55,895 bases of DNA from Planctomycetota bacterium (GTDB lineage: Bacteria > Planctomycetota > Phycisphaerae > Phycisphaerales > SM1A02), in assembly GCA_017859745.1 (NCBI GenBank), contig JAFMML010000013.1, positions 1 to 55,895 on the forward strand, given 5' to 3'. The position numbers and the translations under genes are program-made. Below the pieces are notes generated by a model that was not told where the DNA came from, made no database searches, and was given only the letters and a program-made list of their open reading frames with translations. Below, piece after piece: positions 1-55,895 of the stretch; position 1 is the stretch's first letter, and the number at the start of each line of letters is the position of its first letter.

Positions 1-238
1 GGACCTGTCGGACACGTCGGACCTGTCGGACACGTCGGACCTGTCGGACACGTCGGACGGGTCAGACCCGTCGGACCCGTCGGACCGGTCGGACCTGTCG
101 GACACGTCGGACCAGTCGGACGCGTCGGACGCGTCGGACGTGTCGGACCCGTCAGACCCGTCAGACCAGTCGGACCAGTCGGACGCGTCGGACGCGTCGG
201 ACCCGTCGGACCTGTCGGACACGTCGGACACGTCGGAC
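1..238 (+). repeat. 9-bp tandem repeat encoding Ser-Asp-X
   Basis: About 26 consecutive copies of the unit TCGGACNNG (occasionally TCAGACNNG) run from the left edge to about position 238 with no interruption. Ser and Asp codons are nearly invariant; only the third codon varies (CTG, ACG, CCG, CAG, GCG, GGG, CGG, GTG). At the left end CTG and ACG alternate, giving an 18-bp super-period. In the frame starting at base 2 it reads as an acidic Ser-Asp-X array. The repeat continues beyond the window, so its full size is unknown. Confidence 0.95.
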
Positions 239-757
239 GGTCTGACCCTTGGCCTCGATCGCGAGATCCCCGACGCGACGATCGTCTCGGGACGCATCGT
301 TCGAAGCGAGTCCGGCACCCTGCTTGCCGACGACCGCTACGAGATCGCCGGCGCCGGCACCGAGGAGGATCCCTACCGCGTCAGTTGGGAACTGCTCGTC
401 AGCGCCGGCGAGGGCTATCGCCCGCGGGTCGGGGACCGCGGCATGCCGCAACGGGTGGCGCTTCTCGACGGCGCCTGGATCGAGATCGAGGGCTACATCG
501 CCTTCCCGATGCTCGTGGGCACCGCGACCGAGGGCCTCGTCATGCTCAACCGCTGGGACGGCTGCTGCATCGGCGTGCCGCCGAGTCCCTACGACGCCAT
601 CGAGGTGAAGCTCGCGAACCCCGTCGTCCGCACTCGCATGCACGCGATCGACTACGGCACCGTCACCGGGAAGTTGTCGGTGTCGCCGTACCTCGTCGAG
701 AACTGGCTCGTCGGCCTCTATCTGATGGACGACGCGACCATGAAGATCGATCTCTGA
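2..757 (+). CDS. DUF3299 protein with Ser-Asp-X repeat N-terminus (5' partial)
   Basis: The frame is open from the left edge to the TGA at 755-757, giving at least 251 residues; the true start may lie outside the window. The first 79 residues or so are the Ser-Asp-X repeat. The remaining part resembles DUF3299 proteins: a segment [14 protein letters not shown] followed by [19 protein letters not shown] matches the family's usual pattern of a hydrophobic strand and then a Cys-x-x-VPP-P signature. DUF3299 proteins are typically exported or lipoprotein-like and of unknown function. A GTG at 140 inside the repeat is a possible start but has no ribosome binding site and an identical repeat context upstream, so I treat the repeat as part of the protein. 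The repeat could be a flexible, acidic surface linker; that is inference. The gene converges on the next one with 28 bases between the stops. Confidence 0.6.
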
Positions 758-785
758 GCCCGATCCCCCGACGGATCGCGAGCGG

Positions 786-2681
786 TCACTTGGTCTTCGT
801 CCAGTGACCGAGCATCTCGGCGAGATCGCTTCCCGCAACCACGCCATCCCCATCGACGTCCGCGATCGGATCGTCGCTGCCCCAATGGCCGAGCAGGGTC
901 GCGAGGTCGGCGCCCCCCACCAGTCCGTCGCCGTCGAGGTCCGGTCTCGCCCACCCCGCGCGACTCCACAACAAGGAGAGATCCGCGCGGTCGAGATCCG
1001 CGTCGCCGTCGAGGTCCGCCGCCTCGCGGCCGGGGACGAGCGGCGTCTCGACCCACTCGAGCATCAGGTCGCGATCGGCGGCATCGACGTCGCCGTCGTC
1101 GTCGAGGTCCCCGAGACGACTCTCCGGCAGGATCGTCCAGACCTGATCGGCGGGGAGTCCCGTCAGGACCCGCTGCCCGCCGTCGCACGGCCAGACCACC
1201 ACGATCTCGTCCGCGACCGCGTCGCTGCCGAGGCCGTAGTGCAACGTCGTCTCGTGCTGGGCGAGATAGCCGTTCCCGCCCACGAGGACCTGGCGCCACT
1301 GAGCCCGCTGCCGCTTCGGTCCGCCGTGCCGGACGATCGCGACGGCGCCGACGCCGTGCCAGTTCGGAAACTCCCCGGCGATGCGAAGGCGGAGCCAGCG
1401 GCGATCCGCGGTCGCCTGGTTGAAGAAGATTTCCACGGGGTGACTCAGGTTGTTCAGCAGGACGTCGAGGTCGCCGTCGAGATCAAGATCGCCGTGCGCC
1501 ACCGTGAACGCGTCGGCCCCGTTGCCCGCGAGACCGGACACCGGCCCGATGTCGACCATGGGCGGACCACCGTCGTTGCGATAGAGCGAGTTCCCTTCGT
1601 CCTCGCTGACGACGTAGAGGTCGAGGTCCGCGTCGTTGTCGAAGTCCCAGAAGGTGGATCCCCAACTCATACGATCGTGGGTGCACCCCCACGCCTCCTC
1701 GGCCCGCACGAAGTCCGAGGGCGACTGCTGCAGCAGCAGCAGATTCGACCCCTCCATCGGCGGCACGTCGTTCACCGCGTTCGTCACGTGGATGTCGGGG
1801 CGGAGATCGCCGTCGAGATCGCCGATGCCGGCACTCATCGAGCACATCCCGATGCCGGTGCCGGTCTCCTCGGTGACGTCGACGAAGACTCCGCCGACAT
1901 TCCTCCAGAGACGGTTGGTCTGCTTCAGGTTGCCGCGGTCGTTCGCCAGGAAGAGATCCGGCCAGCTGTCGCCATCGTGGTCGAACATCGCACTCTGAAG
2001 ACTCGGCTGCGAAGAGGCGACGCCGAGCGCGACCGCGACCTCCTCGAAGGTGCCGTCGCCGCGATTGCGGTAGAGCAGGTTTCGCGACTCGCCACCCGGC
2101 AACGGATCGTGGTAGGTGCACACGTGCAGGTCGAGCCATCCGTCGCCGTCGAAGTCGGCGACGCTGGCGCCGGAGGTCCGACGCGTCGCGCCGAGACCGC
2201 TGCTCTCGGTCACATCGGTGAACTGGAACCCGCCGTCGTTTCGGTAGAGGCGGTCCGGTTCGGCCCACTGGCCGAAGAAGAGATCGAGATCCCGATCCCC
2301 ATCGTGGTCGAAGGCCAGCACCACCGACGCCTTGGCGAGCGGCAGGAGTCCGGCCGTGAAGGACCGGTTGACGAAGTGGCCGCCCCCGTCGTTCTCGAAG
2401 ATGCCCGGCAGGCCGTTGGAACGACCCACCAGCACGAGATCCGGATCACCGTCCCCGTCGAGATCCGCGATGGCGTTGCCGAAGCCGGCGGAGCCCTCGG
2501 TGAGCGCGCCCCACGGACCGCGCATCGTGTATTGGACCCCGCGGGCCCAGGACTCCTCCGTGAACAGCGGGTCCTGCGGCGCCGCCGACGCGGTCGCGGT
2601 CGCGGACACGACGACGAGAAGGACGCCCGCAGGGCGATGTGGAGATCGACGCCGATCCTGACACGAGTTCGCGTTCGTCAT
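786..2681 (-). CDS. Exported FG-GAP/ASPIC protein with C-terminal dockerin-like repeats (copy 2)
   Basis: 631 residues. The ATG at 2681 is preceded by GGAGG and overlaps the previous gene's TGA (ATGA), so translation is probably coupled. A hydrophobic stretch ending ATASAAPQ at residues 17-35 looks like a signal peptide. Then come repeated DxDxDxD segments (for example DLDGDGDPDLVLVG) typical of FG-GAP/VCBS beta-propeller blades, an ASPIC/UnbV-type domain around residues 430-510 (NWHGVGAVAIV, GGNGYLAQHETTLHYGLG), and a tail of about 110 residues with EF-hand-like loops (DLDGDGLVGGADLATLLGHW, DVDGDGVVAGSDLAEML). The tail resembles the dockerin-type domains common in Phycisphaerales exported proteins. 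It is predicted to be a secreted, calcium-binding surface protein; ligand unknown. It is a paralogue of the upstream gene with the same domain order. Confidence 0.85.
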   Translation of the reverse strand: MTNANSCQDRRRSPHRPAGVLLVVVSATATASAAPQDPLFTEESWARGVQYTMRGPWGALTEGSAGFGNAIADLDGDGDPDLVLVGRSNGLPGIFENDGGGHFVNRSFTAGLLPLAKASVVLAFDHDGDRDLDLFFGQWAEPDRLYRNDGGFQFTDVTESSGLGATRRTSGASVADFDGDGWLDLHVCTYHDPLPGGESRNLLYRNRGDGTFEEVAVALGVASSQPSLQSAMFDHDGDSWPDLFLANDRGNLKQTNRLWRNVGGVFVDVTEETGTGIGMCSMSAGIGDLDGDLRPDIHVTNAVNDVPPMEGSNLLLLQQSPSDFVRAEEAWGCTHDRMSWGSTFWDFDNDADLDLYVVSEDEGNSLYRNDGGPPMVDIGPVSGLAGNGADAFTVAHGDLDLDGDLDVLLNNLSHPVEIFFNQATADRRWLRLRIAGEFPNWHGVGAVAIVRHGGPKRQRAQWRQVLVGGNGYLAQHETTLHYGLGSDAVADEIVVVWPCDGGQRVLTGLPADQVWTILPESRLGDLDDDGDVDAADRDLMLEWVETPLVPGREAADLDGDADLDRADLSLLWSRAGWARPDLDGDGLVGGADLATLLGHWGSDDPIADVDGDGVVAGSDLAEMLGHWTKTK

Positions 2682-4594
2682 CCTCCGCCTCCCTGGGTCC
2701 AGTCGATCAGAATTCGTCCGAGATCGGCCCCGTCGACGACGCCGTCCGCGTTCACGTCCGCCAGCGGATCTCCGCCGCCCCACCGCGAGAGCATCTCCGA
2801 GAGATCCGCGGCATCGACCCCGCCGCTGCGGTCGAGGTCGGTGCGTCGCCACCCCGCCCGGTCGAAGAACGGCTCGAGGTCCGACCGGCCCACAGCCCCG
2901 TCGCCGTCGAGATCCATCATCTCTCGACCGGGCAAGAGGTCCTCTTCGAGCCAGGCGAGCAGCAGTGCGAGATCGTCGTCGCCCACGACGCCGTCCTCGT
3001 CGCCGTCGCCGAGGAGATCGGGATGATGGATCGTCCAGGCGGTGCCGGCAGGCAGATTGCGAACCACCCGCGCCGGCCCACCTGCAGGCCACCGGACCTC
3101 GATCTCGTCGATCACGTCGGCTTCGCCGAGACCGAAGTGCAGCACCAGCTCGCTCTGCCCCTTGAAGCCGTTGCCGCCAACGCGAATCTCGCCCCACTGC
3201 TCGACGAGATCGCCCGTGCCGAACACGTCGGCTCGCACCGTCGCCGTCGCGCCGACGGCGTGCCAGTTCGGATGGATCCCGGCGATCCGCAGGCGGCCCC
3301 ACCGCCGCGACGAGCCGGAGTGGTTCACCAGCAGCGCGACGTTGCGTCCCATGTCGTTCTGCACCATGTCGAGATCGCCGTCCCCGTCGACGTCGCCGAT
3401 CACCGAGACCATGGAGTCGCCGTCGGTGCCCTGCACGCCGAAGGTCTCGGCGCACTCCTGCATCGGCGGCGTCCCGACGTTGCGGAACAGCAGGTTGGGC
3501 ACGCAGGAGTTGTTGACGTAGAGGTCGAGGCGGCCGTCGTTGTCGAAGTCCCACAGGTGGGTTCCCCACCCGGTCTCGTCGACGGTGACGCCCCACTCCG
3601 CATCCGATCGGGTCCAGGTGCCGTCCCCCTGACTGAGCAGCAGGTGGTTGCCGGGCGCCGCGCCGAAGGTGACGCCGGTGTTGGTCAGGTAGAAGTCGGT
3701 CAGGCGATCGCCGTTCAGGTCGCCTGCGGCGAGTCCCATCGAGTTCAGTTCGACCCCCGCACCGCTCGGCTCGCTCACGTCGACGAACGCCCCCGCGTCG
3801 TTGCGCCACAGTTGGTTCGCCCCGAAGGCGTTGCGGTTGTCGTTGCTGAGGTACAAGCCCGGCCATCCGGTGTCGTCGACGGTCGCGAAGACCGCCTGGA
3901 ATCCCAGATAGGTCGAATCGACGCCTTCGGCGCCACCGACCTCCGCGAAGGTGCCGTCGCCGAGGTTCCGGTAGAGCAGGTTGCGGGAGAGTGCGGCATC
4001 GGGCGAGTAGTTGCAGACGTAGACGTCGAGCCAGCCGTCGCCGTCGTAGTCGCCCGCGTTGCAGCCCTGCGAATCCATCCACAGGCCGAGGCCGGCCTGC
4101 TCGGTGACGTCGGTGAAGACGAAGTCGCCGTCGTTGCGATGAAGGCGGGTCGATCCGGGAGCCTGCGTGAAGAGCAGGTCGAGATCTCGATCGCCATCGA
4201 AGTCGAAGGCGATCACCCCGCTGCCATCGGCGAGGGGGAACATTCCCGATCCGAAGGATCTATTGAGGAAGTGCCCCGTGCCGTCGTTCTCGAAGATGCC
4301 CGGCAAGCCGTTGCTTCGTCCCAGCAGCACCAGGTCGAGATCGTCGTCGCCGTCGAGATCCGCGAGGGCCATGCCCCAGCCGAAGGCGCCGGTGGCCTGG
4401 TACCCGGGCATCGTGTATTGGATCCCCCGCGACCACCCCTCCTCGGTGAAGGGAAGTTCCTGACCGATGGCGGCAGTCCCGGCAAGACCGATCCCCGACG
4501 CCATGATCACCATGACCACCACGCCCAGCGCGCCCACCGCGCCCGCAGCACCGCGGCGGATCTCCTTCTCTGGCTCTTGAGGACCTGTCGGCAT
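2678..4594 (-). CDS. Exported FG-GAP/ASPIC protein with C-terminal dockerin-like repeats (copy 1)
   Basis: 638 residues from the ATG at 4594, chosen over an in-frame ATG 102 bases upstream because a GGGAG lies a few bases before it and it gives a short basic N-terminus followed by a hydrophobic signal segment (residues 17-45). Domain order: signal peptide, FG-GAP/VCBS blades rich in DLDGDDDLDLVLLG-like loops (about 60-420), an ASPIC/UnbV domain (about 425-510; NWHAVGATATV, GGNGFKGQSELVLHFGLG), then dockerin-like EF-hand loops (DLDGDGAVGRSDLE, DVNADGVVDGADLGRILIDW). This is the general architecture of CRTAC1-like extracellular proteins. First gene of a two-gene unit; the stop overlaps the start of its paralogue. 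Predicted secreted; function unknown beyond calcium binding and adhesion or scaffolding by analogy. Confidence 0.87.
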   Translation of the reverse strand: MPTGPQEPEKEIRRGAAGAVGALGVVVMVIMASGIGLAGTAAIGQELPFTEEGWSRGIQYTMPGYQATGAFGWGMALADLDGDDDLDLVLLGRSNGLPGIFENDGTGHFLNRSFGSGMFPLADGSGVIAFDFDGDRDLDLLFTQAPGSTRLHRNDGDFVFTDVTEQAGLGLWMDSQGCNAGDYDGDGWLDVYVCNYSPDAALSRNLLYRNLGDGTFAEVGGAEGVDSTYLGFQAVFATVDDTGWPGLYLSNDNRNAFGANQLWRNDAGAFVDVSEPSGAGVELNSMGLAAGDLNGDRLTDFYLTNTGVTFGAAPGNHLLLSQGDGTWTRSDAEWGVTVDETGWGTHLWDFDNDGRLDLYVNNSCVPNLLFRNVGTPPMQECAETFGVQGTDGDSMVSVIGDVDGDGDLDMVQNDMGRNVALLVNHSGSSRRWGRLRIAGIHPNWHAVGATATVRADVFGTGDLVEQWGEIRVGGNGFKGQSELVLHFGLGEADVIDEIEVRWPAGGPARVVRNLPAGTAWTIHHPDLLGDGDEDGVVGDDDLALLLAWLEEDLLPGREMMDLDGDGAVGRSDLEPFFDRAGWRRTDLDRSGGVDAADLSEMLSRWGGGDPLADVNADGVVDGADLGRILIDWTQGGGG

Positions 4595-4778
4595 CGAGAT
4601 CTCCCGCCCGGCGACCAGGGAATCTGAGCCCAGGACACGCGGCGAGGCAACTCCTTGTTCACGAATATCCAGCCAGAGGGTGTCCGGACGCGGCACAGAA
4701 TGCGCCGCCCGTACGCCCTGCGACCCACCGCCCGAGAACGATGCAACGTCGCTCGGCCAGTGCTATCGTCGCGCCGCC

Positions 4779-4852
4779 GGGCTGGTAGCTCAGCGGTCCA
4801 GAGCAGTCGACTCATAATCGATCAGACCTCGGTTCGAATCCGAGCCAGCCCA
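4779..4852 (+). tRNA. tRNA with CAU anticodon (elongator Met or Ile2)
   Basis: A 74-base cloverleaf. The acceptor stem GGGCTGG/CCAGCCC is perfectly paired with discriminator A; D stem GCTC/GAGC; anticodon stem GTCGA/TCGAT with loop CTCATAA; T stem CTCGG/CCGAG with loop TTCGAAT. CCA is not encoded. It is not the initiator type, since the anticodon stem lacks three G-C pairs at the loop end. The anticodon arm (GCAGTCGACTCATAATCGAT) is close to that of tRNA-Ile2, whose CAU is modified to lysidine, so the amino acid cannot be assigned safely between Met and Ile. A TGC-TATCGT element at 4761-4769 could be its extended -10. Confidence 0.92.
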
Positions 4853-4950
4853 TGCTCCGGCAGCGGAGGCCCATCCCTCCCGTTCCGACAGTGTCCGGCT
4901 CCGGCCAGCGCGGAGGGAATCCGGGCACCGTCGATCGCGAAGGCGGCGAC

Positions 4951-6027
4951 ATGACCCCGCCGAGCGACTCCACTCCAGACGCGACCCCAGAGCCGACCTC
5001 CAACCCGACGCGGACGACCGCCGCTCCGACCCTCGGGAGTCTCGCGACGGCCCCGGCGTCTCCAGTTCCATCGCCCATTTGGATGCGGCGCTGGCTGCTT
5101 GCCGCGGGTCTCTACAACCTCGTCTGGGGTGCCGGTGTGGTCCTCTGGCCGCAGGGACTTGTCGCGGTGGCGGGCCTCGAAATGACCTCGGCGGGCCTCG
5201 CCATCTGGCAGTGTCTGGGCATGGTGATCGGCGTCTACGGCATCGGCTACCTCGCGGCGAGCCTGGCTCCGTTGAAGCACTGGCCGATCACCCTCGTCGG
5301 TCTGCTCGGCAAGATCTTCGGGCCGATCGGCTTCGTCTGGACCGCCGCCCGCGGCGAGATCCCCTGGGCCTTCGGCTGGACGATCCTGACGAACGATCTG
5401 ATCTGGTGGATCCCGTTCGCGCTGATCCTTCGCGGGGCGTGGATTCGATCCCGCTTCGAGGGCGTCTCCGCGGAGGGACCGGCGGACTTCGCGGAACTCG
5501 CCGAGCGGGCGATCGTGCGCACGCCCGGCGCCGCCGGCGAGTCCGACGCCACGCTTGCTGCACGCTCGCGATCTCGGCCGCTGCTGCTGGTGTTCCTGCG
5601 CCATGCCGGCTGCACCTTCTGCCGGGAGGCGGTTCGCGACGTGCTCGCACGGCGCGCCGCGATCGAGTCCGCCGGTGCCGAACCGGTGCTCGTCCACATG
5701 GGAACGCCCGAAGAGGGCGACCGCTTCCTCGAGCGTCTCGGTGCTCGCGCCATCGCCCGCATCTCCGATCCCGAGCGCGTGCTCTACCACGCCGCCGGCC
5801 TCGAACGCGGCACCTTCGGCGAGCTCTTCGGACCTCGAAACTTGGTGCGGGCGATCGCCGCGGCCCGCCACGGCGTCGGCTACGCGATCGGCGATCCCCT
5901 GCAGATGCCCGGAACCGCGCTCGTTCGCGATGGTCGACCGATCCGGGTCCACCGACACCGCTTCGCAGGCGAGCGACCCGACTACGCGACGCTCGCCTGT
6001 CCGGTCCCCGAGGTCGCGGGGGCCTGA
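4951..6027 (+). CDS. Membrane protein fused to a peroxiredoxin/thioredoxin-like domain
   Basis: 358 residues from the ATG at 4951. An upstream in-frame ATG at 4852 is rejected because it overlaps the tRNA end. The N-terminal half has about four hydrophobic segments (residues 45-170; for example LLAAGLYNLVWGAGVVLWP and WTILTNDLIWWIPFALIL). The C-terminal half (about 200-358) is a thioredoxin-fold domain with FLRHAGCTFCREAV, Cys at about residues 221 and 224, the signature of the AhpC/TSA-like SelL-related redox family. The Cys pair should face the cytoplasm or periplasm depending on topology, which I cannot settle. A membrane-anchored thiol redox function is inferred. The 3' end overlaps the convergent copper ATPase gene by 46 bases. 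Confidence 0.75.
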   Translation: MTPPSDSTPDATPEPTSNPTRTTAAPTLGSLATAPASPVPSPIWMRRWLLAAGLYNLVWGAGVVLWPQGLVAVAGLEMTSAGLAIWQCLGMVIGVYGIGYLAASLAPLKHWPITLVGLLGKIFGPIGFVWTAARGEIPWAFGWTILTNDLIWWIPFALILRGAWIRSRFEGVSAEGPADFAELAERAIVRTPGAAGESDATLAARSRSRPLLLVFLRHAGCTFCREAVRDVLARRAAIESAGAEPVLVHMGTPEEGDRFLERLGARAIARISDPERVLYHAAGLERGTFGELFGPRNLVRAIAAARHGVGYAIGDPLQMPGTALVRDGRPIRVHRHRFAGERPDYATLACPVPEVAGA

Positions 6028-8228
6028 CCCGAGCCCGGATCGGCCGGGACTCCCGCCTCGCCCCGCCGGAAGCGGCGCCGGAGCCTCAGGGCGTTGCCGA
6101 CCACCGAGAGATCCGACAGGGCCATGGCGCCGGCGGCGATCAGCGGCCCGTGCACGCCGAGCAGGCCCAGCGCCGCCACGGGAATCATCGAGGCGTTGTA
6201 GGCGAAGGCCAGAAACAGGTTCTGGCGGATCGTCGAGAGCGCCATGCGGGCGATCCGTACGGTCTCCGGAATCGAAGTGGTTCGATCGCCGGGGACGACG
6301 ATGCCCGCGGACTCGATCGCCACCGTGGTGCCCGAGGCCATGGCGAGGCCGACCTCCGCGCCGGCGAGCGCCGCGGCGTCGTTGATGCCGTCGCCGACCA
6401 TGACGGTGCCGGAACCGTGCGCGGCGATCACGGTCCGCTTGCGATCTGGATCCGCATCCGCCTCGACGTCGGCAGCGTCGATGCCGACGGCCTCTGCGAC
6501 CTCGAGAGCCCGCGATCTGCGGTCGCCGCTGAGCATCGAGATCTCGAGCCCCAGTTCTCGCAACGCCGCGACCGCAGCCTTCGCATCGGGTCGAGGACGA
6601 TCGGCGAGATCGATCCGCCCCCACGGTTCACCCGCCACGATCACCTCGCACGAGGCGGTCTCGCTTCGAAGCACCTCCACGGTCCGCCCTTCGACGGTGC
6701 CCCGGACGCCCCGGCCGGGCAGCGCCTCGAAGTCGTCCACCGCACGAATCCTGGCGCCGCGGTCCCGCGCCGCCGCGACGATCGCCTTCGCCAGCGGGTG
6801 CTCGCTCGCCTGCTCGACGCTTGCCGCGATCGACAGGAGTTCGACCGCACTGCGACCGCCCTCGATCTCGGTGCCGACCACCGACGGTCGTCCGGTGGTC
6901 AGGGTGCCGGTCTTGTCGAAGACGACCCGGCGGGCTCGCCCCGCCCGTTCGAGACTCGCGGCGTCCCGAACGAGGATTCCGCGGCGGGCGGCATGGCCCG
7001 TGGCGACGACCACGGCAAGCGGCGTCGCGATGCCCAGCGCGCAGGGACAGGCGATGATCAGGACCGTGACCATCGAGATCGCACCGGTCGCCGGATCGCC
7101 CGCGATCGACCAGACGCCCAGGGTGACGAGGGCGATGGCGACCACCACGGGCACGAACACCGCCGAGACCCGATCCGCGACCCGCTGGATGTCGGCGCGG
7201 CTCGAACGGGCCTCCTCGACCATGCGGGCAATGCGGGCAAGGGTGCTGCCGCGGCCGGCGACCGTGGCCTCGACGATCAGCGAGCCGGTCGTGTTGATCG
7301 CGCCCGCGATCACCGGATCGCCGACGCTCCGATCGACGGGGAGGCTCTCGCCGGTCAGTACGCTCTCGTCGAGGGCGGAGCGACCCTCGATCACCCGACC
7401 GTCGATCGGCACCCGTTCGCCGGGATGGATCCGGACCACGTCGCCGGAGACGAGCATCGACGAGGGCACCTCCTCGAAGTCCCCGTCCTCGCGACGTCGC
7501 AGGGCGAGTTCCGGCTGCAGGTCGAGCAGTTCCCGAATCGCGGCGCCGGCCCCGGCGGAGGCACGGGCCTCGAGCCAGTGGCCGAGGCTGATCAGGCCGA
7601 GCAGCGCCGCCATCTCGGCGAAGTAGGTCGGCTGGCCTTCGAGGACTCCTCGCCCCCGCCCGACGAGCACCAGCACGCTGAAGATCCAGGCCGTCGTCGC
7701 ACCGATCGAGATCAGCGTGTCCATGTTGGACGTGCCGCGCTTCGCCGCTTCGAACGCCGAGCGGTAGAAGCCGCCGCCGACGAACGCGAGCACGCCGGTG
7801 CCGGCGACGGCCAGGCCGACATCCAGCCACGTCGGATGCCCCAGCGCGTGGGCGCTCCAGTGAAGGACCTCCATCGGAATCCAGCACGAGATCGCGGCGA
7901 CCGCCCGACGCCGCCAGCCGTTGCGATGCCGCAGATCCTCTCGCTCCAGGCGGCTTCGAAGTTCGTGCGGATCCTCCTCGACCTCGTCGGGGGCGGCGGG
8001 GAAGCCGCTGGCGGTGATGCGTTCGGCGATCTCGTCCGGGTCGAGTCCGTCGCCCCGGACGAGGGCTCGACCGCCCCCGACATCGACCGAGGCCGAATCG
8101 ACGCCGGGGAGGACCTCGATCGCCCGGCGCACCGACCCCGCACAGCCGGCGCAGTGCATGCCCTCGACGCGAAAGGCATGGACCCGAGTGCCGGGGGTGC
8201 GCGGAGTGGTGGAGTCGGATCGAGTCAC
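5982..8228 (-). CDS. copA: Copper-transporting P1B-type ATPase (CopA-like)
   Basis: 748 residues, GTG start. It exports Cu(I) from the cytoplasm using ATP. Domains: an N-terminal heavy-metal-associated domain with MHCAGC (Cys 26 and 29), transmembrane helices, an actuator domain with TGES, a CPC metal site in the membrane at about 394-396, the phosphorylation motif DKTGTLT with Asp at about 438, the SEHPLA nucleotide-binding motif, a GDGIND hinge, and final helices with YNASMIPVAALG and MALSDLSVV. The CPC and YN motifs favour Cu(I) (P1B-1). The last helix has Met-Ala-Leu-Ser-Asp rather than the usual Met-Ala-Leu-Ser-Ser. It stands alone, with no metal-chaperone or regulator gene beside it; the convergent redox fusion is the nearest neighbour. 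Confidence 0.93.
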   Translation of the reverse strand: MTRSDSTTPRTPGTRVHAFRVEGMHCAGCAGSVRRAIEVLPGVDSASVDVGGGRALVRGDGLDPDEIAERITASGFPAAPDEVEEDPHELRSRLEREDLRHRNGWRRRAVAAISCWIPMEVLHWSAHALGHPTWLDVGLAVAGTGVLAFVGGGFYRSAFEAAKRGTSNMDTLISIGATTAWIFSVLVLVGRGRGVLEGQPTYFAEMAALLGLISLGHWLEARASAGAGAAIRELLDLQPELALRRREDGDFEEVPSSMLVSGDVVRIHPGERVPIDGRVIEGRSALDESVLTGESLPVDRSVGDPVIAGAINTTGSLIVEATVAGRGSTLARIARMVEEARSSRADIQRVADRVSAVFVPVVVAIALVTLGVWSIAGDPATGAISMVTVLIIACPCALGIATPLAVVVATGHAARRGILVRDAASLERAGRARRVVFDKTGTLTTGRPSVVGTEIEGGRSAVELLSIAASVEQASEHPLAKAIVAAARDRGARIRAVDDFEALPGRGVRGTVEGRTVEVLRSETASCEVIVAGEPWGRIDLADRPRPDAKAAVAALRELGLEISMLSGDRRSRALEVAEAVGIDAADVEADADPDRKRTVIAAHGSGTVMVGDGINDAAALAGAEVGLAMASGTTVAIESAGIVVPGDRTTSIPETVRIARMALSTIRQNLFLAFAYNASMIPVAALGLLGVHGPLIAAGAMALSDLSVVGNALRLRRRFRRGEAGVPADPGSGQAPATSGTGQASVA

Positions 8229-8490
8229 GGCGAGAGCGAAGGACCGGCCTGAAACGGGCGACGGGAGGCGGGAAGAGCGACGGAGACGGCGAACACGGAT
8301 ATCCAGACCCGCGATCCGCCTCCTGTCGCAGCGTAGGTCCTTCTCGTCCTCGAGCCCGTCCCACGGCCGCCCCGGCGCGTGGGAGGTCCCGAAACCAACC
8401 CGCGAGCGACCCTTCCGAACCCCGCATGAAGATCCGCGGCACGGTGGCGTGGTGCCGGATTCGCGTCGATACTAGAGTGACGGTATCCAG

Positions 8491-8847
8491 ATGCAGAACC
8501 TTCAAAGCCGCCGCTCCGTCCGCCCGACCTCGCTGCCCGGCACCGCCGGCGTCGTGGTCGCGATGCTGCTGGCCACCTGTGCGGTGGTCGCGGCCGAGGC
8601 CGAGTGGCGTCAACGGGAGCATCGGGCCCGAGAGGATCACGCGAGTTCCCTGGTGCTGGGCCATCTGTCGGCCTGTCTCGCCTTCGTCGACCGGGGTGCC
8701 GAGCGAGTCTCGGCCGGCGACGCGCCCGGACGACGCATCCGCCTCGACGACGACGTCCGTCCACGTTCGGGCGACGACGGTTTCGGGGGCGCCCTCGAGG
8801 CGGTCCGCCTGCGGCGACTGCTGAACACCCCGCCACCGCGGGTGTGA
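8491..8847 (+). CDS. Small single-pass membrane protein, unknown
   Basis: 118 residues. I do not recognise the family. A basic N-terminus is followed by one hydrophobic segment (about residues 19-36, TAGVVVAMLLATCAVVAA), which could be a membrane anchor or signal peptide. The rest is charged and ends in a proline-rich tail (LLNTPPPRV). Codon use is strongly GC at the third position, like its neighbours, which supports coding. It lies in the same direction as secA, 135 bases upstream, and could be co-transcribed. No clear Shine-Dalgarno sequence; TACTAG and TATCCA lie within 22 bases upstream. An antisense frame also spans the region, so the call is moderate. Confidence 0.5.
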   Translation: MQNLQSRRSVRPTSLPGTAGVVVAMLLATCAVVAAEAEWRQREHRAREDHASSLVLGHLSACLAFVDRGAERVSAGDAPGRRIRLDDDVRPRSGDDGFGGALEAVRLRRLLNTPPPRV

Positions 8848-8982
8848 TCGCCCGGCGGCGATGCCGCCGATGTTCGCAAGTCGTCGATTCAGATCATCGA
8901 GAGTCCGGACCACGTGTCCGGTGGCATTCGACGCCGACCGCATCCCGCGTCGGCGGTTCCCCCCCGTTCGAGAACCATCACC

Positions 8983-13161
<4,179 letters not shown>

Positions 13162-13341
13162 TCGTTCGCCCCACCTCCCGAGACGCCCAGACACGAGGCG
13201 AGCGAACGCCCCGGGCGGGGCGACCCGAAAGGAGAGCCGTGGAGCGTGGCCCTGCGAGCGAAGTCGTCGCGCGCCGAACGAGATGCACGCTCCGCGCGAC
13301 CGGCTCGTCCCCGCGGGCGGTGGTGGCGAGGGCCGATGTGG

Positions 13342-13369
13342 TTGCAATTCCGGCGCCTGCGGATACAGT
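13342..13369 (+). promoter_or_regulatory. Promoter of tRNA-Lys
   Basis: TTGCAA (13342-13347), a 16-base spacer and TACAGT (13364-13369). The -10 ends 6 bases before the tRNA 5' end, so transcription should start at or next to the mature 5' end. Confidence 0.65.
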
Positions 13370-13375
13370 CCCCCC

Positions 13376-13448
<73 letters not shown>

Positions 13449-14066
13449 TGTCCCGGTGCCACCTCCCAGCCACATGTTCGTGACGTTCGAGTCGGACGTG
13501 ACGCCGTGATGCGGGAAGGCAAATCCGGTGGGCCACCGGCAAGCAGCAACGCCCTCGCAACCCCACCCGGGACGCGAGGGCGTTTCTGCGTGCAGGGGCT
13601 CGGCCGCGAAGGCCGGTCGGGAAAACGCCCCGCCGGCGCCGAGATCACCGAGGGGCCTCGTCCGGCCTCGCCATCACCCTGCCGGACACCGAGGCCAGAG
13701 GCAGGCAACCCGGACAAGAATTTCGCAACCTCGGCCATCGAGCCGCGTATCGTTCCGCCGTTCGCATCTTCTGCACCCCCACGTTCACTCAGGACGCGGG
13801 TCCAACCACCATGCCGACCAGATCGGGGACGTGCCCATGGTTGTCACCCCCCAAGCCGAGACCAGGACCGAATCACGACGGCGCAAGGAGGCAGTCAAGA
13901 CGCGATCCCAGTCAGATCACAGCGCGATTCGAATCGAGGTTGGCGATCTCCCCGGATCATGAGCCCTTCGAGCCGCGAATCTCGGATTGACCGAGTCCTG
14001 CCCACGGCAAACGCCGATCACCCCAACTCACGTGCCCCGTTGCCAACAGATCGACCCGAATCCGAC
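13449..14066 (+). other. 618-base region without a confident gene
   Basis: It lies between tRNA-Lys and the small HTH gene. It holds a short hairpin (CCGGTG/CACCGG, about 13525-13539), a strong 10-bp hairpin at 13549-13583 listed separately, and a TATCGT hexamer at about 13748. A 41-codon frame at 13837-13962 (start ATGGTTGTC) has only moderate third-position GC and no convincing ribosome binding site; I do not call it. In-frame starts upstream of the HTH gene (for example 13959) exist but lack ribosome binding sites. The region may be a long leader or hold a small RNA. Confidence 0.5.
13549..13587 (+). terminator. Terminator-like hairpin after tRNA-Lys
   Basis: A perfect 10-bp inverted repeat, ACGCCCTCGC (13549-13558) and GCGAGGGCGT (13574-13583), with a 15-base loop, followed by TTTCTG (the last stem base plus the next bases give a short T run). 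It probably ends the tRNA-Lys transcript or an independent small RNA. The T tract is short, so efficiency is uncertain. Confidence 0.6.
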
Positions 14067-14441
14067 ATGAAGGCCCCCGACTCCGCCATCGAACGCCGTC
14101 GCCCGAAGTCCGGGCCGAGCCGCCGCCCCTACGACGATCGCGATCTGCTGCATCGCCTCTACATCGAGCGCGGCATGACCATCGCCGAGATCGCCCGTGA
14201 ACTCGAGGCGACCTCCGTGACGATCCAGAAGTACCTCAAGAAGTACGAGATCCCCTCTCGAGGCCGTGGGCCTCGCAAGGGTCGACGGCGGCGGAGCGGC
14301 GAGGCGGTTCCGGAGCGTTCGCAGATCTCCGAGCCCCTTCGCGTCACCCTGCTCGCGATGCTGCGAACGGCCGCGGAAGCGGAAGAGGCGACCCGACAGG
14401 AGCTTCTCTCGGCGATCGAGCGTCAGATCGAGAACGCCTAG
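14067..14441 (+). CDS. Small helix-turn-helix protein
   Basis: 124 residues from the ATG at 14067. Residues 20-65 hold a helix-turn-helix of the type found in resolvase-like and homeodomain-like regulators (LLHRLYIERGMTIAEIAREL, then TSVTIQKYLKKYEIPSR), flanked by highly basic segments (RGPRKGRRRRSG). The C-terminal 40 residues look helical and acidic (AMLRTAAEAEEATRQELLSA) and could mediate oligomerisation. It is predicted to bind DNA; target unknown. No ribosome binding site is obvious. An in-frame ATG at 13959 would add 36 low-complexity residues. Confidence 0.72.
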   Translation: MKAPDSAIERRRPKSGPSRRPYDDRDLLHRLYIERGMTIAEIARELEATSVTIQKYLKKYEIPSRGRGPRKGRRRRSGEAVPERSQISEPLRVTLLAMLRTAAEAEEATRQELLSAIERQIENA

Positions 14442-14627
14442 AACCCGGTCCAACGCGCCCCCCCTTGGCGACATCGTCACCAGGAGCGGACCGGGTAGCC
14501 GCCCAGGGAGATCGATCGCCCGCGCGACCTCGAAGGTCCGCGACGGTTCGCGACGTCTACAGGTTCCGGACAGACTCTCCCAAAAGGCCGGGAGTCCGAC
14601 AGCGACCCGACCACCGGGCGGCTGAGA

Positions 14628-15263
14628 TCAGGACTCGGGGCTGACCAGGCCCTCGCGGATCGCGAAGCGGGCGAGTTCCACCCGATCGTGGATGTCGAGC
14701 TTCGACATGAGGCTGGTCGCATGGCGATCGATCGTCTTCACCGAGAGATGCATCAGGCCACCGATCTCCTTCTTGGAGAATCCACGGGCGATGTAGCGCA
14801 GGACCTCGAGTTCGCGGCCGGAGAGCTTCGAGACCCGATCGCCGAGACCTTCACGAATGCGGTCTCGAAGGGATGGGGAGTAGTAGGTCTCGCCCTGGAC
14901 GGCCGCGCGAATCGCCTCCTCGACGCACGCGGGGCCGTCACCCTTGCTGACGAACCCGATGCTGCCGCATCTGCGGGCCTGCTCGAGCATCACATCGTGG
15001 TCGGCACCGCTGACGAAGACGACGTCGGTCCCGGGACTGAGGCGTCGGATCTCGTCGACCGCCTGAAACGAATCGACGCCCGGCATCAGGATGTCCATCA
15101 CCACCACGCGCGGCTTGTGCTCTGCCACGAAGTCGACCGCCCGCCCGGCCTCGTCGGTCGTACCCACGACCTCGAAGTCGGGGACGCTGTCGAGAATCGC
15201 GACGATCGCCTCCAGAATCAGCGGGTGATCGTCCGCAACGAGAACTCGAATGGGGTCCGCCAC
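14628..15263 (-). CDS. NarL/FixJ-family response regulator
   Basis: 211 residues, GTG start with AGGAG eight bases upstream. Residues 5-120 form a receiver domain with the acidic pair Asp11-Asp12, phospho-acceptor Asp57 (VVVMDILMPG), Ser in the position of the switch Thr/Ser (VFVSGA) and Lys of VSKG. Residues 145-207 form a LuxR-type helix-turn-helix (LSGRELEVLRYIARGFSKKE, then VKTIDRHATSLMSKL). It is a transcription regulator activated by a histidine kinase; no kinase gene is in the window, so its signal is unknown. It stands alone on the minus strand. Confidence 0.93.
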   Translation of the reverse strand: MADPIRVLVADDHPLILEAIVAILDSVPDFEVVGTTDEAGRAVDFVAEHKPRVVVMDILMPGVDSFQAVDEIRRLSPGTDVVFVSGADHDVMLEQARRCGSIGFVSKGDGPACVEEAIRAAVQGETYYSPSLRDRIREGLGDRVSKLSGRELEVLRYIARGFSKKEIGGLMHLSVKTIDRHATSLMSKLDIHDRVELARFAIREGLVSPES

Positions 15264-15364
15264 GCGTGTGCTCCTGAAGACCAGTCGACACCTGCCATCG
15301 CCCGCTCGGGGAGTCTACCCCAATCGGAGTTCCCCCCCGGTCTTGCCAGTCGATCGGCGATCCC

Positions 15365-15646
15365 TCAACGGAACATTCGAAGAAGCACCCACCCGACACC
15401 GGCGAGCGAGAGGATCACGACCCACAACAGCCCCGATCGCCACCCGCCGCCGGCTCGGTCTGGGCGGGCGGTCGAGTCGATCCAGTGCCCGCACTCGGGG
15501 CACCGATCCGAGAGGTCGTGGACCTCGCCGCCGCAGGCGGGACAGCCGACGGTGTCGCCGCCGAACCTCGCAAGATCGGCCGCATCCGGCCCCTCGGGAT
15601 CGAGATCGTCGGAGTCGAACGGGTCTGGGTCGTGGGAGGGACTCAC
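15365..15646 (-). CDS. Zinc-ribbon membrane protein
   Basis: 93 residues with a GTG start. An acidic N-terminus (about 30 residues rich in Asp and Pro) is followed by a zinc ribbon with CPACGG and CPECGH (Cys 35, 38, 49, 52) and one transmembrane segment near the C-terminus (about 71-90, SGLLWVVILSLAGVGWVLL). Many bacteria have such small tail-anchored zinc ribbons; no function is known. The start is preceded not by a Shine-Dalgarno but by TAGGAT seven bases away, so it may be translated from a leaderless mRNA. Confidence 0.8.
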   Translation of the reverse strand: MSPSHDPDPFDSDDLDPEGPDAADLARFGGDTVGCPACGGEVHDLSDRCPECGHWIDSTARPDRAGGGWRSGLLWVVILSLAGVGWVLLRMFR

Positions 15647-15653
15647 GCCGCCG

Positions 15654-15659
15654 ATCCTA
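15654..15659 (-). promoter_or_regulatory. -10-like TAGGAT before zinc-ribbon gene
   Basis: On the minus strand TAGGAT lies 7 bases before the GTG start, with no ribosome binding site between them. The same arrangement occurs before the genes starting at 45106 and 49957. Confidence 0.5.
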
Positions 15660-15849
15660 AGGGAGACGAACCGGGGGCGATGCCTTCGAAGACGACTCCC
15701 GCAGCGGCGGCGGGTGCATCGGCGCCGCCCGCCGCTCGTCCTCGGCCCGGCCGCGGCCGCCGTCGACGAGGTGGTCGCCGGCCCCTAGAGTCGATCTTCC
15801 GCGCCGAAGTCGTCCCATCTCGATCGCCCCCCAACCCTCGGAGTCTCGC

Positions 15850-16431
15850 ATGCCTCGCACCCCATCTCTGATGGTCCCGATCGGCACACCGTGCCCCGCC
15901 TTCGCCCTCCCGGATTCCGCCGGCACCGTGCACACTCGAGACGGATGCCGCGGTCCCAACGGACTGCTGGTCCTGTTCCTCTGCAATCACTGCCCATTCG
16001 TCCATCACATCGCCGAGGAGATCGCCCGGATCGCCGACGAGTGCTCGAACCTCGGCGTGGGTGTGGTCGGAATCATGAGCAACGACTTCACCGCCCATCC
16101 CGCCGACGCTCCGGACCGGATGACCGAGGCCGCGGAACGATGGTCGTGGCGGTTCCCGTATCTCGTCGACGAGGATCAGTCGGTGGCGGCGTCGTTCCGG
16201 GCGACCTGTACGCCCGACCTCTTCCTCCACGACGCCGCCGGAGATCTGGTCTACCGGGGCCAGCTCGACGGCAGCCGGCCTGGCAACGACGTACCGGTCA
16301 CCGGGGAGGATCTGAGGGCTGCCGTCGCCGCGCTCGTCGAGGGGCGGGGTCCGCTCCAGACGCAGCAGCCGAGCCTCGGATGCAACATCAAGTGGCGGCC
16401 CGATCGGGTGCCGCCTCACGCCAACGCCTGA
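15850..16431 (+). CDS. Thioredoxin-family protein (AhpC/TSA type)
   Basis: 193 residues. It has a thioredoxin fold with FLCNHCPFVHH (Cys 45 and 48), the hallmark of a widespread thioredoxin/peroxiredoxin-like family that usually starts with a G-x-x-A-PDF-type segment, here GTPCPAFALPDSAG. ATCTPDLFLHD supplies the cis-proline loop, and the C-terminus carries the family's GCNIKW ending. No signal peptide, so it is probably cytoplasmic. Exact redox partner unknown. TAGAGT at 15787-15792, with TCGACG 17 bases upstream, is a candidate promoter with a leader of about 55 bases. Confidence 0.88.
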   Translation: MPRTPSLMVPIGTPCPAFALPDSAGTVHTRDGCRGPNGLLVLFLCNHCPFVHHIAEEIARIADECSNLGVGVVGIMSNDFTAHPADAPDRMTEAAERWSWRFPYLVDEDQSVAASFRATCTPDLFLHDAAGDLVYRGQLDGSRPGNDVPVTGEDLRAAVAALVEGRGPLQTQQPSLGCNIKWRPDRVPPHANA

Positions 16432-16444
16432 CCTCGAGCCGATC

Positions 16445-16472
16445 TTGACCGGTCGGACGCGGCTGCTACATT
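16445..16472 (+). promoter_or_regulatory. Promoter of tRNA-Asp
   Basis: TTGACC (16445-16450), a 16-base spacer ending in TGC (an extended -10), and TACATT (16467-16472). It is the clearest sigma-70-type promoter in the window, 33 bases before the tRNA. Confidence 0.7.
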
Positions 16473-16505
16473 GCTCAGTCTTCCTCCGGCACCTCGAGTC
16501 CGGAA

Positions 16506-16579
16506 GGGGCGGTAGCTCAATTGGTTAGAGTACCGGCCTGTCACGCCGGTGGTTGCGGGTTCGAGTCCCGTCCGCCTCG
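16506..16579 (+). tRNA. tRNA-Asp (GTC)
   Basis: A 74-base cloverleaf. Acceptor GGGGCGG/CCGCCTC with one G-T pair and discriminator G, as usual for tRNA-Asp; D stem GCTC/GAGT; anticodon stem CCGGC/GCCGG with loop CTGTCAC, anticodon GTC; T stem GCGGG/CCCGT. CCA is not encoded. Confidence 0.95.
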
Positions 16580-16583
16580 TTCG

Positions 16584-16609
16584 AGACCCTCGCTTCGGCG
16601 GGGGTCTTG
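16584..16609 (+). terminator. Terminator of tRNA-Asp
   Basis: Stem AGACCCTCGC (16584-16593) and GCGGGGGTCT (16598-16607) with a TTCG tetraloop and one T-G wobble, followed by TGTG. It lies four bases after the tRNA. The T run is short. Confidence 0.65.
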
Positions 16610-16767
16610 TGCATTGGCACCTGCTGCATCGGCGCTCTTCGTCAGCGAACCATCGGCGTGGACCCGGCCCCGCCGAACATCGCCTCACCGACCAGAGGGC
16701 ATCGACGCCGCCATGCCCCGGGCGGTCTCGACGATCGCAAACCAAGCCGACGCGTTCGACCGGAGTG

Positions 16768-19605
16768 TCAACTCGCGTCGAACCAGTTGGCCGCCCAGGC
16801 GGAGTCCACCCTCAACGGGACGTCGAGCGTCATCGCCTGTTCCATGGTCTCCACGAGGAGCGACTTCGCGGCATCGAGCTGGTCGCGCGGCACCTCGAGA
16901 ACCAGTTCGTCGTGGATCTGCAGCAGCATGCGTGCGGGAGATCCAGCCTCTCGGAGGCGCCGATCGAGTCCGACCATCGCGACCTTGATGAGATCGGCGG
17001 CGGATCCCTGCACCACGGTGTTGATCGCCGCCCGCTCTCCGAAGGCCCGCTCGGAGGGATTTCGGGATCCGATCTGCGGAATGGGACGCCGTCGACCGAG
17101 GATCGTCTCGACGTATCCGTCCGTGCGGGCCTTGGACACGCACGCCTCGAGGAACGCGTCGATTCTCGAGAACCTCGCCTTGTAGGTCTCGATGATCTCG
17201 GCGGCCCGTTCGCGAGTGGTGTCGCCGCCGAGACGCCGCGCGAGGCCCGCGGCGGTGATGCCGTACACGATGCCGAAGTTGACCATCTTCGCGACGCCTC
17301 GCATCTCCGAGGTCACCTCCGCCGGCGGGACCCCGAAGACCTCCGCCGCCACCGACACGTGGATGTCGCGGTCCTCTCGAAACGCCTCCACGAGTCCGGG
17401 ATCGCCGCTCAGATGGGCGAGCACGCGGAGTTCGATCTGGGAGTAGTCCGCCGAAAGCAGCATGGCGCCATCCGCGGCCTTGAACGCCTTGCGGATCTCC
17501 CGACCTCGAGCGGTCCGGATCGGGATGTTCTGGAGATTCGGATCCGACGAGCTGAGCCGTCCCGTGGCGGTCGCGGCCTGGTGGAAGGTGGCGTGGATCC
17601 TGCCGGTCTCGGGGTTGATCGCCTGCTTGAGCGCGATCAGGTAGGTGCCCACAAGCTTGGAGAGACCTCGGTACTCGAGCACCAGACCCGGCAACGGCGT
17701 CTCGATGTCCGGATCGGCCTCGAGCCTGCCGAGCGTCTCCGAATCGGTCGACGGTCCGGTCTTGCCCTTTCGCAGCGGCCGCAGGCCAAGGCCGGGCGGA
17801 TCCCCATCGGGGTCCCCGAAGAGAACGGCGGCCAACTGCTTCGGACTGTCCGGGCTGAACGGTGCCGGCGCCGCCTCGACGATCTCCCGACGCAGTCGAT
17901 CCAGATCTCGCTCGAGCACCTCGCGCTGTCGATCGAGTTCGTCGGGATCCACTCGAATCCCCTCGAACTCGAGACCTGCCAACACCGCCACGAGAGGGAA
18001 CTCGACATCGCGACACAACGCGGCCTGCCCGGCCTCTTCGATGCGTTCGGCGAATCGCTCGTGAAGTCGCCAGGCCAGCACCGCGTCCTGCACCGCGTAC
18101 GGTGCCGCCTCGGAAAGCGGGACCTCGTCGAAGGACTTCTGGGCGCCCCCCCGCCGCTCGCCGATGAGGGTCTCGATTCGCCGTGGACGGATGCCGAGGA
18201 CGCGCTCGGCGACGTCCTTCAAGGCGTGGCCGGCGCCGATCGGCGCCACCAGGTGGCTCTCGATCATGGTGTCGATCACCCGCCCGGCGAAGGCCGCTCC
18301 CGCGGATCGAAGCGACACGAGATCGAATCGCAGGTTGTGTCCAAGAAGCACCACCCGTGGATCGCTCCAGAGCGGCCCGAGGCCGGCAAGAACCTCGGAT
18401 GCCGCAAGGTGCTTGGACGCCTCCGGCGAACGGATGGGCACGTACATGCCCTCCTCGCCGTCGAAGGCCAGACTCAGACCGCACAGTGCCGCCCGTCTCG
18501 GGACGAGACCGGTCGTCTCGACGTCGAAGGCGATCGGCCGTCCCGAGTCGATCGCCTCTCGAACCCTCGTGGCCAGCGCCGCGAGTTCGCGGGGCGTTCG
18601 GACGATCGTGGTGGGAGGCGTGAAGATCTCCTCGGCCTCGTCTTCGAAGCCCTCTGCGAACAAGAGGCCCTCGCGAGACGCCGCGGAAGGTGCCTCCTGA
18701 GCGGCCGCCGTCGGCGGCGGCTCGTGTCCGAGCAGTTGGGCGAACTCCTCGCGCAAGCGATTGAAGCCGAGGGTCCGCATCAATCCATCGACCGCCTCGG
18801 GATCGGCACGGTCGAACTCCAGCCGAGCCCGCGCGAGAGGGAGATCGATCTCCAGATCGGACTTCAACTCGACGAGACGGCGGCTGCGGCGAACCAGCTC
18901 GGCGGCGTCGCGAATCGCCTCGCCTCGCTTGCCCTTCAACTCGTCGGCATGAGCCAGCAGCTCGTCGAGCGAGCCGTAGCGAATGACGAGTTCCGCCGCG
19001 GTCTTGGGACCGACGCCCGGCACGCCGGGCACGTTGTCGACGGTGTCGCCCATCAACGCGAGCACGTCGGGAACCTGACGGGGTTCGAGTCCGGGACGGC
19101 CGAAGAGCTTCTCGGTGTCGACGAACGCATCGGCCTGCGGGTCGAACAGACGAGTCCTTTCGTCGGTGATCTGGGCGAGGTCCTTGTCGCGGCTGAGGAT
19201 CCGGATCTCGATGTCGGGATCCTCCCGCCGCCAGCGTGCGACCAGACTCGCGATCGCGTCGTCCGCCTCGACTCCCTCGACCGCCACGACGGGGATGCCC
19301 AGGGCCTTCAGCAGCTCGAGGCAGCGGTCGACCTGCGGACCGAAGTCCTCCGGCGGCGCCTCGCGATTGGCCTTGTACTCCGGATCGATCCGGCTCCTGA
19401 AGGTGCCGCGATCTCCGCTGGCGTCGATCGCCACCACCAGATGCCCGGGACGTTGCTCGCGCAGCACCTTGGCGAGCATGTTCGAGAAGCCGAACACGAG
19501 GTTGGTCGGCTCGCCCGTGAGCGGGCTGCTCATCGGCGTCCGGATCGCGTGGTAGGCCCGGTGGAACTGCGCGTGCCCGTCGACGAGGTGGACGAGTCCG
19601 CCCAT
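16768..19605 (-). CDS. polA: DNA polymerase I
   Basis: 945 residues from the ATG at 19605; its first base is the last base of the upstream gene's TGA. It fills gaps and removes RNA primers in repair and lagging-strand synthesis. Residues 1-300 are the 5'-3' exonuclease (VHLVDGHAQFHRAYHA, EADDAI, SRDKDLAQ). The central 3'-5' exonuclease keeps FDVETTG, GHNLRFDL and YAVQDAVL, so proofreading is probably active. The C-terminal polymerase has SADYSQIELRVLAHLSGD, VNFGIVYGITAAGLARRL and QIHDELVLEVP. Length is close to E. coli Pol I (928). It is the last gene of the long minus-strand block. Confidence 0.97.
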   Translation of the reverse strand: MGGLVHLVDGHAQFHRAYHAIRTPMSSPLTGEPTNLVFGFSNMLAKVLREQRPGHLVVAIDASGDRGTFRSRIDPEYKANREAPPEDFGPQVDRCLELLKALGIPVVAVEGVEADDAIASLVARWRREDPDIEIRILSRDKDLAQITDERTRLFDPQADAFVDTEKLFGRPGLEPRQVPDVLALMGDTVDNVPGVPGVGPKTAAELVIRYGSLDELLAHADELKGKRGEAIRDAAELVRRSRRLVELKSDLEIDLPLARARLEFDRADPEAVDGLMRTLGFNRLREEFAQLLGHEPPPTAAAQEAPSAASREGLLFAEGFEDEAEEIFTPPTTIVRTPRELAALATRVREAIDSGRPIAFDVETTGLVPRRAALCGLSLAFDGEEGMYVPIRSPEASKHLAASEVLAGLGPLWSDPRVVLLGHNLRFDLVSLRSAGAAFAGRVIDTMIESHLVAPIGAGHALKDVAERVLGIRPRRIETLIGERRGGAQKSFDEVPLSEAAPYAVQDAVLAWRLHERFAERIEEAGQAALCRDVEFPLVAVLAGLEFEGIRVDPDELDRQREVLERDLDRLRREIVEAAPAPFSPDSPKQLAAVLFGDPDGDPPGLGLRPLRKGKTGPSTDSETLGRLEADPDIETPLPGLVLEYRGLSKLVGTYLIALKQAINPETGRIHATFHQAATATGRLSSSDPNLQNIPIRTARGREIRKAFKAADGAMLLSADYSQIELRVLAHLSGDPGLVEAFREDRDIHVSVAAEVFGVPPAEVTSEMRGVAKMVNFGIVYGITAAGLARRLGGDTTRERAAEIIETYKARFSRIDAFLEACVSKARTDGYVETILGRRRPIPQIGSRNPSERAFGERAAINTVVQGSAADLIKVAMVGLDRRLREAGSPARMLLQIHDELVLEVPRDQLDAAKSLLVETMEQAMTLDVPLRVDSAWAANWFDAS

Positions 19606-20804
19606 CAGTCGACGCGTCCCGCGTCGTGCAGGCGTCGCAGTCGTTCGAGGTACGCCGGTCCCGCCTCGACGCCGCGCCGCGACTGCGCCGCCGCCATCAC
19701 CCCGAGGAACTTCTCGAGTCGGTAGGTCGCGTCGCCCCGCTCGGTCAGCCAGCGGAACCGTCCGACGGATCGGGGTGGATCGGTGCTGGCGATCATGCTT
19801 CCCGTGCCGAAGCTCGAGCCGGTCATGATCCGCACGAGGATCGCGAACTTCACGTGATCGCCGACGATGCAGCCCATCGCGGTCCGGCCACTGCGCTCCG
19901 ACGGGCCGTCCGGATCGAGTCGCATCGAGACCTCGCCGTAGGTGTTGAGCAGGTTCGAGTTGGTGGTTCCGGCGCCGAAGTTCACCCACTCCCCGATCCA
20001 GGAGTCGCCAAGATGGCCCTCGTGGACCTTGTTCGCGTGGCCTTGGAAGATCGTGGCGCCGATCTCGCCACCGACCTTCGAAACCGGACCGATCACGGTG
20101 TTCGCCTTGATCTGGGCCCGGTCCGCGACGACCGATCCAGGCCCGATCCAGACCGGACCGCGCAGCACCGCGAGGTGCCCGATGTGCGCCCCGGCGGCGA
20201 TCGCGATCGGCCCATCGGTCGCGTCGAAGACCACCCCCCGACCCAGCGAGGCACGAGGGTCGACATCCACCGGATGATCGCCCACTCGTTCGGCCGCCGG
20301 CCCGGGCTCGCGAGCGCCCTCGGCTCCACGCATGGTCGAGAGATCGTCGAGGAGTCGTTCCGGGAGATCCTCGAGCACCTCCCAAGGACGCCGGTAGAGG
20401 GCCGCTCCCGCCTTTCCGATGCGTCGAATGTCCTCGGGCAGTTCGCGGTGCCGGAGGAACTTCTCCGCCGAGCCGTCATCGAGCGTCGTCGCCACCACGT
20501 CGCCTTCGGCATCGCACCAGGCTTCACCCGCCGCAGGCCAGTGTTCGGGAAGCGCTCCCCGCCAACGGCTGTTCAAGACGTGCACGCGTTCGCCGGGCGT
20601 CCTCGACGCGGCGGAAGTCAGACCGCGTTCCGAAGCAAGATCCTGCAGGCCCTCCGGCAGCAGCAACGCCTGCGGCGCCCCCCACCGCCGCGTGCAACGC
20701 TCGAGTGCGGTGAAGGCACCGGTGCGAACCTCCGCAAACGATCGCAGATCGGTCATGGGACCGAAGCGTCCGCCGCCGTCGTCGTGGAGCACCCATGCGG
20801 TCAT
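19605..20804 (-). CDS. GlmU-like sugar nucleotidyltransferase/left-handed beta-helix protein
   Basis: 399 residues. The N-terminal half (about 1-180) resembles the putative sugar nucleotidyltransferase domain found in Bacteroidetes and planctomycete GlmU-related proteins. The C-terminal half (about 185-340) is a left-handed beta-helix of hexapeptide repeats (IAIAAGAHIGHLAVLRGPVW, then KANTVIGPVSKVGGEI and WVNFGAGTTNSNL), like the acetyltransferase domain of GlmU. It probably makes or modifies a nucleotide sugar for envelope synthesis; the substrate cannot be read from the sequence. It follows mreD by 49 bases and overlaps polA by one base, so it is co-transcribed with the shape genes. Confidence 0.82.
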   Translation of the reverse strand: MTAWVLHDDGGGRFGPMTDLRSFAEVRTGAFTALERCTRRWGAPQALLLPEGLQDLASERGLTSAASRTPGERVHVLNSRWRGALPEHWPAAGEAWCDAEGDVVATTLDDGSAEKFLRHRELPEDIRRIGKAGAALYRRPWEVLEDLPERLLDDLSTMRGAEGAREPGPAAERVGDHPVDVDPRASLGRGVVFDATDGPIAIAAGAHIGHLAVLRGPVWIGPGSVVADRAQIKANTVIGPVSKVGGEIGATIFQGHANKVHEGHLGDSWIGEWVNFGAGTTNSNLLNTYGEVSMRLDPDGPSERSGRTAMGCIVGDHVKFAILVRIMTGSSFGTGSMIASTDPPRSVGRFRWLTERGDATYRLEKFLGVMAAAQSRRGVEAGPAYLERLRRLHDAGRVD

Positions 20805-20853
20805 GACGACACTCTACGAGTTCCGACGGCACACCGAGGCGCCGAAGGCGGTC

Positions 20854-21444
20854 TCATCGTCGCCCCCCTTGGAACCGACGGGATCCCGCCGCGCTCCAGC
20901 CGCCCCCGGGAAACCGCCACCAGTCCCCCAATCGCATGAGGAGCCACGCGAGAGGAACCGCCACCACGCCGTTGGCGAGGGCCTGCAGGCCCAGGCCTCC
21001 GAGCGCGGCCACGCCACCCCCGGCCGGCCATGGCATCGATTCTCCGTGGAGAAGACCGCGCAGCACCCAGATCGCACCCCAGACCAGTCCGGCAAGGAAC
21101 GTCAACACCACCGTCGCGGCCCCGATCGCGACGGGATGACGACGCAGCAAGACCCGTCGCAGGGGGAGCAGCGCAGCGGTGCCGAACAGCCAGCCCAAGG
21201 TCGCTGGCCCCAGCAGACGAATCACCTCTCCATCGCCGACGATGACCGGCGTCGAGAGGTCCTGCACCAGTCCCAGCAGGAACGCCGCCCAGGGCACCGC
21301 CGGACGGGACGCCCACAAGGCCACGAACGCGACGAGGCCCGGCGTGGCGAGAGGCCAGAGCTCGCCGAGCCTCAAGGCCTGCATGAAACTCGCATCGACG
21401 ACGACGAGCAGCAGACCGACGACGAGGAAGAGGAGCCAGTTCAC
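20854..21444 (-). CDS. mreD: Rod-shape protein MreD
   Basis: 196 residues. The GTG at 21444 overlaps the mreC stop (GTGA), a much better start than the longer open frame. About five hydrophobic segments (LLFLVVGLLLVVVDASF near the start, then FVALWASRPAVPWAAFLLGL and IGAATVVLTFLAGLVWG). MreD is a small inner-membrane partner of MreC in the elongasome. Sequence similarity is weak, as usual for MreD; position after mreC and topology support the call. Confidence 0.83.
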   Translation of the reverse strand: MNWLLFLVVGLLLVVVDASFMQALRLGELWPLATPGLVAFVALWASRPAVPWAAFLLGLVQDLSTPVIVGDGEVIRLLGPATLGWLFGTAALLPLRRVLLRRHPVAIGAATVVLTFLAGLVWGAIWVLRGLLHGESMPWPAGGGVAALGGLGLQALANGVVAVPLAWLLMRLGDWWRFPGGGWSAAGSRRFQGGRR

Positions 21445-22265
21445 GGGAGATCGCCCGTGCCGGTCCGCTGCACCACCAGGACCGGCCCATCGACCATCGA
21501 CCATGCCGGCTCGACACGAATCGCTGCACGCAGCGGACGCTCGGGCACCTCCCGGCGCTCGACCACTCGACCGAGGCGGAGTCCCTGCGCGGACATCGGC
21601 CAGGCCGGATCGTCGAGTCGGACCGTCGCACCGATCGCCACCCGTTGCGCGTCGACCTCGGCGACCCATCCATCGCCGTCGGGCTCGAGAAGGCAGAGCA
21701 CCTGCTCACCGACTTCGCGGCCGCCTCCCTCGTCGAGAATGCGGACCCGAAGCTCGACGCCCGACGCATGACTGGCGGGAACCAGCACGCTTCCGTTCAC
21801 GGCGACAGGATCGCCGATCCTCCCGACCAGCCGTCCACCGGACGCCACCACCGGATCGCCTGCGGCGATGCCGTGTCGTTGGCCGACGTTCAGGGTGGCG
21901 ATGCCACTCGGATCGACGGCGATCACCCGTGCCGCAGCCGGTCGCGGCGAGGGCTCGGCACGACGCGGCAGGCCCTCCAGCACCTCGATCGCCTCGTGGG
22001 CGAACTCGAGTTCGGATCGAAGTCGCTGCACGAGCGCCAGCAACTCGTCCCGCTCCTCGGCGAGCGTGACCGCGTCGGCCTGTGGGGTCGGGGTCGGCGG
22101 TCTCAGCCACGACGCGGCCGCCACGCCGAAGTGCGCCAGCGGGCGAAGAGGCAGCCAGAGCACCGAGGACGCCTCGTTGGTCCAGACCAGAAATCGCGCC
22201 GGTGCCAGCGCGAGGCAGGCGACGGCCAGGGCGGGAATCAGCGGGGTTCGAAGTCCGTCGAGCAT
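21441..22265 (-). CDS. mreC: Rod-shape protein MreC
   Basis: 274 residues. One N-terminal membrane segment (about 10-28), a coiled coil (about 70-110, VTLAEERDELLALVQRLRSE), then two beta-barrel subdomains with the MreC pattern (RVIAVDPSGIATLNVGQRHG, GDPVVASGGRLVGRIG). It links the cytoplasmic MreB filament to peptidoglycan synthases in the periplasm. It lies 43 bases after mreB and overlaps mreD by 4. Confidence 0.9.
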   Translation of the reverse strand: MLDGLRTPLIPALAVACLALAPARFLVWTNEASSVLWLPLRPLAHFGVAAASWLRPPTPTPQADAVTLAEERDELLALVQRLRSELEFAHEAIEVLEGLPRRAEPSPRPAAARVIAVDPSGIATLNVGQRHGIAAGDPVVASGGRLVGRIGDPVAVNGSVLVPASHASGVELRVRILDEGGGREVGEQVLCLLEPDGDGWVAEVDAQRVAIGATVRLDDPAWPMSAQGLRLGRVVERREVPERPLRAAIRVEPAWSMVDGPVLVVQRTGTGDLP

Positions 22266-22308
22266 GGCGGGAGCACTCCGCCGTCGAGGCGTCGCAGGAC
22301 GGCGGCGA

Positions 22309-23358
22309 TCAGAAGTCGTCGCGATCCGACTCGAGGGTCGCCTGATACTGCTCGAGGTTCTCGAGATAGATGCTCGTGCCTCGTGCCACGCAGGTCAGGG
22401 GATCCTCGGCGATGGTCACGTCGAGGCCGGTTGCGTTCGAGAGCTCCAGATCGATCCCGCGCAGCAGCGCTCCGCCGCCGGCGATGACGATGCCGTTGTC
22501 GACGAGATCCGCAGACAGTTCCGGCTCGGTGGCCTCGAGAGTCTTCATCACCGTCTCGATGATCGAGTTGAGCGGCTCCCGCAGGGCCTCGCGGATCTCC
22601 TCGCTGGTGACGACGGTCTTGCGCGGCAGGCCGGTGACGACGTCCTGACCGCGAACCTCGAGGGTGCGTTCCTCGCCGACCGGCGCTGCGGAGCCGATCT
22701 CGATCTTGATCCGCTCGGCGGTCTGCTCGCCGATCGTCAGCGAGTAGGTCTTGCGCATGTGGTTGATGATCGCCTCGTCGAAGTCGTCGCCGGCCACCCG
22801 CACCGACTGGCAGGTCGCGATGTCCGCGAGGCTCATGATGGCGACCTCGGTGGTCCCGCCGCCGATGTCGACGATCATGCTGGCTCGCGGCTCGGCGATC
22901 GGCAGTCCGGCCCCGATCCCCGCCGCCATCGGCTCCTCGACGAGAAACACGCGGCTCGCGCCCGCCCGCTCCGCCGAATCCACGACGGCTCGCTTCTCGA
23001 CCGCGGTGATGCCGGACGGAACCGCGATCACCACCCGCGGACCGAACAGCCAGCGACGGGCATTCACCTTTCGGATGAAGTAGCTGAGCATCGCCTCGGT
23101 GATCTGGAAGTCGCTGATCACCCCGTCCTTGAGCGGACGGACGGCGCTGATCGAGCCCGGCGTCTTGCCGAGCATCGCCTTGGCGGCGAAGCCGACCGCG
23201 GTTCCCCCGTTCAGAACCTGATTGGTCCCCTTGCGCACCGCAACGACCGAAGGCTCGTCGAGCACGATGCCCTCGCCGCGGACGCACACCAAGGTGTTGC
23301 AGGTGCCGAGGTCGATCCCCATGTCGACTCGGAACCACCCCATCAACGAGCCCAACAT
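22309..23358 (-). CDS. mreB: Rod-shape-determining actin homologue MreB
   Basis: 349 residues from the ATG at 23358 (GGAGTG upstream). An actin-like ATPase that forms membrane filaments and guides lateral cell-wall synthesis. Motifs: MGIDLGTCNTLV (phosphate 1), VAVPSGITAVEKRAV, MIVDIGGGTTEVAI (phosphate 2), EEPMAAGIGAGLPI, and GIVIAGGGALLRGID (adenosine). Length is normal for the family. This gene together with mreC and mreD shows the organism has a classical elongasome even though many planctomycetes have lost parts of the division machinery. Confidence 0.97.
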   Translation of the reverse strand: MLGSLMGWFRVDMGIDLGTCNTLVCVRGEGIVLDEPSVVAVRKGTNQVLNGGTAVGFAAKAMLGKTPGSISAVRPLKDGVISDFQITEAMLSYFIRKVNARRWLFGPRVVIAVPSGITAVEKRAVVDSAERAGASRVFLVEEPMAAGIGAGLPIAEPRASMIVDIGGGTTEVAIMSLADIATCQSVRVAGDDFDEAIINHMRKTYSLTIGEQTAERIKIEIGSAAPVGEERTLEVRGQDVVTGLPRKTVVTSEEIREALREPLNSIIETVMKTLEATEPELSADLVDNGIVIAGGGALLRGIDLELSNATGLDVTIAEDPLTCVARGTSIYLENLEQYQATLESDRDDF

Positions 23359-23433
23359 GGAAATGCGACACTCCGTTCGACGACCCGAGGCACCCGGACG
23401 CGGCACGCACCCGACCGGATCGGACCGTCCGCG

Positions 23434-23442
23434 ATCATAGCA
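23434..23442 (-). promoter_or_regulatory. Extended -10 before mreB
   Basis: Minus-strand TGC-TATGAT, matching an extended -10 (TGn-TATnAT), about 75 bases before the mreB start. No good -35 at 16-18 bases. Confidence 0.45.
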
Positions 23443-23492
23443 GCATGGTGCAAGTCGTCGTCCCGACGGGGCGACCGACGACCGGGTCGGAA

Positions 23493-23651
23493 TCAGCGGG
23501 AGGAGACGAGGCCGAACATGGATCCGGACTGATCCATGTTGGCAAGCATCACCCAGATCACTGCGGCGAACAGCACCAACGCCGCAGCGCCGAGCATCGC
23601 CGTGAACACGTTCATTTCGCCGGAAGAACCCCGCGGGCCACTGGAACTCAT
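23493..23651 (-). CDS. 52-residue single-pass membrane protein
   Basis: 52 residues from the ATG at 23651, preceded by AGGAG eight bases upstream; an ATG six bases earlier is too close to that site. A polar N-terminus (MSSSGPRGSSGE) is followed by one long hydrophobic helix (about 15-38, FTAMLGAAALVLFAAVIWVML) and a short polar tail. I do not recognise the family. It lies between the MreC-like coiled-coil protein and mreB, in the same direction, so a role near the elongasome is possible but not shown. Confidence 0.7.
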   Translation of the reverse strand: MSSSGPRGSSGEMNVFTAMLGAAALVLFAAVIWVMLANMDQSGSMFGLVSSR

Positions 23652-23706
23652 GGACATCGCTCCTGATTCGGTGTTTGGCGACGTGGCCTGACCGGCGAGG
23701 CCGGGT

Positions 23707-24591
23707 TCACTCGCCTTGACGGGCGGTGGCGACATGACCGACGGCCACGAGGCCCCGCGAGGGATCCTGCAGTTCCACGATGCCGACCGATCGGTTCACA
23801 TCCACGTCGAGGACCCGGAGATTGGCCACGTAGTCGGGGCCATCCGAGATCGTGAGAACCCAGCCCACCTGGACGCCGTCGAGCTGCCCGGCATCGATGG
23901 TGGCCAGGGTGTCCCCGGCATCCTGGACCACGTTGCTGACGACCGCGCGAAGGTTGCGATCCGCCACTCGACGAACTTCACCCGCGGCCGCGAGGTTCAA
24001 CGAGCCTCCACTGGCCTCGTAGCGAGCGATCGTCGACTGGGCGCGATCCCGCTCGCGCTCGACGCCCTTGAGCTGCTCCTGCAGGGACGCGTTCGCCGCC
24101 TGAAGCACTTCTTCGGAGTCACGAAGATCTGCCACCTGCTGCTCGAGTTGCACGAGCTTCGCATTCAGGCGGGCCTCGCTCTCGCGAAGCTGCTTGGCAT
24201 CCTGAACCAGCTTGTTGGTCAGTTCCTGGCTCGCCTCACCGATCGCAGCGAGACGCTCGAGCTTCGCCTCGACGCCCGCGACGCTGGCGGTGGTCCGCGA
24301 GAGCTCGCCCTGCAGCCTCTGGTTCTCGGCGCTCGCGGAGCGAAGCTGCGAGGCGACCGAGGACGCCTCGGTCTGAAGGGCCTTGATCTCGGCGAGCATC
24401 GACGCCTCGCTGGCGGCCTGCGAAGCCTGGGCGGCCTCGAGCGCCTGGTTGGCGGCGGCAGTCATGCTCTGCTGGCGTTCGAACCTCGCCTTGTACGACC
24501 CTTCGTTGCTCGCGTTGACCATGACCAGCGGCACCAGCATCACCACCAGCAGGGTCACGACGACGATCAGGATCTTGGTCAGGATGTGCAC
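23707..24591 (-). CDS. Membrane-anchored coiled-coil protein with MreC-like C-terminal domain
   Basis: 294 residues from a GTG at 24591, which puts a hydrophobic anchor (residues 4-27, LTKILIVVVTLLVVMLVPLV) right at the N-terminus. Residues 40-205 are a long coiled coil rich in Ala, Gln, Leu, Glu and Arg. The last 80 residues are a beta-rich domain (ATIDAGQLDGVQVGWVLTIS, VANLRVLDVDVNRSVGIVEL) of the kind also seen in MreC and FlgT-like proteins. Most of the protein should be periplasmic. Its architecture (anchor, coiled coil, beta domain) parallels MreC, whose gene lies about 1.4 kb downstream. Function unknown; a scaffold for the cell envelope is inferred. Confidence 0.8.
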   Translation of the reverse strand: MHILTKILIVVVTLLVVMLVPLVMVNASNEGSYKARFERQQSMTAAANQALEAAQASQAASEASMLAEIKALQTEASSVASQLRSASAENQRLQGELSRTTASVAGVEAKLERLAAIGEASQELTNKLVQDAKQLRESEARLNAKLVQLEQQVADLRDSEEVLQAANASLQEQLKGVERERDRAQSTIARYEASGGSLNLAAAGEVRRVADRNLRAVVSNVVQDAGDTLATIDAGQLDGVQVGWVLTISDGPDYVANLRVLDVDVNRSVGIVELQDPSRGLVAVGHVATARQGE

Positions 24592-24791
24592 TGAGAGATC
24601 TCTCGAGGGGGCTGCGCGAGTCCGGAACGGCGAGTCGCTTGAAACGACGACGAGGCTCGAAACCTTGGAAAGAGCGGGAAGAGTCGGTGAGCGGGACCGG
24701 TGAACCACCGAAGCACGCCACACCCCGCTCCACCAGTCGAGACCACCGCCGACAGGCGATTTCGAGGTTGTAGTCGGGTGTCAAGGGAGTG

Positions 24792-26546
24792 TCAACGCAC
24801 GCCCGTGGCATCGGCGACCGAGGAGGATTCGCCGGCCACCTTGAGGAGGTTGCCCGCCGCCGTGATCCGAACGAACTCCACAGGATCCGAGAGACGAGAT
24901 CTCAACGCCTCGACCGAGGTGCCGCCCCCCACCGCTCCGGCGACGGCACACCCTTGGGCTCGGAGCAGCGGGTCCGGCGCCTGCACCGCGTTGGCGGCGA
25001 TGGCTGCGGCATCGACCTGTGTGGCAAGGCCCAATTCGGCCAACGCCTGGGTCGCGGCCATCCGAATCTCGGGCGGCCGGATCGAGGTGCCCGAGGCCAG
25101 TACCAACCGCTCGAGCATCGGGGCTGCGGATCGGTCCCCGAGACGGGCCAGGATCTGGCAGGCGAGGATGCTGAGCTCGCCCTGCTCCACGGGGGCGAAC
25201 AACGCGGCTCGAATCGCCTCGAGCTCGTCGTCGTCTCCCAGCTTCACCAGCGTCTCGGCCCCCTGCAGTTCGACGATGCGGACCCGGATCGGATGGACCC
25301 GACGCATGCCCCGACCGAGGGAGTCTCGAATCATGCCGATCGAACTGCTGTCGCCGAGTTCGCCGAGCACGATGTAGGCGTTCGACCGGACCTCCGGATC
25401 GTCGCTCCGCACCATCGCGGCCAAAGGCGAGGGATCCGCCGGGCGACCGCAGCGACGCAACGCGTAGATCGCCGCAGCCCGGACCGAATCGGACCGATCG
25501 CGAACCAGCGGCTGGACGAGATGGGAGAGATCGTCGAGCCGGGCCCGGCCCACGCACATCGCCGCCACGAAGCGAACGCCACGGTTGTCGTCGACGAGTC
25601 CGCCGGCGACGTGTTCGCGAAGAAGACTCGGCCACGCGAGCATGCCCTCGAGGGCGTTCGCCCGGACCACCGGATCGGCGCTTCGAACGCCCGCCGCGAG
25701 GATCGCCGTCGCCGCCTCGATCGGGTCGTTGGACAACGGCCTTTCCGGACCGCTCGGTGCGGTGCTCGATCGGGCCGTCTCTCGAGTCCCGATGCTCGGC
25801 GGCGTCGAGGTCGGCTCGACGGCCTTCGGGCGTTCCGCGACCGACGCCGACGCCGAACTGGACGTCCGGGTCGGGTCCGGGCTCGTCGGCTCCGGAGAAT
25901 TCGAGTCCGCGGCGCTGGCGTCCCCACCCACGACGGCCGCCACGGCGACGGCAGGCGCCGGCTCGCGATCGGCGGATGGTGACGGAGCCTGAGGACCGTC
26001 GCGACGAGTCGTCGCCACGGCCCCCGCGCCACCGGCTGTGGTGGCGGTCCCGATCGAAGACGACCGGTCTTCGGTTGGGGCGGGTGCCGATGTCGCCAGG
26101 ATCTCCTCACGCTCGACCGCGGTCACGTCGGGTTCGGCGGCAAGGCTGGTCGTCTCGGAACCGGTCGCCCCCTCCCGATCAGGCGCTGCGCGTTCGTCGG
26201 TCTCTGGCCCATCCGGTTCGGCAGCCGCGGCGACCGCGGCTGTGGGCGCCGCTGGCGCCGGCGCCTCGGGCGGCGGCGTCTCGACGTCGCGTCGCCGGCC
26301 GCCCCGACTCCATTCGCTGGCGCCGATCGCGAACTTCGGCGACGGATCCGACGCCACGGAGGCCGCCGGGGACGAGGCAGAGGACGGAGACAAAGAAGTG
26401 GACGAGGAACTCGAGCATCCCGCCGACGTCAGGCCGAACGCCGCAACCAGCAGTCCTGTCGCCGCCACGCACACGCTCCAAGTCGAGCGACCACATCGGC
26501 CTCGGCCGGATCCGGGATTCGAACACGCTCGCGAGGTCTCGGTCAT
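24792..26546 (-). CDS. HEAT-repeat lipoprotein
   Basis: 584 residues. GGAG lies a few bases before the ATG. A signal segment (about residues 22-43) ends LTSAGC, a probable though non-canonical lipobox with Cys44. Residues 45-285 are low-complexity, rich in Ala, Ser, Pro, Thr and acidic residues. Residues 290-575 are tandem alpha-helical HEAT-like repeats (DPVVRANALEGMLAWPSL, GVRFVAAMCVGRARLDD, SDSVRAAAIYALRRCGRP, DDPEVRSNAYIVLGELGD). It is probably an exported, membrane-tethered protein-binding scaffold. It follows lnt, the enzyme that would complete its lipid modification. Confidence 0.85.
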   Translation of the reverse strand: MTETSRACSNPGSGRGRCGRSTWSVCVAATGLLVAAFGLTSAGCSSSSSTSLSPSSASSPAASVASDPSPKFAIGASEWSRGGRRRDVETPPPEAPAPAAPTAAVAAAAEPDGPETDERAAPDREGATGSETTSLAAEPDVTAVEREEILATSAPAPTEDRSSSIGTATTAGGAGAVATTRRDGPQAPSPSADREPAPAVAVAAVVGGDASAADSNSPEPTSPDPTRTSSSASASVAERPKAVEPTSTPPSIGTRETARSSTAPSGPERPLSNDPIEAATAILAAGVRSADPVVRANALEGMLAWPSLLREHVAGGLVDDNRGVRFVAAMCVGRARLDDLSHLVQPLVRDRSDSVRAAAIYALRRCGRPADPSPLAAMVRSDDPEVRSNAYIVLGELGDSSSIGMIRDSLGRGMRRVHPIRVRIVELQGAETLVKLGDDDELEAIRAALFAPVEQGELSILACQILARLGDRSAAPMLERLVLASGTSIRPPEIRMAATQALAELGLATQVDAAAIAANAVQAPDPLLRAQGCAVAGAVGGGTSVEALRSRLSDPVEFVRITAAGNLLKVAGESSSVADATGVR

Positions 26547-26612
26547 GGAACGCTCCGGTCTGCGGGGTCGGTCGGGGATCGTCTCCCCTCGAGTTCGGGT
26601 TATCGGCGGACC

Positions 26613-28352
26613 TCAGCCGCGGCCTCGACTCGAATCCCGTTTCGGCATCCGACTCCACCAGAGCCCCACCGCCGTCGCAAGCACCGCCAACAGCGCCCAC
26701 CGGTCGCCAACCACCGAGAACAACGGGTGCCGGTCGTCCCTGGGCAACTCCGCGAGGACCCATCCCGCAGCGGTGCCGACCCGATCGCCACGACCATCCA
26801 GTCCGGCCACGATTCGTCCGCTCGAATCGATGCCGGCACTGAACCCCGTGTTCACCGTTCGAAGCATGGGCGTCCGGTTCTCGATCGCCCGGATCGACGC
26901 CAGGCGCAGGTGCATCCGACGCGCCGCGAGGTCGTCGCCGAGCCAGCCGTCGTTGCTGGCGTTGACGAGGAGATCGGCCCGACGCCTTCCATCGTCCCAG
27001 ACGAGACGGCGGCACAACGAGGCCACCGTCGCCTCGAAGCAGATCGGCGTCGCGACGCGCACGAGGTCGCCTTCGGAGGTCTCAACCTCGAACCGGACCG
27101 GTTCCGATCCGGCATCGAGGTCGAAGGTCATCCCCCGGGCTCCGATGTCGAGGAGCAGTTGCTCCAGCCACTCGAAGCGGGAGATGCCGGGCATCGTCTC
27201 TCCGAAGGGCGTCAGCACGATCTTGTCGTACCTCGGAGGCTCGCGATCCCCGGGGGTCGGCGTCGGCGGCACGAGATACACGCTGTTGAAGTGGGCGTCC
27301 CAGGTCCAGCGGCCCTCCTCGGCTGCGAGGCCGACATAGACCGGGCTGCCGACCAGCAGCGGCGCTCCCGCCCGCCACGCCACGGCGTGGGCGATCTCGG
27401 CGAACAGCGATCCGGGGAAGTAGCCGCCCCGCTCGAGCATGTCGAGAGTCGCCGGATCGAGGCCGAACCCCGGGAGCATGGTCTCGGGCCAAGCGACCAG
27501 ATCGACCGGGGGCCCAACCTCGTCGAGCGCTCGCTGCGTGGCGTCCGCGAAGGCCGGGACGTCGACGAGTTGTCGCTCCGCCGACCATCCGATCTTGTTG
27601 TCGATCGGAAGCGCCGTCTGGATGGCGAGAAACCGACCCAGCGAAGGCGCGAGGTCCGCCTGCCCCAGGCGCCAGTGGCCGTATCCGAACGCCGCCGCCC
27701 ACATCGACACGGCCACCACGACGCCGGCGAAGCGCCGCCCGAGAGAGACGTGCGCGGCGCGGGGGCGGAACCCCTCTGCAACCGCACCCGCGGAGAGCGC
27801 CACCAGCAGCGTGAGGCCCCTCGCGCCGAAGAGGTCCGCGGCCTGGGCGACCTCGATCCAACCGCCGCTTGCCGTGACGACGCCCTGCCCCGCCTCGTAC
27901 CAGGGATACCCACCGAGGACGAACTCGCCACGAAGGACATCGAGCGCCACGACAAGCACCGGGAGCACGATCCAGAGCGGCCACCGGGCGGTCGACTCTC
28001 TCGCAGCGAACCGCCGCACCAGCCAAGCCAGCATCAGCGCCCACAGCGACAGGTATCCGCAGAGGAACGGATAGCCGGCGACCGAGACGTCGGCGATCCA
28101 TCGCTGCACCAGCAGCCACCACGCCAGATCGACGATGATCACTCCCAGCCAGAGAGTCCTCGGCGAAGAGGATCCCACCGCCGCGATCGCGAACAACGCC
28201 AGCCACGCGACGGTCGCGATGGGAACCTCCGGCGGCATGAAGGCCAACCACTTGGCACCCGCCGCCGCGACGAGCAGCAGCACCGTCGCGATCGCGCCGA
28301 AGCCCCCGGGGGCCGGACGATGGGATCCGTCGGCGACGGCGGCGGCGCTCAC
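26613..28352 (-). CDS. lnt: Apolipoprotein N-acyltransferase
   Basis: 579 residues; the GTG at 28352 overlaps the accD stop (GTGA). It adds the third acyl chain to the N-terminal Cys of lipoproteins in the inner membrane. The N-terminal third has several transmembrane helices. The nitrilase-like periplasmic domain carries the catalytic triad: Glu at about 290 (WPETMLPGFG), Lys at about 377 (YDKIVLTPFGE) and Cys at about 439 (TPICFEAT). A last transmembrane helix closes the protein. It is about 70 residues longer than the E. coli enzyme. Confidence 0.93.
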   Translation of the reverse strand: MSAAAVADGSHRPAPGGFGAIATVLLLVAAAGAKWLAFMPPEVPIATVAWLALFAIAAVGSSSPRTLWLGVIIVDLAWWLLVQRWIADVSVAGYPFLCGYLSLWALMLAWLVRRFAARESTARWPLWIVLPVLVVALDVLRGEFVLGGYPWYEAGQGVVTASGGWIEVAQAADLFGARGLTLLVALSAGAVAEGFRPRAAHVSLGRRFAGVVVAVSMWAAAFGYGHWRLGQADLAPSLGRFLAIQTALPIDNKIGWSAERQLVDVPAFADATQRALDEVGPPVDLVAWPETMLPGFGLDPATLDMLERGGYFPGSLFAEIAHAVAWRAGAPLLVGSPVYVGLAAEEGRWTWDAHFNSVYLVPPTPTPGDREPPRYDKIVLTPFGETMPGISRFEWLEQLLLDIGARGMTFDLDAGSEPVRFEVETSEGDLVRVATPICFEATVASLCRRLVWDDGRRRADLLVNASNDGWLGDDLAARRMHLRLASIRAIENRTPMLRTVNTGFSAGIDSSGRIVAGLDGRGDRVGTAAGWVLAELPRDDRHPLFSVVGDRWALLAVLATAVGLWWSRMPKRDSSRGRG

Positions 28353-29215
28353 TTGCCGGCGTAGTCGATGAGGCGGCTGATCTCGCTGCGGAGATCGGCG
28401 CGATCGACGATCCGATCCACGAAGCCCGACTCGAGCAGGAACTCCGAGGTCTGGAATCCCGCGGGCAACTCCTGCCGGATCGTCTGGGCGATCACCCGCG
28501 GTCCCGCAAACCCGATGAGGGCGCGAGGCTCTGCGATGATCACGTCGCCGAGCATCGCGAAGCTCGCGGTGACGCCGCCGGTCGTGGGATCGGCAAGCAC
28601 CGAGATGAAGAGACCCCCGGACTCGTCGAAGCGGGCCAGCGCCGAGGAGGTCTTGGCCATCTGCATCAGACTGAAGCCCGACTCCTGCATTCGAGCCCCG
28701 CCGGAGCAGCTCACGATCACGAGCGGCCAGTCGCGGTTGGTGGCCAGTTCGATCGCAAGCGTCGTCTTCTCTCCGATCACCGATCCCATCGACCCGCCCA
28801 TGAAGGAGAAGTCCAGAGCCGCCAGCACCACCTTGCGACCCTTGATGAAGCCGGTGCCGGTCTGGACGCCGTCGTTCTCGCCGGTCTTCCGCTGACTCGC
28901 CGCCACTCGATCCCGGTAGGGAAGCAGATCGACGAACTGGAGCGGATCCGCCGGGGCGATGTCGGCGTGGAGCGGTTCGAAGGTGCCCGGATCGATCAGC
29001 TGGGCCACCCGCTCGCGGGCGGTCAGACGACCGTGATGACGACACTTCGGGCAGACCTTGTGGTCGGCGTCGAACGCCTTGCGGAAGATGGTCTCTCCGC
29101 ACCCCGGACAGCGCAGCCAGAGGCCCTCGGGAACCCCCTTCTTGACGACGCGTGGCGTCGCCTCGGGGCGCTCGGCGGCGGCCGGTCGGCTGACGGGTGA
29201 CGAAGTCGGTTCCAC
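28349..29215 (-). CDS. accD: Acetyl-CoA carboxylase carboxyltransferase beta subunit
   Basis: 288 residues from the GTG at 29215, preceded by AGGAGG at ideal spacing; the open frame continues upstream but with non-coding-like composition. Transfers CO2 from biotin to acetyl-CoA, the first step of fatty-acid synthesis, together with AccA (not in the window). It has the N-terminal four-Cys zinc ribbon (CPGC at 36-39, CPKC at 55-58) and the crotonase-fold core (SCSGGARMQESGFSLMQM, DPTTGGVTASFAMLGDV, EPRALIGFAGPRVI). Length is normal. Confidence 0.96.
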   Translation of the reverse strand: MEPTSSPVSRPAAAERPEATPRVVKKGVPEGLWLRCPGCGETIFRKAFDADHKVCPKCRHHGRLTARERVAQLIDPGTFEPLHADIAPADPLQFVDLLPYRDRVAASQRKTGENDGVQTGTGFIKGRKVVLAALDFSFMGGSMGSVIGEKTTLAIELATNRDWPLVIVSCSGGARMQESGFSLMQMAKTSSALARFDESGGLFISVLADPTTGGVTASFAMLGDVIIAEPRALIGFAGPRVIAQTIRQELPAGFQTSEFLLESGFVDRIVDRADLRSEISRLIDYAGK

Positions 29216-29307
29216 ACGCTCCTCCTGAGACGGGGTCGGTCCCATCACCCCTTCAGGGGCGTCGTCCTCCGGACCGGTGGACAAAGAGTACCACCGACCT
29301 TGCGAAA

Positions 29308-30021
29308 TCAGGCGCCTTGCGGGGTCGATGCGGTCGTGCCCGCCCCGCGGATCGCCTCGATCTGGCCGCGGTAGTCCTCGCTCCCGAAGATCGACGAGGC
29401 GCTCACGAGGACGTCCACCCCGGCCTCGCGGCAGGCCGCCGCAGTGGTCGGGTTGACGCCACCGTCGACCTCCAGTCGCTGCTCCGGCCGGAGGCGAGGG
29501 GCGATCTCGGCCATCTTCTCCAGCACCTCCGGCATGAACGCCTGTCCGGAGAAGCCCGGATGGATGCTCATCACCAGAACCAGATCGACCTCGGCAATCC
29601 AAGGCAGCACTCGCTCCACCGGGGTGTCGGGATTGAACGCGAGGCCGGTCGAGAGTCCGGCCGAGGCGATCCTCGAGATCGCTGCCGCCGGGTCCTCGAC
29701 CGCTTCGACGTGGAACGTCAGGTGGTCGGCGCCCGCCTTCGCGAACGGATCGAGAAACGCCAGCGGATCCGTCACCATCAGATGCACGTCGAGGAACGTC
29801 TCCGGGCACGCCCGACGGACCGCGGCGCAGACTGCCGGCCCCATCGACAGGTTGGGGACGAAGTGCCCGTCCATGATGTCGACGTGCAGCAGATCGGCGC
29901 CCGCGGCGAGGACCGAGTGGCACTCCTCGCCGAGCCGCGAGAAGTCCGCCGACAGGATCGACGCCGCCACCAGTGGTCGGTGGGGCGGATGGGCGAGAAG
30001 GTCGCGGTGACGCGAGGTCAT
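29308..30021 (-). CDS. rpe: Ribulose-phosphate 3-epimerase
   Basis: 237 residues. Interconverts ribulose 5-phosphate and xylulose 5-phosphate in the pentose phosphate pathway. TIM-barrel motifs are intact: AASILSADFSRLGEE, LLHVDIMDGHFVPNLSMGP (metal-binding His and Asp), VHLMVTDP, SIHPGFSGQAFMP, EVDGGVNPTT and the phosphate-binding end of the barrel (SASSIFGSEDY; many homologues have a Gly-Ser pair). It lies 20 bases after the TlpA-like gene. Confidence 0.95.
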   Translation of the reverse strand: MTSRHRDLLAHPPHRPLVAASILSADFSRLGEECHSVLAAGADLLHVDIMDGHFVPNLSMGPAVCAAVRRACPETFLDVHLMVTDPLAFLDPFAKAGADHLTFHVEAVEDPAAAISRIASAGLSTGLAFNPDTPVERVLPWIAEVDLVLVMSIHPGFSGQAFMPEVLEKMAEIAPRLRPEQRLEVDGGVNPTTAAACREAGVDVLVSASSIFGSEDYRGQIEAIRGAGTTASTPQGA

Positions 30022-30041
30022 CGGGACGAAGCCGACGCCGC

Positions 30042-31070
30042 CTACCGGGACGAGGATCGACGGGCCGTGGTTCGGTACTGGTCGAGGGCCTTCTTGAACT
30101 CGGCCTTCACCGAAGGATCCGCCATCATCCAGGCCCGCTGCTGGTTCTCGATCGCCGCGGTGGCGTCGCCCTGCGCGAACTGGACCATCGCAAGAACCGC
30201 GAGCGAGTCGGGCTGATTGGGGGCCGCGGCGTTGACCGCCTCGGCGGCGGCGGCGGCGAGTTCAAGGTTGCGAGGTCGCAGATCGGGATCGTTCACGAGC
30301 GCCGTGGCGAACTCGGTCAGGCTGCCCGCATCCGGGCCGTACTCCTCGATCTTCGTCGACAGGTAGGCGGTGGCGGCCTCGGTGTCCTTCTCACCGGTCA
30401 GCATCAACTCGTACCGCTGAAGCACCACCGAGGAGAACACCTTCGGATCCATCTCGATCACCTTGTCGAGATGGGTGTAGGCCTGCCGGTAGTTCCTCCG
30501 GCTGGCGGCCTTGTTCGCGGCGTCGAGCAGCGGCGCGGCCTGCTTCTCGAGCACCGGGTCGTACTTGCCTGCGAGCAGCTTGGGGATGATCTCGAGCATC
30601 GCCGGATCGGCCGGATGCCCAATCCAGGCGATCTTGCCGTCGCGACTCACGAGGAACGCCGCGGGGATGCCGTTGCGACCGGCGGCCTTCATCCACGCCT
30701 GGTTGGTCTGCTTGTTCTCATCGATGGCGACGGGGTAGCTCATGCCTCCACCGCGACTGCGCACGAACGGCTTGACGACCTCGGGCTTCTCGTCGCTGAC
30801 GCCGATGACCACGAGGCCCTTCCCCGCGAGGTCGTCGTGCAGTTCGTCGAGCTTGGGGATCGACTTGCGGCACGGACCGCACCACGTGGCCCAGAACTCG
30901 ACGAGGTTCACCTTGCCCGACTGAAGGCCGGCGACGTCGCCCTGCACCCACTCGGCCACCGAGAGCGGAGGGGCCGCGTCTCCAACCTTGAGGGTCTTCT
31001 GCTGGGCGTACGCCCCGGTGCTGACGCAGGCGGCGAGCGTGGTGGCGGCGAGCAGGCGGCGGATCGACAT
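30042..31070 (-). CDS. Exported TlpA/ResA-like thioredoxin with C-terminal helical repeats
   Basis: 342 residues from the ATG at 31070 (AGGAA upstream), which gives a clean signal peptide (about 1-22, ending GAYA-Q). Residues 25-165 form a thioredoxin fold with FWATWCGPCRKSIP (Cys 64 and 67) and the cis-proline loop GIPAAFLV. Residues 180-340 are alpha-helical and resemble TPR units (YRQAYTHLDKVIEMDPKVFS, NQPDSLAVLAMVQFAQGDA). It probably acts in the periplasm as a thiol-disulfide reductant; the TPR tail suggests protein partners. Confidence 0.88.
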   Translation of the reverse strand: MSIRRLLAATTLAACVSTGAYAQQKTLKVGDAAPPLSVAEWVQGDVAGLQSGKVNLVEFWATWCGPCRKSIPKLDELHDDLAGKGLVVIGVSDEKPEVVKPFVRSRGGGMSYPVAIDENKQTNQAWMKAAGRNGIPAAFLVSRDGKIAWIGHPADPAMLEIIPKLLAGKYDPVLEKQAAPLLDAANKAASRRNYRQAYTHLDKVIEMDPKVFSSVVLQRYELMLTGEKDTEAATAYLSTKIEEYGPDAGSLTEFATALVNDPDLRPRNLELAAAAAEAVNAAAPNQPDSLAVLAMVQFAQGDATAAIENQQRAWMMADPSVKAEFKKALDQYRTTARRSSSR

Positions 31071-31219
31071 GGCTGGGTTCCTGTGCGGTTCGCGACTCGG
31101 AAGTCGCAAAAACGGCCGTTCGCAGCGGCCATTGCGACCGCCTTCTCCCGAAGTCTAGCACCGCCCCAACGGCGGGCGAGGTCGATGCAGGACGTTCCCG
31201 CCCCGCGCGGAGAGGGGAG

Positions 31220-32434
31220 TCAGGCGTCGTCGAGCATCGCGAGCGACTCGAACGCCTTGCCCTCGAGCATCTCGAGACTCGCTCCCCCGCCCGTCGAGAC
31301 GTGACTGAGGCGGTTCGCGACGCCGAACACCTCGACCGCCGCCGCGGTGTCGCCGCCGCCGGCGATGGTCACCGCGCCGGCCTCGGTCGCCGCGGCCACC
31401 GCCTCGGCGACTCGGCGGGTCCCCGCGTCGAAGGGCGGCATCTCGAACACGCCCATCGGCCCGTTCCAGACCACGGTGCCGGCGGCCCGGATCGCCGACG
31501 CGAACGCTTCGGCGGTCCTGGGCCCGACGTCGAGGCCCATCCAACCCTCGGGGATGGCCCCATCGACGCTGATGGTCTCGGTGCCCGCTTGGAGCGCCCG
31601 CCCACACACGTGGTCGATCGGCAGCAGCAGTTGCCGCCCCTTCGCAGCGGCGAGGTCGAGCACGTCCTTCGCCTCCCCGAGCATGTCCGGCTCGACTCGG
31701 CTCCCGCCGACGGCAACGCCCTGCGCGGCGAGCAGCGTGTAGGCCATCGCCCCCCCCACCACCAGCGCATCCACCCGCTCGAGCAGGTGGCGGATCGCGC
31801 CGAGCTTGTCCGAGACCTTCGCGCCGCCGAGGATCGCGACGAACGGCCGCTTCGGATCGGCGACGGCGCCTTGCAGATAGCGGATCTCCGCGTCGAGCAG
31901 GAACCCCGCGACTGCCGGCGCCGGCTTCATCGCCCGCGGCAACGCGACCATCGAGGCGTCGCTGCGGTGGCAGGTGCCGAAGGCGTCGTTGCAGTAGATC
32001 TCGCCCAGCGACGCCAGTCGCGCGGCGAAGTCGGCATCGCCCTTCTTCTCGCCCGCATGGAATCGCAGGTTCTCGAGGAGTGCCACGCCACCTTCAGGCA
32101 GCGCTTCGACCGCCGCCTGCGCGGCCTCGTCGAGGCAGTCCTCGCTCGGGAAGGCCACCCCGCCGATCGCCTCTTCGCCCAGCAGTTCCTCAAGTCGCTT
32201 CGCCACCGGCCGAAGCGAGTACGCCTCCTCGTATCCGACGCCCTTCGGTCGTCCGAGGTGACTCAACAGCACCGCTCGCCCTCCGCGCGAGACGATCGAG
32301 CGGATGGTCGGCAGGGCCGCCTCGATTCGGCGGTCGTCGACGATCCGGCCGCCGTCGAGAGGCACGTTGAAGTCCACGCGGGTCAACACCCGCCGCCCGG
32401 CGACGTCGATGTCGGCAATCGATCTCTTGGCCAT
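31220..32434 (-). CDS. pgk: Phosphoglycerate kinase
   Basis: 404 residues from the ATG at 32434. Makes ATP from 1,3-bisphosphoglycerate in glycolysis. Motifs: RVLTRVDFNVPLDGGRIVDD (substrate site), LLSHLGRPKG, LLENLRFHAGE, NDAFGTCHRSDAS, AILGGAKVSDKLG, WNGPMGVFE and GGGDTAAAVE (nucleotide site). No ribosome binding site is evident and the in-frame sequence upstream is unlike coding sequence. It is the first gene of the long minus-strand block and diverges from miaA. Confidence 0.95.
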   Translation of the reverse strand: MAKRSIADIDVAGRRVLTRVDFNVPLDGGRIVDDRRIEAALPTIRSIVSRGGRAVLLSHLGRPKGVGYEEAYSLRPVAKRLEELLGEEAIGGVAFPSEDCLDEAAQAAVEALPEGGVALLENLRFHAGEKKGDADFAARLASLGEIYCNDAFGTCHRSDASMVALPRAMKPAPAVAGFLLDAEIRYLQGAVADPKRPFVAILGGAKVSDKLGAIRHLLERVDALVVGGAMAYTLLAAQGVAVGGSRVEPDMLGEAKDVLDLAAAKGRQLLLPIDHVCGRALQAGTETISVDGAIPEGWMGLDVGPRTAEAFASAIRAAGTVVWNGPMGVFEMPPFDAGTRRVAEAVAAATEAGAVTIAGGGDTAAAVEVFGVANRLSHVSTGGGASLEMLEGKAFESLAMLDDA

Positions 32435-32546
32435 GGGAAGGAACCCGAGGGGAACTTCGATCCAGCGGATGTCGTCGAATCCGCGAATTCGTCGACCTAC
32501 TTTCGAACGGTCGCGATGATACGCCTCGGAGGAGACCGTCCCCCCG

Positions 32547-33542
32547 ATGCACGCCCCCCACGCGAACCAGCTTCCGCCGATCCTCGTCCTCGGCACGACC
32601 GCAAGCGGGAAGAGCGAACTCGCGCTCGAACTCGCCACGACGCTCGACGGTCTCGGCGAGTGCATCTCCGCCGACAGCATGCAGATCTACCGGGGGCTCG
32701 ACATCGGCACCGCCAAGCCGACGCCGGCCGAACGGGGCGCGGTGCCCCACCACCTGCTCGACGTCGCGGATCCGCACGATCTCGAGCGGGACTTCACGGT
32801 CGCCGACTGGCTCTCCGCCGCGCGAACCGCCATCGCCGGGATCGAGTCCCGCGGGCGAGTCCCGATCGTGGTCGGCGGAACCCACCTCTATCTGCAGGCG
32901 TTGCTCCAGGGACTCTTCGAGGGGCCCGCGATCGATCCCGATCTGCGTGCCGAACTCGAGCGGACGCCCCAGACCGAACTGCGGGCCGAACTCCAACGGG
33001 CCGATCCCGACGCCGCCGCCCGCATCCATCCCGCCGACCGTCGCCGCACGCTTCGCGCCGTCGAGATCCACCGCCAGACGGGAACGCCGCTGTCGGTGCT
33101 GCAGACCCAGTGGTCCTCGGCGGGCACCGAGATCGCCACGAGAGCGATCGTGCTCGTTCTCGAGCGAGACGCCCCGGCGGCCAATGCGAGGATCAATCGA
33201 CGGGTGCGCACGATGCTCGAGGCGGGGTGGCTCGACGAGGTTCGATCGCTTCTTGCCGTCGGCCCGCTCCATCGCCAGGCGGCCGAGGCCGTGGGCTATC
33301 GGGAGCTCTCCGAGGTGCTCACGGGACTCCGAAGCCTCGAGGAGGCCGCCGAGGCGATCAAGATCCGGACCCGACGCTACGCCAAGCAGCAGCGGACGTG
33401 GCTCAAGCGGTTCCGATCCAGGCCCGGGGCGATCCGGATCGAGGGTGGTGAACGCTCCATCCGGGATGGATCGGATTCGGTCTTCGAGGAGGCCTGGGAC
33501 CGTCTCCGAGCTTCGATTCCAGGTCTCGGACGAGATCTCTGA
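32547..33542 (+). CDS. miaA: tRNA dimethylallyltransferase MiaA
   Basis: 331 residues. Adds a dimethylallyl group to adenine 37 of tRNAs that read codons starting with U. It has a P-loop GTTASGKS (16-23), SADSMQIYRGLDIGTAKPT, VVGGTHLYLQALLQGL and AVGYRELSEVL, followed by the basic KIRTRRYAKQQRTWLKRF tail of the family. GGAGGAG lies about 13 bases before the ATG. Its prenyl donor would come from the isoprenoid pathway, for which ispG and dxs are also in the window. Confidence 0.95.
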   Translation: MHAPHANQLPPILVLGTTASGKSELALELATTLDGLGECISADSMQIYRGLDIGTAKPTPAERGAVPHHLLDVADPHDLERDFTVADWLSAARTAIAGIESRGRVPIVVGGTHLYLQALLQGLFEGPAIDPDLRAELERTPQTELRAELQRADPDAAARIHPADRRRTLRAVEIHRQTGTPLSVLQTQWSSAGTEIATRAIVLVLERDAPAANARINRRVRTMLEAGWLDEVRSLLAVGPLHRQAAEAVGYRELSEVLTGLRSLEEAAEAIKIRTRRYAKQQRTWLKRFRSRPGAIRIEGGERSIRDGSDSVFEEAWDRLRASIPGLGRDL

Positions 33543-33552
33543 AAAAATTTTT
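33542..33552. other. A6T5 tract in GC-rich DNA
   Basis: AAAAAATTTTT begins in the miaA stop codon and is the longest A/T run I noticed in the window. It is followed by short inverted repeats (CGGCCCCGCCG). It might be an intrinsic bend or mark the end of the miaA transcript; on the plus strand the T run precedes rather than follows the hairpin, so it is not a standard terminator. Confidence 0.4.
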
Positions 33553-33760
33553 CGGCCCCGCCGAAGGCCCTTCCGCCTACGGCGAGGCCGGAACTTCATC
33601 GTCTCTCGGGAGGTTCGACTCGACCGATCGCTATTGACGGGCCGATGCCGAGACGGTTCCAATCCCGCCCCGACGACCGGTCGCTCGGCGGAGAAGGATG
33701 CCGCCACAGACCTCGACGCCGGGCTCGACGCCCCGGCCACCGCCTCGGATTCCCCGCTCC

Positions 33761-36397
33761 ATGGCCACCCGCAAGAAGGCTTCAAGCACCTCCCGCCGCC
33801 CCCGCTCGGGTTCGCCCGCCTCGCGTGGCCCCTCCGCCGGAGGACGCCAACTCGTGATCGTCGAGAGTCCGGCGAAGGCGCGGACCATCAACCGCTACCT
33901 CGGCCCGGACTTCGTGGTTCAGGCCTCGGTCGGCCACATCCGAGACCTGCCGACCAAGGCCGCCAAGGGCGAGAAGGCACCGGTCCCCGGCGTCGATCTC
34001 GAGACCTTCGACCCCACCTATGTGGTCAACGCCGACAAGTCCAAGACCGTCGCGGCCCTCCGCAAGGCTTGCAAGGACGCGAGCGAGGTCTGGTTCGCGA
34101 CCGACCTCGATCGCGAGGGCGAGGCGATCGCCTGGCATCTCGCGGAGGTCCTCGGAATCGATCCCCGCACCGCCAAGCGAGTGATCTTCAACGCGATCAC
34201 CAAGGACGAGATCCGACGAGCGTTCGAGAATCCCCATTCGATCGACCTCGACAAGGTCAACGCCCAGCAGGCCCGTCGCATCCTCGATCGGATCGTGGGC
34301 TACCAGGTCTCGCCGCTGCTCTGGAAGAAGGTCGCCCGCGGCCTCTCCGCGGGACGGGTGCAGTCGGTGGCGGTTCGCCTCGTCGTCGAGCGGGAGCGAG
34401 AGATCTCGGCGTTCGTGCCGAGCGAGCACTGGCGGTTCACCGCCCGCCTCGCCGAACCGAACGCCGCCGCCGGTCTGATCGAGCCGTTCGCGGCACTGCT
34501 CGCCGAGACCGACGACCGTGGCCGCGGCCCGACCGTCAAGCGACGCCAGCGCTGGCTCGGCGACCACGATGCGATCGAGGCGGAACTCGTCGAGCTCGAC
34601 GGGGCGCCCTTCCGGCTCGAGACCGCTCCGGACGAGGCGAGAGACCTGTCTGCGGACGCGATTCGAGTGGCTCAGGCGATCGGAGTGCGGAACGCCGCGG
34701 TCGAGGCCGTTTCCGATCCGACCGGCAAGGGGCCCGCCGCCACGATCCGCACGTTGTCCGGTGAACTCGATCCGTCGGCCCGCTACCGGGTGGCCGACGT
34801 CGAGAGCAAGCCGACCTCGGGACGCACTCCGCCGCCCTTCATCACCTCGACGCTGCAGATGGGCGCTTCCAGCGAACTCTCCTTCGGCACCGACCGCACC
34901 ATGCGGATCGCCCAGCAGCTCTACCAGGGCGTGAAGGTCGCCGGCGAGGGCGAGGTCGGCCTCATCACCTACATGCGAACCGATTCGACGCACCTCGCGC
35001 CGGAGGCGATCGCCGCGGCGAGGAGCTACATCGGAAAGACCTTCGGAGAGAAGTACCTGCCCGACAAGGGGCGCACCTTCAGCTCGAGCAACAAGGACGC
35101 GCAGGAGGCCCACGAGGCGATCCGCCCCACCGACGTCTCCCGCACCCCCGACTCGATGCGGAGTTCGCTCACCGACGAGCAGTACAAGCTGTATCGCCTC
35201 GTCTGGAGCCGCTTCCTGGCGTGCCAGATGACGCCGCCGCAGTACCGGCAGACCACGGTGCGCCTCGAGCGGACCGACGTGCCCGGCGCGGTGCTGCGGG
35301 CCTCGGGCCGCGTGCTCGTCTTCGACGGCTCGCTGCGGGTGGGCGTCGGCGGCGGCGGCGACGACGCGGATCTGCCGCCGCTCTCGGTGGACGACGCCCT
35401 GGCGCCGTTCTCCATCGAGTCGCAGCAGGTCTTCTCGAGTCCGCCCCCCCGCTACAGCGAGGCCGCGCTGGTCAAGAAGCTCGAGGAGGAGGGCATCGGA
35501 CGCCCGTCGACCTACGCCTCGATCATGAAGACGATCGTCGATCGCAACTACGTCGAGCTTCTCGAACGGCGATTCCACGCGACCGACCTCGGCATCAAGG
35601 TCACCGAGAAGCTGATCGAGGGCTTCCCCGATCTCATGGATCTCGGCTTCACCCGCGAGATGGAGTCCCAGCTCGACGCCGTCGAAGAGCAGCACCGCGA
35701 CTGGAAGGAGTTGCTGCGACGGTTCTACGGACCGTTCAAGGACGCTCTCGAACACGCCGGCGAGAAGATGACCCACGCGAAGGCCGAGCTCGAACCGGCC
35801 CCCTACGCGTGTCCGAAGTGCGGCCGCCGGACCCAGTACCGCTTCGGCAAGAACGGTCGGTTCCTCTCCTGCGGCGGCTATCCCGACTGCGAGTACGCCG
35901 CACCGGTCGATCGCGAGGGCCGCCCCATGCTCGAGGAGCGGGTGGATCTGAAGTGCCCCGAGGACGGCTCGCAGATGATCCTGCGGACCGGCCGCTTCGG
36001 AAAGTTCCTCGCCAGCGAGAACTACCCGCAGATCAAGTTCGTCCTGAACCTCGACAAGAAGGGCAACCTCAAGTTCCCCGCGGCGCCGCCCTACGTCACC
36101 GATCTGCCCTGCCCGAAGTGCGGCTCGCCGCTGAACCTCCGCGAAGGCAAGCGTGGACCGTGGCTCGGCTGCTCGAAGTTCCCCAAATGCCGGGGCCGCG
36201 AGGCGTGGAGCAAGGTCGAGGACTCGCGGCGCGAGGCCCTCGAGAAGGCGCTCGCCGAGCACATGAGCCACCACCCGCCGCTCGTGGTCACCCGTCTCGA
36301 CGACTCCCCGGTCGCCGAAGGGACGCCGATCGCGGATCTCGCGCTGCCCGGCGAGGTGCAGGAGCTCGAGATCTGGACCGGCGACGGCGGCGGTTGA
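33761..36397 (+). CDS. topA: DNA topoisomerase I
   Basis: 878 residues from the ATG at 33761, chosen because it begins a basic, Ser-rich tail directly before the TOPRIM domain. Relaxes negative supercoils. TOPRIM: VIVESPAKARTINRYLG and TDLDREGEAIAWHL; catalytic Tyr about 404 in LITYMRTDSTHL; QEAHEAIRPT and GIGRPSTYASIM complete the core. The C-terminus holds zinc-ribbon-like modules (CPKCGRRTQYRF...CGGYPDC, and CPKCGSPL...CSKFPKC); one middle module (KCPEDGSQM) lacks most Cys. Divergent codons or shifts not seen. Converges on the transporter gene with 12 bases between stops. Confidence 0.96.
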   Translation: MATRKKASSTSRRPRSGSPASRGPSAGGRQLVIVESPAKARTINRYLGPDFVVQASVGHIRDLPTKAAKGEKAPVPGVDLETFDPTYVVNADKSKTVAALRKACKDASEVWFATDLDREGEAIAWHLAEVLGIDPRTAKRVIFNAITKDEIRRAFENPHSIDLDKVNAQQARRILDRIVGYQVSPLLWKKVARGLSAGRVQSVAVRLVVEREREISAFVPSEHWRFTARLAEPNAAAGLIEPFAALLAETDDRGRGPTVKRRQRWLGDHDAIEAELVELDGAPFRLETAPDEARDLSADAIRVAQAIGVRNAAVEAVSDPTGKGPAATIRTLSGELDPSARYRVADVESKPTSGRTPPPFITSTLQMGASSELSFGTDRTMRIAQQLYQGVKVAGEGEVGLITYMRTDSTHLAPEAIAAARSYIGKTFGEKYLPDKGRTFSSSNKDAQEAHEAIRPTDVSRTPDSMRSSLTDEQYKLYRLVWSRFLACQMTPPQYRQTTVRLERTDVPGAVLRASGRVLVFDGSLRVGVGGGGDDADLPPLSVDDALAPFSIESQQVFSSPPPRYSEAALVKKLEEEGIGRPSTYASIMKTIVDRNYVELLERRFHATDLGIKVTEKLIEGFPDLMDLGFTREMESQLDAVEEQHRDWKELLRRFYGPFKDALEHAGEKMTHAKAELEPAPYACPKCGRRTQYRFGKNGRFLSCGGYPDCEYAAPVDREGRPMLEERVDLKCPEDGSQMILRTGRFGKFLASENYPQIKFVLNLDKKGNLKFPAAPPYVTDLPCPKCGSPLNLREGKRGPWLGCSKFPKCRGREAWSKVEDSRREALEKALAEHMSHHPPLVVTRLDDSPVAEGTPIADLALPGEVQELEIWTGDGGG

Positions 36398-36409
36398 GTT
36401 CGCGTCGGT

Positions 36410-37789
36410 TCAGGCCGCGGGCGACGGCGTCGATCGTCGACCGGGATAGAAGACCAGGAGCGCCGCCAGGCACGCGACGGCCATCCACATCGGGACGCTG
36501 AAGAGTCGGGTGAAGTTCATCGCCGTCTCGGGAGCGCCGTCGGCGCCGACGACCGCCTGGCCCGCCGCATCGAGGACCGGATCGAGCGCCCACGGTCCGA
36601 CCACGCTGCCGGCGAACCAGCTGCCGACGATGATGCCGATGCCCACGATCACGAGGTTGAACAGGTTCTGCGCCGTGGCCCGCACGTCCGTGGTGGTCCG
36701 CTCGTCGACGATCATGAACGCGACGAAGATGAAGCAGCCGAAGCAGAAGCCGTGCAGGGCCACGCCGAGCAGCACCGGCCCGAGTTCGGGCGTGTAGGCG
36801 AAGAGCGCCATCCGGGCCGCGTACGCGACGAGCCCGATCGCCAGCAGACTCTTGCGCGACAAGGTCGTCGCGAGGATCGGCATCAGGGCGAGCACGCCGA
36901 TCTCGGTCATCTGGCCGATGGTCATGAGTCCACCGCCGCCGACGCCAAGCACACCGTTGACCGCGTTGGCGAAGGCGTCGGCACCGGCGCTCTGGGCGTT
37001 CGCCTGGATGCCGCCGACGAAGTCGCTGGTGAACACGAAGTAGAACTGGTGGATGATGCTGACCGGCACCGCGATCAGGAACAGCGTCACCAGCGGCTGC
37101 AGGCGGATCTCGCGCAGCGCCTCGATCCACGCCATCGCCTTGCCGGGCGTCCCCGGAGTCTCGTCGCGCCGGCCCGAGGGCGGGGTGTGCGGCAGGGTGA
37201 GGCAGTAGATCGCCATCGCGACGCCGAGGACCGCGCTCAACTGGAAGGCGAATCCGCGACCGGCGTTCTGCGAGGCCATCAGCTCGGCCGCATCGGCGCC
37301 CGCGGGCGAATGCAGACGCAGCAGGACCTGGCCGACCGCGATGCCCGCGGCGATCCAACCGATGGTGCCCCAGAGTCGGATCGGACCGAAGTCGCGATCC
37401 CGGTCCTCGATGTGGGCGAACGCCAGCGAATTCGTCAGCGCGATGGTCGGGGCGTACACGAAGCCGTAGAGGAAGCTGAGCGCGAGGAACGATCCATAGG
37501 TCTCGACGGTTCCCAGCATCCACACGATCACGGCGCCCACGAGGTGGCTCGCGAACAGCAGCTTCTCGGTCGAGAAGAGGCGATCCGCGAGCTGTCCGGC
37601 GATGAACGGCCCGAAGATCGCGCCCACCGCCCCCGCTGCGAGGCAGTTGCCCGTCTGCGGCAGGTCGAAGCCCCGGTGCCCCATCAGGAACGGGTACAGG
37701 ATCGGCAGCCACGCCCCCCAGATGGCGTACTGAAGGAACATCATGATCGACAGTCGGGTGCGAAGCAGGCCGTGGTGGGACTGGTTCAT
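36410..37789 (-). CDS. Nucleoside:H+ symporter-family MFS transporter
   Basis: 459 residues with about 12 transmembrane helices. The N-terminus (MNQSHHGLLRTRLSIMMFLQ, then WGAWLPILYPFL) and FGPFIAGQLADRLFSTEK match the nucleoside:H+ symporter family of planctomycetes and Bacteroidetes. FGPIRLWGTIGWI is the usual loop between helices 4 and 5. It probably imports a nucleoside or a similar sugar compound by proton symport; the substrate is not deducible. Divergent from ispG. Confidence 0.88.
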   Translation of the reverse strand: MNQSHHGLLRTRLSIMMFLQYAIWGAWLPILYPFLMGHRGFDLPQTGNCLAAGAVGAIFGPFIAGQLADRLFSTEKLLFASHLVGAVIVWMLGTVETYGSFLALSFLYGFVYAPTIALTNSLAFAHIEDRDRDFGPIRLWGTIGWIAAGIAVGQVLLRLHSPAGADAAELMASQNAGRGFAFQLSAVLGVAMAIYCLTLPHTPPSGRRDETPGTPGKAMAWIEALREIRLQPLVTLFLIAVPVSIIHQFYFVFTSDFVGGIQANAQSAGADAFANAVNGVLGVGGGGLMTIGQMTEIGVLALMPILATTLSRKSLLAIGLVAYAARMALFAYTPELGPVLLGVALHGFCFGCFIFVAFMIVDERTTTDVRATAQNLFNLVIVGIGIIVGSWFAGSVVGPWALDPVLDAAGQAVVGADGAPETAMNFTRLFSVPMWMAVACLAALLVFYPGRRSTPSPAA

Positions 37790-37864
37790 GGTCGATGGCT
37801 CCGAAGACCGGACGGGTCGGCCGGGGCGGAGTCGCCCAGGTCCTCTTCACGGAAGGTAGCGGGA

Positions 37865-37892
37865 TCGACCGTCCGGCGCGCGTCCCTACAAT
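37865..37892 (+). promoter_or_regulatory. Candidate promoter of ispG
   Basis: TCGACC (37865-37870), a 16-base spacer and TACAAT (37887-37892). The -10 ends 8 bases before the ispG ATG, so the transcript would have almost no leader. Confidence 0.55.
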
Positions 37893-37900
37893 CGTCGATC

Positions 37901-39157
37901 ATGCAGTCACGACGCCCCACCCGCCAGATCTCCCTCGGCGACGAGCGGACCGGAATCGTCCGAATCGGCGGCGACGCCCCGATCGCGGTCCAGACGATGA
38001 CCGCCGGTTTCACCCACCAGATCGATGCGACGGTGGCCGAGATCGAGCGATATCGCGAAGCGGGCGCCGACGTCGTCCGGGTCGCGGTCCCCGAGAGGAA
38101 GGACACCGAGGCGCTTGGGGAGATCCTCGCCCAGACCCGGGTGCCGATCGTGGCGGACGTCCACTTCCACTTCAAGCGGGCCCTCGAGGCGATCGAGGCG
38201 GGCGTCCACAAGATCCGGCTGAACCCCGGAAACATCTCCGACCGCGATCAGGTCAACGCCGTCATCGACGCCTGCAAGGAACGGGGGATCCCGATCCGCA
38301 TCGGCGTCAACGAGGGCTCGATCATCGAGCGGAAGGACAAGCAGCGTCGCGCCGAGGAGCTCGGCATGTACTTCGAGGGGCATCGATCCGGCCACCTGCT
38401 GGCGTTGATGATCGCCAAGCTCGAGGAGTACCTCGACATCTTCGACGCCCGGGGCTTCCACGACGTCGCCATCAGCGCGAAGAGCATGGACGCATCGCTG
38501 GTGATCGACGCCTACACCGAGATCTCCAAGCGATTCGACTACCCGCTGCATCTCGGCGTGACCCACGCCGGCCCCCGCTCGACCGGGGCGATCCGATCGG
38601 TGGTCGCCCTCGGCACGCTGATCGCCAACGGCATCGGCGACACCATCCGCCTCAGCTACGCCAGCGACCACGTCGACGAGGTGAAGGACGGCCTGGAGAT
38701 GCTCTACTCCCTCGGCAAGCGCGAGCGGAAGGGCGCCGAACTCATCGCGTGTCCGACCTGCGGCCGGATCCAGGTGGATCTGTTCACCCTCGTCCAGGAC
38801 GTCGAGCGCGTGCTTGCGAAGGAGATCGAGCTGCCGATCAAGGTCGCGGTGATGGGGTGTGTGGTGAACGGCCCCGGCGAGGCGGAGGGCGCCGACGTGG
38901 CGGTCTTCGCCGGCGACCGCAGAGGGATCATCTACGTGCAGGGCGAGAAGGTCGCCAACGTCCCCGAGGCGGAGATCCTCGATCGGCTCCTCGCGGAGTG
39001 TCGCTCGTTCCAGGATCGGGTGCGGCGAGGCGAAGCGAAGCTCGGCGAGAAGCGGGTCGACATCGTGCCGCCCGATCCGATCGGCGAACTCGGCTCCGGT
39101 GTCGATCGGATCAAGGCCGGTCTCGTCGAGCAGGTCACCGTCGGCCGAACGGACTGA
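37901..39157 (+). CDS. ispG: 4-hydroxy-3-methylbut-2-en-1-yl diphosphate synthase IspG
   Basis: 418 residues from the ATG at 37901. Penultimate enzyme of the MEP isoprenoid pathway; reduces the cyclic diphosphate with a 4Fe-4S cluster. Motifs: VQTMTAGFTHQIDATVAEI, VADVHFHFKRALEAIEAGV, KIRLNPGNI, HLGVTHAGP; the cluster cysteines are in ACPTCGR (284, 287) and MGCVVNGPGEA (320). Length is normal for the one-module bacterial type. It has a good -10 immediately upstream and no Shine-Dalgarno, so it may be leaderless. Confidence 0.96.
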   Translation: MQSRRPTRQISLGDERTGIVRIGGDAPIAVQTMTAGFTHQIDATVAEIERYREAGADVVRVAVPERKDTEALGEILAQTRVPIVADVHFHFKRALEAIEAGVHKIRLNPGNISDRDQVNAVIDACKERGIPIRIGVNEGSIIERKDKQRRAEELGMYFEGHRSGHLLALMIAKLEEYLDIFDARGFHDVAISAKSMDASLVIDAYTEISKRFDYPLHLGVTHAGPRSTGAIRSVVALGTLIANGIGDTIRLSYASDHVDEVKDGLEMLYSLGKRERKGAELIACPTCGRIQVDLFTLVQDVERVLAKEIELPIKVAVMGCVVNGPGEAEGADVAVFAGDRRGIIYVQGEKVANVPEAEILDRLLAECRSFQDRVRRGEAKLGEKRVDIVPPDPIGELGSGVDRIKAGLVEQVTVGRTD

Positions 39158-39270
39158 TCCGGCCGACGACGCGACGAGCGGACCCGGCCCGTCTTCGGCT
39201 CCGTATAGTCGGGGGATGGTCGGAGACTCCGTCGCCGACCCCGAACGAAGGCCCTCAGGAGCCAGTGTCC

Positions 39271-40236
39271 ATGCACCCACGCCCCGCCCGCGGCTTCACG
39301 ATCGTCGAGGTCCTCGTCGTCATCGGCATCATCGGGCTGCTCGTCGGCCTGACCGCCATCGGCCTGCAGTCGGCCGGTCGCACCGCTCGGAAGACGACCG
39401 AGTTGAACAGCGGACGACAGGTCGGCATCGCCTGGCAGCTCTACTCCTCGACCTACGAGAGTCGGCTGCTTCCGGGCTGGATCGACGTCGAGGTGCAGGA
39501 GGCGTGGAAGGTCAAGTACAAGAACGAGTCGGGCGACCGGGTCGATCCGGCCTTCTGCCGCACCTATCCCTGGCGACTGCTGCCGTTTCTCTCCTACGAG
39601 TTCGACACCCTGTACGGATACCTCGGCCGGGACGAGCCGCAGTGGAACGACGAGCCGGCGGTGGTCTCCGAGAACCCCGCGTTCGGCCTCAACGCCTACT
39701 ACGTCGGAGGTTGGTGGGAGCCCTTCAGCAGCGGCCCCGACGTGCCGGTGCGGGGCATCCCCGTCTTCGCCAACTCCGCCTTCGAGGACTCCGACGGCAA
39801 CCTGCTGTCGAAGCGCCTGATCAACCAGACCCAGGAGTCGATCCGACGCCCCTCGCAGCTGATCGTCTTCTCGGCCAGCGGATATCGCGAGCCCGGCTTC
39901 TACAAGGAGATCACCTCCAGCAGCGCCGAGGGCGCCGCATGGGTGGTGCCGCCGCGACTCGGGACCCAGTCGATCTGGGAACTCTCCTACGGCGACGTCT
40001 TCCAGGAGCTCACGGTGGGCACAGGCATGCTCGCCTCCACGGCGGCCGCGGGGATCAAGGTCTTCCAGACCCAGGCGGTCCCGATCGCCCGGCACAAGGC
40101 GACGATCGCCACGGTGCGGGCGGACCTGAGCACCTCCAACACCGGCCTCGGCGAGATCATGGACATGGCCGTCTGGATCGACGTGGCGTTCTCGGGGACC
40201 GGCGACGGCGTCACCTTCAGCCACACCGACGACTGA
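39271..40236 (+). CDS. Prepilin-like protein with N-terminal methylation motif
   Basis: 321 residues from the ATG at 39271 (AGGAG ten bases upstream). The N-terminus RGFTIVEVLVVIGIIGLLVG is a type IV prepilin/pseudopilin motif: a basic leader, Gly, then Phe-Thr-x-x-Glu and a hydrophobic helix. The rest is a large, mostly soluble domain without close match in my memory; planctomycetes encode many such prepilin-like proteins. It would be processed by a prepilin peptidase. TATAGT about 65 bases upstream could be its -10. Confidence 0.85.
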   Translation: MHPRPARGFTIVEVLVVIGIIGLLVGLTAIGLQSAGRTARKTTELNSGRQVGIAWQLYSSTYESRLLPGWIDVEVQEAWKVKYKNESGDRVDPAFCRTYPWRLLPFLSYEFDTLYGYLGRDEPQWNDEPAVVSENPAFGLNAYYVGGWWEPFSSGPDVPVRGIPVFANSAFEDSDGNLLSKRLINQTQESIRRPSQLIVFSASGYREPGFYKEITSSSAEGAAWVVPPRLGTQSIWELSYGDVFQELTVGTGMLASTAAAGIKVFQTQAVPIARHKATIATVRADLSTSNTGLGEIMDMAVWIDVAFSGTGDGVTFSHTDD

Positions 40237-40258
40237 ATCGCCCTCGGGCCCGGTCTCG

Positions 40259-42217
40259 TCACCGCCGGTAGCGGAGCAGGCGCAGGGCGTTGAGTGCGAC
40301 CACCACGGTGCTTCCCTCGTGAAGCACCACCGCCCACGCCACGTTGGTCACGCCGAGCATGCCCAACGGGATGAGGGCGCAGACCACGCCCATCGAGATG
40401 ATCACGTTCTGAAGGATCAGGCGTCGCGTGGCCCGGCTCAGTCCGATGGCGAAGGGGAGCTTCGCGAGGTCGTCGGACATCAGCGCGAGATCCGCCGCCT
40501 CGAGGGCCACATCGGTGCCCTTGGATCCCATCGCCACCCCGACGGTCGCTGCGGCGAGGGCCGGAGCGTCGTTGACGCCGTCGCCCACCATCGCGGTCCG
40601 CCCGTAGCGATCGAGCATCCCTCGCACCTCGCGGATCTTGTCCTCGGGAAGCAGGCCGGCCCGAACCTCGGTGATCCCGATCTCCCTTGCGATCGCCTCG
40701 GCGACCGGGGGATTGTCGCCCGTGAGCATGACCAGATGCTCGACCCGCATCGAACGCAGGTCCTCGAGGACCTCGCCGACGCCGGCCCGTGGGCGATCGG
40801 CGAGACCGAGCACGCCGAGGAACCTGTCGCCGAGCGCGACCAGCATCACCGACTGCGCGGACTGCTCGATCTCCGCCACCGTGGACGCGATCGCCGCCGG
40901 CAACGGCGCCGCCCCCTCGCCCTCGGTGAAGAGCCGGGCACTGCCGACCCTGACCCGCACGCCGTCGAGCATGCCCTCGAGACCGCGACCTCGCTGGATC
41001 TGCACCTCGTCGGCGGGATCGAAGGCGATGCCCAGTTCCGACGCCTGGCGCACCACCGCCTCGGCGAGCGGATGGGTCGAACGGCTCTCGACCGCCGCCG
41101 CGATCCGAAGCAGTTCCGCCTGCGCAACGCCTTCGCTCGGGCGCAGCGACACCACCCGCGGCTCGCCCTCGGTGAGCGTTCCGGTCTTGTCGAAGGCGAC
41201 CGCGACGACGGTGCCGAGCTCCTCCAGATGCATGCCGCCCTTGATCAGGACGCCGTTGCGGGCCGCCCGCCCGATGCCTGCAAGAACCGCCGCGGGCGTG
41301 GAGATCGCCAAGGCGCAGGGACTCGCCCCCACCAGCACGGTCATGCCTCGGAGGAACGCGACGTCCCACTCGAGCCATCCCGCGAGCGGCGGCACCACGA
41401 TGATCGCGCCGGTGAACACCAGGACGAACGGCACGAACACGCGGGTGAACCGCTCGGCGAGGCGCTGGGTGGGCGAACGCTGCTCCTGCGCCTCCTCCAC
41501 GAGCCGGATCATCCGACTCATGAGCGTCTCCGACGCGAGCGTGCGCACCTCGACGACGAGTCCTCCATCGCCGTTGATGGTGCCGGCGAAGACCTCGGCG
41601 CCCGGGGCCTTCTGCACCGGGCGACTCTCGCCGGTGATGGGACTCTGATCGACGTCCGACTCGCCCTCCCGGACCTCGCCGTCGACCGGCATCCGCTCGC
41701 CGCCCCGCACCACGACCACGTCGCCCGGCCGCAGCGTCTCGACCGGCACGACCTCCTCGCCGTCGCGACGCCGCACCCGCGCCGTCGCGGGCGCAAGCCG
41801 GCCGAGGGCCTCGATCGCCTTGCGGGCCTGTCCGAGGGCGTAGCTCTCGAGGCCGTGGCCGAGGGCGAACAGGAAGAGCAGCAGGCCACCCTCCTCCGGA
41901 TGCCCCACCGCGGCGGCACCGACCGCCGCGATGATCATCAGCAGGTCGACGTCGAACTGGAGCTTCAGCGCCATGCGCACCGAGTTGCGCAGCACGTCGG
42001 TGCCGGCGACGAGATAGCAGCCCCCGTAGAGAACCCAGACCAGCGGTGTGCGGCTCCCGGCGGAGAGTTCGATCAGGTACCCCGCCAGCAGCAGCGCCCC
42101 CGCGATCGCGGTGATCGCCATGTCGCGATGACGGGCCAGCCGCAGGGCCATGGCGGCGGCCCGTGCGACGCGCGTCGGCGTCTCGTCGCCCAGCGCAGCC
42201 GGTTGTTTGGCGGTCAC
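40259..42217 (-). CDS. P1B-4-type heavy-metal ATPase
   Basis: 652 residues, GTG start. It exports divalent transition metals. There is no N-terminal metal-binding domain. Motifs: TGES, metal site SPC in the membrane (VGASPCALAIS, about 299-301), phosphorylation motif DKTGTLT (Asp about 343), STHPLA and GDGVNDAPALAAA; the last membrane helix carries HEGSTVVVALNALRLL. SPC together with HEGST defines subclass P1B-4, which in characterised members handles Co, Fe, Ni or Zn. The substrate cannot be narrowed further. It stands alone, divergent from the MlaE-like permease. Confidence 0.9.
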   Translation of the reverse strand: MTAKQPAALGDETPTRVARAAAMALRLARHRDMAITAIAGALLLAGYLIELSAGSRTPLVWVLYGGCYLVAGTDVLRNSVRMALKLQFDVDLLMIIAAVGAAAVGHPEEGGLLLFLFALGHGLESYALGQARKAIEALGRLAPATARVRRRDGEEVVPVETLRPGDVVVVRGGERMPVDGEVREGESDVDQSPITGESRPVQKAPGAEVFAGTINGDGGLVVEVRTLASETLMSRMIRLVEEAQEQRSPTQRLAERFTRVFVPFVLVFTGAIIVVPPLAGWLEWDVAFLRGMTVLVGASPCALAISTPAAVLAGIGRAARNGVLIKGGMHLEELGTVVAVAFDKTGTLTEGEPRVVSLRPSEGVAQAELLRIAAAVESRSTHPLAEAVVRQASELGIAFDPADEVQIQRGRGLEGMLDGVRVRVGSARLFTEGEGAAPLPAAIASTVAEIEQSAQSVMLVALGDRFLGVLGLADRPRAGVGEVLEDLRSMRVEHLVMLTGDNPPVAEAIAREIGITEVRAGLLPEDKIREVRGMLDRYGRTAMVGDGVNDAPALAAATVGVAMGSKGTDVALEAADLALMSDDLAKLPFAIGLSRATRRLILQNVIISMGVVCALIPLGMLGVTNVAWAVVLHEGSTVVVALNALRLLRYRR

Positions 42218-42380
42218 GCGTCGACGACTCGGGCGGTCGGATCGGGGCGTCGTGCCGAGAGCGTCATCGCGATCGCGATCATATTCGAGGGTCGTGTTCC
42301 ACGCCGCCGACCATCACCCGGACAAGGACCTGCTCCGCCGCAACCATCACGGCCCTCGAGGGAATCGACCGGCGCGCGGC

Positions 42381-42386
42381 TATCCT
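42381..42386 (+). promoter_or_regulatory. -10-like TATCCT before MlaE-like gene
   Basis: TATCCT lies 8 bases before the ATG at 42395. No good -35 and no Shine-Dalgarno. Confidence 0.4.
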
Positions 42387-42394
42387 CCGGCGGC

Positions 42395-43255
42395 ATGACG
42401 GCCATCGAGACGAACGACGCACGAGGGCTCCTCGTGCCGATCCGCAGAGCGTTTGCGGCGGTTCGCGAACACCTCGAGGCGTTCGGGCGCTTCACGGCGT
42501 TCTGCCTCGAGACGTTCTCGCTGATCCTCGCTCGGCCCGGGAGTTGGGCCCGCTGGCGGATCATCGGCCCTCAGCTCTTCTCCATCGGCGTCGCCACGAT
42601 TCCGGTCGTCGCGATCACCGGCGGCTTCATCGGCATGATCCTCGCCATCGAGGGCTACTGGCAGTTCGAGGCGATCGGACAGGTGAATCGCATGGGCGGC
42701 ATCATCAACGCCTCGGTCACGCGACAGATCGGTCCGGTGCTCGCGGCGGTGATGGTGGCGGGGCGCGTCGGTTGCGCCCTCGCGGCCGAGATCGGTTCGA
42801 TGCGCGTCACCGAACAACTCGACGCCATGCGGGCGATGGCCGCGGATCCGGTGCGGATCCTGGTGGTGCCGAGGGTGGTGGCCTGCATCGTGATGACGCC
42901 GATCCTCACCATCTACTCGAACCTGCTCGGTGCCAGCGGATCGTGGTTCGTCTCGACCAGCTTCCACGGCGTCTCGAGCGTGGACTACTGGTACTACACC
43001 GCCCAGTACGTGCTGTGGTGGGATCCCGCCAACGGGCTGGTGAAGAGCGTCTTCTTCGGTGCGAGCATCGGCCTGATCGCGTGCTGGAAGGGCTTCACCT
43101 GTGCGCCGGGAGCGACGGGGGTCGGTCGCGCGTCGACCGCGGCGTTCGTCCACAGCTTCATCACGATCGTCGCGCTGAACCTCGTCCTGGCCCAGTTCCT
43201 CACCGATCTCCAGATCCTGCTCGACCCTCGCGGCTTCTCCGAACTCCTCTCCTAG
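42395..43255 (+). CDS. MlaE-family ABC transporter permease
   Basis: 286 residues. Contains several transmembrane helices and the MlaE/YrbE signature: VAITGGFIGMILAIEGYWQF, IGPVLAAVMVAGRVGCALAAEIGSM, VTEQLDAMRAMAADPVRILVVPRVVA. Family members are the membrane subunit of lipid-transport ABC systems that keep outer-membrane asymmetry; they work with an ATPase (MlaF) and a substrate-binding protein (MlaD). Neither is beside it; the next gene is a transglutaminase-like protein, so the partners must be elsewhere. Confidence 0.9.
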   Translation: MTAIETNDARGLLVPIRRAFAAVREHLEAFGRFTAFCLETFSLILARPGSWARWRIIGPQLFSIGVATIPVVAITGGFIGMILAIEGYWQFEAIGQVNRMGGIINASVTRQIGPVLAAVMVAGRVGCALAAEIGSMRVTEQLDAMRAMAADPVRILVVPRVVACIVMTPILTIYSNLLGASGSWFVSTSFHGVSSVDYWYYTAQYVLWWDPANGLVKSVFFGASIGLIACWKGFTCAPGATGVGRASTAAFVHSFITIVALNLVLAQFLTDLQILLDPRGFSELLS

Positions 43256-43332
43256 GGGACCTGGGCTTCGCCGGCGGGCCGGCCCGGGGATTCCGTGCCG
43301 CGAGACCCAGATCCGCCGTCCTCGGGCATCCG

Positions 43333-43338
43333 TAGAGT
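43333..43338 (+). promoter_or_regulatory. -10-like TAGAGT before transglutaminase-like gene
   Basis: TAGAGT lies 6 bases before the ATG at 43345, with no Shine-Dalgarno. Confidence 0.4.
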
Positions 43339-43344
43339 TCCACC

Positions 43345-44499
43345 ATGCCGCTGCTCGCCCCGCCACCCCCACCGCCGCCCGCCGCGATCGCCCCCGCCAC
43401 GCCGCCGATCGTGGCCCTCGGTTCCTCCCGGATCCAGGAGATCCGCTACCAGGTCACGGTCACGGGATTCTCGGGAAACCAGTGGTCCCCCGACACGCTC
43501 TCGATCCCGCCGTCGGACCTCGGGCTGTCACTGGTCATGGAGGGGCCCTCGAGTCGCGTCGACCGAAGTTCGCTGTCGGCCGCGGTATGGCTGAACAGTC
43601 GGCCGGTGCCGGATCTCCAGTCCCGATGCCGGCTGGCTCCGGGCATCGCGACGGGCAACGAGTTGGCGATCGCCCCGCTGCCGGCCTTCACCGGCCAGTC
43701 GATCCGATGGCAGACCAGCTTCCTCGTCGAGTGCTTCGACGTGGCGACCGACGAGGCCCGCGCCGCCTCGATCACCTGGCCTCGAGATTGGCCCGAGGAG
43801 GTCGAGCGGTTTCGGCGACCCGAGCCGCTGATCGAAAGCGATGCGCCGCCGGTCCGGGCGTTCGTGGAGCGCACCTCCGGGGGCCGACTTCGCGAAGTGC
43901 CGCCCTATCTCGCCGCGAAGGACCTCGTTCGCGCGGCCGTCGTCGGAGTCCGCAACCTGACCGGCAACGGCGTCGTTCGCGAGGGGTTCGCGGCGATCAA
44001 CGGCATCGAGGTCAACGGATGCCTGCCGCTGCTCTCGACCGGCGACGGCACGCCCGCCGATCTGGTGTGTCTGGCCGTGGCGGCGCTGCGTGCCGCAGGA
44101 ATCCCGGCTCGTCCCGTGCTGGGCGTGACCCGCTACGACGATCCCAAGCGCAAGATGCTGCTCTCCAAGGGCAACGGCCCCTGGGTCTGGGGAGAGTTCT
44201 GGCTTCCCGAGGCCGGATGGATCCCCTTCGATCCGGTCGTGATGCGACGACAATCCCTGCGCACACTCGATGTGCGAGCGCCGTGGAAGGGCTTCGCAAG
44301 TCCCGCCGGAATGAAGGAACTCGTCCCGATGGCGTGGACGTTCATGCCGACGCCACCCTTCGTCGTGAACGGATGGCCTGCCATGTGGTGGAGCACGGTC
44401 GAGGGCCTGGTGTTCGGCCCCACGGGCTCACCCGTGGGATGGAGCAACGCCTCGATCTCGGTCACGATGATCGGGCGGGGTCGCGGGACGGCGCCCTGA
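43345..44499 (+). CDS. Transglutaminase-like protein lacking catalytic Cys and His
   Basis: 384 residues. The N-terminal half (about 30-180) is probably beta-rich, as in many transglutaminase-core proteins. Residues 190-310 have the transglutaminase-core layout: STGDGTPADLVCLAVAALRA, AGIPARPVLGV, then GPWVWGEFWLPEAGWIPFDP. At the first block the nucleophile Cys of the usual GDC or GVC-type motif is replaced, and the His of the usual HAW is Trp. The Asp of FDP remains. A protease-like or cross-linking reaction is therefore unlikely; a structural or binding role is inferred. No signal peptide is clear, although the first 12 residues are Pro-rich. The 3' end overlaps the convergent exbB-like gene by 38 bases. 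Confidence 0.75.
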   Translation: MPLLAPPPPPPPAAIAPATPPIVALGSSRIQEIRYQVTVTGFSGNQWSPDTLSIPPSDLGLSLVMEGPSSRVDRSSLSAAVWLNSRPVPDLQSRCRLAPGIATGNELAIAPLPAFTGQSIRWQTSFLVECFDVATDEARAASITWPRDWPEEVERFRRPEPLIESDAPPVRAFVERTSGGRLREVPPYLAAKDLVRAAVVGVRNLTGNGVVREGFAAINGIEVNGCLPLLSTGDGTPADLVCLAVAALRAAGIPARPVLGVTRYDDPKRKMLLSKGNGPWVWGEFWLPEAGWIPFDPVVMRRQSLRTLDVRAPWKGFASPAGMKELVPMAWTFMPTPPFVVNGWPAMWWSTVEGLVFGPTGSPVGWSNASISVTMIGRGRGTAP

Positions 44500-45106
44500 C
44501 CGCGCTCGCGCTCTCCCGACCCTGGGCCGCGGCGGCGGCAAGCGCTTCGAGACGTCCGATCGCCCGCTCGGCCCTGGCTCGGAAGGCCATGAAGGGGAAG
44601 AGCGTCGAGAGCGCGACGACAAGGCCGGCCGCGGTCGAGACGAGCGCCTGGGCGATGCCGGCGGAAACCTCGTTCGGATCGGTGATGGCGTTCTCGCCGC
44701 CGAGCAGCTCGAAGCTGTCGATGATGCCGAGGACCGTGCCGAGAATGCCGAGCATCGGCGCCGCGGTGACGATCGTGGAGAGCCCGATCATGAATCGGTC
44801 GATCGCAGGACGAACCGCGTCGGCGGCCTCCGCGGCGACCGCCTCGGTCGCGCCGTGCTCGGCGAGGATCCCGGCGAAGCGGGCGTGGACGTCTGCCTGG
44901 TCGCCGGCGATCGCGAGCACCTCGGCGGTCCGACCCTGACGCAGCGCGGCAGCGAGCCGCGAGACGTCGCGGCCGCGGTTCCGCCACCAGAACCAGAGCC
45001 GCTCGATGACGAGCGAGATCGAGATCACGCTGAGGGCGAGCAGCGGCCACATCGCGACCCCGCCGCGGTCCATCAGCTCCAGAAATCCGCTCGGTTCGTT
45101 CGGCAC
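44462..45106 (-). CDS. MotA/TolQ/ExbB-family protein
   Basis: 214 residues from the GTG at 45106. Three membrane segments are visible: MWPLLALSVISISLVIERLW near the N-terminus, FMIGLSTIVTAAPMLGILGTVLGIIDSF, and IAQALVSTAAGLVVALSTLF. The latter two carry the conserved proton-channel features of the family (TAAPMLGILGTVLG, and AQALVSTAAGL). It would form a proton-driven motor with an ExbD/TolR partner that is not in the window. TAGGAT lies seven bases before the start with no ribosome binding site. Confidence 0.88.
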   Translation of the reverse strand: MPNEPSGFLELMDRGGVAMWPLLALSVISISLVIERLWFWWRNRGRDVSRLAAALRQGRTAEVLAIAGDQADVHARFAGILAEHGATEAVAAEAADAVRPAIDRFMIGLSTIVTAAPMLGILGTVLGIIDSFELLGGENAITDPNEVSAGIAQALVSTAAGLVVALSTLFPFMAFRARAERAIGRLEALAAAAAQGRESASAVRAPSRDPARSS

Positions 45107-45113
45107 GCTGCGA

Positions 45114-45119
45114 ATCCTA
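45114..45119 (-). promoter_or_regulatory. -10-like TAGGAT before exbB-like gene
   Basis: Minus-strand TAGGAT 7 bases before the GTG start; the five 11-bp repeats begin directly upstream of it. Confidence 0.5.
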
Positions 45120-45174
45120 GAACGTTGGCGGAACGTTGGTGGAACGTCGGCGAACCGTCGGCGGAAAGTCGGCC
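45120..45174 (+). repeat. Five 11-bp direct repeats between divergent genes
   Basis: Units GAACGTTGGCG, GAACGTTGGTG, GAACGTCGGCG, AACCGTCGGCG and GAAAGTCGGCC follow without gaps. They occupy the region between the exbB-like -10 and the prenyl synthase gene. The period of 11 bases is close to one helical turn, so a protein binding each unit would sit on one face. Confidence 0.8.
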
Positions 45175-45224
45175 CGATCCGCCCGGATAGACTTCCCGAG
45201 GCATCGCCGCCGCCGAGTCCGCCC

Positions 45225-46148
45225 ATGCCCTCGACACCGCCCTCCACCGAATCCAGCTCGTCGCCCTGCGACTCCTCCGCCGGTTCCGCGCCGGCGACCT
45301 CGACGCTGCTCGACAAGATCGAGCGGGCGCTGGCAGATCGTCTCGACGCCCAACCCGATCCCCCACCGAGGCTGCTCGCCGCGGCCCGCCATGCGGTGCT
45401 CGGGGGCGGCAAGCGTCTGCGTCCGATCCTCTGCCTGCGGGCGGCGGTCGCGGTCGGCGGACGCATCGAGGACGCGGTCGACGTCGCTTCGGCGGTCGAG
45501 TTCGTGCACGCGTTCAGCCTCGTGCACGACGATCTTCCGGCGCTCGACGACGACGACCTGAGGCGTGGACGTCCCACCGTCCACAAGGCCTTCGACGAGG
45601 CGACCGCGATCCTCGCCGGCGACTTCCTCCTCGCGGTGGCCGCCCAGTCGGCCGCAGCCAGCCCGGTCGATGCGGGACGGGCGACGCGGGAACTCCTCGC
45701 CGCGACCAACGAGATGATCTTCGGCCAGCTGCAGGACACCCTCGGGGGCACCGACCCCTCCCTGCCCGAGGCCGACCAGTTGCGGGCCATCCACGCCCGA
45801 AAGACCGGGGCCCTCATCGCGGTGTCCTGTCGCCTCGGAGCCCTCGCGGGCCGCGCGGACGAGCCGACCGTCGCGGCCCTCGATCGCTTTGGAGGGGTTC
45901 TCGGTCAGATGTTCCAGGCCGTGGACGACCTGCTCGACGAGACCCAGACCACCGAGCATCTCGGGAAGGCGGCGGGCAAGGATCGCGAGGCCGGCAAGCT
46001 GACCTACCCCCGGATCCATGGGATCGAAGGCACCCGCCGCCTGATCGAGTCGATGCGGGAGTCGTCGCTCGCGGCGATCTCGGATCTCGGCCTCGTCGCC
46101 GATCCGCTTCGGGACCTCGTCGAGGATCTTGCGGTTCGGACGAGGTAG
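45225..46148 (+). CDS. Polyprenyl (farnesyl/geranylgeranyl) diphosphate synthase
   Basis: 307 residues from the ATG at 45225. Condenses isopentenyl diphosphate with allylic diphosphates. The first Asp-rich motif is HDDLPALDDDDLRRG, the second DDLLDE; GGGKRLRPIL and AGDFLLAVAA flank them. The extra residues in the first motif (DDxxxxD) place it with the short-chain farnesyl/geranylgeranyl bacterial type; final chain length cannot be read. TAGACT about 30 bases upstream could be a -10. Together with dxs immediately downstream it forms an isoprenoid gene pair, as in many bacteria. Confidence 0.92.
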   Translation: MPSTPPSTESSSSPCDSSAGSAPATSTLLDKIERALADRLDAQPDPPPRLLAAARHAVLGGGKRLRPILCLRAAVAVGGRIEDAVDVASAVEFVHAFSLVHDDLPALDDDDLRRGRPTVHKAFDEATAILAGDFLLAVAAQSAAASPVDAGRATRELLAATNEMIFGQLQDTLGGTDPSLPEADQLRAIHARKTGALIAVSCRLGALAGRADEPTVAALDRFGGVLGQMFQAVDDLLDETQTTEHLGKAAGKDREAGKLTYPRIHGIEGTRRLIESMRESSLAAISDLGLVADPLRDLVEDLAVRTR

Positions 46149-46373
46149 CGCGAACCGGCCCCCGAGACTGGGCGTCTCACCCCGCTCCGGATCGCCGCAA
46201 CCTTCGAGAACGCCGCGAATTCGCGTTCGACCGCTATCATCGGAATCGCATCGGCAGCGTCCCCGAAGACGGAGACCGCGGGCTCGGCTCGCTCGATGCC
46301 GGAATCGCTCCCGGCGAGGCGGAGATCCGCGACTCGACCGGTGTTCGCAACCTCGACCCGAGTGCCCTCGTCG

Positions 46374-48371
46374 ATGCAGACCACGCTCCTGTCCGGCATC
46401 CAGTCGCCCGCCGACCTCAAGAAGCTGCCCATCGATCGGCTGCCGCAACTCGCCGCCGAGATTCGACACGCGATCTGCGATCAGATCTCCCGGAGCGGCG
46501 GCCACCTCGCCCCGAATCTCGGCGTGGTCGAGCTCTCGATCGCCCTCCACTACGTCTTCGACTTCGGACACGATCGCCTGCTGTTCGACGTCGGACACCA
46601 GTGCTACCCCCACAAGCTGCTGACCGGCCGACAACCTCTGCTCGGCAAGCTCCGACAGCGCGGCGGCATGGCCGGCTTCCCCGACCCCCGAGAGAGCGAC
46701 TACGACCTGTTCATGGTCGGGCACGCCGGCACCGGCATCTCGACGGCGGTCGGCATGGCCCGTGGCGACCAACTCAACGGCGACGCCGCGAGCGCGGGGT
46801 CGTCCGACGGCCGCCGCGTGGTCACGCTCGTCGGCGATGCCAGCATCGTCAACGGCGTGGCCATGGAGGGCCTCAACAACGCGGGCACGTTGAAGCGGCA
46901 GTTCCTCGTCGTTCTCAACGACAACGGCATGTCGATCGCGAAGCCCCAGGGCGCGATGGCCGCCTACTTCGATCGCGTGCGCCTCAGTCACTCCTACGGG
47001 GAGTTCAAGAAGGCCGCGAAGGACCTCGCCAAGCGAATCCCCGGAGGCGGCGTGCTCGCCGACGCCTATCACCGGATGGGTGAGATGAGCAAGGCGATGA
47101 TCTCCGAGGACGCGTGGTTCGAGAAGTTCGGACTGGTGACGGTCGGCCCCATCGACGGGCACGACCTGCCCACGCTGATCGACTTCCTCAACGAGGCCCG
47201 AGAGTTCGACCGCCCGATGCTGCTGCATGTGAAGACGGTCAAGGGCAAGGGCTTCGAGTTCGCCGAGGGCGACTCCTGCACCTTCCATTCGCCGAGCCCG
47301 TTCGACGTCGTCGCGGGCGACGGCGGGGACGACGCCAAGCTCGTCTCGGAGGGCTGCCGCGTCGAACTGAAGAAGAGCGGCCGCAGCTTCACCAGCGCCG
47401 TCGGCGAGGCCATGGTCGAGCTCATGAACCGCGACGAGAAGGTCGTCGCCTGCACCGCCGCCATGCCCGACGGCACCGGCATCGCGAAGGTGCTCGAGGC
47501 CCATCCCGATCGGGCCTGGGACACCGGCATCTGCGAGTCGCACGCCGCCGACATGATGGCGGGCCTCGCGAAGACCGGTTGGAAGCCGTTCATGGCGGTC
47601 TACTCGACGTTCCTCCAGCGGGCGTTCGACCAGTGCTTCCAGGAGGCGTCACTCCAGGGTCTGCCGCTTCGACTCCTGCTCGACCGCGCGGGCCTCGTCG
47701 GCGGCGACGGCGCGGTCCACCACGGCTTCTGCGACGTCAGCCTGCTTCGAGTGCTTCCCGACGCCTGCCTCATGGCGGCGATGGACGAGCCGAGCCTCGA
47801 AGCGGCGATCGAGTTCATGGCCGGACACGACCGCGGACTCTCGGCACTGCGCTACCCGCGCGACAAGGTCAGCGATCTCTTCACGGACGATCCCTGCCCA
47901 CCCTTCGAGTTCGGCAAGGCCCGCGCCCTCCTTCGACACGAGCGACCCGATCTGGCCGTGCTGGGATACGGCGTGATGGCGATCGAAGCCGTGGACGCGG
48001 CGCGGGAACTCGAGGGCGAGTACCGCATCGACGTCTACGACGCGAGGTTCGCCAAGCCCGTCGATCACGCCCTGCTCTCCGATCTGCTCGGACGCGGGAT
48101 CCCCGTCGTCACGGTCGAGGACCACTCGATCGTCGGCGGATTCGGCGCGGCGGTGCTCGAGGCGTGCAGCGAGCACGGCCTCGACGGTCGCCTCGTCACC
48201 CGGCTCGCCCTTCCCGATGGATGGATCCACCAGGGATCCCGCAGCGAGCAGCTGGCCGAAGCGGGGCTCGATGCGGCGTCGATCGCTCGCGCGATCCGCG
48301 ACCGCCTCGATCAGGTTCCCGTCGTGGACACCGCCGGCACGCCCGCCAAGGCCGAAGCCGTCAGGCGCTGA
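46374..48371 (+). CDS. dxs: 1-deoxy-D-xylulose-5-phosphate synthase
   Basis: 665 residues from the ATG at 46374. First enzyme of the MEP pathway; uses thiamine diphosphate to join pyruvate and glyceraldehyde 3-phosphate. Motifs: SGGHLAPNLGVVELSIALHY, FDVGHQCYPHKLLTGR, GHAGTGISTAVGMA, VLNDNGMSIAKP, GPIDGHDL, then a transketolase pyrimidine domain (AMPDGTGI, FMAVYSTFLQRAFDQ, DRAGLVGGDGAVHHG) and a C-terminal domain (TVEDHSIVGGFGAAV). The thiamine motif reads GDASIVNG rather than the common GDGA. No thiamine riboswitch was seen upstream. The stop lies in a 15-bp tandem repeat. Confidence 0.95.
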   Translation: MQTTLLSGIQSPADLKKLPIDRLPQLAAEIRHAICDQISRSGGHLAPNLGVVELSIALHYVFDFGHDRLLFDVGHQCYPHKLLTGRQPLLGKLRQRGGMAGFPDPRESDYDLFMVGHAGTGISTAVGMARGDQLNGDAASAGSSDGRRVVTLVGDASIVNGVAMEGLNNAGTLKRQFLVVLNDNGMSIAKPQGAMAAYFDRVRLSHSYGEFKKAAKDLAKRIPGGGVLADAYHRMGEMSKAMISEDAWFEKFGLVTVGPIDGHDLPTLIDFLNEAREFDRPMLLHVKTVKGKGFEFAEGDSCTFHSPSPFDVVAGDGGDDAKLVSEGCRVELKKSGRSFTSAVGEAMVELMNRDEKVVACTAAMPDGTGIAKVLEAHPDRAWDTGICESHAADMMAGLAKTGWKPFMAVYSTFLQRAFDQCFQEASLQGLPLRLLLDRAGLVGGDGAVHHGFCDVSLLRVLPDACLMAAMDEPSLEAAIEFMAGHDRGLSALRYPRDKVSDLFTDDPCPPFEFGKARALLRHERPDLAVLGYGVMAIEAVDAARELEGEYRIDVYDARFAKPVDHALLSDLLGRGIPVVTVEDHSIVGGFGAAVLEACSEHGLDGRLVTRLALPDGWIHQGSRSEQLAEAGLDAASIARAIRDRLDQVPVVDTAGTPAKAEAVRR

Positions 48372-48401
48372 GTCGTCGGGCGCTCAGTCGCCGGGCGCCG
48401 A
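48357..48401 (+). repeat. Three 15-bp degenerate tandem units across the dxs stop
   Basis: GCCGTCAGGCGCTGA, GTCGTCGGGCGCTCA and GTCGCCGGGCGCCGA. The dxs TGA is the end of the first unit, so loss or change of one unit would extend the protein in frame. Confidence 0.65.
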
Positions 48402-48483
48402 ATCGAACGATCGCCGCGAACCGTGGTCGACGACGCAGGCGGCCCCCGCAGACGACGATCCATCGGACCCCCGTCACGCTCGA

Positions 48484-49176
48484 CTAGTAGTGCAGGTCCT
48501 TGACCAGTCCCTGGTTGGTTCGATCGATCGGAGCGACGAAGAGCGCGAAGCTCTCGAAGATGCGACGGGCGAGGCGCTCGGCCTCGGGCAGTCGCTCGGC
48601 GGTCTCGGCATCGGTCCCCGATGCACCCGCCGCGGAAAGCGCCGCCTGCACCCCGCCGAGATCGAGTTCGAACCGAGGCAGGAACCCGTAGGTGCGAAGT
48701 CCGCCGTGAAACGCGGCGACACCACCTCCACCGAACGTCCATAGCGGTCGGGCGTCCTTGGGGAGCTCGGCGATGCCACACGCACCGGCGACGACCTGGC
48801 GGGTCGTCCACGGCACCCCCGCCAGCACCGCCTCCTCGCGACCGTCGGCAGTGGCCTTCACCTCGTGCCATCCCGCCGCGGGCGATTCCCCGGAGGCCCC
48901 GCCGAGCGCGGTCGCGAGCACCGCGGCACCGTCGCCGAGGCCGATCGTCGGAAGTTCGGACGCGTGCGCCTCGGCGAGCAGTTGCGAAAGGCCGTCCGGT
49001 GCAGCCGCCGACGCCATGTGCCCGCAAAGGACCACGGCGCCGATGTCGTCGAGATCTCCGGGCAGGGCGTCGCCCGAATCGAGATGCACCGTCTGGAGTC
49101 GATGGCCGTAGTCGCGAAGGATGCGGGTGAGCGAACCCCCGCCGAGTGCGTCGAGTTGGATGAGAAGCGTCGCCAT
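48484..49176 (-). CDS. Glutamine-amidotransferase-like protein lacking the catalytic Cys
   Basis: 230 residues from the ATG at 49176. It has the fold pattern of class I glutamine amidotransferases: IGAVVLCGHMAS, then PTIGLGDGAAVLATALGG where active enzymes have G-x-C-x-G, and a segment GWHEVKATADG as in their VGWHEV-type strand. The Cys of the nucleophile elbow is Gly, so glutaminase activity is not expected. A late segment (AAFHGGLRTYGFLPRFELDL) corresponds to the region that holds the His-x-Glu pair; that pair is not obvious. It is probably a degenerate member, perhaps binding rather than hydrolysing. TACGCT is 10 bases upstream. Confidence 0.75.
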   Translation of the reverse strand: MATLLIQLDALGGGSLTRILRDYGHRLQTVHLDSGDALPGDLDDIGAVVLCGHMASAAAPDGLSQLLAEAHASELPTIGLGDGAAVLATALGGASGESPAAGWHEVKATADGREEAVLAGVPWTTRQVVAGACGIAELPKDARPLWTFGGGGVAAFHGGLRTYGFLPRFELDLGGVQAALSAAGASGTDAETAERLPEAERLARRIFESFALFVAPIDRTNQGLVKDLHY

Positions 49177-49224
49177 GGAGCGCGAGAGCGTACGGGCGGG
49201 AGGACGCCCGCTCAACCTCGCCGC

Positions 49225-49878
49225 TCAGGTCGGGTCGGTCGTCGGCGCGCCGGCCCGTTCGATCCAGATCGCCGCATCGTGTCCGTCGAGGTGATCCTGG
49301 CGGAAGGCCACCCGCGGCGAGAGGCCCATCGCGAAGCGAAGCATGGCGACCGTCGAGAATCGCCGGGCCGGGGTCAGATCCTCGGGGCCGGTGCGGTGGT
49401 GGCGGTCGGAGAGGAAGTTGAAGCAGACGCCGATCGAGACCCGCTCGAAGACCGCCGCGACGACCCGCCTCGCCTGCCGCTCGGACAGCGTGTTGAGGCT
49501 TCCCGACAGCACGGCGACGTCCGCCCGGAAGGCGTCGAGATCCTCCGGACGGCGCACGAAGTCGTAGCTCTCGACGGTCCACGCGGCCGGCGCTTCCCGT
49601 CGAGCGGTCTCGGCGAGTTCGGGAACCGCCTCCACCCCGAGTCCCGCCGCGATGGCCACGCCCTCTTCGGAGAGGAAGGCTGCGAATCCACCGGTTCCGC
49701 AGCCCAGATCCGCCACCCGGGCACCGACGAACCTCGATCGGCCGGGCAGTTCGACCAGCACCTCGAACCGGCGCCGCTGGGCTTCGCGACTTCTCCAGAG
49801 TTGCGCTTCGAACGAGCCGCCGTGCTCGGCCGCCGCTTCGAGATAGGGACGCAGGTAGGACGGCGACGAGCGAGGCAT
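49225..49878 (-). CDS. Class I SAM-dependent methyltransferase
   Basis: 217 residues. The SAM-binding loop VADLGCGTGGFAAFL (about 54-68) is followed by GLGVEAVPELAETARRE and VAVLSGSLNTLSERQARRVV, as in Rossmann-fold methyltransferases. The substrate is unknown. It stands next to, and in the same direction as, the amidotransferase-like gene, 48 bases apart. TACGCT lies six bases before the ATG without a Shine-Dalgarno. Confidence 0.85.
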   Translation of the reverse strand: MPRSSPSYLRPYLEAAAEHGGSFEAQLWRSREAQRRRFEVLVELPGRSRFVGARVADLGCGTGGFAAFLSEEGVAIAAGLGVEAVPELAETARREAPAAWTVESYDFVRRPEDLDAFRADVAVLSGSLNTLSERQARRVVAAVFERVSIGVCFNFLSDRHHRTGPEDLTPARRFSTVAMLRFAMGLSPRVAFRQDHLDGHDAAIWIERAGAPTTDPT

Positions 49879-49884
49879 GGTCGA

Positions 49885-49890
49885 AGCGTA
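49885..49890 (-). promoter_or_regulatory. -10-like TACGCT before methyltransferase
   Basis: Minus-strand TACGCT six bases before the ATG at 49878; the same hexamer and spacing occur before the gene at 53133. Confidence 0.4.
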
Positions 49891-49944
49891 GCGTCGCCGG
49901 GACGCTCTTCGGCACGAGACGCGCGATCCACATGCCCCCGACCG

Positions 49945-49950
49945 TAGGAT
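49945..49950 (+). promoter_or_regulatory. -10-like TAGGAT before DUF4159 gene
   Basis: TAGGAT six bases before the GTG at 49957, no Shine-Dalgarno. Confidence 0.45.
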
Positions 49951-49956
49951 CGCCGC

Positions 49957-52422
49957 GTGCGGTCGACCCTTGCGCCATCATGGTCCTCCCGTCCGCGTGC
50001 GAAGCGGCGTGCCGTGCCATGGGCGCCGTCGCCGGCACGGAGACTCTTCGCCACGACGACGGCGGTGCTGGCCGCCGCGATCGCGGCGCCGCTCGCCGCC
50101 GCCCCGGTCGCGGTCGGCCCGCCCCCCATGCGTGTCGAGTCCGACTCGCTCGACCCGGCCTCTCTCGATCGGGCCGTCGAGGCGCTGGTCGATGGCCTGC
50201 TTGCCGCCAAGGACCCGAACTCGTTCTGGGAACCGAAGCGTGTGCCGGCCGACGAGAGTTCGACCCAGGCGTTCGGTTGGACCGCCATCGTGCTGCTGGC
50301 CCTCGTCGAGAGTGGGGTGAGTCCGCAGGATCCGCGCATCGCCGACGCCGTCGCGGCGCTCGCCACGGCCCGGCTCGAGGGCACCTACGCCGTCGCGGTC
50401 CGCACCATGCTCGGGGCCACGCTGCCGGACCGTCATCGTCCGATGCTCGAAGGCGACGTGCGTTGGCTGCTCGATGGCTTCAGCCGGCGCAGCCGTGGTT
50501 GGGACTACGTCAAGCGGCCCAACTCGGCGCGCGAGGACAACTCGATCAACCAGTTCGCGTCGCTCGCGATCTCCGACGCGGCGGGGCGCGGCATCGAGGT
50601 GCCGAACGAACTGTGGTCGCTGCTCGAGGCCCGAACGCTCGCGATGCAGCGCCCCGACGGCGGTTGGACCTACGAAGGGCGAGGCGAGCCCCGAGGATCG
50701 ATGACGGCGGCGGGCGTGGCGACCTTGTTCATGCTCGACCGCCAACTCGATCCGCGACGACGGGAACGCCGCGCCGCCGCGGACGCCGTCGAACGAGGTC
50801 TCGCCTGGCTTTCCGATCGGTTCGATCCCGATCGAAACCCCGGTCACGCCCTGCACGAGCTCTACTGGCTCTTCAGCCTGGAGCGGGCGGCGCTGGCCGG
50901 CGGAATCTCCCGACTCGGCCGCCGCGACTGGTTCCGGGAGGGTGCCGCATCGATCATCGAACGCCTGTGCGAGATCGACGCCGACGGAACCTGGCGACTG
51001 AGGACCACCACCCCGCGCGGCCGGGCGATCCGGTGGCACGAGCACGCCCTCGGCCTCCTCTTTCTGCTGCGGGGGCGCACGCCGGTCGCGTTGGGGGTGC
51101 TCGCCGAATCGGGAGAGGACGCCCTGACCGCCGGCCGATTCGCGGGCGAGCTCTCCGAGTGGATGGGCGACGCCGCCGAACGGGAGTTCAACTGGCTTCG
51201 CCTCGATCCCGACGACGCCGTCGACACCTGGCTCGAACCCGCGCTGATGTGGTGGAGTCCGGACTCCGCGACGCGGATCGACGGCGACGAGGCGTTCCGA
51301 ACACGCCTCCGGCGATTCGTCGATCTCGGCGGTCTGCTCGTCGTCGACCTTGGCGCCCTCGATCCGCGACAACGAAGAATCGTTCGCGATCGCCTCGGGC
51401 AGCTCCGGGTTGGGGCGACATGGCGAGAACTCGACGATGAACACCCCGCGGTCTCGTCGCTGTTTCGGATCCCGCCTCGCCGCTTCGGACTTGAAACGCT
51501 GTCCGACGGAGTGCGGGATCTGGTCGTCCTCGACGATTCCGGTCGCCTCGCCCGCGGACTCGGCGCCGGGCCGATTCGCGGCATCGAGGCTCGTCGGATC
51601 CTGTTGAACCTCTGGATGCTGTCGGTCGAGACCGATCGATCCTGGCCGCGTCTTCGGCGCTGGACGCCTCCCGAGCAGGACACGCCCTCTGCGGCATCGC
51701 CCCGACTTCGACTGATCGATCTGCAGCTTGAACCGGCCTCGACCGGACCGGAGCCGGAGGCTCCGGCCTTCATGCGACGGGCGTTCGGCGAACGCCTCCG
51801 CGGGACGATCGACCTGCGCCGTATCGCCCTCGAGTCGGCCGATTCCCTGCTTGCGACCGCCGGCGACGGCGACGTGCCGACGATCCTGCTGCTTCGAGGC
51901 GTCGTCGCCCCGGAGTGGAGCGAGGCGAGGTGGAACGCGCTCGCCGAACTCGTTCGCGAGGGCCGGGTCCTGCTCGTCGAGACCGTGGGCGGGCGCGGCG
52001 AGTTCGCCACCGCGGTCGAGCGGGAACTCGCGGCGCGGCTCGACCGGACGGTGGTGCCGCTGGTCGGGGATCCCCTGCTCGCCGGCGACGAGTCCTCCGG
52101 CCGGGCCGATCTGCGACGCAGCGCCTATCGCCCCTCGACCGCCCGGCGGACGGGCGCCGGGCGTTCGGCGTGTCGCCTTCGCGGTCTGCGCTTGACCGAG
52201 CCCGAGCCGCGCCCGGCCGTTGCCGACGGAGAGGCCGTGTCGCAGCCGCCACTGCCACCGCCCGAGGTCGTCTTCAGCACGCTCGACCTGAGCCATGCGA
52301 TGCTCGGTCGGCCCCGCGAGGGTCTCGACGGCTACGCCACCGCCTCGGCGATCGAGCTGCTGGATCGGATCGCGTCCGATCTGATCATCGCCCGGGACGC
52401 ACGGTCCGTCGCGGCGCCGTGA
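49957..52422 (+). CDS. Exported DUF4159 protein with terpenoid-cyclase-like N-terminal repeats
   Basis: 821 residues, GTG start. A basic segment and a hydrophobic stretch (about 28-50, RLFATTTAVLAAAIAAPLAAA) look like a signal peptide. Residues 60-330 hold alpha/alpha-toroid repeats like those of squalene cyclases and prenyltransferases, with the characteristic MQRPDGGWTYEG. Residues about 375-560 and 590-800 each resemble DUF4159 (FNWLRLDPDDAVDTWLEPAL, GGLLVVDLGALDP, then FSTLDLSHAMLG near the end). Planctomycetes commonly have such proteins with MoxR-type gene clusters. No enzyme motif is evident. The last 4 bases overlap the next gene (GTGA). Confidence 0.82.
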   Translation: MRSTLAPSWSSRPRAKRRAVPWAPSPARRLFATTTAVLAAAIAAPLAAAPVAVGPPPMRVESDSLDPASLDRAVEALVDGLLAAKDPNSFWEPKRVPADESSTQAFGWTAIVLLALVESGVSPQDPRIADAVAALATARLEGTYAVAVRTMLGATLPDRHRPMLEGDVRWLLDGFSRRSRGWDYVKRPNSAREDNSINQFASLAISDAAGRGIEVPNELWSLLEARTLAMQRPDGGWTYEGRGEPRGSMTAAGVATLFMLDRQLDPRRRERRAAADAVERGLAWLSDRFDPDRNPGHALHELYWLFSLERAALAGGISRLGRRDWFREGAASIIERLCEIDADGTWRLRTTTPRGRAIRWHEHALGLLFLLRGRTPVALGVLAESGEDALTAGRFAGELSEWMGDAAEREFNWLRLDPDDAVDTWLEPALMWWSPDSATRIDGDEAFRTRLRRFVDLGGLLVVDLGALDPRQRRIVRDRLGQLRVGATWRELDDEHPAVSSLFRIPPRRFGLETLSDGVRDLVVLDDSGRLARGLGAGPIRGIEARRILLNLWMLSVETDRSWPRLRRWTPPEQDTPSAASPRLRLIDLQLEPASTGPEPEAPAFMRRAFGERLRGTIDLRRIALESADSLLATAGDGDVPTILLLRGVVAPEWSEARWNALAELVREGRVLLVETVGGRGEFATAVERELAARLDRTVVPLVGDPLLAGDESSGRADLRRSAYRPSTARRTGAGRSACRLRGLRLTEPEPRPAVADGEAVSQPPLPPPEVVFSTLDLSHAMLGRPREGLDGYATASAIELLDRIASDLIIARDARSVAAP

Positions 52423-52955
52423 GCCGGCGCGATCGCTCCGCGGTCGCAGGCCTCGCCGCGGAACTCGCGCGGCGGCTGGCGTCGTGGCGCCCGTCGCTGT
52501 CGCAGCCGTCGACGGGTGACGCCTCGAATCCCCGCGCCGCGACGCGCACCGACGCCCACCTCGGCGAAGCGCTCGCCGCCGCGCACCTCGAATCGCTCGG
52601 GTACGCCGTCGTCGCTCGCAATCTTCGGATCGGGCACGACGAGGCCGATCTCGTCGTGGTGGTGCCGCCCGATCGCGACGCCGACCCGCCGGTGCTCGCG
52701 ATCGTCGAGGTCAAGACGACGCGGGCCCTCGCGGCCCCTCCGCACCTGCGGATCGATGCGGGCAAGAGACGGCGGCTGATTCGCCTCGCCGAACGTCTTC
52801 TGGCCCGCCACGAGCTCGCCGACGCCTTCCTGCGCTTCGACGCGGTCGGCGTCGATCTCGCTCGCAAGCCACCGAGGCTCGAACATCTGCCCGGCTGCTT
52901 CGAAGCCACCTCGCCGACCGGCCGGAGGCATCGAGGCTCGCGACGGAGCGAGTAG
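52419..52955 (+). CDS. YraN (UPF0102) family endonuclease-like protein
   Basis: 178 residues from a GTG at 52419 overlapping the stop of the DUF4159 gene. The core matches the family: THLGEALAAAHLESLGY-like start (GEALAAAHLESLGYAVVARN), then HDEADLVVVV and LAIVEVKTTRALA, i.e. the Asp-x-Glu-x-Lys nuclease arrangement of restriction-endonuclease-like folds. The usual EIDLI is EADLV here. The first 45 residues form an extra basic N-terminus. Function is unknown in most bacteria, though a nuclease active site is present. Confidence 0.85.
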   Translation: MSRRDRSAVAGLAAELARRLASWRPSLSQPSTGDASNPRAATRTDAHLGEALAAAHLESLGYAVVARNLRIGHDEADLVVVVPPDRDADPPVLAIVEVKTTRALAAPPHLRIDAGKRRRLIRLAERLLARHELADAFLRFDAVGVDLARKPPRLEHLPGCFEATSPTGRRHRGSRRSE

Positions 52956-53097
52956 CTCGACGCCGCTCTCGAGTCCGATTCGGCATGTCCACCCGCCATT
53001 CCCGCGATTCGGCCCCAGCGGCGGGCGGTGGCGCACGCCGCGGCGTGCTGGCGGTCGACGTCTCCCCCATGGAATCCGCATCGGGGTCGCCGCGCAG

Positions 53098-53126
53098 TTC
53101 GATCGCGCCGCATCCGGCGGTACGCT
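53098..53126 (+). promoter_or_regulatory. Candidate promoter of the PSD1 gene
   Basis: TTCGAT (53098-53103), a 17-base spacer and TACGCT (53121-53126), six bases before the ATG at 53133. The sequence matches the -10-like/leaderless pattern seen elsewhere in the window. Confidence 0.45.
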
Positions 53127-53132
53127 GAAGGC

Positions 53133-55895
53133 ATGGTCCCGACCGCCGTGATGATCGCGATCCCGGCCATCGCGTGGGCGCCGCCCGGCGAGATCGACTT
53201 CAATCGCGACGTGCGACCGATTCTGGCGGCGAACTGCTTCGCCTGCCACGGGTTCGACGAGCACGCCCGGAAGGCCGGACTGCGCCTCGACGTCGCCGAG
53301 TCGGCGTACGCGTCGAGCGACGGCGTCACGCCGATCGTGCCGGGAGACCCAGACGCCAGCGAGCTCTGGCGGCGCATCGCGTCGCCCGATCCCGATGAAG
53401 TCATGCCCCCGCCCGAATCGCACCGCGAGCTCGACGCTCGCGAGCGCAACCTCATCCGGCAGTGGATCGAGGAAGGCGCCCCGTACGCCCGCCACTGGGC
53501 GTTCGTTCCACCGCGCAAGGTGGACGTGGATCCGGACGTCCCGTCGCCGATCGATCGGCTGGTCCGCGTCCGCCTCGCCGACGAGGGCCTCGCCCCGGCG
53601 CCGCCAGCCGACCGCGCCACGCTGCTGCGCCGGGTCGCCCTGGATCTCGTCGGACTGCCGCCAACGGCCGACGAGATCGCAGCGTTCGTCGCCGACCCCG
53701 ACCCCGACGCGTACGAGCGTGCCGTCGACCGCCTGCTCGCAAGCCCGCACTTCGGCGAGCGGATGGCCCTGCCGTGGCTCGACGCCGCCCGCTACGCCGA
53801 CACCAACGGCTTCTCGATCGACGGTGGCCGCCACGCCTGGCCGTGGCGGGACTGGGTCATCCACGCCTTCAACACGAACAAGCCCTACGACCGGTTTCTC
53901 CTCGAGCAGCTCGCCGGCGACCTGCTGCCCGACCGGACCGACGAGACGCTTGTGGCGACCGGCTTCCAGCGGAACTCGATGATCACCCACGAAGGGGGAA
54001 CCATCGCCGAGGAGAATCTCGTCAACTACGGCGTCGATCGCGTTCGCACCTACGGCGAGGCGGTGCTGGGACTGACCCTGGCGTGCGCCCAGTGCCACGA
54101 CCACAAGTACGACCCGATCTCGCAGCGGGACTACTACCGCGTCTTCGACTTCTTCAACCAGACGACCGAGCCGTCGCACGGGGGCGACGGCGGCGTGAAC
54201 GCGAGCCCGGTCGCCATGCTGCGATCGCCGCTCGCCGCCGGCGACGAGGCGATCCTCCGGACCCACATCGCCGAACTCGAGAACCGGTTGGCGAATCCGG
54301 ATCCCATCGCAATCGCAGCGTGGGAGGAGCGCCGGCGTGCGGAACTGGCCGCGCGTGGGAGAGATCTCGCGCTCCATCCCGCGAAGCTGCTCGAGATCAG
54401 CACCCCCAACACCGGAAGCGGCTTTTCGATTCGCGACGACCGGTTCGCCGTCGTCGAGAGGCCGATGGGCTTTCGAGCCTTCGACGTGTCGATGGAGATC
54501 CCGCGGCGCGGCGTGCCGATCACCGGCCTGCGGATCGTGATGCACCCCGATCCAGACGCACCGGAGGCCGGCTGGGGGTGGTCGAACGCCGACGGCGTCG
54601 GTCGCGAGGGCAAGGGCGGATTCGTGGTGACCAACGTCTCGGTCTCGGCAGGGCCGGTGCCGGGCGACCAGGTGAACCTCTCGCGACTGCTTCCGATCCG
54701 CACCGCGACCGCAAGCGGCTGGTCCGGCGACAACCATCCGGAGGGCGTCCTCGACACGAAGGCGAATCGGGCCTGGATTCCCGACCTCGATGCCGAGGGA
54801 CCGGTGCACCTGACGCTCACCTTCGCCGAGCCGCTTTCGGGCGACGCCGCGTTCCTGACGGCGCAGGTCAACTTCGGCCGCGGCGGAAACGTCGCGGCGA
54901 AGCGCATGGAGTTTCTCGTGGTGACGGGCTCCGACGACGGATCGATCCTGCCGGAACCGGTGCTCGCGACGCTGGAGAAGCCGGCGTCCGAACGCACCAA
55001 CGAGGCGCAGGCCGAGCTCGAGGCGTTCTTCGCGCGGCGGGCGCCGGAGACCGCCTCGCTGCGGGCCGAACTGGACTACGCCCGCGAACTCCTCGCCGCG
55101 CGGACCGAGGCGTTTCCCACGCTCGTGATGGACACCGCCCCGTCGCGTCGCGAGACGAGGATCCTGCACCGCGGCAACTACGCCGATCCTCGCGAGACCG
55201 TCACCCCCGGCGTGCCCGACATGCTTCCGCCGCTCCCCGAAGGCGCTCCCGCGGATCGCCTCGGCCTGGCGCTCTGGACGGTCGATCCGGCGAATCCGCT
55301 CGTCGCGCGGGTCGCGGTGAATCGTCTCTGGCAGCAGTTCTTCGGAACCGGCCTCGTGAAGACCGCCGCGGACTTCGGCACGCAGGGCGAGTGGCCGTCG
55401 CACCCGGAGCTTCTCGATTGGCTTGCGGTGGACTTCGTCGAACACGGCTGGGACGTCAAGCGCCTGGCGCGGACGATCGTGACGAGCGCGACCTACCAGC
55501 AGTCTTCGGCCGCGACCCCCGCCCAACTCGCACGGGACCCCGACAACCGTCTCCTCGCCCGCGGTCCGCGATTCCGCCTGCCTGCCGAGCTCGTTCGCGA
55601 CGTCTCGTTGAAGACGAGCGGACTCCTCGTGGCCGACATCGGCGGACCGAGCGTGAATCCCTACGCCCCCGGCGACCTGTGGCGGGAGGTCAGCCACTAC
55701 GGATCGACGCCGGCGACCGCCCAGAGCTTTCAGCAGGATCGCGGCCGAAGGCTCCTTCGCCGGAGCCTCTACACCTATTGGAAGCGGACGATGCCGCCGC
55801 CGAACATGGTCGCCTTCGACGCGCCCAACCGCGAGACCTGCACCGTCGATCGGGCGAGGACCAACACTCCGCTGCAGGCCCTCGTGCTGCTGAAC
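53133..55895 (+). CDS. Planctomycete cytochrome (PSCyt1/DUF1549/DUF1553) protein, 3' partial
   Basis: The ATG at 53133 opens a frame that runs to the right edge (921 codons, no stop). A signal-like start (MVPTAVMIAIPAIAWA) is followed by the PSCyt1 heme-binding motif CFACH (Cys 35, 38, His 39), with DVRPILAANCFACHGFDEHA. Then comes DUF1549 (WLDAARYADTNGFSIDGGRH, second CAQCHDHKYDPIS with Cys 318 and 321) and DUF1553 (VRVAVNRLWQQFFGTGLVKT, FRLPAELVRDVSLKTSGLL, TNTPLQALVLLN). The family is abundant in planctomycetes and is usually followed by a DUF1501 gene, which would be outside the window. It is thought to bind c-type heme and act in periplasmic carbohydrate or electron-transfer processes; exact role unknown. 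Confidence 0.92.
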   Translation, partial: MVPTAVMIAIPAIAWAPPGEIDFNRDVRPILAANCFACHGFDEHARKAGLRLDVAESAYASSDGVTPIVPGDPDASELWRRIASPDPDEVMPPPESHRELDARERNLIRQWIEEGAPYARHWAFVPPRKVDVDPDVPSPIDRLVRVRLADEGLAPAPPADRATLLRRVALDLVGLPPTADEIAAFVADPDPDAYERAVDRLLASPHFGERMALPWLDAARYADTNGFSIDGGRHAWPWRDWVIHAFNTNKPYDRFLLEQLAGDLLPDRTDETLVATGFQRNSMITHEGGTIAEENLVNYGVDRVRTYGEAVLGLTLACAQCHDHKYDPISQRDYYRVFDFFNQTTEPSHGGDGGVNASPVAMLRSPLAAGDEAILRTHIAELENRLANPDPIAIAAWEERRRAELAARGRDLALHPAKLLEISTPNTGSGFSIRDDRFAVVERPMGFRAFDVSMEIPRRGVPITGLRIVMHPDPDAPEAGWGWSNADGVGREGKGGFVVTNVSVSAGPVPGDQVNLSRLLPIRTATASGWSGDNHPEGVLDTKANRAWIPDLDAEGPVHLTLTFAEPLSGDAAFLTAQVNFGRGGNVAAKRMEFLVVTGSDDGSILPEPVLATLEKPASERTNEAQAELEAFFARRAPETASLRAELDYARELLAARTEAFPTLVMDTAPSRRETRILHRGNYADPRETVTPGVPDMLPPLPEGAPADRLGLALWTVDPANPLVARVAVNRLWQQFFGTGLVKTAADFGTQGEWPSHPELLDWLAVDFVEHGWDVKRLARTIVTSATYQQSSAATPAQLARDPDNRLLARGPRFRLPAELVRDVSLKTSGLLVADIGGPSVNPYAPGDLWREVSHYGSTPATAQSFQQDRGRRLLRRSLYTYWKRTMPPPNMVAFDAPNRETCTVDRARTNTPLQALVLLN

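Follow-up and report, generated by a model that had tools for sequence, protein, structure and literature searches.

Gene pair and domain organization

The window, i.e. the whole stretch of 55,895 nucleotides of a Planctomycetota contig (JAFMML010000013.1) that was analysed, carries two overlapping genes, A and B, with the following features.

2678..4594, minus strand: gene A (P0001), 638 aa, a CRTAC1-family protein with a double dockerin-like tail
4601..4605, minus strand: GGGAG, Shine-Dalgarno-like site of A, from the sequence
4463..4594, minus strand: likely signal peptide of A, about residues 1-44, by eye; pLDDT <50 at residues 1-39
3290..4378, minus strand: FG-GAP beta-propeller of A, about residues 73-435 (Pfam, AlphaFold2, Foldseek)
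3035..3259, minus strand: ASPIC/UnbV domain of A, residues 446-520 (Pfam)
2840..3013, minus strand: tail module 1 of A, a dockerin-like pair made up of loops 1 and 2 (loop motifs, AlphaFold2, profile)
2693..2839, minus strand: tail module 2 of A, loops 3 and 4, putative GC-type dockerin (dockerin_GC, loops, AlphaFold2, VIA-align)
2678..2681, minus strand: ATGA overlap of the A stop (TGA) and the B start (ATG), from the sequence
786..2681, minus strand: gene B (P0002), 631 aa, a paralogue of A
2688..2693, minus strand: GGGAGG, a Shine-Dalgarno-like site for B that lies within the end of A, 6 bases upstream of the ATG
2577..2681, minus strand: likely signal peptide of B, about residues 1-35, by eye
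1386..2483, minus strand: FG-GAP beta-propeller of B, about residues 67-432 (Pfam; extent from the alignment to A)
1134..1355, minus strand: ASPIC/UnbV domain of B, residues 443-516 (Pfam)
942..1115, minus strand: tail module 1 of B (loop motifs, module 1 model)
795..941, minus strand: tail module 2 of B, putative GC-type dockerin (dockerin_GC, loop motifs)

The coordinates, the tandem layout and the ATGA junction reported in a preliminary description of this DNA proved correct, and the order that it gave, an FG-GAP propeller followed by an ASPIC/UnbV domain and EF-hand-like loops (four in number), holds in both proteins. The GC contents at codon positions 1, 2 and 3 (0.71, 0.47 and 0.86 in A; 0.72, 0.47 and 0.87 in B) have the pattern of coding DNA. 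An alignment of the two proteins, which extends through the tail, has 596 positions and 50% identity. The promoter scan returned 0 sites versus 0.2 in shuffles, and the terminator scan 1 site versus 1.0.

A and B are members of the CRTAC1 family. Both exceed the Pfam cut-offs for FG-GAP_3 (106.2 and 122.1 bits in the two proteins versus 26.9) and UnbV_ASPIC (54.2 and 51.5 bits versus 23.4), with the ASPIC/UnbV domain after the propeller. We predicted the structure of A alone, and the AlphaFold2 model has a mean pLDDT of 89.2 and a pTM of 0.87. Its top Foldseek match is murine CRTAC1 (9etn_A, E 3.1e-30, TMq 0.63, TMt 0.73, rmsd 4.3), and the top profile match is likewise 9etn (E 8.1e-38). A and B thus share the two domain types and the predicted fold of the murine protein, at an identity to A of about 21% in the structural alignment, and differ from it by the four-loop dockerin-like tail.

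Origin of the pair

The pair is an ordinary case of expansion within this family. In a 53-row tree A and B are sister rows with support 100/98, which bears out the duplication proposed earlier. A recent event is ruled out by the 50% identity and by the branches of 0.64 each. A conserved orthologous pair is ruled out as well: the pair was not found in the congeners G001 and G002 (drafts, 96% and 100% complete), where each genome has a single relative that groups with the third paralogue, C79, and a single distant match. Sister tandem pairs are present in five further genomes (G053, G099, G008, G005 and G082); these arose independently, so that no orthologous pair has been retained.

The hetero-complex that the preliminary description derived from the tandem layout is not borne out. 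An obligate complex of A and B would explain their coupling, and the ATGA overlap, the tandem layout and the independent sister pairs elsewhere favour it. However, both congeners lack the pair, none of the sister pairs is orthologous, adjacency is nothing unusual for CRTAC1-like frames (28 of 80 loci, in many phyla), and B has its own Shine-Dalgarno-like site. An obligate hetero-complex is left without support by the two congeners and the common CRTAC1-like neighbours, and we consider it improbable.

The C-terminal tail

The last two loops of A and B look like a dockerin, judging from the sequence motifs and the model. Each tail has four D-x-D/N-x-D/S loops (at 530, 561, 586 and 613 in A), and in the model of A a helix follows each of them. 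The tail thus has the hallmark of a dockerin, a pair of 12-residue calcium loops with a helix after each. The earlier proposal of a dockerin-like tail is upheld by loops, model and sequence, and the objection that an EF-hand fold might not be predicted fails for A.

The profile scores lie close to the cut-offs. Dockerin_1 of Pfam gives 15 bits in B (cut-off 22.9) and no match in A at E<=1. The dockerin_GC model gives 23.6 bits for A and 22.0 for B by hmmscan, both below the cut-off of 29, while in the whole-genome search A is over it (29.4) and B under it (27.6). We counted the Dockerin_1 scores below cut-off in both proteins, and those of dockerin_GC in hmmscan, against reading the tail as a docking plug. 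Like the GC-type dockerin (NCBIfam NF041540), A and B end in a pair of dockerin-like repeats, with scores straddling the cut-off, but the flanking Cys pair of 31 of the 62 tails in this genome is absent from both. In profile comparison module 2 matches a solved dockerin (6kg9, E 1.7e-6) and module 1 a double-dockerin (8x39, E 3.4e-7); calmodulins also match, at E ~0.002. Matches to the module 1 model of such strength are confined in this genome to A, B and C79, which are rows of that model, so these matches arise by construction.

The structural comparison bears on module 2, module 1 being barely covered. The tail modelled alone is weaker (pLDDT 67.1) than when attached to the body, the whole-protein model having 41 rows versus 3. 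With the tail alone in VIA-align, dockerins, or chains that include one, fill the best 27 of the 30 rows listed, with Z from 8.7 down to 3.5, all over module 2. The highest values are Z 8.7 for 2ozn_B, with 51 residues at 1.0 A on a model of pLDDT 67, and Z 8.4 for 2y3n_B. With the same isolated tail Foldseek gave no match at E <0.001, its top rows contain calmodulin-like chains (one of them at rank 1), and dockerins lead only after VIA re-alignment; these outcomes too were counted against a plug.

Clo1313_0689 of Clostridium thermocellum, the double-dockerin protein of 8x39, also has two successive dockerin-like modules. It matches the tail with a Foldseek E of 0.024 and a probability of 0.98, and VIA-align places its second module on module 2 of the tail with Z 6.1. 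That protein has a protease body and cohesins are present, whereas A and B have a CRTAC1-like body in a genome where we found no cohesin. According to a review (PMC12484212), the first module of Clo1313_0689 favours the cohesin from a scaffoldin that is bound to the cell.

Recurrence and distribution of the tail

The tail is not peculiar to A and B. The dockerin_GC model has 65 matches at E<=1 in this draft genome (147 contigs, 97% complete), 20 of them over the cut-off. Of 14 control genomes, 4 also give matches at E<=1, all of them below the cut-off, so that the lowest-scoring of the 65 may be due to chance; at E<=0.001 the controls give 0 of 14. Among the rows read, 58 of 63 end within 15 aa of the stop. 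The Pfam Dockerin_1 cut-off is passed by 11 of the 20 tail proteins scanned (out of 30 loci). The bodies carrying the tail include reprolysin (L003), amylase (L007), subtilase, DUF4838, DUF7453, FG-GAP, MopE and BACON. With about sixty such proteins, the idea that the tail might recur nowhere else in the genome can be dropped.

Gly-Ala occupies loop positions 10-11 in 16 of the 29 first repeats and in 15 of the 29 second repeats, so these positions are conserved without serving as calcium ligands. In known dockerins these positions contact the cohesin.

Among 101 genomes sampled, the tail is present in 59 of 61 members of one family (f1) and in all 12 members of another (f2), and is rare elsewhere. 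The tail-less members of f1 are G011 and G040. In total 77 genomes, this one included, have tails at E<=0.001.

The same tail on some sixty proteins with unrelated bodies makes a sorting or anchoring role plausible. The preliminary description had expected a cohesin-like partner or a sorting system to recognise it; the role stands as plausible, but the cohesin searches described below did not find the recogniser.

Search for a cohesin

This genome has no cohesin match at E<=10 with Pfam PF00963 or with a custom model from relatives (alignment A3), built from 7 of the 10 cohesin loci fetched. Of 18 genomes searched with the custom model, 9 give matches with E at or below 5.8e-15; 7 of these had supplied its training rows, G025 and G060 had not. 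The model has no match in G000, G001, G002, G074, G092 and G095, and weak ones only (E 0.12 to 0.54) in the f2 genomes G061, G066 and G070. The tail numbers of G074, G092, G095, G061, G066 and G070 are at the top of the scorable range. Overall, 13 of the 101 genomes have a cohesin match at E<=0.01, 7 of them with one over the cut-off. By hand cross-reading, 12 of the 77 tail-bearing genomes have a cohesin match and none was detected in 65.

A cohesin/dockerin 'planctosome' was hypothesized in 2019 for freshwater Planctomycetes (Nemodlikiaceae; PMC6461901), and was the only directly relevant paper in our wider literature search; the term 'GC-type dockerin' was not found in the literature search. 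The preliminary description regarded such tails as not well described in this group, which needs amending for the NCBI model NF041540 and the planctosome proposal and otherwise holds. The planctomycete dockerin proteins in that proposal include M12B peptidases, as does the set here with its tail-bearing reprolysin, but the planctosome as described depends on cohesin-bearing anchor and adaptor proteins (PMC6461901), and we found none in this genome.

Proposed function and alternatives

We propose that A and B are tandem-duplicated, overlapping genes for secreted calcium-dependent binders of the CRTAC1 family, which a dockerin-like plug common to many proteins of this genome anchors to the cell surface or within a complex outside the cell, and give this reading a probability of about 0.6. 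Both proteins would be exported by the Sec route, and calcium would order the propeller loops and the tail. By analogy with integrin-like propellers, the propeller/ASPIC part may bind an extracellular ligand, either glycan or protein. The terminal GC-type dockerin would be a common plug that docks these and the other tail-bearing proteins onto one shared receptor, either on the cell surface or as part of an extracellular complex, and module 1, a second dockerin-like pair, may be a neck joining body to plug. The receptor would be something other than a cohesin, or a cohesin too divergent for the models applied. Gene B would supply a second version of this binding protein and not a partner that A requires. 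Since no receptor was found, docking is something that we infer.

A partnerless calcium-stabilised cap and a plug would account for the sequence almost equally well. Such a structural C-terminal cap or spacer, with no dedicated receptor, agrees with the lack of a detected cohesin in the genome, with the usual calcium ligands in the tail loops and with the higher model confidence of the tail on its body, though with 41 rows versus 3 there. We nevertheless regard it as rather unlikely, because many unrelated bodies end in this module, because nearly all sampled members of two families have it and few of the others do, as expected of an address tag, and because positions 10-11 are conserved despite not being calcium ligands. 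We also judge unlikely, and a little more so, a classical planctosome-like complex whose cohesin is absent from the draft or too divergent to detect. With an assembly in 147 pieces, a missing cohesin may fall in a gap; some relatives do have cohesins, several in chains with dockerin-like loops by eye, and the tail-bearing reprolysin recalls the M12B clients of the proposed planctosome. Against it stand the few tail-bearing genomes with a cohesin match (12 of 77) and a custom model that is silent or weak in the tail-rich genomes. It is hardly credible that the tail marks proteins for exosortase-type processing. The genome encodes two exosortases, one of them amid tail-bearing genes on contig C114, but neither tail has a hydrophobic C-terminal helix in our reading of the sequence, and an exosortase occurs in 100 of the 101 genomes irrespective of the tail, a distribution that rules it out as the tail's machine. 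For type IX secretion, SprA_N had no match in the genome, and the controls were equally silent.

Beyond the pair, we tentatively speculate, with more doubt than belief, that two phycisphaerian families use the GC-type dockerin as a general address tag, by which dozens to perhaps 200 proteins per genome, A and B among the clients, would be plugged calcium-dependently into one non-cohesin receptor. If true, the address tag would be a plug without a known socket, serving a surface display parallel to exosortase and type IX secretion. The interest of the tail lies in this orphan plug, matched 65 times in a genome like most of its tail-bearing relatives in having no detected cohesin. The distribution of the tail, with the tail-less G011 and G040, makes it feasible to hunt for the receptor by gene-content comparison.

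Layout and domains of the two proteins

The paired CRTAC1-family proteins A (P0001) and B (P0002) end in a dockerin-like tail that recurs through their genome, and the missing socket for this tail is a more interesting open question than the pair itself. The features concerned are:

4594-2678 (-), gene A
2681-786 (-), gene B, overlapping gene A by ATGA
4779-4852, tRNA-Met gene, divergent, upstream of gene A

The preliminary description was right about this layout. Both genes are on the minus strand, and in both the GC content differs between codon positions in the way usual for coding DNA. A Shine-Dalgarno-like GGGAGG for B sits within the final codons of A, so that reinitiation after A and independent initiation of B are both possible.

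FG-GAP_3 repeats and a UnbV_ASPIC domain were found in both proteins, well above the Pfam cut-offs. The predicted structure of A (41-row alignment, mean pLDDT 89.2, pTM 0.87) has murine CRTAC1 as its top solved match (9etn, E 3.1e-30), which also heads the profile search with A (E 8.1e-38). Passages of PMC3123361 treat Dx[DN]xDG calcium-blade motifs for FG-GAP propellers and cartilage acidic protein. In another context, PMC12758564 notes a CRTAC1-family gene adjoining hydrazine-synthase-like genes. Phycisphaera sp. RI_241 has a relative (L077) with 40% identity over residues 7-636, and other named relatives are from Phycisphaerales or Phycisphaeraceae MAGs, which points to a phycisphaerian planctomycete as the source of the window. 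A CRTAC1-like protein from a record titled Deltaproteobacteria (L071) is 40% identical; its dockerin-like end follows a Cys-rich repeat and a linker rich in Thr and Ser.

The tail is a dockerin-like module

Beyond the ASPIC domain, A and B each carry four D-x-D/N-x-D/S loops, starting in A at 530, 561, 586 and 613, and each loop is followed by a helix in the model of A (539-548, 570-580, 595-602 and 622-634). The loops form two modules. Module 2 (loops 3 and 4) is a GC-type dockerin (NF041540, dockerin_GC), scoring 23.6 bits for A and 22.0 for B by hmmscan and 29.4 and 27.6 bits in the genome search, so that A falls on opposite sides of the cut-off of 29. Module 1 (loops 1 and 2) matches the solved double-dockerin 8x39 in a profile comparison (E 3.4e-7). 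A module 1 model built from 12 rows, including A, B and a third paralogue, C79, necessarily finds these three, its own rows, with 94, 84 and 83 bits, and nothing else above 33 bits in the genome among the 150 scored of 221 candidates. Many of the weaker matches coincide with dockerin_GC places, and some are absent from the dockerin_GC list, so that this genome holds further dockerin-like pairs, of other types, e.g.:

G000:C124:22603-22761, weak module 1 match outside the dockerin_GC list
G000:C39:11346-11480, weak module 1 match outside the dockerin_GC list

The tail modelled alone, from only three rows, is weaker (pLDDT 67.1), and Foldseek gave no match to it with E below 0.001. Among the top rows were calmodulin chains, one of them at rank 1, together with two solved dockerins, the double-dockerin 8x39 at a probability of 0.98 and 2y3n_B (TMt 0.73, 1.1 A). 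After VIA re-alignment of the Foldseek candidates, the top 27 of the 30 displayed rows were dockerins or dockerin-bearing chains; their alignments (Z 8.7 to 3.5) lie over module 2 and barely cover module 1. The suggestion of EF-hand-like, dockerin-like tails thus stands, as the tail recurs in the genome and an EF-hand-like fold is predicted.

At E<=1, 65 places in this genome match dockerin_GC, and 20 of these are above the cut-off; a second search with other settings gave 36 at E<=0.001. Four of 14 control genomes have matches at E<=1, none above the cut-off. We examined 63 tail rows (30 + 33) from 63 of the 65 places, 62 of them distinct since L219 repeats the tail of L019. A stop follows within 15 aa in 58 rows, and the other five reach the end of the extracted stretch. 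A repeat pattern that requires D/E at position 12 of the loop and a Trp at position 20 but leaves positions 10-11 free fitted twice in 29 of the first 30 tails; Gly-Ala fills the free positions in 16 of the 29 first repeats and in 15 of the 29 second ones. Pfam Dockerin_1 was passed by 11 of the 20 tail proteins scanned from these 30 (L002, L005, L007-L012, L016, L018 and L019). The bodies bearing the tail include M12B reprolysin, alpha-amylase, subtilase, DUF4838, DUF7453, FG-GAP, MopE and BACON.

A Cys just ahead of the opening loop and another beyond the final matched residue co-occur: among the tails L001-L030 and L201-L233 without L219, 31 of 62 have both and 29 neither, while the first alone occurs in two partial matches (L211 and L228) and the second alone in none. 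The paired Cys suggest a disulphide clasp that holds the dockerin shut. The tails of A and B are of the class with neither Cys.

The best-supported reading is that A and B are two variants of a secreted calcium-dependent binding protein, which would be attached through a terminal dockerin-like plug common to some sixty other proteins; export and calcium binding are predicted, and the receptor and ligand putative.

Tail, cohesin and exosortase across genomes

Counting the window's own genome, 101 were sampled, and the tail was found at E<=0.001 in 77 of them. By family, it is in 59 of 61 genomes of f1 (the window's family), 12 of 12 of f2 and 6 of 28 of f3-f6, as counted by hand with four unlisted genomes assigned from the exosortase survey list. 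It was not found at this threshold in two f1 genomes (G011 and G040), and the six f3-f6 genomes have one to six matches each. The high per-genome counts are to be read as at least so many, since no more than 53 places were scored per genome from up to 223 candidates.

The preliminary description suggested that a cohesin-like partner or a sorting system may recognise the tails. Pfam cohesin matches occur in 13 of the 101 genomes, above the cut-off in seven, but none in the window's genome (G000) or its congeners G001 and G002. Cross-reading two surveys by hand, we counted a match in 12 of 77 tail-bearing versus 1 of 24 tail-less genomes. With a custom model built from seven relatives, nine genomes, of which G025 and G060 are outside the training set, gave matches at E 5.8e-15 or lower, and G061, G066 and G070 only at E 0.12 to 0.54; the model found nothing in G000, G001, G002, G074, G092 and G095. 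Neither model yielded a cohesin in the window's genome. A very divergent cohesin, or one within a gap of the draft assembly (3.24 Mb, 147 contigs, 97% complete, the window spanning the entire contig C3), might still exist there. The nearest published idea that we found is the planctosome, proposed for freshwater Planctomycetes in PMC6461901, which depends on cohesins not found in this genome. The tail is a known but unexplained module.

By eye, the cohesin-matching proteins L152, L155, L156 and L160 of relatives seem to have HYR-like repeats, and in the last three dockerin-like loops seem to share the chain with the cohesin match, an arrangement that the planctosome model gives to its adaptor.

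Exosortase is present in 100 of the 101 genomes and therefore does not track the tail. A 685-aa exosortase frame on contig C114 (L219:2936-4990, +), whose closest models are XrtD and XrtW, though it stays below both cut-offs, stands among four tail-bearing frames within ~18 kb.

Origin of the pair

P0001 matched in 50 of the 101 genomes at E<=1e-20. In a tree of 53 rows from 62 hits (nine with score <230 or short span were omitted), A and B group with support 100/98, bearing out the proposed duplication, near a clade of the C79 paralogue and its G001/G002 relatives. A and B each sit on a branch of 0.64, against 0.27 to 0.38 within that clade, which means either an old duplication or fast evolution of the pair. 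The A/B pair was not found in G001 or G002.

Two P0001 matches lie within ~5 kb in 11 of the 50 genomes by eye, or 12 including G014, where one gene is fragmented. Such neighbours are sisters in the tree in five genomes besides the window's (G053, G099, G008, G005 and G082); one set of stretches was picked for adjacency and hence is no random sample. Two or more CRTAC1-like frames occur within ~8 kb in 28 of 80 loci from many phyla, with many loci truncated by contig ends. These sister tandem pairs and neighbouring frames make local duplication a habit of the CRTAC1 family. The proposed A/B hetero-complex is unproven.

In four genomes, representing three genera (L163, L164, L165 and L166), a second CRTAC1 subfamily has a member next to an A/B relative, in tandem in G028 and G060 and divergently in G013 and G029. 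One clade (96/91) holds the second-subfamily members, and the A-like members make up two separate clades, one per layout. As a conserved two-protein pair, these are a stronger candidate than A/B.

Elsewhere in the window we noted:

1-240, imperfect short GTCGGAC-type repeats where the contig begins, partly read as (S-D-x)n within ORF 140-757 (+)
5982-8228 (-), copper-type P-ATPase, by eye
8914-13161 (+), SecA, by eye

The repeats are perhaps the cause of the contig ending there. The SecA frame has 1415 aa, and the usual SecA is shorter.
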